Of a stretch of 64,000 nucleotides of DNA, positions 1-64,000 are shown piece after piece. Numbering within the stretch: the first letter of the stretch is position 1; the number at the start of each line of letters is the position of its first letter. Origin of the DNA: Hamiltosporidium tvaerminnensis. Its lineage: Eukaryota; Microsporidia; Dubosqiidae. The position numbers were made by a program, and so were the translations under genes. The stretch is from contig CM061249.1 of the NCBI GenBank assembly GCA_022605425.2, forward strand, positions 124,001 through 188,000. The letters run 5' to 3'. Under the pieces are notes generated by a model, which was given only the letters and a program-made list of their open reading frames with translations, was not told where the DNA came from and did no database searches.

Positions 1-1105
1 TTTTATACAAAATTCCCGATCAATGCTTTAATATGCTGTCTTGTAGTCTAAAAAAACATGATGTGTTGGGATTTTGTGTTCATAGCATTCTTCAAGTATC
101 ATTCTTAAAGTAAAAATTTGATCAGTTGTTGATCGGTCTCTTCTGAATGTACATTGATATTCATAAGAGCTCTTTCGGCGTATAGCTCTACTCATTTTGA
201 AATTATTCTTCTGAGAATTTGTATTTAATATTCAGAAGATATATTCCCCTATAGTTAGAGCACCGTGTTTTAAGTCGTTTTTTATAATAGGAAGTATCAG
301 ACAACATTTCACTTACTAGGTATCCTTTCATGGATTCATATTTTTTTGATTAAGTTATAAAGTCGTTCATTAAGGAATCATCCCTATATTTTAAAAGTTC
401 GGATTTGAGCTTATCTTATCGAGCGCTTTATTGTTCTTTAGATCCATTATAGCATCTGTTGTCTCCGGAACAGTTGTTTCTCCATCTTCAATAAGATCAC
501 TATTATTCAACAAATTTCTCGCTCATTATATTGTCTGCTTCATATTTCATTTTACAATTAAGCTGCTTTTCGAAGTATATAACCTATCCATTTCAGATTT
601 TTTTGGATACGTAAGCAGAAACCTGTCAGTACATTCTACCATCATATTTCGGGCTTGAAAACCTCTTTTCTCGTTCCTTATATTTTCGTACATTTTACGA
701 ATCTCTTTATTTTCAGCCATTTTTTATATTTCCCGAATCTAATGTTCTTCTTTAGCTTTTTTCTTCTTTCTCAAAACATCGGATCCTTAAGTCCTTGCTC
801 GGCTGAACTCTCGACGGTGTTTCAGTTTTTTCTCGTAGCTCTTTTAATATAGCCAAATTTTGTTTTTTTGGTAACATCCACTTATTCCTGATCATACCAG
901 GTGTCTTTCTTTTTGTGTTTCTTATATCCCAGTACTATATCTGCTTCTTGTTTAATTTATTCCTTAATGCGAACCCAATGTTTATCTTACTCATCTGGTA
1001 ATTCACATGTATCTTCGCTCAAGCATTTATTCCGTTTATTGGCAAATTTCTCTGATATAGATGTCTCGCAAGTTATCGCAATCTTATCTTTTAGATTTGA
1101 TTCTT
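1..1105 (-). pseudogene. Decayed non-LTR retrotransposon reverse transcriptase, cut by the window edge
   Basis: Read on the minus strand, broken frames give the order expected of a LINE ORF2. First comes a basic, helical linker (about 1100-600). Next is the lead-in to the polymerase with ELLKY near 400 and a segment resembling IWIHERIPSEW near 330. Then follow a C-x-NYRGI-like motif near 260, a block resembling RRDRSTTDQIFTLRMILEE near 150-100, and the start of the first catalytic motif (F-x-DYKTAY) near 50. The wording of these blocks (KKGD, C-NYRGI, TTDQIF, AYDSID) is typical of Jockey/RTE/CR1-type reverse transcriptases. There are many stops and frameshifts, so this is a relic. It differs in wording from the R4-like LINE elsewhere in the window, so it is a second lineage. 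The rest of the gene lies beyond the left edge. Confidence 0.7.
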
Positions 1106-1430
1106 AAAGGTGTTTATAAAGTTTTTACAATAAGGCTTTTCCTAAAAGTTATTTAATTATTAAGTTTTTTTGATTATAATTTAGTGTATTTGACAGGTCA
1201 TTCAATTTACTTATGTTTATTTTTCTTTTAAAATTATGCATGGGTTATAAATATTAGAAGAGTAATTAGAATATTGTGATTTACTTGTTATAAGATGTAT
1301 ATTAGAATATTTATTTATACAGGAATAGAGGTATTGATAAATTGTATAGTACACATTTTAAAATGTATCTTCAAATACTATAAAAAATAGAAGAATATAA
1401 AAAAATAAATGCTCATATAGTACTTATTAT
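1106..1430. other. AT-rich spacer, nothing recognised
   Basis: Runs of A and T with no open frame, repeat or motif that I can support. Confidence 0.5.
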
Positions 1431-1660
1431 AAGATATATCTTAAAGGACTACAAATACCCATGAATGTAGAGGCATATATATAGAATTTATAGTTATTAT
1501 CATATGATGTATCACAAAGGACTACAAATACCTATGAATGTAGAGGCATATATAGAATTTATAGTTATTATCATATTATGTATATTAAAGGACTACAAAT
1601 ACCCATGAATGTAGAGGCATATATACATAGAATTTATATATTATCATATGATGTATCTTA
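1431..1660 (+). repeat. Tandem array, three units of about 70 bp, made from an R4-like LINE tail
   Basis: Three near-identical units begin at about 1441, 1511 and 1581. Each contains the string CTACAAATACCCATGAATG, followed by TAGAGGCATATATA. The same words occur once in the C-terminal coding part of the LINE at 25840-25880 (GACTGCAAATACCCATGAATGTAGAGG and on). The array is therefore a piece of retrotransposon coding sequence that was later amplified in tandem. The units differ by only a few bases, which suggests recent amplification. Confidence 0.75.
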
Positions 1661-1732
1661 AAATATAATTATTTATATTAAAAATATACTTAAATATTGG
1701 GTTTTCTTTATTCATAATCTTAACGTTTTGTT

Positions 1733-1879
1733 ATGTTTAAAGAACAACCATTTGCATTAAAAGGAGCAATAATATATGGTTCTTTTGATTATTTAACTGT
1801 ATGGAAATATTATATTCTTAACTACCATTGGTTTTCTTATTTTTTAATTTTATTAATACTATTTGTGTATTACTTGTGA
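1733..1879 (+). CDS. Possible 48-residue tail-anchored membrane protein, unidentified
   Basis: An ATG at 1733 opens a 48-codon frame ending in TGA at 1877-1879. The product begins MFKEQPFALKGAIIYG and ends in a hydrophobic stretch (about residues 33-48) that could span a membrane, so a tail-anchored layout is possible. The composition, with single Pro, Gly and Trp residues, looks more protein-like than the random AT-rich frames nearby. No family is recognised. No CCC triplet lies just upstream, which counts against it. It could be a chance frame. Confidence 0.3.
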   Translation: MFKEQPFALKGAIIYGSFDYLTVWKYYILNYHWFSYFLILLILFVYYL

Positions 1880-2027
1880 TTAAAAATTCAGGTTTTTTTT
1901 AAAAATAAAAGAATAAAATATAATAATTAGAAGTATTATAAAAAAAAGGTATTTTTAGAGTAGAAATTTATTGAAATTTAATAATTAAATGAATATATAT
2001 GTGATGAAGAGGTATTATCAGATTATA

Positions 2028-2130
2028 AATATCAGTTATTATTGTGGTTATAATTAATATATCAGTTATTATTGTGTTTATAACTTATTATATCAGTTAT
2101 TATTATACGATTATATCAGTTATGTTATTA
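2028..2130. repeat. Short tandem repeat built on ATATCAGTTATTATTGTG
   Basis: Four imperfect copies of ATATCAGTTATTATT are spaced by about 20-36 bases. The rest of the stretch from 1880 to 2402 is AT-rich with nothing else recognisable. Confidence 0.65.
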
Positions 2131-2402
2131 TGACAGTTTTTTTGGTATTTCTAATATTCTATGAAATAGAAGTTTGAAATGATAATTTATTAAAAATATT
2201 TTGAATGATTGATATAAATAATTGTTAAATTAAAAAATAAAAGAAGAAAATAAGAAAACAAAATTAAATTTTCTATTTTAAAATTTTAATGATTTAAGTT
2301 TCGTTAAAAAGACAGAATATTAAATTTAAAATTCAAAATTCTAATAATTTATATTTCTAATCACTAAATACAACTATATACTAGTAAATACTCTAAGTTA
2401 AA

Positions 2403-3872
2403 TTATATGTTTGCCCATTCAGGTAATTCACATTCATAAGTATTACCGTTAAATACATATTTATATGCATGTAAGCATATATACTCATTATAATTTCTAA
2501 AACTTTTACTTTTTATTCCTTTACAATTATTGATAGCAAAACGGTATTTAGAATGTGTTTGTGTGTGGTCAAGAGGTGTAAAACAACCAAAAGAGATTTC
2601 ATTGGATTCGTTTGGTATTTGGTGGTATCCATATTTAATATCATTAATAATAGGAAATCCTATACTACTGAGATGTGCACGTATTTGATGAGGTCTTCCT
2701 GTTAGAGGCATACATTCTATCAAAGAATATTCTTTATTTCTTTTTAAACAATAAAAATCTGTAAAACTTTCTTTTCCTTGTTCATCTACAAAACTCTTTT
2801 TTCCTTTTACGAATTTAAGTTTTTTATTTACAGATATTTTATTTGGAAAATTTCCTTTAACTAAAGCTACATAAAATTTTTTTGTTGAAGAATTTTTTAT
2901 TATTTTGTGGTATTTTTGACTGTTAAGAAAAGCAATAATTAATATTCCTGAAACTGGTAAATCTAATCTGTTTATACAACTTAAAGTTATTTTTGGATTG
3001 AAAGTGGCAAAGTTGAAATTTAAGAGCAACGGAAAGTCTTTCTCTAAGAATTTTTGGTTTGTATTGTTTATTGAAGATTCAGAATTGTTAATTTTAATAT
3101 CCTTCTTCTCAAGGAAAATATGGTCTGTTTCATTCATTAGAGATTCGGAATTATTGGTGTTAATATCCTTTGTATTTATTGAATAATTCTCTTTGTCATT
3201 AAAATTCTGGTTTGTATTGTCCGTTGAAGCGAAAGAATCATTGGTTTTAATATCCTTTGTATTTATTGAATAATTCTCTTTGTCATTAAAATTCTGGTTT
3301 GTATTGTCCGTTGAAGAGAAAGAATTTTTAATATTATTTTCGTTTGTTTCAATTAAATAATTCTCTTTCATATATAAATTCTGGTTTGTATTGTCCGTTG
3401 AAGATTCAGAATCGTTGGTTTTATTTTTGTTTTTTTCAATTCTATAATTCCTTTTCTCATTATAAGATTGAAATTCTTTATTGAGGAACTCAGAATTATT
3501 AAATATTTCAAAATATACAAATTGTTTTAAACTTTGTGAAACACTACAATGAAAATATTCAGTCGTAGGATGACAAGGAACACCAAACGGTTTCTCTAAA
3601 ACAAGATATTCTGATTCGATTTTTATTATTTTTAATTGTTTTGGTAATGGTTCGTGTATATGAACTGTATGGTATAAAATATCGTTGGAAGATAATATTT
3701 TATCTGGATTTGTTGGTTGATCATTTATTGTAATTGCCTGTGATATAATTGCATTTGTGTAATATGAAGGTGGTCGGTGTGTAAATTCTGAGCTGAGTGC
3801 TTCTTGTAATGGCTTGTTGAGCCAACGTCCTTTTATATGCGATTTATATGTGTGAAAATATGAAACTGACAT
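2403..3872 (-). CDS. RluA/Rib2-Pus9-type RNA pseudouridine synthase with an internal Asn-rich repeat block
   Basis: This 489-residue protein should convert uridine to pseudouridine in RNA, probably tRNA if it is the Pus8/Pus9 type. Residues about 15-75 resemble the S4-like N-terminal part of the family. The first half of the catalytic domain follows (EYLVLEKPFGVPCHPTTEY, about 88-106). The catalytic motif is NRLDLPVSG at 301-309, with Asp304 as the expected nucleophile in place of the usual HRLD-x-x-TSG. Downstream, MPLTGRPHQIRAHLSSIGFP matches the conserved R-x-HQIR-H region. Between the two halves, residues about 140-275 form a repetitive Asn/Thr/Ser/Lys-rich insert that is not part of the fold. 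The start is supported by CCCC at 3881-3884, nine bases before the ATG. Which Pus enzyme this is remains uncertain. Confidence 0.85.
   Translation of the reverse strand: MSVSYFHTYKSHIKGRWLNKPLQEALSSEFTHRPPSYYTNAIISQAITINDQPTNPDKILSSNDILYHTVHIHEPLPKQLKIIKIESEYLVLEKPFGVPCHPTTEYFHCSVSQSLKQFVYFEIFNNSEFLNKEFQSYNEKRNYRIEKNKNKTNDSESSTDNTNQNLYMKENYLIETNENNIKNSFSSTDNTNQNFNDKENYSINTKDIKTNDSFASTDNTNQNFNDKENYSINTKDINTNNSESLMNETDHIFLEKKDIKINNSESSINNTNQKFLEKDFPLLLNFNFATFNPKITLSCINRLDLPVSGILIIAFLNSQKYHKIIKNSSTKKFYVALVKGNFPNKISVNKKLKFVKGKKSFVDEQGKESFTDFYCLKRNKEYSLIECMPLTGRPHQIRAHLSSIGFPIINDIKYGYHQIPNESNEISFGCFTPLDHTQTHSKYRFAINNCKGIKSKSFRNYNEYICLHAYKYVFNGNTYECELPEWANI
3048..3455 (-). repeat. In-frame tandem repeats inside the pseudouridine synthase gene
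   Basis: About five diverged units of roughly 24-29 codons encode variants of SSTDNTNQNF-x-x-KENY-x-I-x-T. Two neighbouring units are almost identical in DNA (around 3180-3300), so part of the array expanded recently. All units keep the reading frame. Confidence 0.8.
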
Positions 3873-3880
3873 TTTGAAAA

Positions 3881-3884
3881 GGGG
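3881..3884 (-). promoter_or_regulatory. CCC-type upstream signal of the pseudouridine synthase gene
   Basis: CCCC (GGGG on the plus strand) ends nine bases before the ATG at 3872. C runs are rare in this AT-rich DNA, and triplets of this kind directly precede most recognisable genes here. Confidence 0.45.
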
Positions 3885-4225
3885 AATCCGAAATTATAAA
3901 AACAAAATAGAAATAATAAAAAGAAATAGAAGAGGCAGAAGAAAAATATAAATAGAAAGAAATATATTTAAAGAAACATTGGAAAGAAATAAGAAAACTA
4001 GAAATAAGGGAAAGACACGAGGAAGAAATATATATTTAAAGAAACATAGGAAAGAAATATAAATATTAGAAAAAAATAAGAAAACTAGAAAAAAATTAAG
4101 AAAAATTGAAATGAGAGAAAGAAATTTATTTTATAGAAATATTAGAAAGAAATACGAATATAAGAAATAATACGAATATAAGAGAAATAATTATATTTAA
4201 AGAAATAAAAAATTTGAAAATAATT
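3885..4225. other. Purine-rich GAAA tract with weak internal duplication
   Basis: The plus strand is almost all A and G with some T. Words such as GAAAGAAATA, TTTAAAGAAACAT and AAGAAAACTAGAAA recur, including two related blocks of about 80 bases at about 3955 and 4025. It lies just upstream of the pseudouridine synthase gene and has no convincing coding potential. Confidence 0.55.
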
Positions 4226-6095
4226 CATATTTAATACTGAGAGTTATATGATTAGTTAGTTATTTTTAAGTTTTTGTCAACATTTTTTCTTTATATTTGA
4301 GATTTTCATAGATTTCGAAGTCAATTTTTTGATTCTGTTTGTTGGATTCACAGTTTGGTTTTTTGTTTGGATTACAAATATTCCTCGGTCTAGTATATGT
4401 TTAGAGATATATTGTTCTTGTTTTCAGCTTCATATAAATAAGGTAATATCTTATTCTCATAGAGATTTGTCTCGATTCAAATCCAAAATTATTTTTTTTT
4501 ACTACGATTGATTGTATATATTTAGTCTGGTATTTGGTAATATATAAGGTACGTTTTGTGATATTTCATTATGAAGAAATTAAAAATTATAATAAATTTG
4601 ATTTTCTAATTACAAAATAAGTATTAAACTCAAATTATTGTCAAAAAGTCCATTTCTCTTTGATTTTTCAGATTCGAAGATATTAAAATAGTTATTAGAT
4701 TATTTTAACTATAATAGTTTTAATATTATTCATTTTCCTATTTCAATTAAATATGTCTGGTTCTTTTATTCCGAATTCTACATAATTTCTATTTCGTTTC
4801 TGTCGCTAAAAATTTTATTAAAAACGTATTTTTCTAACTGAAATTAAATCTTTAGTGATTAATAAAATTACAAATTAAATCTTAAAAATATTATAAATTT
4901 AGAAGTCATTTAAAACCATTATAAACGTATTAACCAAGTATGCATTTTATCGACAAAATAGCTGTATATTCTAAGGTTTTATCTTATGTCTTTTAGTTTT
5001 TTCATACAGTATGATTATATGAAAGAAGTAAATGAAACTATATTATTTCAATATTATAAATATATTCGATTATTTAACATCAAGTACTAGTATTATTTTA
5101 AATAATTAGAACTCTATTGGATATTGGATACCTCTTTATAAATATTTACCTAAATAATAGATATACTTTTTATAAAATGAAGTTCTAGTTTAATCCAACT
5201 TACTTATACAATAAATATGAATTTGAATCTTTTGATTTATATATTTATTTATTCAAAAAAACAGGTGAAAATGTGTTTTGAAATCAAATAGAAAGATAAA
5301 CTCAAATCTGAAATTCCGAATAATATTTTAAGAAATATTTTTAATAAAAATTATAAATGATTTCCTTTGTACTACTCAACCAAAAATGAGTAATGATGTG
5401 ATCAATTACACAAAATAGTATTTGTAGATTTAGTATCAAACAATTATAATTTTCTTGCAATGAGATCTGGAATAGAAAATATACAATTTGGTACTTAAAT
5501 GTTATAATCTAACTTTATATTAATCATCAATCCTCAAAAAAGTATTCTATAGAATGTCTGATTTTATTCTTATGTTTAAAACTAAAACAAGAATATATTT
5601 GTATAGTTATTAGATACATCAGTAATACTATGTAAAGATTTTATTAACCAATAATAGAAACGGAAATTATAAAAAGGATTCAGTAAATTTCGAGGAATGA
5701 AATGCCTTTTATTAAGAAAGTGCACACCAAGATCAAGAAATATCAATGTCTAAACATTATTTAAAATTTTAAACCGTAAAAAAACACGAAATTATCAACT
5801 ATAAGTTAAAGATATAAAAAAATTCTATTTTTGAATGAATCAGAGGAAAAATTAAATTTTACCTAAATATTTTTATTTTCTATTTGATGGATTACTAAGA
5901 AAAAGACATATTCGTTATATAATCGACAAAAAATACTTAATTTTATATTTCTTTTATATTTTAATTCTTATTGTATTTCCCAAAATTTTCTAATGAAAAA
6001 TTATTTTGAATTTACATTTTAGTTAAATTGTATTTAATTTACCAAAATATCTTTTTTTAAAAAAATAGAAATTAATTAATAATAAACCCTTATAA
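4226..6095. other. Gene-free AT-rich stretch
   Basis: No supported gene, repeat or transposon remnant was found. The only longer frame (4329-4511) has no start signal and no recognisable content. Confidence 0.45.
6087..6089 (+). promoter_or_regulatory. CCC-type upstream signal of the GWT1 gene
   Basis: The triplet CCC lies six bases before the ATG at 6096, in the context AACCCTTATAAATG. Confidence 0.45.
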
Positions 6096-7274
6096 ATGGA
6101 TCGTTCTACAGAAACAGAATTATTTCTTGTTACAAGTATATCCTATACATCTATGTTGGCTTATAAGTGTATGAATATTCAGAATTCATTGGCTTTGGAA
6201 TTGATATTTTGGATTTTACCACAATATATTGCTATCTGTTATCCTGATTGGATAGTATATTTATATATCATGCTTATCTGTATAATATTTTTGAAACGTA
6301 AAAATTTATTTGTAAAGTATAAAGAAGAACCAATAAAGAATTATTATCCTATTTTGGATTCTTATAGGGCGTATTTGATGCTGATGGTTGTTATTTCAAT
6401 ATTTGCTGTTGATTTCAATTTTTATCCAGAGAGATTTAAAAAAAGTTCATTTTTTGGACTAACTTTGATGGATGTAGGAATTGGATCGTTTTTATTTAAT
6501 TCGGGTGCAATGTCCGTCAAAATGAGTCGAATTAAGTTGATATTTAATAGTTTGATAATGATAGGCTTAGGGTTTGTAAGACTTTTTACTATTTTGTATT
6601 TTAATTATACAGTAGATATTACAGAATATGGATATCACATGAACTTCTATTTTATTCTCGGAGCAGTATATTTGATATATGGAATAATTAGAAGTAAGTA
6701 TAATTTTAAGATTGCTTTGCTTCTAACTGTAATATATGAATATTTTTTACGAGTAAAAAATCAAGATGTTTTTATTTTTTCCGAATATAGAAATAGTTTA
6801 TTTTTAAAGAACAAAGAAGGTATTTATTCTATCCTACCATCTTTAACCATTTTTATGTTTTCCAGTGAATTTGGTAATATTGGATTCAGTAAAGATAGTA
6901 ACAAAGAAAAATATATGAAAATACTAGGTATGTCTTGTATGTTTTTGTTTATATATTATATTTCCAATGGATATATGATTGCATCTCGTAGATTAGGAAA
7001 TCTTACTTATGTTTCTTGGATAGTTGGACTACATTCTTTACATTTATTTCTGAGTTTAACAGTAACTGCATTTGTAAGCTTCAAACCTTTACGATTACAT
7101 GTCTGGGTTAGTAAGAATATGCTTACCTTGTTTTTATTTAGCAATATACTCGTTTTGATTGGAAATCTTTTATTTGACTGGAAAAAGATTAATGAAATGC
7201 TAGGAAATATTGTAAATATCAGTTATATATTCATATCAATTATAATTCCATATATATTTACAAAAAATAAATAA
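6096..7274 (+). CDS. GWT1: GPI-anchor inositol acyltransferase Gwt1/PIG-W
   Basis: The 392-residue protein is a multi-spanning ER membrane enzyme. It adds a fatty acid to the inositol of the GPI precursor, a step needed for anchoring surface and wall proteins. Several family blocks are clear: SIFAVDFNFYPERF (101-114), FGLTLMDVGIGSF (120-132), VDITEYGYHMNFYF (173-186), NKEGIYS (239-245) and SRRLGNLTYVSW (297-308). About ten or more hydrophobic segments fit the family's topology. Fungal homologues are around 490 residues, so this is a shortened version, as is common in microsporidia. The ATG at 6096 is preceded by a CCC triplet. The gene stands alone, with a diverged repeat copy starting about 100 bases downstream. 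Confidence 0.9.
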   Translation: MDRSTETELFLVTSISYTSMLAYKCMNIQNSLALELIFWILPQYIAICYPDWIVYLYIMLICIIFLKRKNLFVKYKEEPIKNYYPILDSYRAYLMLMVVISIFAVDFNFYPERFKKSSFFGLTLMDVGIGSFLFNSGAMSVKMSRIKLIFNSLIMIGLGFVRLFTILYFNYTVDITEYGYHMNFYFILGAVYLIYGIIRSKYNFKIALLLTVIYEYFLRVKNQDVFIFSEYRNSLFLKNKEGIYSILPSLTIFMFSSEFGNIGFSKDSNKEKYMKILGMSCMFLFIYYISNGYMIASRRLGNLTYVSWIVGLHSLHLFLSLTVTAFVSFKPLRLHVWVSKNMLTLFLFSNILVLIGNLLFDWKKINEMLGNIVNISYIFISIIIPYIFTKNK

Positions 7275-7369
7275 ATTGTAGTATTTGTTAATGCAGATCG
7301 ATTTCTTATTTTTAGTAAAAATTGTTTATTGTGTATTTTTTAAACATATTCTCTCAAATATATTTGTTC

Positions 7370-8105
7370 GATAAAAATAAATATTTTTTAAAGAAATATC
7401 ACATCTTTTTAAAAAAGTGGCAAGTGTTACATTTTTTCTAGACATTAACCTATTTCTAGGTTTAAGATAAATAACTGCTCGGTGGCACACCATCGGTAGC
7501 CCATACGATACCAATATCTTAATGCCTTTCATTCTACTGATGTTAAGAACCAAATTAATGCGCGATACAGTTGCCCGGAGTTCTTTAATTTCCATTGCAT
7601 GAAGTGTAATTGTAGGTCGAAACTCACCTGGGCTCACATAAGACTATGCAGCATTCCCGCTTTCACTACACCTTCCAAAATAACTAAGCTTTTAAGTAAG
7701 ATATATCTCGGCGACTAAATGGGGTCTAGATAGACGTTAAAATGCCATATCAACAGGTATAAACTGCTATTTAGCTTTCCGAGCTTTAAGGGATTCTTTT
7801 TTTTTTATATCTCCTAGGCGATAAGTCTTCTAATCCGAGTGAAAAGGCAAACGGTTTAAGCTTTTTATGGCAATTATCACTAGTTCAGTTGACGTCGGTG
7901 ATATAGTTGCATAAAAAAACACAGAAATGATTTCTATAAATAGTTTCACTTTTATATAATTCGTTTTTCTCTACAAACTTGATAGAACGCTCGACGATAT
8001 AATATGGTTTTATTCCCACCAAATTCTAAACTTTCAGCTTGAGAACAATTTTATCTATTAATTGAAACGCAGATGATTTTTTATTTGCTTATCGTCCTAC
8101 ACTAT
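7370..8105 (-). mobile_element. Copy 1 of the dispersed repeat of about 740 bp
   Basis: On the plus strand it runs from ATATCACATCTTTTT to about CGTCCTACACTAT. It aligns by eye with the copies at 19.1, 34.2, 38.5 and 62.1 kb (same strand) and 12.5 kb (opposite strand). Shared landmarks on the plus strand are AAGTGGCAAGTGTTA, TCTAGGTTTAA and GGTATAAAC/ACCTGCTA. The minus strand holds a 103-codon frame at 7326-7637, but the other copies are broken in this frame, so it is not called a gene. The ends are approximate. Confidence 0.75.
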
Positions 8106-8597
8106 TAATTGAAATGAATAAAAATTTACAACAAATCATAATAAATAAAATCAAAAGTGTCTCTTATGTAGATTTAAATGATTGATCAGATTTAAATCGA
8201 TTATTTTAATTATGTGTATCTAAAGAAATCAATTTATTACATTTGAAATTGCTAAATATATACCAAAAAATTGTTTGGCGAACTCATTTTACTTTTTTTT
8301 TATGTAAATGAAATACAATTTTAATATATGATATTATGAAAAAAAATCGATCAATTGCATATATTCTAGTTTCAAATTGTCATTAGTTTTATGATACCAT
8401 ATTACGGTACTAAAAATGTTAGTAAAAATAAACCAACTAGCAGTTATATCTCAAAAATGAATTAAATCCAAAACATTTTTTACGATTATTTGTGAAATTA
8501 TAAAGATTCTACTATTAGGTGTTGGTAATATAAACGAATATAAGATTTTATATGTATTTTGAAGAAATAATTTAAAATAAAATATATATAAAAATCT
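8106..8597. other. Gene-free AT-rich stretch
   Basis: This is the spacer between the repeat copy and the 3' end of the glucose-6-phosphate isomerase gene. Nothing specific is seen. Confidence 0.45.
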
Positions 8598-10166
8598 TTA
8601 TTTGTTAAGAATTTTAACAAGATCTAATATCTCTTTTGTAGCAGAATCGTTATCATCGTGTTTCTTCTCTTCAATATCCTTAAGTATTTCTTTAGCCATA
8701 GTCTTTCCCAGTTCAACACCAAATTGATCAAAGGAATTAATATTCCAATAAATACCCTGTATAAATATCTTGTGCTCATATAATGAAATTAGAGCGCCGA
8801 GTGTCTTTGGTGTTAGTTTGGAATAACACATGGTTATAGAAGGTCTATTTCCTGTAAAATTACGATGCAAATTTGTTTTTGATTTTTTTCCAATTGCAAG
8901 TGCTCTGCTTTGTGCTAAGCAGTTAGATATGAGCATTTGGTGGTGAGATACATTACCACATTTGTAATCATTTAAAGGACTGAGTGGCATTAGAAATTCA
9001 TACAATGTTTCTCGGGTTCCTTGATGAGAAAGTTGAAAAAATGAATGCTGTGCATCGGTTCCAGTACCACCCCAAATAATAAAACATGTTCTTTCTACTT
9101 TTTCATTGTTTTTTGTAATCGATTTTCCATTACTTTCCATTTCGGCTTGTTGTAAATAAGAAGGCAATGTACTTAAATATTGATCATATGGAACAATACA
9201 TTTGTTGTTGTAATGAAGCCTGTGATTATAGAATATTTCTATCACAGCATGTAGAATAGGAATATTTTCATTTTTTTTGACAGATTTAAAGTGTTCATCC
9301 ATAATTGAGGCGCCTTTTAAAAATTCAAGAAAATTATCAAATCCAATATAAAGACACAAAATCAAGCCCACGGTGCTCCATACTGAATATCTACCACCTA
9401 CATAATCCCACATTCCAAAAACATTTTTTATCCCGAATTTTTTAACTTCATCCAAATTTGAACTCACAGCAACAAAGTGATGCTGCGCAATATCTTTCTC
9501 CGGTAATTTCAGAGCATCTTTCATCATATTTAGTGCTAGATTTCCGTTTGAAATTGTTTCCAAAGTTGTAAATGTTTTACTAACAACTATAAACAACGTT
9601 TTCTTGGGATCAATGTTATCGAAAACAAGTTTAGTATCTGTTCCATCGATATTTGATATGAAATAGACTTTTGTATTTCCTTTTTTATAGAAATTTAAAG
9701 CGTGGCAAGCCATCTTCGGCCCTAAATCACTACCACCTATTCCTATATTAACCACCGTATCTATTTTTTCACCTGTAATACCCAACAATTCTCCATTGTT
9801 GAACTTATCGCTAAATTTCTTCATGCTCATAAATTCTTTATATATTTCCGTACATTCCTTTGTAAGTTCCAAATCCGGAAATTCACCACTAAGTTTTCGT
9901 ATCAAATCTTTATCTCTCAGAGCAGTGTGTAATACCTTTCTATCTTCAGTAAAATTTATCTTTTTGCCAGTAAACATGTCATCTATTTTATCTTCTATGC
10001 CTTTCATATTATCGTATATCGGCTTTAAAGAACCCTCGTCTACATGTGTTCTTGTATAGTCAATATAAATGAATTCGTCTCCTATTTGTATTTTTCTTGT
10101 CAGTTTCAGGTGTCTTTCTTCATTTTTTTCTTCAATTAATTCTTGAATGCTTTTAGACGGTTTCAT
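8598..10166 (-). CDS. PGI1: Glucose-6-phosphate isomerase
   Basis: This cytosolic glycolytic enzyme interconverts glucose 6-phosphate and fructose 6-phosphate. At 522 residues it is slightly shorter than the usual 550 or so. Clear blocks are VNIGIGGSDLGP (139-150), VVSKTFTTLET (194-204), the phosphate-binding site, and DYVGGRYSVWSTVG (254-267), a family signature. AEMESNGKS (341-349) carries the expected catalytic Glu (about 344), QLSHQGT (378-384) the ring-opening His381, and WNINSFDQFGVELGK (474-488) the second signature, ending in the active-site Lys488. All key residues are intact. No strict CCC triplet precedes the ATG, only CC about 18 bases upstream. The gene appears complete and functional. 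Confidence 0.97.
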   Translation of the reverse strand: MKPSKSIQELIEEKNEERHLKLTRKIQIGDEFIYIDYTRTHVDEGSLKPIYDNMKGIEDKIDDMFTGKKINFTEDRKVLHTALRDKDLIRKLSGEFPDLELTKECTEIYKEFMSMKKFSDKFNNGELLGITGEKIDTVVNIGIGGSDLGPKMACHALNFYKKGNTKVYFISNIDGTDTKLVFDNIDPKKTLFIVVSKTFTTLETISNGNLALNMMKDALKLPEKDIAQHHFVAVSSNLDEVKKFGIKNVFGMWDYVGGRYSVWSTVGLILCLYIGFDNFLEFLKGASIMDEHFKSVKKNENIPILHAVIEIFYNHRLHYNNKCIVPYDQYLSTLPSYLQQAEMESNGKSITKNNEKVERTCFIIWGGTGTDAQHSFFQLSHQGTRETLYEFLMPLSPLNDYKCGNVSHHQMLISNCLAQSRALAIGKKSKTNLHRNFTGNRPSITMCYSKLTPKTLGALISLYEHKIFIQGIYWNINSFDQFGVELGKTMAKEILKDIEEKKHDDNDSATKEILDLVKILNK

Positions 10167-12504
10167 TGTTTTCTAAAATGGAAAAAAATTAAATATTTTT
10201 ATTTTCTTATCGAACCAATAGATTATTCCTATTTTAAAATTAAATCAATTATAATTTAAGGAGAAAGAACATATATTGGTTCATTAATTAAAAATTGTAA
10301 GAATATCTTCAAGATATATCCAATGACAAAAATTTTGTGGTGTTTCATAAATTGATTTATCACTAGATTTGATATGTCATCTTTGAAAGGTAATTTTTGA
10401 CAAATTTTGTTGTCCAATAATATTTCAGACAAAAAAAATAAACACTATCAAAGCATGTGATTTCTATTATGCATTAAATTTATATCAGTATAAAACAAGG
10501 GCTCAGCATGCAGCCTAGTCTCAATCTATATTTTACAAAACCAGTTTACTGCTTAACCGAAATTAAATTAAGATAATCATTGGAATGATTTCTTTAAGTT
10601 TGATGCAAAATGGAAAAAAAGAGAGCAAGGTTATTAGAAAGATCGGGGTTTTCAGAGACCGTTCTTCCAAAATTATCAAATAAAATATAATTAATTAAAA
10701 TAGTGTTTTATAACAACTTTAATATATTTTTAATCAAAGTTGTATTCATTTTATTTTATCTTATCGATTCAAGGAAACCCATGTGAACACGATCAAATCC
10801 ACAATTTGAATTAAATCAATATTAAACTGCTTTTTGCACATTTATTTTATTAACAAGCATACAAAAGAATAAAAATATTTTTTTAAGTTTGAAATATTCT
10901 ACTTCCTAATTTATAATAATTGACTCTCATTAAAGTTTCTTATTTTTGGAATCATCCTCAAATTTATTTCAAGTAAATAATAATACTCAAACAAATAATT
11001 TCCGAATTCTGTAATTTTTTTATAAAATTATCGTATTCAACACATTAGATTTTAGTATTTTAGAGAAATGATAAAATTTGTATATGGAGGAATTCTCGAT
11101 CAATTCATAAATTTTTATGTTAAATTTTATGAAATTTTGAATATATAGGCACTTGTTTTGCTATATTTGGATTTAAAATTAAAATATTCTTAATGTATAA
11201 AGTAGTTTCTACTTGGAATTAACCTACGCACATAATACAGAATAATAATACTCTAATAAAGATAAGTCATAATTATAACAATCTTTTTTTAGATACAGAT
11301 TAATCAAATTTACATTTTTATAGTTCCTATGAAAACTTCATGAATGGTTTTATTCTGAAAAATGTAATTGTTGATGATGACTTTTTTAGTTTATAATAAT
11401 ATAAAGGCAATTTTTTAAATAATTTTTTAAGCAAATAATTAATTGATATAATTTCTTTTGAAGAAATTATTTTATTGTATAAACCACAATACAAAATATT
11501 TATTTCTCTTTTTCAAATAAAATAAAAGAAGAATGAAATCATAGACCAGAATGTCTACTTCTCTAAATAAGAGAAGAATACATTTTTGTAGTTTCAATTA
11601 TATTCAAAAGAATGGAATCGTTATGGATTTTAGTATTTTATATTGATTATCTTCTAGTTGCAATTTCCAGTTATGTAATCATTGTTCAGAAAGATAATCA
11701 TGTATAAATTTTTTATTGAGCTAGAGAATTTTAAAAGATATTCTACCAAAAAAATTTATTTATTCTCAACTTTATATTTTAATATATTGTATTTTCTCTT
11801 TATTCGATGTAGGTTTAAGCAATTTTAAACAACAATATTTTATAAACCCGCATTGTTTACTTCATTTGTCGCTCCGTATTAGCAATTGATTTATAACCCC
11901 ACTTTTTTCTAAAATCAAAACACTAGCTTTTATTTCTATTTTTGTGAGAATTATCTAATTCGTATTTTTCATTTCGTCAAATTTTAAATTTTAATATAAA
12001 CTATTTATGAAAGTACAAAACAAAATGATTGCTGTTATGCAGACAGATAAAATAAAATGAAAATAGAATAATTGAACATTTGAAGTATTTTACTAACAAA
12101 ATATCTAAGAAATATTGAAAAAATATATGTATTTATTGTTGAATTTAAAAATATTTTTTATTTTATATTGCCTGTTATTTTTGTAGTTACCAAAACTTAA
12201 AAATGGTTGGAGGGTGGTATGAACTCGACCAAAAAAGTTAAAACTTTTGTTGAATAAACAATGAAATGCATTCTTATATTTCAAGACCCCAATGTTCTGC
12301 TGTCCTGTTTTTAACAAATTCCTGCTGTTTTAAAATAAGTTAAAATATTTCATACTATGGAGTTTCTGAATTCTTAATTGGGAGATAGAGATCAATATAT
12401 AGAATAAATAAAAAAAACCTACTCTAAATTTATAAATTTGAATCAACAAATCTTATATTTTATTTGGTTTTCCTTTGCTGGAGGAAAGATAACTAAACTC
12501 AAAA
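10167..12504. other. Gene-free AT-rich stretch of 2.3 kb
   Basis: No gene or repeat can be supported. A slightly less AT-rich patch at about 12180-12320 has a 70-codon frame on the minus strand with no homology that I recognise, and it is probably incidental. Confidence 0.4.
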
Positions 12505-13180
12505 CATTCTGCTTGGCAATAATTTTGGTTTGGGATCATTTGGTAATTTTTTTTTGGTTCGAAACTACATTAAATTTTCATTGTTCATGGGAACTTTTAT
12601 AATCAGATAATGGCATACAAAATCACGAAATCTTTTTACAAAGAAGTTTGAAGCTTTATGTGTAGCTAGATTTTTCACCGAAGCTTACACTTAGGTGATT
12701 TCTATGTAAAAACATGAAAAACTACCTTCGGCTACATAAGTTAGAAGACTTAGCGCTTGCGAAATACAAAAAAAATATTATTTATAAAGCCGGGAAAACT
12801 GTATAGCGAGTTATACCTGTTGAAATGGCATTGCAACACGAATGAACTCCATTGCAGTTCGCCATGTTATATCTTGGCAGGTACTCTTCCCGTTCGAAGA
12901 GTGTAGAATAATTAGAAACGCTGGTTGTTTTGAGATGTACAAGATGTTTCGACTTAGAAAAACGAAGATGACAAAGAAATGAAGACACCACAGGGATTTC
13001 GCTGTTCATTAAATTAGTCTTACCTACTTTTAAATAAAAGGCTTTGAATTGTAGTATAATTGCAATTTCGATGAATGTCTGAAAGTGCATATATTTGCAA
13101 AACATCAAAGTGCATTGATATTAAGAAACAATATAAAGCCTGCTAGCGCTTAAAAGTAATCGAATATTTGTTAAATACAA
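12505..13180 (+). mobile_element. Copy 2 of the repeat of about 740 bp, inverted and diverged
   Basis: This copy runs in the opposite direction to the others. It is recognised by TTCTGCTTGGCAAT at 12508, GTTCATGGGAAC near 12590, GTTATACCTGTTGAAATGGCATTG near 12810 and AAAGGCTTTGAA near 13035. These occur in the same order in the reverse complement of the well-preserved copy at 34235-34978. The copy is heavily mutated, so it is old. Its 108-codon minus-strand frame is not considered a gene. Confidence 0.6.
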
Positions 13181-13829
13181 TTATGTTCTTTTTGTTTTTT
13201 TTTAATTACGTATAACATAGTAACGTTATAATTCAGAAATATATTATAATAGATTTTATACTTCTTCTAATCTAATATTAAGAATCATAATATGATTCTG
13301 TGTGTCTAAAACTATATTTAATGATACCAATAAAAGGACAAATTGTTTTTAATCTTAAACCTGAACAGTTTTACTTTAGCATATTTATATGAAAAAAAAC
13401 TAAATGTGAAAAACATAAGATTTTGCGTAGTTCTCTGATAGCCAAATTTTTATAAAAACTGGATTGAGCAATGCTAGAATGATATTAGTTTAAAACAATA
13501 GTCAAAAAATAATTAATTTTTAAGGGCCTTTGTTAAATTGGAGCGACAAGGCTAATAGATCAAATAAACAAAGGATTTACGAATTTTCATAAGTTGCTTT
13601 AATAGAGTATGTGAATTAGCGGAGTAAATCAGGAAATTATTTCAGTTGAAAAAATTTTACTTACATCAACATTACAAGAAAAACGAACTTTATGTTTTCA
13701 GCTTATCGCTTTGAAGACATGTTCAGGTTACAATATGGAATGATGTGCGATTTTGAATATTATAAACGCCTTTATAAAATACTTAACGTCATATGTTTAA
13801 AGCATAACAAACAATACAATTTTTGAGCT
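13181..13829. other. AT-rich spacer, possibly the decayed 5' part of the neighbouring integrase
   Basis: Isolated fragments of coding flavour occur after about 13650, but no motif can be named. Confidence 0.3.
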
Positions 13830-14330
13830 TCTAAAGTCATTTTTCTATATACTAGGGCGTACAGTAGTCATTCGGTTTGACAAGGGAACGGAATTTCTAA
13901 ATCAAGTTTTGAAAATATAGAATCAAGATCTAAATATTCGATGGTTCACTTTAAACTTAGGAATATTAAAGAGTATGTTACAAAATAAATAGTTAAGTGA
14001 ACAATGAAATATTTTTTGTACAATGCGATTATTCGGAAGTTTACTAAAAATAGTGAGTACATTGAAAAACGAGTTTATGTTTGTTGCATAACATACCATA
14101 AAGTAAAAAAAAGCATCATTTATTTTTTTCTGTTAAACCGCTTCAAATTTCTGCTTTTGCATAATTTGAGAATTCAGACATTCATTTTGAACATCACACT
14201 CCTTATTTCACCAAAGAAAAATGATAATAAGATGCAACTTGGACCTTTGATTCGTATTACGATATACTTAATGTTTCTAATAACATTAAGACTAGGCGAG
14301 TTCGCACTGGCATCAATGAATTGATTTTTT
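13830..14330 (+). pseudogene. Decayed retroelement integrase fragment
   Basis: A frame at about 13864-13905 reads VVIRFDKGTEFLNQ, which fits the second Asp region of DDE integrases (usually SDNGTEF or SDRGREF). It is followed by a short segment and then, in another frame (14004-14110), by YNAIIRKFTKNSEYIEKRVY, a plausible continuation of an integrase core. Stops and frameshifts separate the pieces. The wording differs from the integrase at 53.2-53.9 kb, so it may be another family. The call rests on one motif and is tentative. Confidence 0.4.
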
Positions 14331-16978
14331 TACAAGATGAATAAGTTGATATTCGAAATGATAATAATCTTTTTAACAATTATAAAAGTAAAACAATCAA
14401 AACCGCTCATTTAAATAATATGTATAAGGCTTAAAATATTTGAGATGTAGTGATATTAACTAAAATTTCACACAATTTTATGACTCGACGCAATACACCT
14501 GATCATTTCTTTATGAATAAACCTTAATTGTTGTAGACACTTTACATAATAGTATATTTAAAGTCGAAAATATTCGCAAAAATAACAAAAAATATTTAAT
14601 CAACAAATGAATTAGAAGTATGGAAAAATTAAATTGAGTTCAATTTACTTTTTCTGATTATAATACATAGTCTCATTAATATGCTTTTAATTTTTCTTCA
14701 AATCTTCCTCTGAAACAATTAACCTCTAAAAAATTTTTAATATCATTTTTCAGATTTATTCATCGCAATAAGAACCTAAAATTTGTAGGCAGTACTTTAC
14801 TATTAGTCCATCACAAAGCAAATAAAGGCGCAGAACACCAATGGTTGTGTTAGGATTCAAAATTGAATTTTATAGACTAAAATAGAACAATATTGAAAAT
14901 TAATAATTTTCTATTTTTATTAAAACCAATCCGGTGCATATCCAAAAGCTTTATTGTTATTCAAATACCGTTTTTTTAGATGATTAAACGCATTAAATCT
15001 CTAAAAATATATTGGAATCTAAATTGAATTATTTTATTCTGTAACGATATTAATATCGGTGCGAAAACGTAATTTTTAAAGAAATGACACCAAATCACAA
15101 ATGAAATATATATAATGTAAATTGATTTGGAATGCTAAAAATACATAAATTAAATCATTTATTATACTCCACAGGATGTTTCATTCTTATCGGTTCAAAA
15201 TATTCCGACTTAATAGCAAATAAAGAGCCAAAAACAAATCTCATCTATATAATTTAGTAATGTCTCTACTACGACTCACTTCGAAGTGTTTAATTGGTTA
15301 AAATACCATAAGACACCAATAAAAATACTCCTGATAACATATGGCTCTTTCTATTTGTTTACAGATCTTACACAACCAAAAATAGTGAGCAGAAGTGAAC
15401 ATAAAAGATTTAAAAAGATTCTATTGGTTCAAAAAAATATTTGAAATAAAAATTGTAAAAATCTTTTCTAGACTGTATTAATATAGAAAGAAAGACAAAA
15501 AATTATTTTTTTTTTCATTTTTCTAAAATATTCTGTTTGAAAAAAATTTGAATCAATTTGTTAAGATATATTTTTATAGAATTTACAGTTACATAAAAAA
15601 TTTTACGATAGGTTTATGTTTTTCTACCATTTTTCTGTATAATATATTTATATCATCCATAATAACTCCACAAAACAATTTTGCGTGAATAGCTTCGTGG
15701 AATTTTATACCTGATTAAATTAAAAGATTATTAATAAAAATGACGATGAATTTATACATTAAATAAATTAACCAAAACAGCATATTTTTTGAACGAACAG
15801 TTTTTTAAAATAAATAAAATACTTCACAATAAAAAATTTCTTCGAGATAAAAGATAGAATTGAATAAAATCAAGATAACAGATTAAATATTAAAGCTGAG
15901 CTGAAGTTTTAAAAATTAAAATTAAATATAAAAAAAGAAAAGAAATATCCAAGTTAAAAAAGCCTAAAATTTCATTGGAAAATTGCTTGAAGAGGGTAAG
16001 ATTTGTGAATGAAAGACTAAAGAAATATACGAGAAACAGACTAGGTGAGAATAAGGATTATTATGTAAAAGATTAAAAATATATAGCTCAGATAATGAAG
16101 TTTAAGATGTTTTTCGGCATTTTTTCTGAATGTAAAGGAAGTTTGGTTCTATGAGCTTAACTCATAGTTACAGAATAAAAAGCAAAAATCAAAATATATT
16201 GTAAGTAAAAATACTTCAATATATAAATTTATGAGCCAGAATATTTTCATAGGTTATATTTTCTCCTGTGAAGTAAATCCATTATATTTTCAATCAGTTT
16301 ATTACGCTCTCTGGGCTTAAAAATTGATTATCGTTTATTTAATTTTACGGGCTTGTTGTGACGATATCGGAATTTAATTTCGCAGGGCCGGGTTCGATCT
16401 TCGTTTGGTGCTCTCTTTATCTTTGGTTCGGAAATTTTGATTGAGGCTGCAAACCTAACCAATCAAAAGAAGATTGTCTTTGGAATACCTATAACTTAGC
16501 GCAGCTATGATTCATTGTTGGATTGTGTTCTATCAGTAGGGAAACAGCGAGCTATTAGCTAAATAAATAACTTTTATTGGGGACTCATTTTTTAAAAAAA
16601 ATTTAATTTTATTTTTTTTCAATTTACTTAATAAGAATTTAGAAATTTTTACTTGTAAAAGGAAAAATCTTTTAAAACTATCATATTAGTTTGAAGAATT
16701 TTATTATATTGATCTTTTTAGAAATTAGTGGATCAATTTGTTATAGATTTGTTCAGAGACTATTTCAAAGGGATAATTTATTTTTGATTTCGACATGTAT
16801 ATAACCTAATTGGATATTCATATATTTGTAAGAAAATAAAACATGAAAATATTAGAATTATGAATAAAGTTTATTGAATAATGAGTTTCAATGTATTTCA
16901 TAAAAAAATATAAATTAGAAATTAATTCTTTGTTAAGAAGTTAAATATATTCTAAAGAATTTGTAGATATATATTTAA
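14331..16978. other. Gene-free stretch of 2.6 kb with one GC-richer island
   Basis: Mostly featureless AT-rich DNA. From about 16310 to 16560 the base composition is clearly less AT-rich. The minus strand there shows a short open frame that includes EDRTRPCEIKFRYRHNKPVK, which looks like a decayed coding remnant of unknown origin. An exact 15-base match to the R4-like LINE (AAAATACCATAAGAC, near 15300) may be chance or a tiny relic. Confidence 0.4.
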
Positions 16979-17749
16979 TTATATAGATTTTGTTTCTTTT
17001 TCATATTCAGTTAAAGAATTTACAATTCGATTATTTATATCTTCTTGTTTAATCAAGGATGCAATATATGCATTTTTTATTAAATATTTTGTCCAGATTA
17101 GATCATATATTAGCCATACTGAACTGCAAATATAAAAAGCCAGTAGAATATCTACACTGTAATGATATCTTGCAAACAAAATACACACAAGATTTGTGAT
17201 ACAAATAATCCAAACAAATACTGACATTATAAGCCAGTATAATTCGTTATTAAAGAAGTCATACTTTGTCCATACAAACGTACACATCAAAATAATAATA
17301 GAATGTCCACTGAAAATGTTATCTCCACATCTTCGATAAGATGCCTCTGTCAAAGTATCCTCCACAACCTGGAAACAATCTAAATTAGGATCGGGTAAAT
17401 TTGTGATTCCAACCGTTGTCATTCGTAATAAATATGAAAATGAAATGCAGGTGGCTAATCTAAAAAATATAAGTATTGCATCTTTTCTAATCAAAATCGC
17501 AATAGCAGTACTAATAAGCATCATGTACATCAGACTATCTACAATTTTTTCAACACTTTTATACCCAAACAGATCGAAAAATAAATCAGGCAATGGTTCA
17601 TATGCTTTATTGTTTGGAGACCAAAATGATGCAACATTTGACATTAGATTCATCATGTATAGTGTAAAAATTGTAAATCCTACGACACTCAATAATACAA
17701 AAATATTTTTGGAATTAATATTGTATCTTTTCAATATTTTTTTCAACAT
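16979..17749 (-). CDS. Sphingomyelin-synthase-like PAP2-family phosphotransferase
   Basis: A 256-residue integral membrane protein with about six hydrophobic segments. It carries the conserved blocks of the sphingomyelin synthase/ceramide phosphotransferase family. LRMTTVGITNLPDPN (108-122) matches the R-x-x-T...T-x-LP block. RRCGDNIFSGHS (139-150) matches CGD-x3-SGH-T/S, and RYHYSVDILLAFY (194-206) matches HY-T/S-x-D-V/I-x3-Y. His149, His196 and Asp200 would form the catalytic triad. Such enzymes move a phospho-headgroup from a phospholipid to ceramide (or a related lipid) in Golgi or plasma membranes; the exact headgroup cannot be told. The start is placed at the ATG at 17749, because the frame's earlier codon at 17758 is TTG. 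The gene is complete. Confidence 0.85.
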   Translation of the reverse strand: MLKKILKRYNINSKNIFVLLSVVGFTIFTLYMMNLMSNVASFWSPNNKAYEPLPDLFFDLFGYKSVEKIVDSLMYMMLISTAIAILIRKDAILIFFRLATCISFSYLLRMTTVGITNLPDPNLDCFQVVEDTLTEASYRRCGDNIFSGHSIIILMCTFVWTKYDFFNNELYWLIMSVFVWIICITNLVCILFARYHYSVDILLAFYICSSVWLIYDLIWTKYLIKNAYIASLIKQEDINNRIVNSLTEYEKETKSI

Positions 17750-18088
17750 AAAAGTCAAATTTATTTTTCGTTTATAGAAATTTTAATTTGAAAAAATAAT
17801 TTTTCGAAATCTAAGAACAAAAAAATGTTCTATTCTGTACTTTTATAATTAAATTTGAATTTCTGTAAATAGTTTCATTAAAATATTTACCAATTTAAAT
17901 TGTTTGTATGTAATTTATAAAGCATCGTAATTATCTGAATTCAAAATAAAAATTTAAAAAAAATAAGTTTGTTCAAAACAGATAAAAATTTGTTCCTATT
18001 TATAAAAAAGCAATAATTTTTAACCAAATACTATTTTCCTGCACAAATTTTGAATTAAAATTTTATTAACAAAAACTAAATCACAGTT
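17750..18088. other. AT-rich spacer between two minus-strand genes
   Basis: Nothing specific is seen apart from A/T runs. Confidence 0.5.
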
Positions 18089-18559
18089 TCATATCAAAAA
18101 ACTTTTTTCTAAAAAATATGCGCTTTTTGGTAAAATATTTCTATAATATGATTCTTCTATTTTAATAACTTCATATCCATTCTTCTTATAAAACGAAAGT
18201 GCTTCGGAATTACTTGTCTGTACATGTAATCTAAATATAGGAATTCCGAATTCATTCAATAATTTTTTTTCTAATTTCTCTAAACATATTTTCCCGATTC
18301 CTTTTCTCCGAAAAGTATTTACAATTCCAAAAGTCATTATATAAGCATTACTGCATTCTTTATCTATTTCATAACTACAGCATCCGATATAATTTTGATC
18401 TAATAAAAATAAATATCCGTGTTTTACCTGGCTATTACATAATTGCCCATAAAATGTTTTTCTATATTTCAATGGATATATCAACTTATCGATTTTAATC
18501 ATTTCTAAAATATTTTTAATAGATGTGTGTTCAAAAACAATTTTATTTTCGTATTCCAT
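18089..18559 (-). CDS. NAA50: N-alpha-acetyltransferase Naa50 (NatE type, GNAT fold)
   Basis: The 156-residue protein matches Naa50 over its whole length. Naa50 acetylates nascent proteins that start with Met and associates with NatA at the ribosome. The peptide-binding loop is LIYPLKY (26-32; IFPVSY-like in animals), and the acetyl-CoA loop is RRKGIGK (84-90). The segment NAYIMTFGIV carries Tyr73 and LHVQTSNSEALSFYKKNGYE carries His112; these are the two residues expected to catalyse the reaction. ESYYRNI near the C-terminus is also typical. A CCC triplet (18579-18581) lies about 20 bases upstream of the ATG. It is on the same strand as the lipid enzyme 340 bases further on. Confidence 0.9.
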   Translation of the reverse strand: MEYENKIVFEHTSIKNILEMIKIDKLIYPLKYRKTFYGQLCNSQVKHGYLFLLDQNYIGCCSYEIDKECSNAYIMTFGIVNTFRRKGIGKICLEKLEKKLLNEFGIPIFRLHVQTSNSEALSFYKKNGYEVIKIEESYYRNILPKSAYFLEKSFLI

Positions 18560-19119
18560 ATATTTTTGTTACCATTAAGGGCAAACAATTAAATTTATTT
18601 GGAAATTTTTTGTTTAATTTTATTAAATTGAGAAAATATATAAAATTGATAATTGTTCTTGTATTGAATTATAAAGTAATTACTTTATTTGACTTTTGAT
18701 TTATTTTTTCTAGTAAAAATACTTTTGAAAATATTGTTTATTAGAAAATAAGAAATTTATTTATTTGTTTTGAAATTGAAGTCACTATGAACTATCTTTT
18801 TTTGCTTAAGTTTTCATTTCTTTTCTTTTTATCCGTGAACTAATTCGGAATATTGAATTAAATATAAAATATAATTTATAATTTATAAATTATAAATTAT
18901 AAATTATAAATTTTAAACTATTTCTGTTATTTAAAAATTTATATTTTAAAAGAAGTAAATTCGATACATAAATTATAAGTATGTTTGAAAACCTACAGAG
19001 TATTTTTTAATTTTTTATAAATTCAAAGTATTGTAAATCTTGAACATTTTGATCTATAAAACTGTTTTCATATATATACTTAAATTCATATTTAAATTAA
19101 CTGTTTTGGGAAATAGAAC
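18560..19119. other. AT-rich stretch containing a simple ATAAATT repeat
   Basis: At 18865-18912 the nine-base word ATAAATTAT and its complement recur about five times, forming a locally self-complementary tract. Nothing else is recognised. Confidence 0.55.
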
Positions 19120-19865
19120 TATTTGCAAAACTTTATTTAAAAATATCCCACCTTCGTTTTAAAACAAAGGAAGGTATTATATTTGTTTTAATGATATATA
19201 CAGTTCTAAGGTTAACATAAATAAATGCTCTACCGACATTCCATCGGTACCCCGTACGATACTTACGCCACAAAGCCTTTGATCCACCGGGTCTATATAA
19301 CCTATTTACTAGATGAGAAAGTTACCTGGAGTTCGTTTATGTCTGTTACATGGAGTGTGATCGAGAGCTGAAACACATCATAAGCTTCCTTAAGACTATG
19401 GAACATTCCATATACTCTACGGCTTTTAAACCCGATAAATTCAATCCAAAATATATCTCGGCGACGTAAATAGGGTCAATCTAGAGTGTGCAATGCCATA
19501 TCCACTGGTATAACCTGCTACTTACCTCTCCAGGCTTCATAAGGTTTTTTTCCATATCCACCGGATGCTAAGTCTTCTAACCGAAATATGAAAGGCTAGG
19601 ATTCCATTGTTTTAGATGGAAATTACTAAAGCTTCAGCCGGAGTCTATGATTTAGGTAAGTAAAAAACTAAAAAATAAATTCTAAGAAGGTAAAGCTATT
19701 TTGTAGACCTTCTCGTAAACACGGATATCCGTATAACTTCCGAAATAAAACAAGATTTTATTTTCAACGAAATTCCAGGCAATGACTTCAAACCGTTTTA
19801 ACATACACATTACTAGCAGATTATTTTTAATATGGTTATCCTATGACCTACCTTACATTTTAAAA
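19120..19865 (-). mobile_element. Copy 3 of the repeat of about 740 bp
   Basis: It is recognised by TTCTAAGGTTAACATAAAT, CATTCCATCGGTACCCC, ATATATCTCGGCGAC, GGTATAACCTGCTACTTA and ATATGGTTATCCT, in the same order as the copy at 34.2 kb. It carries scattered substitutions and small indels. No flanking direct repeat was found by eye. Confidence 0.8.
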
Positions 19866-19924
19866 AAAATTATAAAATGTGATAGAAATTTTAGTAATTC
19901 TAAAACATAAGTGAAGAGTCGGAT

Positions 19925-20008
19925 TTAGAAGAAAAGACGCAGTAAAGAGGTAGAAGAATATATATGAAAATGATAAAAAGAATCTACCCCGAGAATTTTA
20001 TTAAATAA
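19925..20008 (+). mobile_element. 3'-end fragment of the R4-like LINE
   Basis: A short piece resembling the end of the LINE ORF (GAGGTAGAAGAATATATATG) runs into the terminal word GAATTTTATTAAATAA at 19993-20008. The same 16 bases close the LINE copies at 26220-26235 (+) and 51747-51762 (-). Extreme 5' truncation is usual for LINEs. Confidence 0.6.
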
Positions 20009-20103
20009 GTAATCCTGACAATAAAAAGAAATTAAATAGTCGTTGCTTTATAAAGATAGTAAAAAAGATGTAAAAAGTAGTATTTATTGTACTATCTACT
20101 CTA

Positions 20104-21699
20104 ATAATTCCTTTTATTCCTTTTGATCTTCACTGTCATGTAAAAGACGATTACAACAGGGATTAAAAACAGAGTGGAAAAGATGATACGTCTCAAAGCG
20201 CAATTTTCGCAAATCTTGAAAAAATATTTCGCTATTTTGATCTTCTCTTGGTATAATTTTTCTAAATTGTGTTTCCAGTGAAATATATTGTTCTTTTTCC
20301 AACTCTGCCTTCTCTTCTGTATTAAAAAACGGTAGAGCACTATCAGAAAATATATCAAATAGTATTTTATAACTTGTATAACAATTTCTTTTTCATTAGT
20401 ATCTTTTCTAATTCACAACTATTTATCAGTGACAGCAGGGGGGTTGCAGTTGCGAGGCAATCCTTAGACATTGTTTCAGTAGAATTGTAAGTATTTGTTA
20501 TTTTTTTAATTTCGTTTGTATCAAACGAAAATACAAGATCCGTTATAAAATTAGTATCAGAAATTTCAGGCGAATTGAATTTACTGTCAATTGAACCAAA
20601 TCCCCAGTTTCGGATTCCAATGTTTAGGATATTTAAAATCTTAAGAAAATCATCTTCCATATTTAATCCGAAACTACAAACCACAATGATTATTTCAACA
20701 ATTAAATTTAAATTATTATCCAAAACATTGTTTATTCGGTCTTTTAAACTGAAAGTGTGGTCTATACGCATCGATTTTATCTCATCGTTACGCAGTCTCA
20801 TATCAGTCAATAAAAGAATACTTTCGATACTTTTAATTGCTAAAAAAACGGAAATATAACATTTTTTTGAAACATCTATCGACTTCAGTCTTTCCAAAAC
20901 AACCTTTTCAGAGAAATAAAAAATGTAGCTTTGCCTATAATTCCACATGTTGGGGAAAACATACTTTTTATACCCCCGAGTTCTCTCTCAAATATCTCCT
21001 GGTTCGAATCACTAAAACCGGGCTGGGTTTCCATTGATTTTTGTTCGATACAACAAATATTTTTGATAAATTTTTTATAATTTATTTCTGTATTATTCTT
21101 AAAAAATTTGGCAAGAAAATAATGATTATTTAAAAAATTTTCAATTCTTGGTAAATCAGATTGTGAAACATCTTTATAAGAAACGACTGAATCAAAAATT
21201 TTTTGAAGTTATTGATGAGTTGAACTTGGTTTACTGACTACATCTTCACTAAACTGTATCGGAGGTAGTGACGATTCTTTAGGCCTTGCATCTGACTTTT
21301 TAGACCCAAGAGACTTAAAATATTCTCTAATTTCACCAAATGCCCCCAAACAGCTTTTTGACCAAGGAGAATTATTCGTATTAGATTTATTTGAATTTTC
21401 TGCAGCCTCAACAAGTGAATAATTTGCACTACTAAGACATCCGCTTTGGTCCTGTTCAGATATATTCCTGCTCTTATTTTGAATGTCTAGACGTTGTGAT
21501 ACTCTACGGCTGCTTTCATAATCAGTATTACCAACTTTTGCGACAGTTCTTTTATATAAATGTGAATGTACTTGTCTCTATCTCTATACGCTCTTTCTAA
21601 TTTATTAGAATTCTTATTGAGCTGCGTGCCTTGAGAACCAAATATAGACGACCAAAAAACAAGAAAAATCATTTTTTTGTTCGAAAGAAGAAACAACAT
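20104..21699 (-). pseudogene. Frameshifted third member of the window's secreted protein family
   Basis: The minus strand reads like the genes at 39.7 and 47.9 kb but is broken. A signal-peptide-like start lies at 21699-21640. A Ser/Asn-rich middle continues in another frame, with one TAA near 21210. Then DLPRIENFLNNHYF (about 21150) matches the paralogues' LPAIEIFLDNNYLL. The block 20948-20367 includes LAIKSIESILLLT and NFITDLVFSFD, matching MAMKSIESILILT and EFITDLIFQFD. After two more shifts, LRKLRFETYHLFHSV (near 20200) matches LHELRLDTYYFFHFV. At least three frameshifts and one stop are needed, so it is a pseudogene unless the assembly is wrong. Because most of the sequence is still alignable, decay is recent. 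Confidence 0.75.
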
Positions 21700-22406
21700 A
21701 TAGGCTTTGTTGTTATTTTCTTTTATTTGTTGAAAAACTTTAAATGTAATATTATAATTTCTTATTTAAGCAACTGCTTTTTAATTGTTTGAGTTGAAAA
21801 AATCATATATTTTTATTGAGAATAAAAAGATTTTAAGAACCTCCTAAATCGTAATAACTTTGTTTCATGTGAAGTAATTTATTGTTAACTACTTTTTTAC
21901 ATCGAAATACCTTCTGTTTTTATAGAGCAATAATCTAAATTTTATTAATTTTTTTTACCAAAAATAGAAAAATTAAATTTAAAAAAATTTCAATTACTTT
22001 TAATTTTTTTTAAAGTATCAATGTTAAAAAATATAAATCAAATTAAATTTTATAATTTTTAGAGATTTGATAAGTATTATTTTCGAAAAATATTGAAAAA
22101 ATATATTGTAATTTTTCAAATATTCGTCTGAATTATGGCAATTTATAGAAGCTTAATCGCAAATCTACTTCATATCTTAAATTAAATTGTGTCATAATGC
22201 AATTTTTAATTCTTTTGTAGAAATTCCGGAGTTTACATATTATCGGTCTAAAGTTACTTTTAATTATGTTATTCTTATAAATCAAGCAATTTTTCAACGA
22301 TATTCTATAAGTAGTTTATATTTTCTGAACTTTTTTATATGAATGAAAATTCATTTAGATATGCTATTAATTTTGCAATTTTTTTGTTCATAATAATTTT
22401 CTTAAT
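21700..22406. other. Gene-free AT-rich stretch
   Basis: Nothing supported is seen upstream of the pseudogene. Confidence 0.45.
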
Positions 22407-22618
22407 CTAGATCAATTATTGAAATTTCATGTTTTTTAAATATATTAATACCAAATTTAGTTACATAGATAAGGCTTTCAATCTAAATCAATTGTTGAAA
22501 TTTTATATTTTTTAAATTTTTTAATACCAAATTTAATTTATTGGTAATGCCCTTATTCTAAATTAATTATTTAAATTTTATATTTTTTAAATTTATTGAT
22601 GCCAAATTCGGTAATATT
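22407..22618. repeat. Tandem repeat, three units of about 76 bp
   Basis: Units start at 22407, 22483 and 22558. Each begins CTA-G/A-ATCAATTATTGAAATTT or a close variant, and contains a TTTTTTAAAT tract followed by TTAATACCAAATTT. The units differ at about one base in six to ten, so the array is not recent. No coding content is seen. Confidence 0.7.
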
Positions 22619-23839
22619 AACAATTGATTTATTTTGGTGGGATGAATAACCGCTTTTTTTATTTATATTCTTTTATTTTATAAGTCAAGAAATATCTGAT
22701 TGTACCGTTATTTATCAGATAGCCAAAAAAAGAACTAGGAATACATTTGAAGTTGTGTTATTGAGTGCTTAAAAAAATGACTAGAAAGATGTGATTAAAT
22801 GTATTTCGATTTATTTTTGGCTGTAAAATTTAAAGTAAGGAAATTAAAAAATCAAAACGTAAATCATTTACATGTTTAAATCCAAATGCCTAAATAGATA
22901 ATGATACAATATAGAGTAAAAATTATAAATTAGAAATAATAATGATTCATCTTATATTGCGACATGCTATTGCACTTTAACACCTCTTACTACTTAAATA
23001 TCCTATAAAAGGCTTTAGCAATCTATCACAACCTAAATCTTTCGTTTCCTGTACTAAATTTCACCTTCGGGCGAAAGAAAATTTCTAGGCTCTCCCAATT
23101 TCGCCCCAAAGTTCTGGAAAATACATAATTTATGTTTTTCTTGCGCGAACCGAATATTTTGTGAAAAAAAGATTTATAACTATGAATTGGAAAACTTATT
23201 AAGGAAAAATTAAGAAAATTAATTTAATTAGAAAAATTCAAAATTTTAAAAGAAATATTAATTTTTAATTTATTTTTAGCTGCTTTATATTTAGTTTGGT
23301 TTTTTAGTATTTTTTAAGTTGCTTTACTCTGTTTTATGAAATTTAACAAGAGTATATACTATAGAAACCCAAATACAATATCAATGCATGATATTGTGAT
23401 ATAATTTTGAAATACTTCAAAAGAACTCTTTTGACATTGCGAAAATATAGGTTGGTGTGCTTTGTTCAGGGGTAAAGGCTATCGTATGACATGGTGTATT
23501 ATATATATTTATAAGAATTAATATTATGGCAAGGTGGAAACTAATATGTTAGAAAATCATTAAAATGTGTTTCGATTTAATGACTAATATTTCATCGCCA
23601 CTTTTCACGTTCTTTGCATCATATTTTTAGACTATTTTGATGTTTAATAGGAAATTGAGAGATGTGTTACGGCTGCTATGGCACGGAGTCGTATATTTTT
23701 TAGCACTATAAATTACACAAGAAAATTTTTTTCTTTCTTGATTTGATACTTTTCGTGTCAGATACGCAACAGACACGTTTCCTTCACTATAAGCGTTTGT
23801 AGATATCAGCAATTGGCTCTTTAATTAGAAATTTGCTGG
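22619..23839. other. Gene-free stretch with a GC-richer patch at about 22960-23150
   Basis: The patch around 23030-23110 (TTTCACCTTCGGGCGAAAG and neighbours) is less AT-rich and shows short minus-strand frames, for example DLGCDRLLKPFIGYLSSKRC. It is probably a remnant of an old coding sequence of unknown family. The part just before 23840 may be the lost 5' half of the LINE that follows. Confidence 0.35.
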
Positions 23840-26236
23840 AATTGATCGTATCTGCAACTTTTACACCAAGATAATTACGAGCCTTCATAAAAATCTTTAC
23901 GATATTGTAAAATTCATATGTTTAGAATGAACGACATAAGCCGACTAGTATTGTTGTGGACTTACTTATCAGAATCCTGACGGTATACCAAATACTGGTT
24001 CTGATTACAGGCTAATAAAATGTATGCAAACATATACAAACTGACAAAAAAATGTGTTACACAAGTGGTACAGCTTGAGGTGTAAAGAAGAGGGTTACTT
24101 TCAGATAATCAGTTAGGAACATTGGGCGAAAGGAAAATCTTATTGATTGTTACCATTAATATAGAGTACGAAAACAATTTTAAGAAAATGTAAATTGATG
24201 CAAAAAAGCTTATGATCCAATAGATCATGCTTATTTGAGTCAATGAATCGAAAAACTTAATCTACCTGATTAGATCCTAAATTTATTTGGTAAATATATC
24301 AAAATAGAAAATTTATATACCAGTAGGGCCTGTAAAGATCATTAGCAAGAAGATGAATTTGCAAAGAGATCGTTTATCATCATTGTTGTTTATATTGTTT
24401 GGATTCATTCAGCCGAAAGCTTAAGAGAAATACATAAGGGAACCAAAAAAACAGATGCAGAATCCCACGCGACATATCATCTCTTGTTTATTGATGATCT
24501 TAATCTCCTTGTCGAAGATGAACAAACACTGGAAGAAATGACGAGGAGGTTAAGAAGTTTATGAATAATATAAGATTGGAAATAAACAAAGAGAAGTCAG
24601 CCAATAATGATCCATGTTGTGAAAATACTGCTACTCTTCTTGAAGAAATAGGGATTTATAAATACCTTGGAATAATATAAAATAGCAGAGGAATTCCAAC
24701 AAGTAAGTCGTTTGAGGAAGTACAGAGAAAACTGATAGCACGATTAGAAAGACTTTGATGCACGAGATTAAATGATAGAATTTTTTTCAAGCATTAATCA
24801 ACATGCGATTTATTTACTAAACCGTAATATAGGTGTATCCGACTAGAACCGGCTGACATATAAGTTAGATGATGCGGTGCGTGCAGTGTTAGTAAAGAAC
24901 AAAATACATCTACTCCCAGGATGTAAAGAACGTCTATAATTTCACCATAAAAACTTGGAAGAGGTTTACAGAGTGTCGAGTTCAAAAACGACCATATGTT
25001 TTTGCAACTCTTAAATTGTTTGGAAAAACATAAAGATACATCGACCAGAAGAGCAGCAATCCTAAGGGATGGGAATAATAATAAAACCCACCTTTCACTT
25101 ATTAAAAACTTTTAAAAAATAAAATACGGGTTGGAGGAGGAAGTCACAAAAAAGAAATTGGAAGAAGCTCAACATGCCAACCTATATAACGAAATCAAAA
25201 ACCGAAAACTACATTCAAAGTTATTTAGCGATATAAATAACGAGCTTGTAAGTGTTAGTGGCTCTTCAAGATGGCTAAAGAAAGGGAATATTAAGCCGCG
25301 TGATGAAGCAGTTTTCTGCTATATTTAGGATAGAAATGTATTCTGGGGTGCAGAAGGTATGTCTCAACACTGCAAACAGTCTAAGAAAACGGTAGAACAT
25401 TTAGCAACGAGATGTTAAAAAATGCTTGGTCATGACTATACTAGACGACATAATGAAGTGGTACGATGTATACATTTACTCTTGCTAAATAAATATAAGT
25501 CTAAGTCTTCGAAACGAATTAGAAGCCACTCAGTTCAAGAAATTCTTAATAAAAAATTTGCAGAGATAAGAGTGGACACCAGAATAAAAACCAATGTCAA
25601 GATTCGGTGTAACAGACAGAATATATTTATTTTAGACAAGATACAGAATAAGATAACCCTCATTGAAGTAGGAATCACATCCCAAGACTCTCTTCAAATA
25701 GTTGAAACAGAGAAGCTTAGGAAGTATGACCTATTAGCAAATGAGTTAGGTCTTATTTATAAATGCAGTGTAGAGATAATTCCTTATGTGATGACCTGGG
25801 ACGGTATTGTGACAAAATACCATAAGACGTATGTTAAGAGACTGCAAATACCCATGAATGTAGAGGCATATATACAATCTATAGTACTCAAGAAGACAGT
25901 CGAAACAATTTCTTTTGATCGACGAAGAGGACTTGAGTTTGGACCAAATGCCGAAGAGAGCAGATAGAGCATTATTAAGTGTTATTTTAGGAGCTGAGAT
26001 GCATAAACAACCAACACCCCTTTAAAGCAAGTAGACAACGAGGAAGATGATGTTAAAACTGAAAATAAAAAAAATATTTTACCCCCTATTTTGCATGGCA
26101 TAGCCACAGCAGAGGAATTGAAGAAAAATATTAACGAAGGCTTGGAGTTGGAGGAAGAAATATAAGTGGTTGAAATGGTGGGAAGAATTATTTAGAAAAG
26201 ATAAAAATTTGTTAACCCAGAATTTTATTAAATAAA
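23840..26236 (+). mobile_element. Degenerate R4/Dong-like LINE: reverse transcriptase, zinc knuckle, restriction-like endonuclease and 3' end
   Basis: Broken plus-strand frames give the order of a non-LTR retrotransposon with a C-terminal restriction-like endonuclease. Near 24200 lies the KKAYDPIDHAYLSQ polymerase motif. At 24485-24510 LLFIDDLNLLVEDEQTLEEM holds the catalytic Asp pair, and YKYLGI lies near 24665. A CCHC knuckle lies at about 25360-25415 (first Cys mutated to Ser, then C-x7-EHLATRC). An open C-terminal frame of 181 codons (25422-25967) contains ITLIEVGITSQD. In the endonuclease motif the usual PD is QN here, so this copy is inactive even apart from its stops. It ends with GAATTTTATTAAATAA at 26220-26235. 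The clade is inferred from wording. Confidence 0.85.
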
Positions 26237-26679
26237 TTTCTTTATCGATTTTTAAAATTATAAAGATAAGATTTACAAATAAATGTATACTAAGTGAATG
26301 TTTTAAGTTAATTAACTCAAATAGATTATAAATATTTTGTGCAATAACTTTTTTTACAATTTTTAAGTGGAAAATCTTCCTTTTGATATTAAAATATCAG
26401 AATAAAACTTTATTTTATAGTTTATAATATAATTATATAGGCTGTATTCTATATTAATGTTTTTTTTGAAAAAATAAAAAGTGTTTAAGAATAAATTCTT
26501 CAGTTTTTAATTGAGCTAGATCCTTCAAAGTATTCATATATATTAATGTTTTTAATGTTAAGAGTTTTCTTTACATAGGATAATATTTTAGTTAAATAAT
26601 ATTCTTATAGCTGTTAAGCAAGTAGAAACGTACTAAATTTTACATTCAAAAAAAATAGAAATACAGTAGATTATCTTCT
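26237..26679. other. AT-rich spacer
   Basis: Nothing specific is seen downstream of the LINE. Confidence 0.45.
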
Positions 26680-27450
26680 TAAAGTTCATTGGCACATCTT
26701 TTTTTCTGATATTTTCATTTAAGCGTTTTTTATTACATTCTGTGCATTGTAGTCTTTGTTTTTTTTAGTCTTTCATATATGTTTTTTTAAGCTTTAGTTG
26801 TGATTTCGCATATAATTTCAAAATGTTTTTTAATTGACATATTTTTTCTCTTATGTTTTGGTATCTTTAACTCATTGTTTCTTTTTTGTTCATATAAGTC
26901 TGGTATCTGTTTAGATCGTATTCTGTTTTGATTTTAGCTGATATTAAATATTCGTATCAAGTGGATTCGGTATAAGAAAAACCGATTTTTCGGTGCATCA
27001 TGATTAATTGATTAATTTAACAGTTATATAACTTCTAAATTATAAGCATATAATTCTTTAAATTTAACCTTGTTTAAAATTACAGGTGACCATTTAAATT
27101 AATTGTTTATGTAATAATCATTCAGAACATATATAAATTTCACCATGAAACGACAAAAAACATTATTTTTATAATACAGTTGTTTATGAATTAGGAAAAA
27201 CTCTCATAAAAAAATCAATTAAATTGATTATAATCAATTTTTTTAAATAAAAAAACCAACTTTAGGAAAAGTAAAAAAATTTATGTCTTAGTGCTATTCA
27301 TAGGATTTACTGCAATCTAGAAAAGTTTTTTTAACAATAGTTACTGCTTCAAAGTTTTCTAAATAAATTGAATTTTGGGATGTGTTTCATGTTCACATCT
27401 GCACACTATTTTTATTTTTCTAAGATTTAAGAACAAATCGTAAGCTTTAT
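26680..27450 (-). repeat. Unidentified formerly coding repeat, copy A
   Basis: It aligns by eye with 29040-29760. Examples are TTTTTAACAATAGTTACTGC against TTTTTAAGAATAGTTACTGC, and CACATCTGCACACTA against TACATCTGCACATCA. The minus strand also keeps matching protein fragments, such as LYAYNLEVI against YLYEYNSEVI, and KRNNELK against TRNNELN. A former protein-coding repeat, perhaps a transposase, is likely, but the family is unknown. The limits are approximate. Confidence 0.5.
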
Positions 27451-28899
27451 ATTTTTATATGGAATATTCTTATTAATTCTTCTATTTTTTTCAAGTAACT
27501 CAATATTTCGAGTTGAGCTGTCGTCACCTTATGAGAATTATTCGATTATTAAATAGATGATGTAATTTTTAACCTAGAAGAAAAATATATTCATAAATTT
27601 TACGATTTTTTAATAAAAAAACTTTCAATTAATTAAATATTTTAATATATCAAAACAATAATCCAAAAAAAGAAGTCAAACCACAATTTGTTGAATTTTC
27701 CTATAACTATGAATATAACAATGCTTGTTTCACTAACTTAACCCGATTAAGTGCAATGAAAATTAATTTCTTTGTACCTTCTCGGGTTTTTTTATACTAT
27801 ACATTATGGTTTGAATATTCGGATTTGAAGAAAAAAAATATAATGAAGTTCTTTAAAGAGTAAAAAAAAAATTGTTTGAATATTTTTAAACTATTTTGAT
27901 TTCGAATATATGATTTGACACTTTAGAGTTTCGTTTATCCTATTATTCATTCTTATAGCTGTTTTTATATTTAGATAATAACTTGTATTTATGAAACCGA
28001 AAATTCTTCGGAGTCATATCTTGTTCCAAAAAATTGGGACAATATTGGGATTTGAGTTAGAAATAAAATTTTTCTCAAGTCTAAGTCCGTATGCAAATGA
28101 TGAAGAAATGTTACTATATTTTCAAATTTTAAGGAAATATTCTTATGTTTCTCTCACCACAAATTGGTTTTTTAAATGCATTCTAAAGTCATTTTCGGTT
28201 AAAGAATGATTCGAGTATTGTTTTCGTTAAAAGATTTAGAACTATTTTATTCAAACAGTCTTTTCAAGTTTTATTTGATTGTTCACAATATATTTTGCTT
28301 ATAAAACGCAACATATCATGTATGAAATTTATTCGATAAAATCTATGTGAATTTTGACATGTCTTTTGCAACTTGTGTTTTTAAAGTGTTTCTATTCACA
28401 CAACTTAAAAGAAACTAAAAAATGTTTTTCTATGTTTTTTTACATTATCGCATTTAATTGTTACCTAAAAATATATTTACACTGTATTATAAGATTATAC
28501 GCTTATTATAAGTCTCGGCTGCTTATTCTTTATCATCGTTTCCTATAATTTAGTCTATAATTGCTTTCAAAATTAATCCCAAAGGCTAAATAATATATTT
28601 ATATGAAAATAGAATTTATATGATTACACCTGCTTTACAACGAGACAAAATATAATCTAGACAACCAAAGCAAAACATTCAAAAAAAACTTTTTAATAAT
28701 CATTCATAAACATTATAATTTTAATATTTTATCTTGGTTTTTTAATGCATATAATATATATATATATAAAAGAAATTACCGATTGATACAAAAATATAGT
28801 CGACCGTTGAATTTTTACTTCGAAAGAAACAAAATTGGAATTTAAAAAACCTCTAATTTGTGTTTTTGAACGCATAATTTTTTGTATTAAATGGCTTGA
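27451..28899. other. Gene-free AT-rich stretch
   Basis: Two short plus-strand frames (27991-28209 and 28354-28548) have no start signal and no recognisable content. A short AT dinucleotide run lies at about 28750-28768. Confidence 0.4.
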
Positions 28900-30330
28900 C
28901 AAAAATATAAATAAATTTTATAGTAGATACTAGTTGTCAGGCTCGTAACAACGAACTTGTTTTTACATCAACAAAGATCTGAAATATAAATGTAGATTTG
29001 TCTTCATAATCTGGAAGTCGAGCTATAGTTTCCTAATATTTTTATTCTGGCTGTTATTAACTCACCTAGTCTGTTTACTGGTATATTTTTTGGTTGTTTA
29101 TAACTGGATAATTAATTGGTCTTGATTAACCCCAGAATATAAAAATCTAGGATATTTTTTAAACAATTTGTTATATTCTCTGTTCTGGTTGCTTTGTCAC
29201 CTTCATGAGATTTAGTTCATTATTTCTTGTTTTTCTGATTAAGTTCTCCTTATATTTATATCGCATTCCGTTTTCGTCTTTTAAAAAAGATTTTTCTATG
29301 TGTCATGTTGTATTGGATAATTAATTTGTTGTATAACTTCCGAATTATATTCATACAAATATTTTGATTCAACCCAGTATAGACTTCGGACAGACTGAAT
29401 TTAAGCAATGATTTTTTTATTTAATCATACGAATAGAAATAATTTGCTTAGAAAAAGGCAGTAAAGATCAATTCTGCTACAATTATTTATGTATTAATAA
29501 TAGAAAAAGGCATTGGAAGAAACTAGAAACAGTTGTCTAAAAAGAACCGTTTTATTAGAACTAAGATTATCTTAAAGAAAAGTAAAAAATTTTTATCAAT
29601 TAATGTTATTTTTATTATGTACGGGAATTTAGAGATGTTTTTAAGAATAGTTACTGCGATTAATTTTTCGAACCAATTTAATATTAGGAGGTGTATGTCT
29701 TATACATCTGCACATCATTATTGGTTGTTTAAGATTTATGAAGGAATCAAAAGAGCCATATTCGTAATTAGAACAAAATGTTTTTTTCTTGCCTTTTCCA
29801 AGCCCATTTATTTAAATATTTTAAGATAAACATCGCCATTACATTGCGCGACTGTATATAATATGGTTTTTCTGCATTTTACATAAATACTTAGGAGGTA
29901 TTTTAGCTTTTCGATATATTGTATTTCGTATCTTATTTTTTGTCCTAATCTTTTGTCTCCCACCTTTATATTTAGATTAGAAATGTTTAGATGATCTAGA
30001 TCTTTTTTTTGTAGGTATGTTCCTACCATATTTTTTTTATAGTGAGATATGGTTTTTTCGTATAAATTTTGTAGTTTAGTCTGTTAATATCAATTTTCAT
30101 TGTCATTTAATTTGAAACGGTTTTTTCTTTCTTTGATCAAAAATAGTTTTCTTGATATTTTCAGGCCCTTTGATAAAAAAGACTGAAATTCTGATTTTAT
30201 TTTAAGTTTACAATTTAATTTTTTATGGAAAAAAGCATCTCATATCCTCGTAATAAATTATTTAACTAATCTATAAAATATCTAATCATTTCCTCGGAGG
30301 CTATATTTTTCGGATGCGTTTTAGTAAAGT
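28900..30330 (-). repeat. Unidentified formerly coding repeat, copy B (longer)
   Basis: The part from 29040 to 29760 is the partner of copy A. On the minus strand, coding-like fragments extend upstream to about 30330. They include a 73-codon open frame (30029-29808) starting MVGTYLQKKDLDHLNISNLN, then, in other frames, fragments such as FEKLIAVTILKNISKF and ENLIRKTRNNELNLMKV. Frames change repeatedly. It is probably a decayed transposon gene of unknown family. Confidence 0.45.
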
Positions 30331-31894
30331 AAAATGAAATAAAATCATTTAAGAATAAATAAACCGAATTGTGATTATTTTTAATATACCTTTAAAAAAA
30401 CATATGTGTCATAATTAGAATATTGACTTATTTTTTTATTATCAATTCAATCTTATTTATATATATCAAGTTCTAAAATTAATCAAACCGTGAGCCTTTT
30501 TATCGACTCATAAAATCTAGAAGGCTTCTTTTACGAAAAACGAGTAAATATCGAATTATCTATAATGATGATCATGTATTTACGCTATAAATTTTACCAT
30601 TTAGCCTTGGAGTCTTTCCGAAATTATAATTAAACTAAAACGAAACATATTTCATTTCTATATTGTTAAAACCAGTCTTTAATGCGCAAAAAAAACTTCT
30701 CGTATAAATTTATATTTTTTTATAAGTTATTTTAAAAATCTTCAAACGATCAACCTATCTACCAAAATTCCATAATAATGAATCTAATGCTTCGTTTGTT
30801 TCTTCTTTGTAATCATGTGGATCTTCTATTATTCATATAAAATATTTTTAATGTATATGAATTTGTTTTTTATTTATGAGAATATAAAGTTGAAATTTTT
30901 TTATTTGATCTCAAGATTTCCAGGAGATGTAAAAGAAAACATTGTCAATGGAGTTCAAAAACGTCTCTTCTATATTGCATTCGTATTTAGGTAATCTTAG
31001 TATGCTTTTGGAATTTTAAATTTATCTATTTACCTATAAAATATTTTGACATAGACTAAAAATTCAAATGACTTTCAATATAAAATAATGTCGAAATAAC
31101 AAAAAAAATAGAAACAGAATTATACAAGTCAGGCTATTAAAATTCAAAAAAAAATACTTATAGTTATAAAGAATAAAAATTGTATTAGAAAGTTTATTTG
31201 GAAATTTAAATGATTTTTTACTACCAGAAAGACTGTTCCAGTGGTAATATACAATTCTAAAATATATTTCTTTCCATTAAAAATAAATAAGGAGCGAATT
31301 TTATATATTTCTATTCTGTTTTACAGATAATTGAATTTTGTTCTAAATAAATAAAGATCCTTTCCTCGTTAGAATTTATACGAGCTTCTGATAATTACAT
31401 CTAAAATAGAAATATATCTAAGTGGTATCAGTTTATCGATATTTTTTTTCCCCTTTTTTATGATATAACTTTACGCAATAAATAAATAAAATACAAATTC
31501 ATGTTTTGTTTTTAACTTTATATACATAATTACCTCATTTTAAACGAATTACAAAAAACTTTTTTAAAGAACTTTTCAAATATAGGTTCTCGAATTTCAA
31601 AGACTGAATCAAAACTTGCATAGTTGGAAATAAATTTTGTTTTCCAGAATTGGGCAGAAATGAAAATGTAAACATCGAAGTACATGTTTATAAAAAATAT
31701 AGAATCCTTTTTTATTGCTAATCCCGTTATGTAAATCGAATATTTTTTTGAAATTATTTTCTACTGCTATCTATCTAAAATTTTCAAATAATTTTGATTA
31801 CTAATCAAAAAAAATATTTCTATCTTAGGAAATACTTTTAATCAAAAATTCTTAGCTTAAAAAAACTATTTAACCGAAAAAACCCATTTCCCTT
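30331..31894. other. Gene-free AT-rich stretch upstream of the ABC transporter
   Basis: Nothing supported is seen apart from CCC triplets next to the gene start. Confidence 0.45.
31883..31892 (+). promoter_or_regulatory. Two CCC triplets before the ABC transporter start
   Basis: CCC occurs at 31883-31885 and again at 31890-31892, two bases before the ATG at 31895. Confidence 0.45.
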
Positions 31895-33784
31895 ATGAAT
31901 CTTGAATGGAAGAATGTAGATATAGAATTAGTAAATAAAAATAAAAATAGACGTGAAAAGTATGTTCGTTTAATAACCAACGCGAATGGTATTGTAAAAG
32001 CTGGTTCACTTTGTGCAATCATGGGACCGAGTGGAAGTGGTAAAACGACATTAATCAAAGGATTGGTAGGAAGAATACCATCTGGTGCGAAAACAAAAGG
32101 TGATATACTAGTTAATGGTAAGGCAAGAGACTACGAAAATTGGTGTAAGAATATTGGGTATGTAGATCAAGACGATTGCATTTATGAGAAATTAACTGTT
32201 TTAGAGACCGTAACATATGCAGCAAGATTTAGACTAAAAGAGCAAAATATCAACATATTGAAAAAAGTCGAAGATCTTTTAGATGAATTAGATATTCTAG
32301 ATATTTCTGGTTCAAGAATGGATAGTATTTCCGGTGGTGAGAGAAAACGTGTTATGATAGCGATTGAACTTATTACAGAACCAAATATTTTGTTTATGGA
32401 TGAACCAACAAGTGGATTAGATTCTTCAACGGCATTCAATTTTGTCAAACTGATGCAAACATTATCGATAACACACAAGATGACGGTAATTTTTACTATT
32501 CACCAGCCATCTGTAGAAACATTTTCTATATTCGATCAGCTAATTTTGCTTTCCGATTCTCATACAGTATTTTCGGGTCAAGCAGAAAATGCGGAAGAAT
32601 ATTTTGAATCTTATGGACTTAAAAAACGCGAATTATCAACATTTCCTGATTTTCTTGCAGAGGTGCTAAAAGTCAAGCACAAATATCGGGAATTGCCTGA
32701 ACATCAAGCCATATTAACCAAAATGATAAATGATGTGGAAATAAAGTATCACGTACCTGAAAACATGGCTATTTCTGATCAAAATGAAATAGCAATGAGT
32801 TATATTCCAAACAAGAGGCATATAATGATTCTTCTAAATCGAAAATATAAAACCAATTTTTCAATTTCGAAAGTTTTATTTTCGCTTGTAATAATTGGTC
32901 TTTCTTTTTACAGTTTCATTCTAACTGCCTTTGGCCTTCTCGAGAAGGAAAATTCGCCTAAAATCATAACTACATATTTTATTATTAATCAGGCTGTTCA
33001 CGATGAAACATTTTTTAAATTTGCAAATTTTGTACAAATATATGGGGATAAAGTTTCTGCTGTATTGAAACCAAGCATATTTATGCAGTTCTTAGGTATA
33101 CTTTTTGCTTACTCGATGATCGCTTCGACTGGTGTTTTTTCCTTTGAATATAAAATGGTAAAGAGAGAACTTGGTGTTGCGACATATTCTATCGGTTCAT
33201 ATTATTTTGCAACATTTTTATTCGAAATATTTTTTTATCTGCCATTCTTTATTCTGATCAATATTATTTCAGCGATTTTACAAGGAAGTTTAATACCTTG
33301 GGAATTTTATTTGTTTGTTATTTTTGGTTTGTTGGCTTTTATTCCAGTAATTTTATTTTTCGGATCTTTAACGAAAAGAACAAAAACGATTTATGTGATT
33401 GTAAGTTTTTTAGCATTAACTTGGGCAGTTCCACCTGTTTTTTACGTCAGATCCCGCCGTTTTTTTACAGACCAAAATTGCTATCCTAACATATTTTTTA
33501 TGTTAATTGGTTCAATTTTTCCACCGCTGCATTTTAAAGCTCTTTGTGTTGCATTGTCATACAAATTTTCAAGCCAAAGTTCAGATATTTTGAAAGAAAA
33601 CGATAGCATAAGATCAACATGTGATCAACTTTCAGCCAATTTATATTCTTATTTGTATAACTCGATGGCTATTTGGCAAATATTACTTCTTTTTGTTATT
33701 ACAACAGTTTTCTATGTCGTTTTTGCATTAGTTGCTTTGACGCTGCGATTAAAGCCTGAACAAAGATTCAAGTTATCTAAATAG
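31895..33784 (+). CDS. ABCG-type half-size ABC transporter with intact ATPase motifs
   Basis: A 629-residue protein in the ABCG (White/PDR half-transporter) order: ATPase domain first, then about six membrane spans. Walker A is GPSGSGKT (44-51), the Q-loop is Gln92, the signature is ISGGERKR (145-152), Walker B is ILFMDEPTSGLDS (165-177) with catalytic Glu170, and the H-loop is His203 in IHQPS. All are canonical. Membrane segments lie at about residues 325-350, 395-420, 430-465, 470-500, 505-525 and near 600. ABCG half-transporters work as dimers and move lipids or xenobiotics; the substrate is unknown. A diverged paralogue starts at 43341. It could pair with this protein, or this one may form homodimers. 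The ATG start is supported by CCC triplets. Confidence 0.93.
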   Translation: MNLEWKNVDIELVNKNKNRREKYVRLITNANGIVKAGSLCAIMGPSGSGKTTLIKGLVGRIPSGAKTKGDILVNGKARDYENWCKNIGYVDQDDCIYEKLTVLETVTYAARFRLKEQNINILKKVEDLLDELDILDISGSRMDSISGGERKRVMIAIELITEPNILFMDEPTSGLDSSTAFNFVKLMQTLSITHKMTVIFTIHQPSVETFSIFDQLILLSDSHTVFSGQAENAEEYFESYGLKKRELSTFPDFLAEVLKVKHKYRELPEHQAILTKMINDVEIKYHVPENMAISDQNEIAMSYIPNKRHIMILLNRKYKTNFSISKVLFSLVIIGLSFYSFILTAFGLLEKENSPKIITTYFIINQAVHDETFFKFANFVQIYGDKVSAVLKPSIFMQFLGILFAYSMIASTGVFSFEYKMVKRELGVATYSIGSYYFATFLFEIFFYLPFFILINIISAILQGSLIPWEFYLFVIFGLLAFIPVILFFGSLTKRTKTIYVIVSFLALTWAVPPVFYVRSRRFFTDQNCYPNIFFMLIGSIFPPLHFKALCVALSYKFSSQSSDILKENDSIRSTCDQLSANLYSYLYNSMAIWQILLLFVITTVFYVVFALVALTLRLKPEQRFKLSK

Positions 33785-34219
33785 AGTAGAATGGTTGCTT
33801 GGAATTTAAATAAAAAGTTTAAAGTTTTTACAGATTTTTTAGCTTATAAAATATAGAAATTTTTATCTCCAATACGGATTTTAATTTGTTTTCCATTATT
33901 TTTTGAATATTTATTTTCCATGAAAAATCTAGAGACATAAAAAGTTCTTTAGCAACTAAAATTCTCAACATTTTATATATTTTTTTTACTTTTACCTAAC
34001 AATTATTTTGGATTGGGCTTCTATGATTTTTTATCGTAACATTATGGTTAAAATTATAGAATTTCAATATTTAAAATATTCTTTTATATTTCCGGCAAAA
34101 TACCAAAAATTGCCTTCTAATTTTTTTTTTATTTTCTGTTAATGATATGAATCATTGGATACGTCAACTAAATATATAAAATTAAAATGATGTAAAAAAT
34201 TATATAAAGACTCGTAATA
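33785..34219. other. AT-rich spacer
   Basis: The 3' flank of the transporter, with nothing else recognised. Confidence 0.5.
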
Positions 34220-34993
34220 TATTATTTTTAAAGAGAAATAAAGACTTTATTTAAAAGTATCACATCTTTTTAAAATAGTGGCAAGTGTTATATTTGTTTT
34301 TATGACATTAACGCAGTTCTAGGTTTAACATAAATGACTGCTACCCCAACACTCCATCGGTAACCCCTGCGATACCTACGTCTCAAAGCCTTTCATCTAC
34401 CAGGTGTGTAGAACCTAATAAATAGGCGAGGCAGTTGCCCGGAGTTCGTTAATGTCCGTTGCATGGTGTGTGATCGAAGGCCGAAGCCCCCCCCTGAGCT
34501 CCCCCAAGACTATGCAGCATTCCCACTTACTCTAAACTTTCTGAACCCAATAAACTTCTAGCTAAGATATATTTCAGAGATTTACATGGGGTCCACTTAG
34601 ACAGGGCAATGTCATACCAACAGGTATAACCTGCTACTTAGTGTTCCTTGTCTTTTTAAGGGGATTATTTTACATATCACATAGGTGCTATGTATTCTAA
34701 CCTGAGTGAACAAGGGTAGGTTTCCATGCTTTTACATGGCAATTACCTACATGTTCAGCTGCGGTCTGCAATCTGGTTACATAAAAAACTACAAATAAAT
34801 TTGTAGAAAAAGTTTCTCCATTTCTTAGACCTCTCCTCTTCATAACAACTCCCATGGAACAACCGAAGATGTAGTGTGGTTGTATTCCCACCAAAAATCC
34901 AAACAATGATCTTCACACCAGTTTCACACACTCATTGCCAAGCAGAAAGTTTTTTATGTGGTTATCCTCCCTCCACAGTATTATTTTTAAAGA
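34220..34993 (-). mobile_element. Copy 4, the best-preserved copy of the repeat of about 740 bp, with 15-bp target-site duplications
   Basis: The sequence TATTATTTTTAAAGA occurs exactly at 34220-34234 and again at 34979-34993, enclosing 744 bp. Direct repeats of this length with no terminal inverted repeat are typical of LINE-mediated insertion. The minus strand would be the RNA sense. It starts TACTGTGGAGGGAGGATAAC and ends near AATAAAGTCTTTATTTC, but there is no poly(A) tail. A 69-codon minus-strand frame (34906-34697) is not conserved between copies. The copy is less AT-rich than its surroundings. It may be a SINE-like non-autonomous element or a retroposed RNA of unknown origin. Confidence 0.85.
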
Positions 34994-36360
34994 ATCATTA
35001 AATATAGTTAAATTTTCTTTTGTAGGAATACAAATTTATTCTACAACAAGATAAAAGTAATTTAAAATTATATAAGTGATAATATCCACTACAAGCTTCA
35101 GATCATTTGATCTTGAAATATATAGGTAAGTGACTCTATGGTAATATTTCATTAGATTACTTTACTCCAGATAAAATTTTTCTGAAGAAAACTTTATGGC
35201 AAATTTAAACCGAAAGTAGAAAAAGCAGATTATTTTTGCATAATCTAGTACAATGCAATGCAATAAAGATAGTAATTGTGAGATAAAACATTCGAAAAAA
35301 TAATCATTGTTTTTTTAAACTAAATGTATAGATGATACCGGATTCATACATTAAAGGGAAAAAATATCGAGCTTTAAATTTAATCATCTTTGATTTAGTG
35401 CTCAAGTTTTTAGTTCTCTTGCTCTAGCCTAATATTATTTTATACAAAATATATTTTTATGCTTAATAACATCTAGTTTGTTATATAATAAATCGAAAAT
35501 ATTTCGTGTCTCTCCATTTCGGATAAAAAAATATCAAAAGATTAAAATATTCGAATTTATTTATCCAATTAGGTTCCTTTTCTTAAGAATGAAGCAACCT
35601 TTCACAAAGTATCTAGATCTGTATAATTCAATTGGTTGCCGAAACCTTAAATTGAATTAAAGAAAAGAGGTAAAAACGAACTAATTAGTAGTAATAAATC
35701 TTATGGAATTGTTGGGTTACGCGTGCCATATTTAGATTGATTGGGCATAGAATTCCTTAACAATGTTTCATTTAAACATAAAGCAATCTTGTCTTATCTC
35801 TGAGCAAAAATCAACTATAACCAAATTACGTAAATAAAACTGTATTAATGCAAAGTATATATATTTAAATCATTAAAATCTCTATTTCCGCCTTAATTAT
35901 TAAATTTTAACATATATAATTAATGGTTGCTATAAAGGGATTTTTTTTAAATTTTTTTATCAGCAAAACTCGATGTTGAACTGAGAATGACAAAATAATA
36001 TGAAAAAAGCAATAAATTTACAATAACTCTGAAATTTCCCAGATCAGCCTTAATTTTTGCGCTTTTAGACTTAATTTATATACTTTGCTTATAGAAATAT
36101 TCGCTTTGTATCATCACTGCATTGATTAATCTTGATTCAGAGTTGTTTTTCATATAAAAGTCTTTATTCATCAAAAAGTATATAATTAAATTTCCTTGGT
36201 TCCTCGCTTACAGTTTTCAAAAAACTTATGTAGGTTTTCAAAATAACGAGCTTATTCTTCAAGGCTTGCAGACAACAAAAATTTGTGCTAAAAAGAACTT
36301 ATATTTAGAAAAATCTCGTTAAGTACACAATAATTGCCGGAATGCTGTTATGTTAGTTCT
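34994..36360. other. Gene-free stretch
   Basis: There is one 60-codon plus-strand frame (35478-35660) without start signals. No repeat or motif can be supported. Confidence 0.4.
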
Positions 36361-38460
36361 TTCGTATGAAGAAGAAATTATAAGAGCATCGGGTACTGCC
36401 AATAGCAATAAAAATTCAAAAAGATGGTAAACACTCATAAGAAATTCTAAGGAATACATTCGTTCTAGATACTTAAATTTATTGTAGACGCAAAAATTGT
36501 TCTTTTTCAGATAATCCGGAAAATATTTAGACGAAGCAAAATGTATTTCCTATTTAAAACATCAATAAGAATATTCTCGCAATACGTTCGAAAATTTAAT
36601 GCAATATGACATATATTAGAGAAGTTACAGAAAAAATATAATGTAAAAAAGTCGTTTTGAACCTAGACGTTGCTTCTGCTGCTCTGCTTTGAAAAAAGAT
36701 CTTTGCAAACTGCTTTTATAAAAGGCTATTAATAGGTAGGTATCATCATGATCAGGCTCTCCATATGATCAATATATTGTGATGATTAAAAGAATGCCGA
36801 TTCATGCATAAATATTTAGAATAAAACATCGCAGATCACTTACAGATGTTAAAGATTCTTCATTCTAATTTTTAGTAAGAACCTAAGAAATATTGATATA
36901 CCGAAGCTTTCTTATAGAAAAAGATCGTGGAATCTTAAAAGCAAGAAAAGCAAACAGCTAGGTGCATTTTTCTGCAATTAAAAAAGGTTTATCACGAAGC
37001 CTTATCTTCGTAATAAAAGAAAATCTTCATCCTACAAGAAAATGTAGATATCCTCAAAAAAAAGATTGATTATATGATATCTCTCTAGTTTTGACGAGGG
37101 ATCACACAATGCGTGAGTCCCAATAATATGTTAGAATAATCGACCTTTATTCGAATATCATTTCTCTGATTAAAGGGTGAAGAAAAACATTAAAAACGCT
37201 ATTAAACAGTCTGCCTGCAAAACACTTCAAATCCTTTTTCAAAGTAAATATCCTAGAAAACTCTTCCTTTATAGAAGTATCCCCTGATAGGTTCCATTGA
37301 TGTCTAGCCAAAACATATGAGTCGCTTTTTATGATATTAAGGCAGAGATGCTAAAGTCTTGTTAAGGATGAAGTATTATGTATTGTTTCGCAATTCAAAG
37401 AATTTATTCTAGACAACGTAAAAAATTTTGAAAGCAACATATTGATACGGAACCAGATTCAATTTGAGAAAAAAAGCTACCTCTGGATTCTAGATAACTT
37501 ACTTGAGGCACTAATCAACTCGGATTTTTTGAATGATAAAATCGAACAAACCATCTAAGTTTGAAAGTCCATGTTGTACAAAAGAAAGGAAAGGGGGCCG
37601 TTTGTTGAGATCAGGTTGTTTTTAAACAAATGAACGTCGCTCTTGTAACTATAGAAAATTTAAACAAATTCAAGATTAGATTATTGAATAAAATCTGAAA
37701 TAAAGTATAGCACAGTTGTGAAATTCTCTCGATAAACCATTAGAGCTCTAAAAAATATTGCTAAATAATATAGAGATAGCACTATCCATATGAAATTACA
37801 AACCCCTCTCGAAATTTCGCAGTAAATTTTCTGTCTAAAATCGCAGATCAAAGAAAAATACGGCGAATCACTTCGAAGTATATTTCTTAAGTTTTTAATG
37901 GTGGATTGGTTCTTGCATTTAATTTGGGTTTGTAGTGATCTCATTTGATTAGACCATCTATTTTTTAAAATAATAAATTAATAAATGTACTTTGATGATC
38001 AATATGTGTTATTTTCCTTTATTTTGTCAATATATCAGGCAATATGAATGGAACTTTGGAGAGAAAAAAATGTTCTTTATGCTCAAGAGGCTATAAGAAA
38101 TTCAAAAATATTCCAAAACCGTAAAATAACTTTATATGCTCTGCCTACAAAAATGTATAATTTGCGATGAAGAATTCGTTTCCAATTATATATCGTGAGT
38201 ATCGAGAACCAATTACAAGCAATAAACGAGTGTAAATATCTTATATGAAGGCATTGCAATAGCAGATGAGCTCATAGTATTCAGGCACTCAATAAACAGA
38301 ATTTTTTTTGTCGGAAAGTTTCTTAAGGCATCGGAAAAAGACACTTTTGAGAGAGAACGAATCAATCTAAAAATTTAGTGGTTTTTTGATCCGTATAATA
38401 AAGAATCCATTTGCATTATTTCCAAATCTTATGTTCTTTCATTTCCATGCGTTTAAATAA
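36361..38460 (+). pseudogene. Decayed coding region of unknown family
   Basis: This stretch is less AT-rich than the intergenic DNA and contains broken plus-strand frames with protein-like composition. The clearest runs 67 codons to a TAA at 37556-37558 (for example SYLWILDNLLEALINSDF). Another runs about 49 codons from 38229 to a TAG at 38376 (for example ILYEGIAIADELIVFRHS), followed after the stop by WFFDPYNKESICIISKSY. Between them lie Cys pairs (KCSLC near 38070, ICSAY near 38135) that may be a lost zinc-binding site. No family is recognised; it could be a host-type gene or a transposon gene. Confidence 0.45.
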
Positions 38461-38489
38461 TACGAAATTTTGGTTATTCAATTCAATAA

Positions 38490-39000
38490 AAAAAAGCATG
38501 TTTTATATTGATCCATGAAATCATGGTAGTTCTGGGTTTAACGTAGATAATCCTAAGCAAAATTTATTTGAATTTCTAAAATACTTACATTTTAAAGCTA
38601 AAATCTAGAAGTTTTGTAGAGATTTTAATTGAGAAGCTGATAGCCAAGGATTTTTTGACTTCGGTTTCCTTGGATAGATAACAGACTGATATCAGTCATA
38701 GGTTCTCTCAAAACTAGAAACATTCAAGGCTGTTATGCCCTTACAAATCAAACATACATCCGGTTAAGGTCTATTTTCAAGCTTACGCAGTAATTGCTTA
38801 GACCAAGCAAAACCAAGCCACATATATAACTTCCACTTATGCTTCTAGGGTTTTCGAATAATATTTTTTGTACCTACCAGCTGCAGCCTTATAGTCTAAA
38901 CTATCCGAACTAGAATTTCATGTTTACGAATTAATTCCATCAAACCATTGCCAAGCACAAAATTTTTAGTGTGTTCAGTACCGCGCCGTTGATGCTTAAG
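38490..39000 (-). mobile_element. Copy 5 of the repeat of about 740 bp, diverged and partly deleted
   Basis: It is recognised by GTAGTTCTGGGTTTAACGTAGAT at its left and ACCATTGCCAAGCACAAA near its right end, both matching the 34.2-kb copy. The middle is shortened and strongly mutated. It lies directly after the decayed coding region, so one may have inserted next to or into the other. Confidence 0.55.
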
Positions 39001-39667
39001 GCTATTTTAAGTAATTTTTATAATAATTTCAACAAAATAAAATCCTTAGTTAGATATTTGTAAAATAATATCATTTTATATTTTTACACTTAATTTTAAA
39101 AAATTATCGTACAATTTTTTGAGGGTAATCTTATTACTCAGATTAAAAAAACATTTTCGATCAATAATTTTACATAAATTTAATTGTTTAAATATCCATT
39201 TCATGTCTAAAACAAAGTTATGGTGTTATTCCCAATTTCAGAAACATTAACAAAAATATATTTTTATTGATTGATCAGAAAGATTACCTTTCTTTTGATC
39301 CATATTTACACAAAAAAATCTGAAATTCCCAATAATATTATTTTAGAAAATCTTAATATAAAATTTATGCAAAGATTCTGTGAAAATAATATTTAAATTG
39401 TTATTGCAAAGTAAAACAGTTTTGTATTTGATAAATGAGCTTAAATTTACCATTTCTTTTTTTCGATATAACTAATAAAATTTATAATTTGAGGTAAAGC
39501 TTTTTATTTTAAAATCATTAAGATTAAATTTATAAGATACTTAATTCTTAAAGCAAAGTTTTTCGATTGTAACAAACTAAAAATAAGATAGTGTTACCTG
39601 GAAAAATTTAATAAAAGCACATAAAATAATTTGAAACTAGATTTTAAATGGATAAAGAAGGCTTTTT
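39001..39667. other. AT-rich spacer
   Basis: Nothing supported is seen. Confidence 0.5.
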
Positions 39668-41269
39668 TTATTGTTTTATTTGTCTTGAATATGGTTCTCT
39701 CAAAGCCTTTAAATATTTTTCAGAACTTTCACTGTGATTGTGGCAATAATTTAGGACAAAATGAAAAAAATAATATGTATCCAATCGAAGTTCATGTAAA
39801 TCTTGTTCAACATTAGGACAATTTTCTGAAATAAGGGCCTTGAATCTCGTTATTAATGAATGATATTGTTCTCTCACAAATCTATGAGCAATATTTGTAT
39901 CCAAAAATTTTGATTTGGCGTCTTGGAATATACTAAAATAATATCTTATTATTTTTATCACAAAATATTTTTCTGACATAAGTTTTTCAAGTGCTAGAAA
40001 ATTTTCTGGGTTACACATATTCATATTTGTAAATTGATTGCTGGTTGTGTTCGATGGATTGAATAAACTGGCGATTTTTGTAATTTCCTCTGAATCAAAC
40101 TGAAATATAAGATCTGTTATGAACTCTATAGAAAAACTTCTCGTTGAATTAAATCTTGTAACGAATGAATTTCTACTGCGTAGATTAATCCCAATTTTCG
40201 TAATATTTAGTACCAGGAAAAAATTTTCGTTTAAATAAAATCCTAGATTAAAAATTTCAACAATAATTTCCATCATTATATTGGAATTATTCCGTAAAAT
40301 ACTATTTATATTTGTAAAAATTGAGTTTATTGTGTCTGCACCACGCCTTTCAAGAGCAATTTCTTTTTCTCTTTTAGTTAAAATTAGAATACTTTCTATA
40401 CTTTTCATTGCCATGAACATAAAAATGCCACATCTTTTTTTTAAAGGCATCGACTGTAATTTATCTTTAACGAAGTTTTTCAAAAATATAAGAAATGTAT
40501 TTCTGAGAAGCATTTCATTGCTCTTTGCAAATATATCTATGTTATTTAGTTCATTTACGAAAACTTCCCAAGTATTTCTACTAAAATTAAACCTGTTTTC
40601 ATTCAATCTATTTTCGATAATGAAAATATTTCTGATAAATTTTAGATAACTTTTTTTACTATTGATTTTAAATAGCTCATACAAAAGATAATTGTTATCT
40701 AAAAATATTTCGATTGCTGGTAAATTAGAATCTGAATCGCTCGTAAATAACAAAACTGCTTCAAAAGTTTTCTTAAGTTTTTTGTAACTTGATTGTGGAG
40801 TCATCGGTACATTTTCATTTTGTTGTAAATAGAAAAATGAATCAATAGTTGGATATACCTGTGAAGGTATAGGAGTAACTGGTAAATAAGGATTTTGAAT
40901 TTCGTTCTGAATCAATGTACTCCCGTGTGCGAATAAATAAGAATAATTATCAGATCCATATAAATCTACTGGATTTTGAACTATTAAATTGTGCGAAAAT
41001 ATCAATGACGGCTGTGGATATGATTGTGAGATATTGTAATGTTCATGTGAAATATAATAATATGAGCACGAGTTTTGCATTTGGCAGAAATAACAACCAC
41101 ATACCTGCAGAGTGATGTAACTATGATGCTGGTTTTGCAATGGGTGTTCTTGATCGAAACGTCTTAGTACATTTGTCGGATTAATGTTCGTTTGCAAGAT
41201 TCCCGGTCCAAAAATATACGAAAATATAACATGAATTAATATTTTACTGTACCATTTAGGATAAAACAT
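39668..41269 (-). CDS. Secreted protein of an unrecognised family (member S1)
   Basis: A 533-residue protein of unknown function. It has a hydrophobic N-terminus (residues about 9-24), probably a signal peptide. A region rich in Tyr, Gln, Pro, Asn and Ser follows to about residue 160. The helical domain (about 165-533) has conserved blocks shared with the gene at 47.9 kb: FLDNNYLLYELF (189-200), MAMKSIESILILT (286-298), FVTRFNSTRSFSIEFITDLI (369-388) and a C-terminal LHELRLDTYYFFHFVLNYCH (491-510). The Cys and two His in NYCHNH are kept in both intact members. A CCC triplet sits two bases before the ATG (41272-41274). Export and a role at the host interface are plausible but unproven. Confidence 0.85.
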   Translation of the reverse strand: MFYPKWYSKILIHVIFSYIFGPGILQTNINPTNVLRRFDQEHPLQNQHHSYITLQVCGCYFCQMQNSCSYYYISHEHYNISQSYPQPSLIFSHNLIVQNPVDLYGSDNYSYLFAHGSTLIQNEIQNPYLPVTPIPSQVYPTIDSFFYLQQNENVPMTPQSSYKKLKKTFEAVLLFTSDSDSNLPAIEIFLDNNYLLYELFKINSKKSYLKFIRNIFIIENRLNENRFNFSRNTWEVFVNELNNIDIFAKSNEMLLRNTFLIFLKNFVKDKLQSMPLKKRCGIFMFMAMKSIESILILTKREKEIALERRGADTINSIFTNINSILRNNSNIMMEIIVEIFNLGFYLNENFFLVLNITKIGINLRSRNSFVTRFNSTRSFSIEFITDLIFQFDSEEITKIASLFNPSNTTSNQFTNMNMCNPENFLALEKLMSEKYFVIKIIRYYFSIFQDAKSKFLDTNIAHRFVREQYHSLITRFKALISENCPNVEQDLHELRLDTYYFFHFVLNYCHNHSESSEKYLKALREPYSRQIKQ

Positions 41270-41271
41270 TT

Positions 41272-41274
41272 GGG
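41272..41274 (-). promoter_or_regulatory. CCC-type upstream signal of gene S1
   Basis: GGG on the plus strand, in the context CCCAAATG when read towards the gene. Confidence 0.4.
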
Positions 41275-41559
41275 ACTATTCTTGTTTTATTTTATATAAT
41301 TTTTATTTAAATAGCAAATATTATAATTTTAGTAATATAACAGCTTATTTTATTCAATTAATATGATTATGTTGTTTTTTTAAAAATATTTCACACTAAA
41401 GAATTCTATAATTTAAATTTAATCTTCTATATTTTTATTTGCTTTTTAAGGTATAAATTGTTTTAGAATATAAAGTATTTTTGGAAATTCTATATAAAAT
41501 ATTCTAAAAATAGAACAGGCTTGAACTAAAATATGTTGTTTTTATATTTTTATAAAAGA

Positions 41560-41800
41560 TGTACAGATTTGCACGAATCTAGGTCACAAACATTGTCTAT
41601 TCAACAATCGCGTATAATAGGAAATAGAAAAATACTTTAACGGCCTTTTCTCTGCTAAAATTAAATTTCTTAAAATATTATACTTCCTTTGAACCTATAA
41701 GCATATATACAAGCAACTGTAGTTAAAAAAACTGTTTCGGAATTCGTATTGATCTATGAAGACACTTGAGTTTGAATTTAATGTCTTATATGGTTGGATA
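41560..41800 (+). mobile_element. Short remnant of the R4-like LINE tail
   Basis: Around 41700-41790 the words GCATATATACAAG, GTAGTTAAAAAAACTGTTTCG, ATTGATCTATGAAGA and ACTTGAGTTTGAA follow each other. They correspond to GCATATATACAATCTATAGT, AGAAGACAGTCGAAACA, TTGATCGACGAAGA and ACTTGAGTTTGGA in the LINE at 25865-25940. The remnant is strongly decayed. Confidence 0.5.
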
Positions 41801-43340
41801 AAGAGAATCAGTTGTTATAAGAACAGCGCAAACACGCTTCCGATTAATACCGCTTTTATGACAATCATTTAGAAAATAATGATGTCAAACTGCGAGAAAT
41901 AAAAGTTTCTAGACTTTAATTTTAATGCCGGATCTAAATCTCTTAGATCTAAATATAATAAAAAATTTTGAATTCAGAAAGAAGAAATAAGAGTTATACT
42001 CGAGAAAAAAATGTCTTTAATCCGACTTTAAGTACATTTGCTGTTTAATAATAAGTCAAATACGGGTATTTCATTCCTAGTATTCAAAAAATTTGTTTTA
42101 TATATAATTTTATGTTTACACAATATTTTTGTCAAAAAACAATGCTTAATATATAATCTACACCAAATCAATAATTTTTATCGCAAAAAGAATCTGTATT
42201 TTCTGATATTATGCTTAAGAAACACGTGTTTTTTTATTAAGCATTACAACTTTCGCTATAGTGGAAATCGTTTTCGGAATACCACAAAATATTTATTTTA
42301 TCAACATAATTACTCTCTATTATGTTCTAATTCCAAGTTTTGAGTTGCCATGCTCTTCAATTACGCGCTTTATTGAATTAAAAGAGAAAAATTGTGAGCT
42401 GTGTCTTCTTAATATAAAAAATCAAATTCTTATCCTTAGTAACTCTTATACTCATTTTTCTGTTTTTTTCTAAAATTTATTTTTAAATAAATAAATATTT
42501 TTAGATTAAAAAACTGCTTCAATGTCAGTTTCGCGTTCTTTCATGATTAAGTTTTGATTTTTTTGGTTTTTTAAACAATACAGTTACAGATTTACAAGTT
42601 TATTTTGATACATATCTTAAATCTAGAAATACTATATTCATTGGAAATTCAAAATTACTTCTTCAAACCGACTTGAAAAAAGTAAGTGAAATTATTAATA
42701 TCATCATGACAATTTTTAATTTAATTTAATGCATATTACCAAAGAGTTTTTTTATCGCCATATTCATATTTAGGAGAATAATAGATCATGCTCATATTAT
42801 TCTCAATAGAATTTAAATAGGTACCTATCTTTTTAAAGAGATCTTTTATTTGCTTTGCAATTTAGTGATCTCATTTTCAAAATAAAAATATCGGATATTT
42901 TTAGATTTTATAGAAGTAAAAAAAGTATATTTTCTTTATTCTTATATATCTTTGTACCTTAAGCTGTTGTTTAAATTAATCTATGTAAAATGAATTAATA
43001 AATAATTTAATAGAAATAAATTAAATGTCTCGAATATATTTTGTACACCATTTGATTGTTTTCGAATAGGTTTAAATTAAATGTACAAAAAATGTCCCTT
43101 AAAAATCTAAAATAATAAAGTTTTAGCAAAAACTTATATTAAGCCTATATTTAATGTTCGATCATGTTTTTTACGGCTAATTGAGTATTTTTACTTCAAA
43201 TTATATCTTAAAATTCTTGTATCCTTTAATCTATAAGTTTCGTTTTTAAATCGAAAAATGAATTTTGATTTAATTAAAAATTTCTTATCTGATGATAATA
43301 ATTATAAGAAAACTCTTTAAACAAATTATTTATTTTGATC
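41801..43340. other. Gene-free AT-rich stretch
   Basis: Two overlapping frames at 42038-42343 and 42261-42473 are rich in Ile, Phe, Leu and Tyr, as expected from AT-rich chance translation. No start signal or motif is present. Confidence 0.4.
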
Positions 43341-45239
43341 ATGGATCTCGAATGGAAGAATGTAGATATAGAACTTATAAATAAAAATAAAAGCAGTTGT
43401 GATGAGTATGTACGTTGTATAACAAATGCAAATGGATTTTTAAAATCTGGTTCCATATGTGCCATTATAGGACCAATTGGAAGCGGTAAAACGACGTTAA
43501 TCAAAGCATTAGTAGGTATAATACCATCTGGTTCAAGAACAAATGGTGAAATATTTGTCAATGGTATGACGAGATATTATTACAATTGGCTTAGCTGCAT
43601 CGGTTATGTAGATGAAAATGATTATATTTATGAAAATTTGACAGTTTTGGAATTCTTAAGATATTCAGCATCGCTTAGACTAAAATATCAAGATGCTGAT
43701 TTATACGAAATAGATTCGATATCGGAAGATATTTTGAAGAAGCTGGGTATTTCGGATATATCAGATTCAAAGATTCATATTCTTTCACCTATTCAAAAAA
43801 GACTAATACTAATCGCCAATGAACTTGTTACTATACCAAGAATCTTATTTATTGATGATATACTAAAAGAAATGGATGATAATACAGCCTCTAATCTTTT
43901 TAATTATATGAAATATTTGTCGATTTATCATAATGTCACAGTTATCTTTACAATCGATCGGCCTACAAGCAAAATATTTGCTTTATCGAGCCATATAACC
44001 CTGCTTTCTGATTCCCATACTGTATATTTTGGAAAAACAAAAAAAGCAGAAAAATATTTCGAATATTACGGACTAAAAAAACCCGAATCAGCAACATTTC
44101 CTGAGTTTATTTCCGAAATTTTAGAGACAAAGAATAAATACTCTGAGATTAAGGCACATCAAAACAGTTTGAACAAAATTATAAATAATGTAAAAACCAA
44201 TCCAGTACCCGAAAAAATGTTGTTTAGCAATGAAAACGGTACTAAAATTTGTAAATCATTATCCTTATGGGATATTTCAATAATTGCAAATCGACAATGC
44301 AAAATGTATGTTACTTACAAAAAAACTTTTGTGTTTCTATTCTTGTTTGGGTTTATCTATTTAATTTTATTCAAATATATTTTTATATTTATGAATAAGG
44401 ACTATTTTGGTGATAAATTAATCAATATTTACAGTTTGGTTAAGAATTATGTTACTGATCAATCTGTTCATCGGTTTATAGATCTTATAAAAATTCATAG
44501 TTCTCAAATTTCAAAGATAATACAAAACAGTGTAGTTTTACAACCCATGGGTATATTGTTTGCTTTCCTATTGATTCCTTCTTCTAATATCTTTTATTTT
44601 GAACACCAAATGGTAAAGAAAGAGTCGGTAATGGCAACATATTCCATAGGCTCTTATTATATAGCAACATTTTTTTCTGAATTATTTTTCTATTTCCCAT
44701 ATTGTTTCGCCATTCAAATATTATCAGGTTTATTCTTCTCAAAAAAGTTAGGATGGGGATTTCATATCTTCCTCATTTTTGGTTTATATGCTTATCTTCC
44801 GGTTTTCCTATTTTTCGGATCTTTTATAAAAAGAACTGGAATACGTTATCTTATTATAAGTTTCCTCGCTTTATTTTGGATAACACCGCCTTTTATGTAC
44901 TCAATTTTACGAAATTTATATACTAAGAAACAAAATTTACTCGGATTGGTTTTTTTAGTTATCAGTGCACTTTTTCCACCGCTTCACTATAATGCTTTTT
45001 GTGTTGCGCTAGCATATAAAACAGATAGCTATAAATCAAGATTTTTGGAGAAAAATCCTAGTGTTAAAGAATTATCTGATCGTTTCGCAGAGTATTTATA
45101 TTCATATTTGTTTGATTCAATGAATATCTGGTATATAGTTCTGTTTTTTTTCATAACAAGCACTATTTATATATATTTTACAATATATGCGCTTAAAAAG
45201 CTATTGACACCCGAACATAGATTTAAACTATCGAAATAA
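43341..45239 (+). CDS. ABCG-type transporter paralogue with degenerate ATPase motifs
   Basis: This 632-residue protein aligns end to end with the transporter at 31.9 kb, from MDLEWKNVDIELINKNK to the shared C-terminus PEHRFKLSK. Walker A is intact (GPIGSGKT, 44-51), but the other nucleotide-binding motifs are not. The Q-loop Gln is Glu92. The signature SGGER is SPIQK (149-153). Walker B ends in Asp173 instead of the catalytic Glu, the D-loop SGLD is KEMD, and the H-loop His is Asp206. The frame and membrane segments are fully preserved, so selection still maintains it. It is likely a poor or dead ATPase acting as a partner subunit, or a protein with a new role. The start is the ATG at 43341, because the earlier in-frame TTG at 43335 is unlikely. 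No CCC triplet precedes it. Confidence 0.9.
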   Translation: MDLEWKNVDIELINKNKSSCDEYVRCITNANGFLKSGSICAIIGPIGSGKTTLIKALVGIIPSGSRTNGEIFVNGMTRYYYNWLSCIGYVDENDYIYENLTVLEFLRYSASLRLKYQDADLYEIDSISEDILKKLGISDISDSKIHILSPIQKRLILIANELVTIPRILFIDDILKEMDDNTASNLFNYMKYLSIYHNVTVIFTIDRPTSKIFALSSHITLLSDSHTVYFGKTKKAEKYFEYYGLKKPESATFPEFISEILETKNKYSEIKAHQNSLNKIINNVKTNPVPEKMLFSNENGTKICKSLSLWDISIIANRQCKMYVTYKKTFVFLFLFGFIYLILFKYIFIFMNKDYFGDKLINIYSLVKNYVTDQSVHRFIDLIKIHSSQISKIIQNSVVLQPMGILFAFLLIPSSNIFYFEHQMVKKESVMATYSIGSYYIATFFSELFFYFPYCFAIQILSGLFFSKKLGWGFHIFLIFGLYAYLPVFLFFGSFIKRTGIRYLIISFLALFWITPPFMYSILRNLYTKKQNLLGLVFLVISALFPPLHYNAFCVALAYKTDSYKSRFLEKNPSVKELSDRFAEYLYSYLFDSMNIWYIVLFFFITSTIYIYFTIYALKKLLTPEHRFKLSK

Positions 45240-46550
45240 ATCAAACAAACTGAAGAATAAAATAAAAGTACTTTTTTGTTTTTATTTTTGCAAAAAAATT
45301 TTAATTTTGCAGATGATAATATTTTATCTTTCAGAAAAAGCAGTTCTGTATATATAATTGTCTTGTTTAGAAATTTAGTAGATGGCTTTTTTTTGTTAAA
45401 ATTTATACTTTTTGCTAGGAAATCCGAATATTTAACTGTCGCTTAGATAGAAAAAAAACAGTATGTAGTGAAACAATAATAATGTATCTTTAAGGCCTTT
45501 GGCGCTTGTTTGATTATATTTCGGGTATATAGATACTATTTTCTATCAATAAAGCGGCAGAAGCCTTTTTTGAGGAATTGAAATTTTTGCAGTTAATATA
45601 TGACATTTTTTCTGGACTCATTTAACAGGATAATTTAGATATAAATTTGATTTAGATATCTTTATATGGGGCTGGAAGCTAAAAATTTATTTAGTTCATG
45701 TGAGGTTTAGTCTCGATGTCTACCATGGCCGTGTATATAATTTGTTGGATTTCGACTAATATTATAGTTTCTATTAAAATTATAAATATCTGGATAGGAT
45801 TCGATTTTGCCTATCGAAATACACCTTATTATCCGAGCCACAATTTTTTTATTGTCAAATTGAGAATTTAATTTTTTAATTCCAATTATATTTATTCACT
45901 ACATCTTTTATCTATAAATAGCGTTTTTGTTCTGAAGAAAAAAACATTCGAACAGCTTATAATATCTATAAATTTGCCCAACTAAACATACTAAATTACT
46001 TAGCAAGTTCATTTAAATATAATAGATTGTAATGATTGTTTAATAAAATTAAATTTGTTATAGATAAATCCATGATCTAGGAAAAATTTTATTATTTAAT
46101 AAATCACATATAAATTTGATTGATTAAGTTAAACAGTGTCTTTTGGTTTTTTACCTAGAAAATATTTCAAATCTGCTTTTATAATATATATTGAGTTCTG
46201 GATTATAATACATTACTACAATGAATTTTTTTAAACAATAAGATAAAATAATTATAAATTTTAAGGAACTTTTTAATATATGAGATGGTCATATAAACGT
46301 TTCGAGGGTATTTTTTCGATCCTAAAGTTAATAAAAATATATGCGCGAATGAGAAACTTCAACGTCCAAGGAACATAACTCATGTTAAGATTTATTAATG
46401 TAAGAAACATATTTCTATTTAGAAAATTTAAAGAAAAAAAGTTTAATTTATGGTACTTTTACAAATTGCATTTTTGTATTAAAATATCAAATTCTTTAAA
46501 TCACAATCGGCCAATAACTATATAATTTACTGTCTATAGGCATTTTTAAC
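45240..46550. other. Gene-free stretch with a slightly GC-richer part at about 45480-45850
   Basis: The GC-richer part has short frames on both strands but nothing that can be named. It may be an old remnant. Confidence 0.35.
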
Positions 46551-46679
46551 ATATTTTTATCAAAACTCAGAGATTTACTCAAATAAATAACAATTTTTGT
46601 ATTATTTAATATCTTAATAATCTTATATACTATTAATTGTTATTTATTTGAGTAAATCCCTGAGTTTTGATAAAAATAT
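46551..46679. repeat. Near-perfect 45-bp inverted repeat with a 39-base loop
   Basis: The left arm is 46551-46595 and the right arm is 46635-46679. They are complementary over 45 bases with one mismatch. The core of the left arm is ACTCAGAGATTTACTC; the right arm has AGTAAATCCCTGAGT. The separating 39 bases are pure AT-type sequence. Such a long conserved stem is not expected by chance even in AT-rich DNA, because the stem carries several G and C positions. It could be a small foldback element or a very recent inverted duplication. No target-site duplication is obvious. Confidence 0.9.
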
Positions 46680-47890
46680 AAAAAAATTTTGCTAAAACCA
46701 ACCGATGAAATTAATTAAGATAATATATTGGCATATTTGAATTAAATAATTATTTTAAAAATTCGAAAATATTTTAACAAATATAGAAAAATTATAAATT
46801 ATATTAAAACCGAAAAATTTTAAGTATTTCGAAGCCACAAAACTTAGAAAACACAGTTTTAAACTATGGTTATATATTTAGGAATAAAATGATATTCGTA
46901 ATAGATGAATGTTTTTTTCAAGATAAACAGATCTTCTAATTGAATAAAATAATAAATAGCGTTGTATCAACTCTTAGAATGTAAAAATTTAACGTTTTAT
47001 ACAACAAATCATTTATTTTTTATGAAAGATTGTACTAATATAAGAAATTTAAACAAGAATAATTATAGTAAAAATTTTAATAATTTAGGTACAAAAATGT
47101 TTGATTGGATAAATATTTGCCACGGGTGGTTTAAACTTGTAATATAGACGAATATAAAGAATAAATTTCGAAATATTTAAAATTATGGCGTCAGAATTTA
47201 AAATAGCAGTTTTTTGATCAATAAAAAGTATTTTAGGCTAAACATGGTTTTAACTTTTTATTATAGCGATCTAAATATCTTATAAATGATTTAAAATTTT
47301 AAATTTGCTATTTTTTCGTATCACTTTTTTGGTTTTAAAATATAATTTATTCAAAAAAAGTTGTTTGCTTCCATGCTCTAACCAATTCGTTGGAATTTAA
47401 TATAATTAAACAGGGCTTTTCAAATAGCGTGCTTTAATAACGCTAAATATTTTTCTAGATATGTATGCCGAATATAATTATACTTCAAATTTATTTAATA
47501 GTTAAGCATTTTTTTTACATGATTTGTTAAAATTCGATAGTAGTTTAAATTTAAATATGATCTATGAGTAAATTAGATAATTATATATATTTCGACTTTT
47601 AAAATATCAAAAATATATATTTTATAGCCTATAATAAAACTTTTTGGATAATTAAGTAATATAAATTTTCCCTTTTAATTTGTCTATTTTAAAAATATTG
47701 AAAACATTTTATTTTTTATTCAATATATTTTTAAAAGTGTATAATTTTCTCTTCCAATATTGTAATTTGTCATTTTTTTATATTCCGACAATGTTTCAAA
47801 CCGAAAAAGAAATATTAAGATAGGTTAGAACAGAAAAAAATTTAGAAATTTAGATAACGAATATCAAAATTCATAAATAAAAATCTTAAT
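46680..47890. other. Gene-free AT-rich stretch
   Basis: A 61-codon plus-strand frame (46962-47147) has no start signal. Nothing supported is seen. Confidence 0.4.
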
Positions 47891-49531
47891 TTATTGCACG
47901 TAATTCTTAAATGATTTTTTTAACTTCTCAAGGTAATCTTTAGAGCAACTCTTATGATTATGACAATAATTCATCACAAAGTGAAAAAAATAAAAGGTTT
48001 CATAGCACAGCTCATGTAAATCACGGCGAATATCTATTCCATTTAGCGCTAATAGATTCAAATATTCATATTTTTTTTTCAAAATGAAGTAGTTAGGAAT
48101 TATAATTTCGTTTTCAATATTAGTATTTAAAAATTTTAACTGAATATCCTGGAATATCATATGATAATATTTTATTGAATTCATCAATAATTGTTGTGAA
48201 TAAAATGTATTTTCTACGTTATAAATAAGTTTTTTTTTATCGGTTGGCTGTTTTGTATGATTCGGAATATTTTTTAAGTCTTTATTACAGTTATTGGCGA
48301 TTTCTGATATGTCGATGTAATTAAAGTAAAAAATGAGATCTGTTATAATATCTAAGGTATAATAATTGGATTTACTTCTTGTAACAAATGATCTCTTATA
48401 TCGTTCATTATGTCCTATTTTCATTATACATAGTACAAAGAGAAAATCTTGATTCAAATTTAATCCTAAAGAAAAGATTTGCTCAATTATATTGAAGATT
48501 AAATCGGAATTTTTCTTGATTTTTGTTCTTTTAGCATGAAAATACTCTTTTGCGTTTGTGATTTTTAAATGTCTAGGAAATAGACGAGCTAATTCATCAT
48601 TAGTCAACTTAAGAATACTTTCTATGCATTTCATTCCAATAAACATTGTAATACAATTTCTTTTTGATTGATTGACTGATATCAAGTTATAATAAATAAA
48701 ATTTTTCAAATAAATTAAACTTGTAAAATTGGATAAAATTTCGGCTCCTTGTAAAAATAAATTGATGTTCGGAAAAACAAGCTCAAAAATATTCCAATTT
48801 GTTTTACTATAATTAAAATTTCCTATATTTAGCACGTTCTCGATCCAGCTAATATTTTTTAAAAATGTTGAATAGTTTTTCTTTATAAACTTGACTTGGT
48901 CTATTTTTGGATTATTTTCGAAAAAATCATGAAAAAAATAATCGTTGGACAAAAAGTTTCTAATTTCTGGTAAGAATGAATGAATTTTGGTGGTATCTAA
49001 ATTTAAAACTGCTTTAAAAAGCTTTTTTCGTTCGTCAAAACTCAGAAGGGGTATAGTTATTTTATTGCTATTATAACTTAAAACTGTATCGAAATTATTG
49101 TTAGCTCTTATTGGCGATTCTGTATAGTTATCAGGAAAAAATAGCTTTGGTGGCAAATTTTGTTGGTCTGCTGGGATTCCATATACCATACAATGACTGC
49201 TCGGTACCAAAAAATACACACTTGTAGGATGTATACCGTTTTGATATGGTTGAAATGAGAATAAAAACGGCGCTGTATTTGGAATTGGGTATTGATATTG
49301 ATATTGATGTGATTGATAAAGTGGATTGATATTATTGGTAGCTTGATAAGTGTAACATTCTGCCATAGGATCTAAATAACCATCTATTATCTGATGAGTT
49401 TCTTCCCCGGTTGTATTGTTCCCTGTCATGTATAATGGATATAGACCTTCTTGGTAGACTACTGCTCCAAATATGTACGAATATAAAAGATGAAAAAATA
49501 TATGTGTACTCAAAGAAGGAAAGTAAAACAT
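47891..49531 (-). CDS. Secreted protein of an unrecognised family (member S2)
   Basis: This 546-residue paralogue of the gene at 39.7 kb has the same layout. A signal-peptide-like start begins MFYFPSLSTHIFFHLLYSYI. A low-complexity region rich in Tyr, Gln, Asn and Pro follows to about 160. The helical domain has LPEIRNFLSNDYFFHDFF (187-204), GMKCIESILKLT (299-310), VTRSKSNYYTLDIITDLIF and a C-terminal LHELCYETFYFFHFVMNYCH. Blocks outside these are well diverged, which suggests either age or fast evolution, as is common for exported proteins. A CCC triplet lies two bases before the ATG (49534-49536). It follows the degenerate ABC gene exactly as S1 follows the intact one. The function is unknown. 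Confidence 0.85.
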   Translation of the reverse strand: MFYFPSLSTHIFFHLLYSYIFGAVVYQEGLYPLYMTGNNTTGEETHQIIDGYLDPMAECYTYQATNNINPLYQSHQYQYQYPIPNTAPFLFSFQPYQNGIHPTSVYFLVPSSHCMVYGIPADQQNLPPKLFFPDNYTESPIRANNNFDTVLSYNSNKITIPLLSFDERKKLFKAVLNLDTTKIHSFLPEIRNFLSNDYFFHDFFENNPKIDQVKFIKKNYSTFLKNISWIENVLNIGNFNYSKTNWNIFELVFPNINLFLQGAEILSNFTSLIYLKNFIYYNLISVNQSKRNCITMFIGMKCIESILKLTNDELARLFPRHLKITNAKEYFHAKRTKIKKNSDLIFNIIEQIFSLGLNLNQDFLFVLCIMKIGHNERYKRSFVTRSKSNYYTLDIITDLIFYFNYIDISEIANNCNKDLKNIPNHTKQPTDKKKLIYNVENTFYSQQLLMNSIKYYHMIFQDIQLKFLNTNIENEIIIPNYFILKKKYEYLNLLALNGIDIRRDLHELCYETFYFFHFVMNYCHNHKSCSKDYLEKLKKSFKNYVQ

Positions 49532-49533
49532 AA

Positions 49534-49536
49534 GGG
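49534..49536 (-). promoter_or_regulatory. CCC-type upstream signal of gene S2
   Basis: GGG on the plus strand; read towards the gene the context is CTCCCTTATG. Confidence 0.4.
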
Positions 49537-51243
49537 AGTTCGATTTTTTTTCTTAAAAATAAAAATCTTAAACGAGTAAATTGTATTTATTTAATTTTAT
49601 TTCAATTGTATAATTTTTTTACATAATTTACTATGAATGTTGAAAATATCAAAAACTTTTCGATTAAATTCTAGTTATGATATATTAATCGTGATTTCTA
49701 AATAATTTCTTCATTAGGAAAAATTATTTTTCAAAAATCAATTTTTTCAAATCAAAAATAGAGAAGTTAAGAATTCAAATATAAAGAAAGGCTTACATGT
49801 TGTCAGTTTCAATCCGCAAAAAATTAAAAAAAAAAATAGATTTTATTTAATAAAGCAAATTTAAAAATATTTTATTAGTCGTTAATATTTTAAAAATATC
49901 ATCATATTTTTATAATTATTATTTTCAATTATATTTATGATAAATTTTTTTTATTTTTCAATTATATTTATGATAAATTTTTTTTATTTTTCAATATACA
50001 TTTTTGGTTAACCAGAAAATTTTTTTTATCAAAAAATGTAGATTATTGTGGTTCATTATGGCGCAAAAAATTCCACATTTATTCTAAAAATTTTTAAAGA
50101 TTTAAATAAAAAAAATGATATGTGATTAAAATAAAAGTACATATTTTAAATTTAATTCCACAAATTTTATATATCAAAGAGGATCTCTTTAATAGAAACA
50201 TATTTAGACCGAGGCACCGACAAAAATTAGAGATATAGCATTTGCATGACTATAATGTTAGCTACTAACATAATTGTTATGTCTGATTTACAAATAATCA
50301 ATTTTTTTAATTTATCAGCTACAATACAATATTTTTAGTATCATATTTACGGATATTTTCTTTATAATATTATTTTTAATGTGTAGTTGCCTAAAAATGC
50401 GACATTCAGATCTTTAATCCAAATTATCTTCTTAATATTGTAATCTTGTACTTACTCATTAAGATTCCCGCTTCATATGAACATAACAAACATAACCTGA
50501 TTCCTATTGGGTAAATTTATCTAATATTCTCTTATTTTTATTTTTAAGCAAATATTTATCTTGATTTGATTTGATTACAGGAGAAAAATAAAAAAGAAAA
50601 CCAATTATACCTTAAATTAAAAATTAAATATATTAAGAATCAAAAATTATGAATTTAGATTGTCCAATAAAGCTGAAAAAATAATATAGAGGACTATCTA
50701 TTAAACCGATATTTGAGGTTTTAATACCTTATAATTTGCATTTTTCTTTCTTGATATATCAAGGTAAATAATTTGAAATGAAAATATATTTTTGTTTAGT
50801 AAAATTGAATAGAAAAGTGCAATTTTGTAAATTATAATATTTAATATCAGTTATATGTTTCCATTGCAAATATATTTAGAACATCTTTTAATAAACACCT
50901 AAAGTGATTCATGATGAATTTTAAACCCAAAAAAATCAAATTTTATTTAATTCAAACGAAAAAAAACTTATATGAATTGATTTTTTTAAAAATTTGCGCT
51001 TAATTAAATTTAAATGTATCAATATCAAATTCAATTTTATTGTTTTTTCACGGTAAATTTGAATAATTAATCATTGTGCAAATGACAAAGGTGATTGGGC
51101 AATTTAAGAAATTTTTATAAATAATTTTATAGCATACAAATATAAGAGAAAATATTACTAAAGTAAAAGAATTAAAAAAAAGTACTAATAACGAAAAAAC
51201 ATGTACATTTAGAAAATATGTCAAATCCAAGCGTTTTTATTAA
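49537..51243. other. Gene-free AT-rich stretch containing one short tandem repeat
   Basis: At about 49922-49993 a unit of about 34 bases (TTCAATTATATTTATGATAA plus a T run) occurs twice in tandem. Nothing else is recognised. Confidence 0.5.
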
Positions 51244-51597
51244 TTAGAGCATTTTCTTTTTAGTGGTATTTCAAGTTACAATTCTTTTTCCAACACAGCA
51301 GTTGCATTTTTCAGATGTGCATTCAAGTAACAGCCACATCGATTATAACCCTTTCACCCGGTTTTGAATGATATTCTTGCACATCTTTTTAATGTAATCT
51401 CGACCTTTGAAATTTTTTGAACACAAAAAAAGTTTGAATTACAAATCGTAGCTCGGTTCCCCACGGATTTGATTCAAGATTCCATGATTGGTGCTTAAAT
51501 TAAAAATATTGGCATCTGTTATTTTCAGAACAAATGTCATAATGTTTCTTGTATTAATGCAGCCTCTGTTGACACCTGGAACTAATATTCTCAGCAT
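51244..51597 (-). pseudogene. Decayed open frame of 117 codons, unknown family
   Basis: One minus-strand frame runs from ATG at 51597 to TAA at 51244 with three internal stops and no shift. It begins MLRILVPGVNRGCINTRNIM and includes FVLKITDANIFNLSTNHGIL, IRGEPSYDL, KNFKGRDYIKKMCKNIIQNR and, near the end, EKCNCCVGKR. The composition is strongly protein-like and less AT-rich than the flanks. The family is unknown. It lies 150 bases from the 3' end of an R4-like LINE fragment on the same strand, but nothing shows that it belongs to it. Confidence 0.5.
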
Positions 51598-51746
51598 GCC
51601 ACCTTTTTATCGGCAGCGTATATTAAATTGGAGATTTTAAGCATTTTAAGCCAGTTTTTAAGATTTTTTTGCTGCAACTTTCCTAATTTTTTAAAGTCTA
51701 ATTTCCTTTTTTTAAATAAATAAAAATTTATTCAAATTGACCTTTT

Positions 51747-52437
51747 TTATTTAATAAAATTCCGAGTTAAAATATTTTTTTTACCCTTTTTATATATTTT
51801 CTTCTACCTCTTTAACCACTTCTGTCTCTTCTTCCAAATCCGACTTTTCATTTATGTTATTGGTCGGTTCCTCTAGAGTGGTTCCTCCTTGTGAAATAAA
51901 GGGTGTATTATTTTTTGGTTTTAAATTTTTTGCACCATCTTCCTCTCTCTTCTCTTCTTTTAAAGGAGGTGTTGGTTCCTCATGCATCTCTGCTCTCATA
52001 ATAACACCAATTGACACTTTCTCCCAGCTCTCTTCGGCATTTAGTCCTGACTCAAGTCCTCTTCGTCGGTCGAAGGAAATTGTTTCGACTGTCTTCTTAA
52101 GTACCAGCGACTAAATGTATGCCTCTATATTCAAGGGTATTTCTACTCTTTTAAAGTGTGATTTGTGGTATTTTGTCACAATACCGTCCCAGGTCATCAC
52201 ATAAAGGATTATCTCAACACCACACTTATAAATAAGACCCAACTCATTGGCTAGCAGGTCATACTTCCTAAGTTTTTCAGTTCCAACTATTTGAAGTGAA
52301 TCTTGGGAAGTGATTCCTACTTCAATGAGTATTATCTTATTCTTCTTCTTATCTAAAATAAATATGTCCGGTCTGTTATTCCGAATTCTATCATCAGTTT
52401 TAATTCAGGTGTTCACTCTTATCTCCGATTACTTTTT
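51747..52437 (-). mobile_element. 3' part of an R4-like LINE, interrupted by another element
   Basis: The minus strand matches the C-terminal 200 or so codons of the LINE at 23.8-26.2 kb. The endonuclease motif is intact here (RPDIFILD, then IILIEVG), giving PD followed 15 residues later by E. Later come SFDRRRGLE and an acidic, Pro/Thr/Lys-rich tail that is open from 52017 to 51790 (for example SQGGTTLEEPTNN). The 3' word GAATTTTATTAAATAA is at 51762-51747. The 5' side stops at about 52438, where a different element begins. Only a few stops occur in this part, so it is younger than the plus-strand copy. Confidence 0.8.
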
Positions 52438-52459
52438 TCACGACCCAATAAACCCCCCC
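52438..52459. repeat. Left terminal inverted repeat of the integrase element
   Basis: TCACGACCCAATAAACCCCC pairs imperfectly with the right end at 54472-54493, whose complement begins TCACGGGCCAATAAAATCCC. Confidence 0.55.
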
Positions 52460-53197
52460 ATGTCAAATAGAACCCCTTTATTCCTATAGAACACCCGTTA
52501 TTTTCATATATTTTACCTAAGGCCATATATTTGAAAAAAAGGAAGTTTTTTCTAAATTTAATATTGTTCTCTTTAAAAATGCTTATATAGTTTTTAACTT
52601 GAATTTTCCGCCAAAAAAATATTTCAAGTTTTGCCGGAATAAAAATAAAACTTTAATGATAATACTTAAATAATAAAAAATGCCTATAATAATTGCAAAG
52701 TAAACTAAATTAAACACGTTTTATTACGTCTCTAAAAACTGTTCTTGTGTCACCATCATTGTTTTTTACTTCAATCATGTTGTTCATCAAAATAGCGGTA
52801 ACTGTAAAAACCGAGAAATCGTAAAACAAATTCAAAAGGCGCTCTTTTACTTTTAATATTCATATCGAAGTCTTTTTTTATCAAAACTTGATCTCTAATA
52901 GACAATCTCTTTTGAGTTTATTTAAATTGTTGCTTTCTATAATTCTTTCTCTATAGTTTCTAGTTGATTAGCTACATCCGAACGAATCTTACTATCGATT
53001 TCGAGATCATTAGCTATTATAGTGGTTGTGCTGGTTACCGTTTTAGTAATTCTTCATGTACATCCGAGGCGATTTCCACGATCCATTGTGTTTTGCTGCA
53101 TTTTCTTTGGCTTAAACTATATCAGGATCTATATCAATAGAAGGTAGTATCGTAGTAGCTTTCTTTTACAACTATTATACTTCCAGATAGTGTATTG

Positions 53198-53944
53198 TTA
53201 AACCCTGGTTATCCGAAAGAAAGCATAAATGAAGCTTTTAATTGTTGCACTAGGTATTGTTCTGTTATAGGCATAAACAACATTATTAAGATGCTCAATC
53301 CACGTTCTTCCATCTGTATCCTGCAATTTCTTCGAGCCATCTTTTTTATAGTCTGATTTACACGTTCCACTTGACCTTGCGCTTTGGATTGCGTGGTCTT
53401 CCATGTATAATTTTGATGTTAAGATCCGTTAAAAAGGCTTCAAGTAGTGTATTTTTAAACTCTCGACCGTTATCGGATTGTATTGCCACCGGGACACCGA
53501 AGTTGTTAAATAATAATTTTAATGAATCTTTTACTAATTCCGAAGTTTTATTAATCAGCTTAAAGCTCCAGAGATGTTTTGTGTATGTGTCGATTACATT
53601 AAGAATCCAGCTATATTGATCATTTTGATCACTGTATCCCCTGAGATCTACACAATCTGTCAAAATAAGATCATATTTTTTGATAATATGGTTTATGATA
53701 CTGGCTGAATTGTTTTTGAAGAATTTAATAATCTACATACTTCACAGTCTTTTACATATTCTTTTACGTATGCCTTGGGAATTCCATGGTATTTTTGTAC
53801 AATCAAAGCCATCATTTTATTTACTCCGATGTTTACAACAGCATGCTCTGTTTGAATAATTTGTTTAATCAAGGCAGTTTCAAATCCAAAAACGGCTCTT
53901 ATTAGATGATCACGTCTTTTAAAACAAATATCATCTCCAAGCAA
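53198..53944 (-). pseudogene. Frameshifted Ty3/gypsy-type integrase
   Basis: From the N-terminal side, a zinc-binding HHCC-like part ends in KYHGIPKAYVKEYVKDCEVC (53944-53693). After a break comes the catalytic core (53663-53358) with the first Asp in TDCVDLRGYSDQND and the second in IQSDNGREF. The third acidic residue is in AQGQVERVNQT, reached only by a frame change near 53380. A further change near 53340 leads to WIEHLNNVVYAYNRTI and the end of the domain. All DDE residues survive, but at least two frameshifts inactivate it. Downstream (to about 52720) further coding-like fragments of the same protein can be followed. Confidence 0.8.
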
Positions 53945-54471
53945 AGTAAAATGTTATGGCTCAACAATTCCTTTCTTCTTTGGAATACTCAGCTGGATAC
54001 TGACTGGTTTTTTAATATGCTGCAAGAATTTCTTTTTCTTGCCTATTTTTACAACTTACAATCTTTGGCATTTTGTTTTTATATATATAAACTGAATACT
54101 TAGAAAGAAACAAATAATATGAAAGCTTTAAATTAATTTATATACAACGTTTTGTTGTTAAGTGTCTTAATCAAATTTTAAAACGAAATTTTGCTACACG
54201 AATTCTAACAAATGCAAATAATTGAAGAAAGCAAAAAAGGAACTGAAAAGAAAAATGTAAATCTTATTGGATATTTTATTCATAATTAACACATTCTATT
54301 GTTTATACAAAATAAATATTAAGAAAGGATGGATAAGAAATATTGGAAAGGAAACTAAAATAAGAAAATGTATAGGAATAAGAGGAATAAATGGATTATA
54401 AAGATATAGAAATTAAACGGCTATATGAAAAAATAAAGGATGTTATCAACAGTAAAATGTATAGGAAATAA

Positions 54472-54493
54472 CGGGGATTTTATTGGCCCGTGA
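54472..54493. repeat. Right terminal inverted repeat of the integrase element
   Basis: CGGGGATTTTATTGGCCCGTGA, the imperfect inverse of the left end at 52438-52459. Confidence 0.55.
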
Positions 54494-54795
54494 CGATGAA
54501 TATTCTATTTTTTTAAAAGAAATTCCTTCTGATTAAAATCTCGATTTCTGCCAAAAATTTTATAGATCACTCTTCGATTACCAAAAATGGTATTTTTCAG
54601 ATTATGATTAATTATTTTTTTAATTTATCACTTAATTTTCTTACTAGGATTATTTTGTTTATTTGGTTATTTTTTTTAAAAGGAGATGAATTTAAATATT
54701 TGTTTTTAATTTACCCCAAATTAGAAAATTTTAAAACTTATCAAATTAATCTGGCAATTAAATCATTTTATTTATAACTTTTAATCAATAAGAGG
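54494..54795. other. AT-rich spacer
   Basis: Nothing supported is seen before the next gene. Confidence 0.5.
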
Positions 54796-54798
54796 CCC
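54796..54798 (+). promoter_or_regulatory. CCC-type upstream signal
   Basis: CCC, five bases before the ATG at 54804 (context GGCCCTTGTAATG). Confidence 0.4.
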
Positions 54799-54803
54799 TT
54801 GTA

Positions 54804-55262
54804 ATGAATTTTAGCTACTACATTTATTCATACATTTTTGTGTTTGTTTGCTTTTATTTTGATACCAAGAATATTGAAACAAAATATTTTGGATATTGTG
54901 GTTCTCGTTTGCATTGCGACCATACTTATGCAAAATCTTTCACAAAAGCAACAAATGAACGAGAAGTCGGTTCTTTTCCACAAGAAAAGAAGAAAAATCA
55001 AGGTGGTAACAATCTTATTTGTTTCACATGTACGAAATCAGTAGGATCGCTCATCCGAAAACAACAATTGCCTTCTAAAACCGGGGAAAGTAGCGGAAAT
55101 AAACAGAAAGATACCGATGATTCTAAAAAGGATATTCTTTACGCACGGATCATATCACTAAAAAAAAATAGGGTATTAAATCCAAAAGTTCGCCTCGATA
55201 GAATAAAAGGGCTGGAGACAAGGCAAAATACATCCGAAAAAACAGAAGATGAAGAAAATTAA
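54804..55262 (+). CDS. Small secreted or anchored Lys-rich protein, unidentified
   Basis: A 152-residue frame begins with a hydrophobic stretch (MNFSYYIYSYIFVFVCFYF), a likely signal peptide or anchor. The rest is hydrophilic and Lys/Glu/Ser-rich. Cysteines cluster at YCGSRLHCDH and ICFTCTKS, and the C-terminus is acidic. It resembles no family that I know. Support for a real gene comes from the CCC triplet just upstream, the signal-like start and a composition unlike chance AT-rich frames. It could be an exported effector-type protein; this is inference. Confidence 0.6.
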   Translation: MNFSYYIYSYIFVFVCFYFDTKNIETKYFGYCGSRLHCDHTYAKSFTKATNEREVGSFPQEKKKNQGGNNLICFTCTKSVGSLIRKQQLPSKTGESSGNKQKDTDDSKKDILYARIISLKKNRVLNPKVRLDRIKGLETRQNTSEKTEDEEN

Positions 55263-55465
55263 AAATAAATCTGGCTTAACCTATTTTAACTTTTCAATAT
55301 TCAATTTTTTTTTCGATTCAAATTTCAAAAATGCTTCTTTTTTACTTCAAAGAGCATGTTGCTTCTGTTTATGATAATTAAGTCTATTAACCGCTCATAA
55401 ATAATTCCTAACTTGGTCATGATGTTTTTAGAATCTCAAAAAATCAAAAATATAATTTTATTTCT
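55263..55465. other. AT-rich spacer
   Basis: Nothing specific is seen. Confidence 0.5.
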
Positions 55466-55945
55466 ATCTTAGGAATTTAATATTAAAAGTAAAAAAATCC
55501 AAACTTCGATTTCTTTTTCGTTATGCCTCTTTTTATTGCATTTTAAATGCGGAATACCCGAAAAGAGTGTGGCTACTGAATTTGAAAATCCATCACTGGA
55601 TATAAATTCACTTTTTCAAGACACGGAATAAACTTATAAAATTCCACTCATAGAATGAATATTTTCGGCTTCAATTAAAGTACTGTGGATTTTATTGGAA
55701 TTTTATATTCATGGTTTCAGATGGTTTCGAAGTAACCACGTGGTATTTAAAATCATACCTCCAAATTAATCGTTTCTAAATTATCTTTATCAAGCTTTGT
55801 ATAAAAGCTAAGCCCTTTGGATCCAAAAACATATCTCAGAATATCCTAGGTTAGGGTGTTTCACACGTTTGGCAAAGTTCACAAAACACTTTCATTCATC
55901 CGGGAAATATGATAAACTTCCGATCAAATTATAAAATCATTGAAG
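55466..55945 (+). pseudogene. Possible decayed secreted-protein gene
   Basis: A single plus-strand frame can be followed for about 155 codons with about four internal stops and no shift. It opens with a signal-peptide-like run (FSLCLFLLHFKCGIPEKSV) but has no ATG. It continues with TEFENPSLDINSLFQDTE, then VLWILLEFYIHGFRWFRSNH and later HISEYPRLGCFTRLAKFTKH. The composition is less AT-rich than the flanks. The family is unknown. Its position right after another small secreted protein gene is suggestive only. Confidence 0.4.
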
Positions 55946-58900
55946 TTATGATTGCAAAAATTTCTGGAAAATTTGCTCGGATAATATATTTTAATCTTAA
56001 TTTATAATTTTTAAATACCGTAGTACTTTACGGCTATAAATTTTTTTAGTTTATTCTATCGTATTGTTGCCCCTGTCTGATATCTCAGCGATTCCATAAT
56101 GCTTTTATTAATGCTGGTATGAATCTGTCTTTCATTATTTCTTTCATTTTTTATGCTAGATATTGAAAACTCTATGGAGAATCTTGATAATATTTCTTCT
56201 TTAAACATAAAAAATAAATTCTATTAAATCAATTATTTTAAATTTATAAACCGAAATCGTTTCGTGTTTTAATTTTTTGAAGTTTCGTATAAAAATCTTC
56301 AGCGAATGTCGTTTTTGTTATTTAATCTAATCTTTCCGTATAATATTTGACGCATAAAAAACAAATTTATACTTTTTTCAAGATTCGCAGAAAAATACCT
56401 TGAATTCTTTATAAACATCTTGGTAAATATCCAAAATATTCGCAAAACATACATCAGTGCAAAAATTGAAATGTAATATATTATCAACACGGATTTTTAA
56501 GATGAAATAACTTGATATTTAATCATACGCCAAATATTTTTCTTCAATGAGATATTATTAGAAAATAAATCTCAAATGTAAGTCAAATTCAGTTTTGATT
56601 GATTCAAGATCTTGATAAAATTTTTCGACGAGCAAGATATAAATTTTATTTGTAAAATATAAGATCTATTGCAATTCTAAAATTCTGGTATCTTTAATTT
56701 TTGAAAAACTTTCAAGGTTTTATATATAAAATTTACAAAAAAAACTCCTATTTTTTTTTAAATAAGACATTATTTAATGTCAGATTATATTTATGAAAGA
56801 TAAATGATTTTGTAAAATTATTTCAGTGAATACGTTTTTTAACAATATTTCACCGCTGGATGTATCTTTCTTTAATATATTATAAGGAAAAATTTTGAGT
56901 AGTTTAAAACGATGTATAATGTAAAGCTACTGCTCATCCTATGCGCACAAAAAATTCTAAAATTTTGCTTTCCCTAAAAAAATATGCAAAGTATCGTTTG
57001 ACCTACACTATAAGCAATAATCAAGCTATTATAGAATTTTTCATTTATAAATTTGCATTCCGCAATTTAACTATTCAGAGTATAATAATATCGATAACAT
57101 CTTGCAAATTTTTTATTCTTTAAAAAAATATATTCTTTTCAGAAAATATTTTTAGCCAATTTTCTTTCTATGGAAACTTATTGATATTTTTCAAGTAAGG
57201 TATATCAAAAAAGGGATTATTTATTCTATTAGAAGCAAATACGATGGCATCCTGTTTAATAATACGTATCACTGCAAGTTTTTTTAATTTTAAAACAATA
57301 AATACATACTTATTTAGAAGTTATTTGACAATGCAGGAAATTTCATATACATTGCTGATGGTTTAATACGGCCTCAAAGTATAAATCTACCATTTTGATA
57401 TATTTAATCTGATAAACGTAGGAATAATTTAGAAGGTAAACTTTATTGATGCAATATAAAGAAATACAGTATCTATAAAGAAAACGAAATATTTATATAA
57501 GTTAATTAATATAGCTATTAAACTGGATTATAGCCTTTTCTATCTTTTTGATAACCATTAGCCGCTCGTCGATGTTATAAGTGTAATAATTCTTATAAAA
57601 TCGAATTTTTTAGTATAATTCACACGTTTTATCTTTTTATTTCACCAATAGATGTCACATCGTCGATTGTATGATCAGATGTAGACAATTTCCGGTTGCA
57701 ATTTTTTTATCGTTTATTCGTATTTCTGTATCTAAGAGCACGTAAGCTAATTACTGCTGAAACTTATTAATAGCGATGACCTAGAGAAATTATTTGCAAA
57801 TTAATTAAATTACAAAGTTTCTGCAATAATAAATATTTTTTTAGAATTTAACTAATTGCAAACTCAAAATCAGCAAATTATATTTATAACTCAAGAATCA
57901 ACAAAAAAATTATAATGTTTTTTTTCTAGTATCGGACTAAATTTACCTTAAACGACTTTGCTTAACTATTTTTATAAAAGGAATGATTAATTTTATACTT
58001 AAATTTAACACGCCAAACTGTAGAGTATAGCACCAAAGATCTGTTAATAGATATTGTATTCTTTCTGAATTTGTTTTCTATTTCCTGATATTGTGTTTCA
58101 TAATAAACTTCAGAAGCTACCTACTTTTAAGCAAACCTCTGAATGAATTATTTTATTAAATATGTATTAGAAAAAGAACAATAAAATGTTTTTTGCGATT
58201 TTGTTTTTTAAAATTTTTTTATCTGTTTCGCACCAACAAAAAAATATATTTAAACTTTGAATATTCTAAAGTGTATTTATATATTTTCTAAATAAACTAG
58301 GCTTTTATCTACATATTATAGAATATTATCATACGTATACGCTAAATATGATAGTAAATTCATCCTTACGAAAACCGTAGATATTGCTTGATACACTTAC
58401 CTATTCACATAACGCTGTTCAAAATTCTTATGGATGTGAATTCACTATCAAGTCGCCGGCTTCAAGAGACAACACTTTATTTAATCTTCGAGTATTTCTT
58501 TCCTTTACTCAAATATATCTCTTTAGAAATCATAAATGTGAAGCATAATATCTGTTTTACCCCCGAAATACCCCATATGTCTCCCGGGCTTCATTTTTCA
58601 CATTTTATTTTGCACAAAACATACATACTGAGCATAGATTAAAATCTATGGAATCACACATATGTAGATTTAGTCTGGTTTTTAGAATATATTCTTTGTA
58701 TCATGCCGGTATTACTAAAACAATTTTGTTATTCTTGCTAGTCAGCATTTTCAGTGGAGAATAAACTATTTCATACTAAGTTATTTTTTCCAATTGGTTT
58801 AAATTTAAAGATCTCTTTGGACTCTTTACCCATATAATTATGAACGAAGAATTTTTTTGAATAATTCAGAGCACAAAAAATACTGATTCTAATGCATACT

Positions 58901-59947
58901 TTTGTCTTTTATATTTATAAAAGGAAATGGTTGTTTTCTAGTTAAAGCTCTAAATTTTTGAGATTTTTTTACTTTTTAAAAACACAAATCTAGCTTGTTT
59001 ATATAATCAGCATTATCGGAAATTCATTTAAGCAAAATTTGGATTTTAAGTATTTGTATAGTATAAAAATAAGCTTTAATATACGGGCATATTCATAACA
59101 GTAATTTAATATTTTTATTTCTTGGTGCGTAATACTTTATTTTTATTCGATAATTATTTAAGACTTTTTTTATGGTTTCTTAAAAAGTTTATGAAATATT
59201 TCTGAAATATATTTGTTTAATCTAGTATTTCTGGTGTAGTAATTTATACAGGAAAGTAAAAGAACTTAATACCTCTAATTTTTAGGCAGATATATGAATT
59301 GAGCTTATCAACATTTCCCTTTATTTTTCTTTATTCTCATTTTTTTATTAAATAAAAAAAAACCAATTTAGCTGGCTTTTCAGGTAATAAAAATCAATAT
59401 ATTTGTAAGAAAATTAAAATAAATATAAAAACAATTTATTCCACCAATCTATAATAAATAAACTTTGTGAATTTTAAAGAGCAACAAATTTTATTCCAAA
59501 GAAATATAATTATTGAATATTTAATTCACACATTTAATAAAAAATTCACTATAAGAAAAATATTTCATTATTTAATTTAGCCTATTTTATGAAAATATAT
59601 ATAAATTTTATTAGAATTTAATATATTTTGTATTGGATTAATGTTTCTACATCAAAGAAATTTAATAAAATAAATTTTATTTTCAAACTCCACTCGGTAT
59701 TAATTTTAAATTTTGATTACCTTAAACACAAAATTTATTGTGTTGCTCTATTATTTTAATAGAATGAGTTCAAATTTTATTTTGTAATATTTTATTATTT
59801 TAATCAAAGTGAGCTCAAATTTTATTTTTATTGTTGTATTTTATTTTGTACTGCTCTTCTCTTTCATACTTTGAATATAAATTTTGTATTTTCTAAATAT
59901 TTTGTAATTTCTAACTTAAGAGACATAAAATATTGTCTTTGGTTTTA
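55946..59947. other. Gene-free AT-rich stretch of 4 kb
   Basis: No gene, transposon or clear repeat was found. The open frames at 56299-56490, 56941-57123 and 58388-58642 have no start signal or motif. At about 59740-59830 a segment of about 55 bases (GAGTTCAAATTTTATTTTG and neighbours) is duplicated in tandem. Confidence 0.4.
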
Positions 59948-59950
59948 CCC
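59948..59950 (+). promoter_or_regulatory. CCC triplet that marks the start of the WD40 gene
   Basis: The context is TACCCTCTAATG: CCC lies four bases before the ATG at 59955. This favours that codon over the upstream in-frame TTG at 59871. Confidence 0.5.
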
Positions 59951-59954
59951 TCTA

Positions 59955-61844
59955 ATGCCTCAAGAAATATCAGATATATTTATATATAAAGAATCTTTAC
60001 TAAAATCAAATATATTAGGATCTACGATATTCAAATCATATTTTGTTACATTAACGAATACTTCAATAAACTTTTATTCGCTTATAGATTTTACAAAGAT
60101 TATTACTTTTCCACTTATAAAAAATATAGAAAATAAAAACAGTTTTATATCTTCTGACAATGAAATTTTAATATCTTCAGAAGATTTAAATTTTATTTAT
60201 AAAATGATAAAAATTGATTTAAAATATAAACTTGGAAATGTATTTACTCAGTGTTCTTTTACTGACCGTTTTTTTATAACGGCTGTGGACAATACAGATA
60301 TATTTTTTTATGATAAATTTTCTGATTTTAAAGAAGAATTGATTTATAAATCGAAAAACAATTCCATTTCATCTTTAAAAGCAATTTTTGAGGAAATAAT
60401 TATTGGAACGAACGATGGGAAAATTATTATTTTAAATTTTAAATTCGATTCGAATCAAAATGACAACAAATTGGCAATAACGAATAATAAAATGCTTAAA
60501 GTTGATGAAGAATATGTAATTACGGGTATTGAGCATATAGAATATAATTATTATTGTTGTGTATCTTCATCTGGTCGTGCATTTTTTTTTGATACAAAAT
60601 TATGTTCAATACTACAGACAATTACTGTAAGCAAAGGACCATTACGATGTTTAGTAACTGGAAATGACTTTATTTATATTTCGGGTGATTATACGGGAAT
60701 AAATGCATATTCAAGAGTTTTTGATTATTATGAAAGTACAGAAAATAGTAAAATCCGAAAATATAGATTTTTTGCAAAAATAGATACGCATTATTTACCG
60801 ATAACCAATTTAATTTATAATAATGAAAGAATAATTTCTGTTTCTCAAGATGGATTGATTAATTTACATTGGTTGTGTGAAGACAAATTTTTATTTAGAA
60901 AATATTATTTTGGAAAGAAAATTTGTTTTTCTAAAAAATATTTTACAGTTCAAAACAATAAAAAAATAAATTTTTACAAAGTTTTATTACCGAATAAGGT
61001 AAAAAATAATAAAAAAACCGAATTTAATTTAATAAATTTGTCTAATAAAAATATTCGATTTGATGTGAAATTTAAATCCAAATCAAATATAATCGATTAT
61101 TCGTATTATAAGAAGTATTTGGTGATTAGTCAGAATGATAAATCGAAATTATATAAATTAAAAGATAAAAAATTTAAAAAAGTAAAATCATTTCTACCAG
61201 GATACCAAGTTTCTTTCTCGGAGAATTTATTAGTGATCAATACATTTAATGGATATATTATTGTTTATTGTTTAAAATCAAAAAAAGAAATTTGCAGGAT
61301 TATTTTAGATGAATACGAAAAAGTTTTATATGTAGAAAACGAATATGTGGTTACCAAAAGTAAAATATATTTCATAAATCAAGAACTTAGTGAAAATTCT
61401 AAAAAAATAAAAAATAACGAAAATATAAATTATATTTGTGATTATTCATCTTTACTTGATAAAGAATACGAAATGGATTTATTTTTTAATCATAAGAATT
61501 ATAAAATAATTATTTATCATTTAAAAAACTATTCGTACGAAACAAAATATTACATTTCAATTATTAAATCAACCAAAATTAAAAATGATGAAATATTTAA
61601 ATTAGAATTAAAAAATATTTATAAGATTGATGGAGGTTTCTATACAGAAAATGGTGTATATTTTTATAATCATTCATATTTATTTTATTGTCGGATTTAT
61701 GATGATAGAATAGATGAATGTAAAAGAATATATGTTGGGGAAATACTTGAAGGAATAACTATTATTAATAATCAAGTTGTTGGTATTAAAAGTAGTTATA
61801 CTAAAATATTTGAAGGTATAAAAGAAAAATATGGAATGAAATAA
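59955..61844 (+). CDS. WD40 beta-propeller protein, possibly the rRNA-processing factor Utp4
   Basis: A 629-residue protein of predicted beta-propeller repeats. Several blade-like units read as strand, turn, then a final variable residue pair: IIIGTNDGKIIILNF, CVSSSGRAFFFDTKLCSILQ, YISGDYTGINAYSR, IISVSQDGLINLHW and LVINTFNGYIIVYCL. The middle follows the order found in Utp4 (cirhin): a tag resembling FWD-x-x-TGTLLQS, a second blade, then a segment resembling the conserved HTHDV block (AKIDTHYLPITNLIYNNERI). It later has a KVKSFLPGYQVSFSENLLVI segment like the C-terminal propeller. Utp4 is part of the small-subunit processome that acts on pre-rRNA in the nucleolus. The assignment is tentative, since propellers are easily confused. 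The start was chosen from the CCC-ATG context. Confidence 0.75.
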   Translation: MPQEISDIFIYKESLLKSNILGSTIFKSYFVTLTNTSINFYSLIDFTKIITFPLIKNIENKNSFISSDNEILISSEDLNFIYKMIKIDLKYKLGNVFTQCSFTDRFFITAVDNTDIFFYDKFSDFKEELIYKSKNNSISSLKAIFEEIIIGTNDGKIIILNFKFDSNQNDNKLAITNNKMLKVDEEYVITGIEHIEYNYYCCVSSSGRAFFFDTKLCSILQTITVSKGPLRCLVTGNDFIYISGDYTGINAYSRVFDYYESTENSKIRKYRFFAKIDTHYLPITNLIYNNERIISVSQDGLINLHWLCEDKFLFRKYYFGKKICFSKKYFTVQNNKKINFYKVLLPNKVKNNKKTEFNLINLSNKNIRFDVKFKSKSNIIDYSYYKKYLVISQNDKSKLYKLKDKKFKKVKSFLPGYQVSFSENLLVINTFNGYIIVYCLKSKKEICRIILDEYEKVLYVENEYVVTKSKIYFINQELSENSKKIKNNENINYICDYSSLLDKEYEMDLFFNHKNYKIIIYHLKNYSYETKYYISIIKSTKIKNDEIFKLELKNIYKIDGGFYTENGVYFYNHSYLFYCRIYDDRIDECKRIYVGEILEGITIINNQVVGIKSSYTKIFEGIKEKYGMK

Positions 61845-62084
61845 AAATCAATTTTTGATTCTTTTTTAATTTTGAATTTTCTCTATTAAAATACATTTAA
61901 AATCTCTATGGAAAAATAAAAAATAAGATTTGATATTTTTTAACAAGTTTTGTTTTAAATTTATTTATTCTAAATTATAAGAGTTCTAAATTATATACAA
62001 TCGTAGATATAATTACGGCTCACATATTTAAAAGATAACAGGCTTCACAATTATATACAAAAGATAATATTGGTGTCATGCAAT
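61845..62084. other. AT-rich spacer
   Basis: Nothing specific is seen. Confidence 0.5.
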
Positions 62085-62815
62085 ATATATTACATAATTT
62101 TCCAAAAAGTAAAAATTTAAACTATTTCCATGACATTAAGGCAGTTATAGGTTTAACATAAATAATCTCCCTACATCCTAACTTTAATTCCAATGATACT
62201 TACATCCTGAAAATCTTCATCAAAAAGAGGTTTAAACCCGATTAATGAGCAAGAAAGTTACCCCAAATTCGTTAGTTTTTGATTATAAGTGAATTATCGC
62301 GTGTAAGTGCCCATCTTAGGCTTCTCAAATAACCAATTAGGATCCTGCTTACCCTATATTTTAGAACCAAATAAACTTTCAACCGATATAAATGACGGGG
62401 AGATAAAACGGGGTCTATTTAGACGTTGAAATGTCATAATAATATGTATAACCTGCTACTTAGCTTTCCTGGCTTTTTAAAGCGTGAATTTTTTTTGCAG
62501 CTCAGGCAAAAGTCTTTTAATTCGAGTGAGAAAGACTAGATTCGCCTTGCCTTGCATTAAAATTACATAAAAAGTTCAGAAGTGATATCAAATCATGTTT
62601 GATAAAAACTACGAACGAATTTTTTATTAGAAATTCACTATTTTCTAGTCATTCTTCCTTTTATAGAAATTTTTAGGTGTAAACGAAAATTTAATGTGAT
62701 TTTATTTCATAGAAATACAAAAAAACATTTTAAAATTATTTTCACATACTCTTTGCCAAGCGGACGTGTTTATGTGTGTTTAAAGTGTTCTGACTATACT
62801 TTAAGAAACACTTAA
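62085..62815 (-). mobile_element. Copy 6 of the repeat of about 740 bp
   Basis: It is recognised by CATGACATTAAGGCAGTTATAGGTTTAACATAAAT, GGTCTATTTAGACGTTGAAATGTCAT, GTATAACCTGCTACTTAGCTTTCC and CTCTTTGCCAAGCGGA. It is moderately diverged from the 34.2-kb copy. Its ends are approximate and no flanking duplication was found. Confidence 0.75.
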
Positions 62816-63763
62816 ATAAAAGTAAGTAAATTAATCAGAAAATAATTTCATATAAATGATGATTTCTAATCGCTTTTTTTGAGATTAAAAATTCATAAAT
62901 TTTAAGTTTTCTATCTTTTTTTATCTTTCCTTCCATTTCTATTTAAAACAATACTTACATCGATCTTTCTTAATATTTCAAGTCATTTCTTTAATTTCAA
63001 TTATTTTATCTACACCCAAGGGTTTATTAATTTATATTTGTGGGTTTAACATATTTTTTTACCTTTTGATGTGTATGTGGAACAGATATTTGTGTTGTTT
63101 ATGTCTCTCGACTACCTTTAAGACATCAATGATTGTATTTTCCACCTTTCATCGGTATTTTTAATTTATTCAAAAATTCTTTATCAATATAAATGGTTCT
63201 TCGTGTTTTTTTAAATATTTTAAAGAAATCCGTATTTATTTTATCTACTACTTTCAAGCTTAAAAACGTATTTTAATATTTGAACAGAACGAGTCTGAAT
63301 TATTAAATAAGGGATTATCTCAACACTACACCTTCAAATAAGGCATTAATGGCTTTCATTAAAGCATATTCTTGTTTTTTTATTAGCTAATTAAATATTA
63401 ATATAAAAAATTTCTTCTTTTTACTAAAAAATCATAATATTTGAAATTTAATTGAAATAATCGAATCTACATTCTGAATTATGATTCTCATTATAATAAA
63501 TCTGTTGATTTTCAAACTTCTTGAACTATGATTACGTTTCTAAATAAATTTTATTGGTTCTTAGATCAAATCGGGATTTATTTAGAAAAGTAATCGTATT
63601 TCAAGAATATTTTTTATGCAAAAAAATTTAGGGTTAAAATTTATGAAAATGAAATATTAAAAAAATAAATTATAAATCATTTTAAAGTGTAAAAAATGAA
63701 TATCAACGAAATCTGTTAAAAGAAAATCCCAAAAAGGTTTTAAAATTATAAAAATTAAATATT
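62816..63763. other. AT-rich stretch with one tiny LINE relic
   Basis: Nothing is recognised except the fragment near 63315. Confidence 0.45.
63310..63375 (-). mobile_element. Tiny remnant of the R4-like LINE
   Basis: GGATTATCTCAACACTACAC and the following bases match 52206-52225 (GGATTATCTCAACACCACAC), the part of the LINE that encodes CSVEIIPY. Matching words stop after about 60 bases. Confidence 0.5.
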
Positions 63764-64000
63764 TTAATTCTTAACTTGCTGCAACTCAGGATATTTCGCA
63801 AAAAACTCTTCTCTTTGAGTTTTTGATCTCTTCTTTCTTTCTTCTGCTTCTTTTTTAATAGCATTTTTTGCATCCTCTTTTTCTTGTGTCCATTCACCTG
63901 TAATTCGTATTCTTGGTATTTTAACTTTTTCTTGTCCACTTTCTTTTGCTGCTTTGGTGATGCTTTCAACTAAGAATTTCTTGATATCTGCACCTTCGGG
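63764..64000 (-). CDS. 3' end of a Lys/Glu-rich protein gene, cut by the window edge
   Basis: From the right edge a minus-strand frame stays open for 78 codons and ends in TAA at 63764-63766. The visible part starts PEGADIKKFLVESITKAAKE, includes VKIPRIRITGEWTQEKED and ends in a charged helix (about 25 residues rich in Lys, Glu and Arg) closing with FFAKYPELQQVKN. The mix of residues and the lack of AT-rich bias indicate a real conserved gene. I do not recognise the family. The 88-codon frame overlapping it at 63703-63969 is in another phase and is its shadow. Confidence 0.7.
   Translation of the reverse strand, partial: PEGADIKKFLVESITKAAKESGQEKVKIPRIRITGEWTQEKEDAKNAIKKEAEERKKRSKTQREEFFAKYPELQQVKN

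What the first reader, a model, noticed from the sequence alone, without database searches (positions are those of the whole stretch)
43341..45239. Full-length ABCG paralogue whose ATPase motifs are almost all degenerate
Walker A is kept, but five sites change together relative to the paralogue at 31.9 kb: Q-loop Gln to Glu92, signature SGGER to SPIQK, catalytic Glu to Asp173, D-loop SGLD to KEMD, and H-loop His to Asp206. The 632-codon frame and the membrane part stay intact, so this is not simple decay. Possible readings are an obligate heterodimer in which the paralogue supplies the working ATP site, or a nucleotide-binding sensor or receptor with no pumping. Degenerate sites are known in heterodimeric ABC exporters; loss of this many motifs in an ABCG half-transporter is unusual.
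Basis: partly seen in the sequence, partly recalled or inferred. Interest (0 to 1): 0.75.

Follow-up and report, generated by a model that had tools for sequence, protein, structure and literature searches.

The report
ABC half-transporter with a dead motor
A parasite of water fleas carries a full-length membrane pump protein whose ATP-burning motor has lost its key residues, yet the gene has stayed intact for a long time, which suggests a job other than pumping.

Summary
The 632-codon ORF at 43341-45239 (X) is an ABCG-type half-transporter that keeps Walker A but has changed Q-loop, signature, catalytic Glu, D-loop and H-loop. The assembly matches the microsporidian Hamiltosporidium tvaerminnensis. 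X is the tandem sister of the canonical ABCG at 31.9 kb (Y).

A different database record, 97% identical, is changed at the same motif positions, so error is unlikely. X is not ordinary decay: no stops, omega 0.26 on its branch (omega=1 rejected for whole gene and ATPase domain, not for the membrane domain alone), while broken copies of the family carry stops. Extra change concentrates in the ATPase domain, and hydrolysis motifs are hit preferentially (11 of 14 against 23 of 88).

'Partner supplies the working site' fails: X lost both its Walker half and its signature half, so no dimer containing X has a complete site. Known asymmetric ABC proteins split these losses between two domains.

Best reading: a selected, non-hydrolysing half-transporter that modulates a canonical paralogue. 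Relaxed constraint (present divergence is high) and a non-pumping homodimer are serious rivals. A second, unrelated half-transporter in this genome shows the same condition. Expression was not tested.

The parts
43341..45239 (+). X: ABCG-type half-transporter, 632 aa, intact frame, degenerate ATPase motifs
   Evidence: Pfam ABC_tran 59.5 bits; AF2 model matches ABCG25/ABCG2/ABCG5-G8 over the whole length
43341..44150 (+). X nucleotide-binding domain, residues 1-270 (boundary chosen here)
   Evidence: strongly accelerated relative to Y (71:17, 67:13, 51:17)
43470..43496 (+). Walker A GPIGSGKTT, residues 44-52, kept (S46I only)
43614..43616 (+). Q-loop Gln to Glu92
43785..43799 (+). Signature SGGER to SPIQK, residues 149-153
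43845..43877 (+). Walker B end and D-loop, residues 169-179: LFIDDILKEMD where Y has LFMDEPTSGLD (E173D; D172 and D179 kept)
43956..43958 (+). H-loop His to Asp206
44295..45236 (+). X membrane domain, residues 319-632: identity to Y in the range of canonical pairs, mild acceleration
31895..33784 (+). Y: canonical tandem paralogue, 629 aa, all motifs intact; sister of X
   Evidence: tree support 95/94
39668..41269 (-). U1: neighbour of an unknown family interleaved with the ABCG copies
47891..49531 (-). U2: same unknown family, 34% identical to U1
20102..21298 (-). U0: broken copy of the U family (stops inside), three matched pieces
   Evidence: C4:144102-145298

Best explanation
X arose as a tandem duplicate of the Y lineage and became a pseudo-ATPase ABCG half-transporter. 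Shown: an intact reading frame, purifying selection averaged over the branch for the whole gene and for the ATPase domain, preferential loss of the hydrolysis motifs, a kept Walker A, stronger acceleration in the ATPase domain than in the membrane domain, and motif losses that predate the split from the second known allele. Inferred: the protein is made, still binds nucleotide through Walker A without turning it over, and pairs with a canonical paralogue (Y is the nearest by sequence and position). Such a dimer would have no complete catalytic site, so X would act as a non-pumping, modulatory subunit (a brake or a nucleotide-gated facilitator) and not as half of an active pump.
For: Zero stops against about 44 expected if roughly 450 nonsynonymous changes (my rough figure from dN) had accrued neutrally. 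Branch omega: NBD 0.20 against background 0.034; whole gene 0.26 against 0.055; omega=1 rejected for both (2dlnL 9.24 and 10.85) and stable over three topologies; 0 of 150 neutral simulations reach either value; Y tested as tip gives 0.017 in the NBD. Relative rate: NBD 71:17, 67:13, 51:17 X- to Y-unique with three outgroups; TMD 44:30, 51:28, 26:22; NBD/TMD contrast p = 0.005, 0.007, 0.028. Motif targeting 11/14 against 23/88. P0002 changed at the same 11 positions. Broken family copies carry stops: L008 13 over 665 aligned columns at 53% identity to L007, L014 12 in its two main pieces, L012 at least 8, L009 at least 3. Composite-site rule from PMC7756269 passages. ABCG fold.
Against: X differs from P0002 at 17 of 632 residues, while three canonical paralogues differ from their database counterparts at 7 of 1891 (p = 2.8e-6), so constraint is weak now; the isolate pairs are not matched. 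In the TMD alone omega=1 is not rejected (2dlnL 2.6-3.0) and the TMD is mildly accelerated (29:13, p = 0.02). In the stretch 415-444 of the membrane domain X matches L003 and L004 at only 14 and 12 of 30, against 20 and 21 for Y. dS exceeds 1 on most branches. X lacks the CCC motif upstream of its ATG that 16 of 25 sampled ORFs have. A recent, nearly broken copy (L005/L006) shows only 1-2 stops, so a young decay could look almost intact. No evidence of expression, nucleotide binding or dimerisation; the modulatory role is not shown by any result here.
Confidence: 0.42

Rival explanations
1. Gene on the way out: X was useful for most of its history but is now under strongly relaxed constraint and will become a pseudogene, as several members of this family already have.
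For: 17 of 632 differences to P0002 against 7 of 1891 in the paralogues; the family has several broken copies; no CCC start motif; a recent neutral phase would give only about 1.7 stops among 17 changes, so zero is unremarkable (P about 0.19).
Against: Whole-branch omega 0.26 with omega=1 rejected. Hydrolysis motifs are hit preferentially while Walker A is kept. The frame is intact in two different alleles. The present rate excess (about 7-fold per site) is not far from the long-term omega excess (0.26/0.055, about 4.7-fold), so no recent change of regime is required.
Confidence: 0.27
2. X forms homodimers that do not pump: a nucleotide-gated or ungated channel, facilitator, scramblase or receptor that uses the ABCG membrane domain.
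For: Membrane-domain identity X-Y (41%) lies at the upper end of canonical pairs (36-41%); Walker A kept; D-loop mutants of TAP and of ABCB9 are reported as nucleotide-gated facilitators (PMC7756269, passages).
Against: D-loop Asp179, the residue type named for TAP, is kept in X; ABCG5/G8 tolerates those D-loop changes (passage). No functional data.
Confidence: 0.19
3. Classical asymmetric heterodimer: X is the degenerate half and a canonical paralogue supplies one working ATP site.
For: Such heterodimers are well known among ABC exporters (PMC7756269, passages); a canonical tandem sister exists 9.6 kb away.
Against: The partner's Walker site would need X's signature, which is SPIQK, and X's own Walker half lacks Glu and His. 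In Pdr5 and CDR1 the bad Walker half lies in NBD1 and the bad signature (LNVEQ) in NBD2, so one site survives (alignments; passage).
Confidence: 0.07
4. Assembly or sequencing error, or a wrongly called frame.
For: None found.
Against: Start and stop coincide with the paralogues, the changes are many and dispersed with a continuous frame, and a database record that differs at 17 residues (so not the same sequence) is changed at the same motif positions.
Confidence: 0.01

Closest known systems
Y (window 31895-33784) and the Hamiltosporidium ABCG family
   Same: Same length, domain order and ends; 46% identity; sister in the tree
   Different: Y keeps every ATPase motif; X has changed five
Pdr5/CDR1 (PDR, full-length ABCG) degenerate NBS1
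   Same: Several motifs lost at once in ABCG-type proteins; NBD2 signature LNVEQ aligns with LSPIQ of X
   Different: Losses are split between NBD1 (Walker half) and NBD2 (signature), leaving one complete site; in X all sit in one NBD
ABCG5/ABCG8 heterodimer
   Same: ABCG half-transporters with one degenerate site
   Different: Pattern there is signature plus Walker A Lys to Arg (PMC7756269, passage); X keeps Walker A and loses Walker B Glu, H-loop and signature in the same chain
TAP1/TAP2 and other type I exporters with a degenerate NBS
   Same: Walker B Glu to Asp, often with an H-loop change (PMC7756269, passages)
   Different: Signature change lies in the other NBD, so the second site works (partly recalled)
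ABCC8/ABCC9 (SUR) regulators
   Same: ABC proteins with a regulatory, non-pumping role (PMC7756269, passage): a working analogy only
   Different: Other subfamily, full-length; no comparison was run here
L043/L045 (P0183), ABCB-type half-transporter in the same genome
   Same: Intact 571-aa frame with signature, Walker B Glu and H-loop lost in one chain
   Different: Different subfamily; Walker A lost as well

Membership tests
ABCG half-transporter (fold and domain order) | N-terminal NBD followed by a helical membrane domain in one chain of about 600-700 aa | tested here: met
   the ten best Foldseek hits are ABCG25, ABCG2 and ABCG5 chains over 635-668 columns, rmsd 5.9-9.9 A, so the superposition is loose
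ABCG half-transporter (fold and domain order) | Pfam ABC_tran over the curated cut-off | tested here: met
   59.5 bits, cut-off 25
ABCG half-transporter (fold and domain order) | Pfam model of the ABCG membrane part (ABC2_membrane_7) | tested here: not met
   Found in Y (35.4 bits), not in X at E 0.001; the match in Y covers residues 203-302 only, so this says little about the membrane helices
Active ABC ATPase | Walker A | tested here: met
   8 of 9 residues kept
Active ABC ATPase | Catalytic Glu, H-loop His, Q-loop Gln | tested here: not met
   D173, D206, E92
Active ABC ATPase | LSGG signature | tested here: not met
   LSPIQK
Asymmetric heterodimer with one working site | Degenerate chain keeps the half that the partner's site needs (signature) | tested here: not met
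   X has lost signature and Walker half; contrast CDR1/Pdr5
Asymmetric heterodimer with one working site | Physical pairing with a canonical half-transporter | not testable with these tools
   No interaction or multimer tool; Y is the nearest candidate by sequence and position
Pseudogene | Stops or frameshifts | tested here: not met
   none in X or P0002; present in L005/L006, L008, L009, L012, L014
Pseudogene | dN/dS near 1 | tested here: not met
   0.26 whole gene, 0.20 NBD, omega=1 rejected; the TMD alone is inconclusive (0.26-0.28, 2dlnL 2.6-3.0); not tested between orthologues
Expressed gene | Transcript | not tested
   Iso-Seq data exist for this assembly (PMC10542269, passages) but were not available here

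The most novel reading that the evidence does not exclude
X is a dedicated non-pumping ABCG subunit with both halves of the ATP site removed in one chain ('cis-degenerate'), which rewires a parasite transporter by forming dimers that bind but cannot hydrolyse ATP. Hamiltosporidium has done this twice, in ABCG (X) and in an ABCB-type protein (L045), so that pseudo-ATPase half-transporters would form a recurring class in microsporidia.
Probability: 0.22. Interest if true: 0.72.

Novelty: new variant of a known kind. Interest (0 to 1): 0.5.

Why it matters
Degenerate ATP sites in ABC transporters are usually explained by division of labour between two complementary sites. A half-transporter that has lost both halves of the site in one chain cannot fit that scheme, so it gives a natural test of what an ABC membrane domain can do without hydrolysis. 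If it is expressed, it would also mean that parasite transporter repertoires counted by gene number contain non-pumps. That two half-transporters of different subfamilies in one genome show it makes the question testable beyond one gene.

Tried and rejected
Heterodimer with one working site: rejected as stated because X has lost both halves. Sequencing error: rejected by P0002. Plain pseudogene: rejected for the whole branch, not excluded for the most recent period. Missing CCC motif as proof of silence: not decisive, since 9 of 25 sampled ORFs (X among them) lack it, also canonical L004 and L027, and 405 of 1996 E. cuniculi genes lack a CCC or GGG motif (PMC2803860, passages). Link with the U family: X and Y are interleaved with U1, U2 and broken U0; the 14 matches lie on C3, C4, C13 and C16 (L004 is also on C16), none on C6 or C2 where L003 and L007 lie, so no functional link is claimed. 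Homologue searches with X and with A1 gave no close relatives outside Hamiltosporidium (about 8000 candidates scored in each, 120 of 522 hits listed in the second); the tool needs shared 5-residue words, so absence is weak evidence. Paper searches (listings and abstract starts of the papers listed, held library only) showed no report of a half-transporter with both halves of the site lost in one chain. The single-sequence model of Y was poor (pLDDT 39) and was not used. A measure without L007 gave similar fractions of changed invariant sites in NBD (45/146) and TMD (28/80); it has no matched control, so I replaced it by the paired counts, which show strong NBD (53:8) and mild TMD (29:13) acceleration.

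Full report
What is there. The ORF at 43341-45239 (+) encodes 632 aa without internal stops. Pfam finds ABC_tran at 59.5 bits; its neighbour at 31895-33784 (Y) has ABC_tran at 95.8 bits and ABC2_membrane_7 at 35.4. The window lies in a genome of 21,638,905 bases in 17 contigs, which matches the assembly of Hamiltosporidium tvaerminnensis (isolate from Daphnia magna FI-OER-3-3; 21.64 Mb, 17 contigs; PMC10542269, passages). The six best database hits are Hamiltosporidium proteins. The organism is thus identified by assembly statistics and protein names, not by a record label.

Motifs. Against the canonical rows of alignment A1 X has Q92E, SGGER to SPIQK (149-153), E173D, SGLD to KEMD (176-179, last Asp kept) and H206D; Walker A keeps 8 of 9 residues. 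Of 102 NBD columns invariant in the nine canonical rows (some of these rows are alleles of one gene), X changes 34; in the hydrolysis motifs 11 of 14, elsewhere 23 of 88 (Fisher p = 2.6e-4). P0002, a 97% identical record named H. tvaerminnensis (cluster of 6 sequences), is changed at all 11 motif positions and departs from the canonical residue at 33 of the 34 changed positions, position 262 being the exception. The loss therefore predates the split of these two alleles.

Census. A search of the genome with PF00005 gave 18 places, a lower bound by the tool's own note. They fall into 14 distinct ORFs of at least 250 aa: two hits each belong to L037/L038 and L039/L040, two places (L042, L044) have no such ORF, and L035/L036 are two genes that differ at 2 residues (L036 was checked by pattern as L011). 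Two of the 14 are truncated copies (L030, L033). By eye on these alignments, 2 of 14 lack signature, catalytic Glu and H-loop His in the same NBD: X and L043/L045. The latter is a 571-aa half-transporter whose database copy is 100% identical, in a cluster of 4, and carries PF00664, the ABC-B/C type membrane domain by my recall. Its only other match in this genome is a canonical gene on the same contig, at 24% identity.

History. In a tree of 12 proteins X is sister to Y (95/94) with end branches 1.08 and 0.24. Relative-rate counts, X-unique to Y-unique: NBD 71:17, 67:13, 51:17; TMD 44:30, 51:28, 26:22, with L003, L004 and L007 as outgroups; of the TMD counts only that with L004 is nominally significant (p = 0.01). 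NBD identity is 54% for X-Y against 68-75% among Y, L003 and L004; TMD identity is 41% for X-Y against 36-41% among them, but 32% and 34% for X with L003 and L004. The NBD/TMD contrast is significant (p = 0.005, 0.007, 0.028). On sites shared by L003 and L004 the X-only to Y-only counts are 53:8 in the NBD and 29:13 in the TMD (p = 0.02), so the TMD is mildly accelerated too. In the stretch 415-444, X matches Y at 19 of 30 but L003 and L004 at only 14 and 12, against 20 and 21 for Y.

Selection. A codon model written here (one omega per branch class, no site variation) gives omega on the X branch of 0.20 in the NBD (background 0.034; 2dlnL 14.29 against equal, 9.24 against 1), 0.26 in the TMD (background 0.048; 3.3-3.4 against equal, 2.96 against 1) and 0.26 overall (background 0.055; 15.77 and 10.85). 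Two other topologies give the same picture; there the TMD values are 4.3 against equal (nominally significant relaxation) and 2.6 against 1. So in the TMD alone neither strong constraint nor neutrality is shown. Of 150 simulations each, none under omega=1 and none under the background omega reach the observed values, for NBD or whole gene (0 of 60 each for the NBD). dS is above 1 on most branches, so absolute values are rough. Stops make up about 10% relative to nonsynonymous weight in X; for roughly 450 nonsynonymous changes that means about 44 stops under neutrality, and none is seen. Broken copies of the family do carry stops: L008 13 over 665 aligned columns at 53% identity to L007, L014 12 in its two main pieces, L012 at least 8, L009 at least 3. 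The recent L005/L006 copy, 96-99.5% identical to an H. magnivora protein, shows only 1-2 in the compared pieces plus a frame break.

Result against. X and P0002 differ at 17 of 632 residues, while Y, L003 and L004 differ from their database counterparts at 1, 3 and 3 (7 of 1891; p = 2.8e-6). The counterparts carry different species names and are not matched isolates. The excess, about 7-fold, is not far from the 4.7-fold omega excess on the long branch (0.26/0.055), so it fits steady relaxed constraint; a recent neutral phase is not excluded, since 17 changes would bring only about 1.7 stops. X also lacks a CCC within 15 bases of its ATG; 16 of 25 sampled ORFs have one and 9 (X included) do not, among them canonical L004.

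Structure. A model from a 16-row alignment has mean pLDDT 78 and pTM 0.76. Its 50 best matches listed are ABCG25, ABCG2, ABCG5/G8, ABCG1, ABCG16, Pdr5 and Cdr1 (TMq 0.55-0.71, rmsd 5.9-13.9 A). The NBD of X can thus still be modelled as an ABC fold; stretches under pLDDT 50 are 62-64, 265-267, the linker 284-303 and the last eight residues.

Mechanism. [quoted passage not shown] With X in a dimer, the site on X lacks Glu and His, and the site on the partner faces SPIQK. No partner can complete either. In CDR1 and Pdr5 the bad Walker half is in NBD1, which has a canonical SGGER signature, and the bad signature LNVEQ is in NBD2, which has a canonical Walker half (alignments; passage), so one site remains. 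X differs in kind: the losses are in one NBD. Hence the most likely role is without hydrolysis: ATP binding through the kept Walker A, and either modulation of a canonical paralogue or a homodimeric facilitator or receptor. Pairing, binding, expression and role are inferences.

Context. X and Y alternate with an unknown protein family on the other strand (U0 broken, U1, U2). Microsporidia carry several ABC-G genes (for example 5-6 in the four Encephalitozoon species of its table; PMC8206274, passages). Paper searches (listings and abstract starts only) showed no earlier report of such a half-transporter.

Verdict. It is an unusual, probably selected, pseudo-ATPase variant of a known family, with relaxed constraint as the serious rival. 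Interest 0.5.

Noticed in passing
L045 / L043:349-2064 (own genome C1:803621-805333): ABCB-type half-transporter, 571 aa, intact frame, with Walker A, signature, Walker B Glu and H-loop all lost; database copy P0184 is 100% identical. A canonical relative (24%) lies on the same contig at 842 kb.
   Followed up: partly
window 20102-21298, 39668-41269, 47891-49531 (minus strand): Unknown protein family with N-terminal hydrophobic stretch (by eye), interleaved with the two ABCG genes; 14 matches in the genome (some are pieces of one copy), 6 of them on contig C16 (612-738 kb); no Pfam hit for U1 and U2.
   Followed up: partly
own genome C12:830-832 kb, C12:1224 kb, C8:11.8-13.3 kb, C14:114 kb, C17:504 kb: Broken or truncated members of the same ABCG family, pointing to birth and death of copies; the C12:830 kb copy is 96-99.5% identical over two pieces to an H. 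magnivora protein of 419 aa.
   Followed up: partly
own genome C4:617308-618081 and C4:669081-669854 (L010, L011): Two canonical ABCG-type half-transporter genes 52 kb apart, 588 aa each, that differ at 2 residues, suggesting a recent segmental duplication.
   Followed up: partly
window ORF starts and fetched loci: CCC within 15 bases upstream of the ATG in 16 of 25 ORFs of at least 250 aa against 70 of 1977 ATGs of the window (both strands).
   Followed up: yes
window 25422-25967 (+): 181-aa ORF that looks by eye like a fragment of a reverse-transcriptase-type element; no search was run on it.
   Followed up: no
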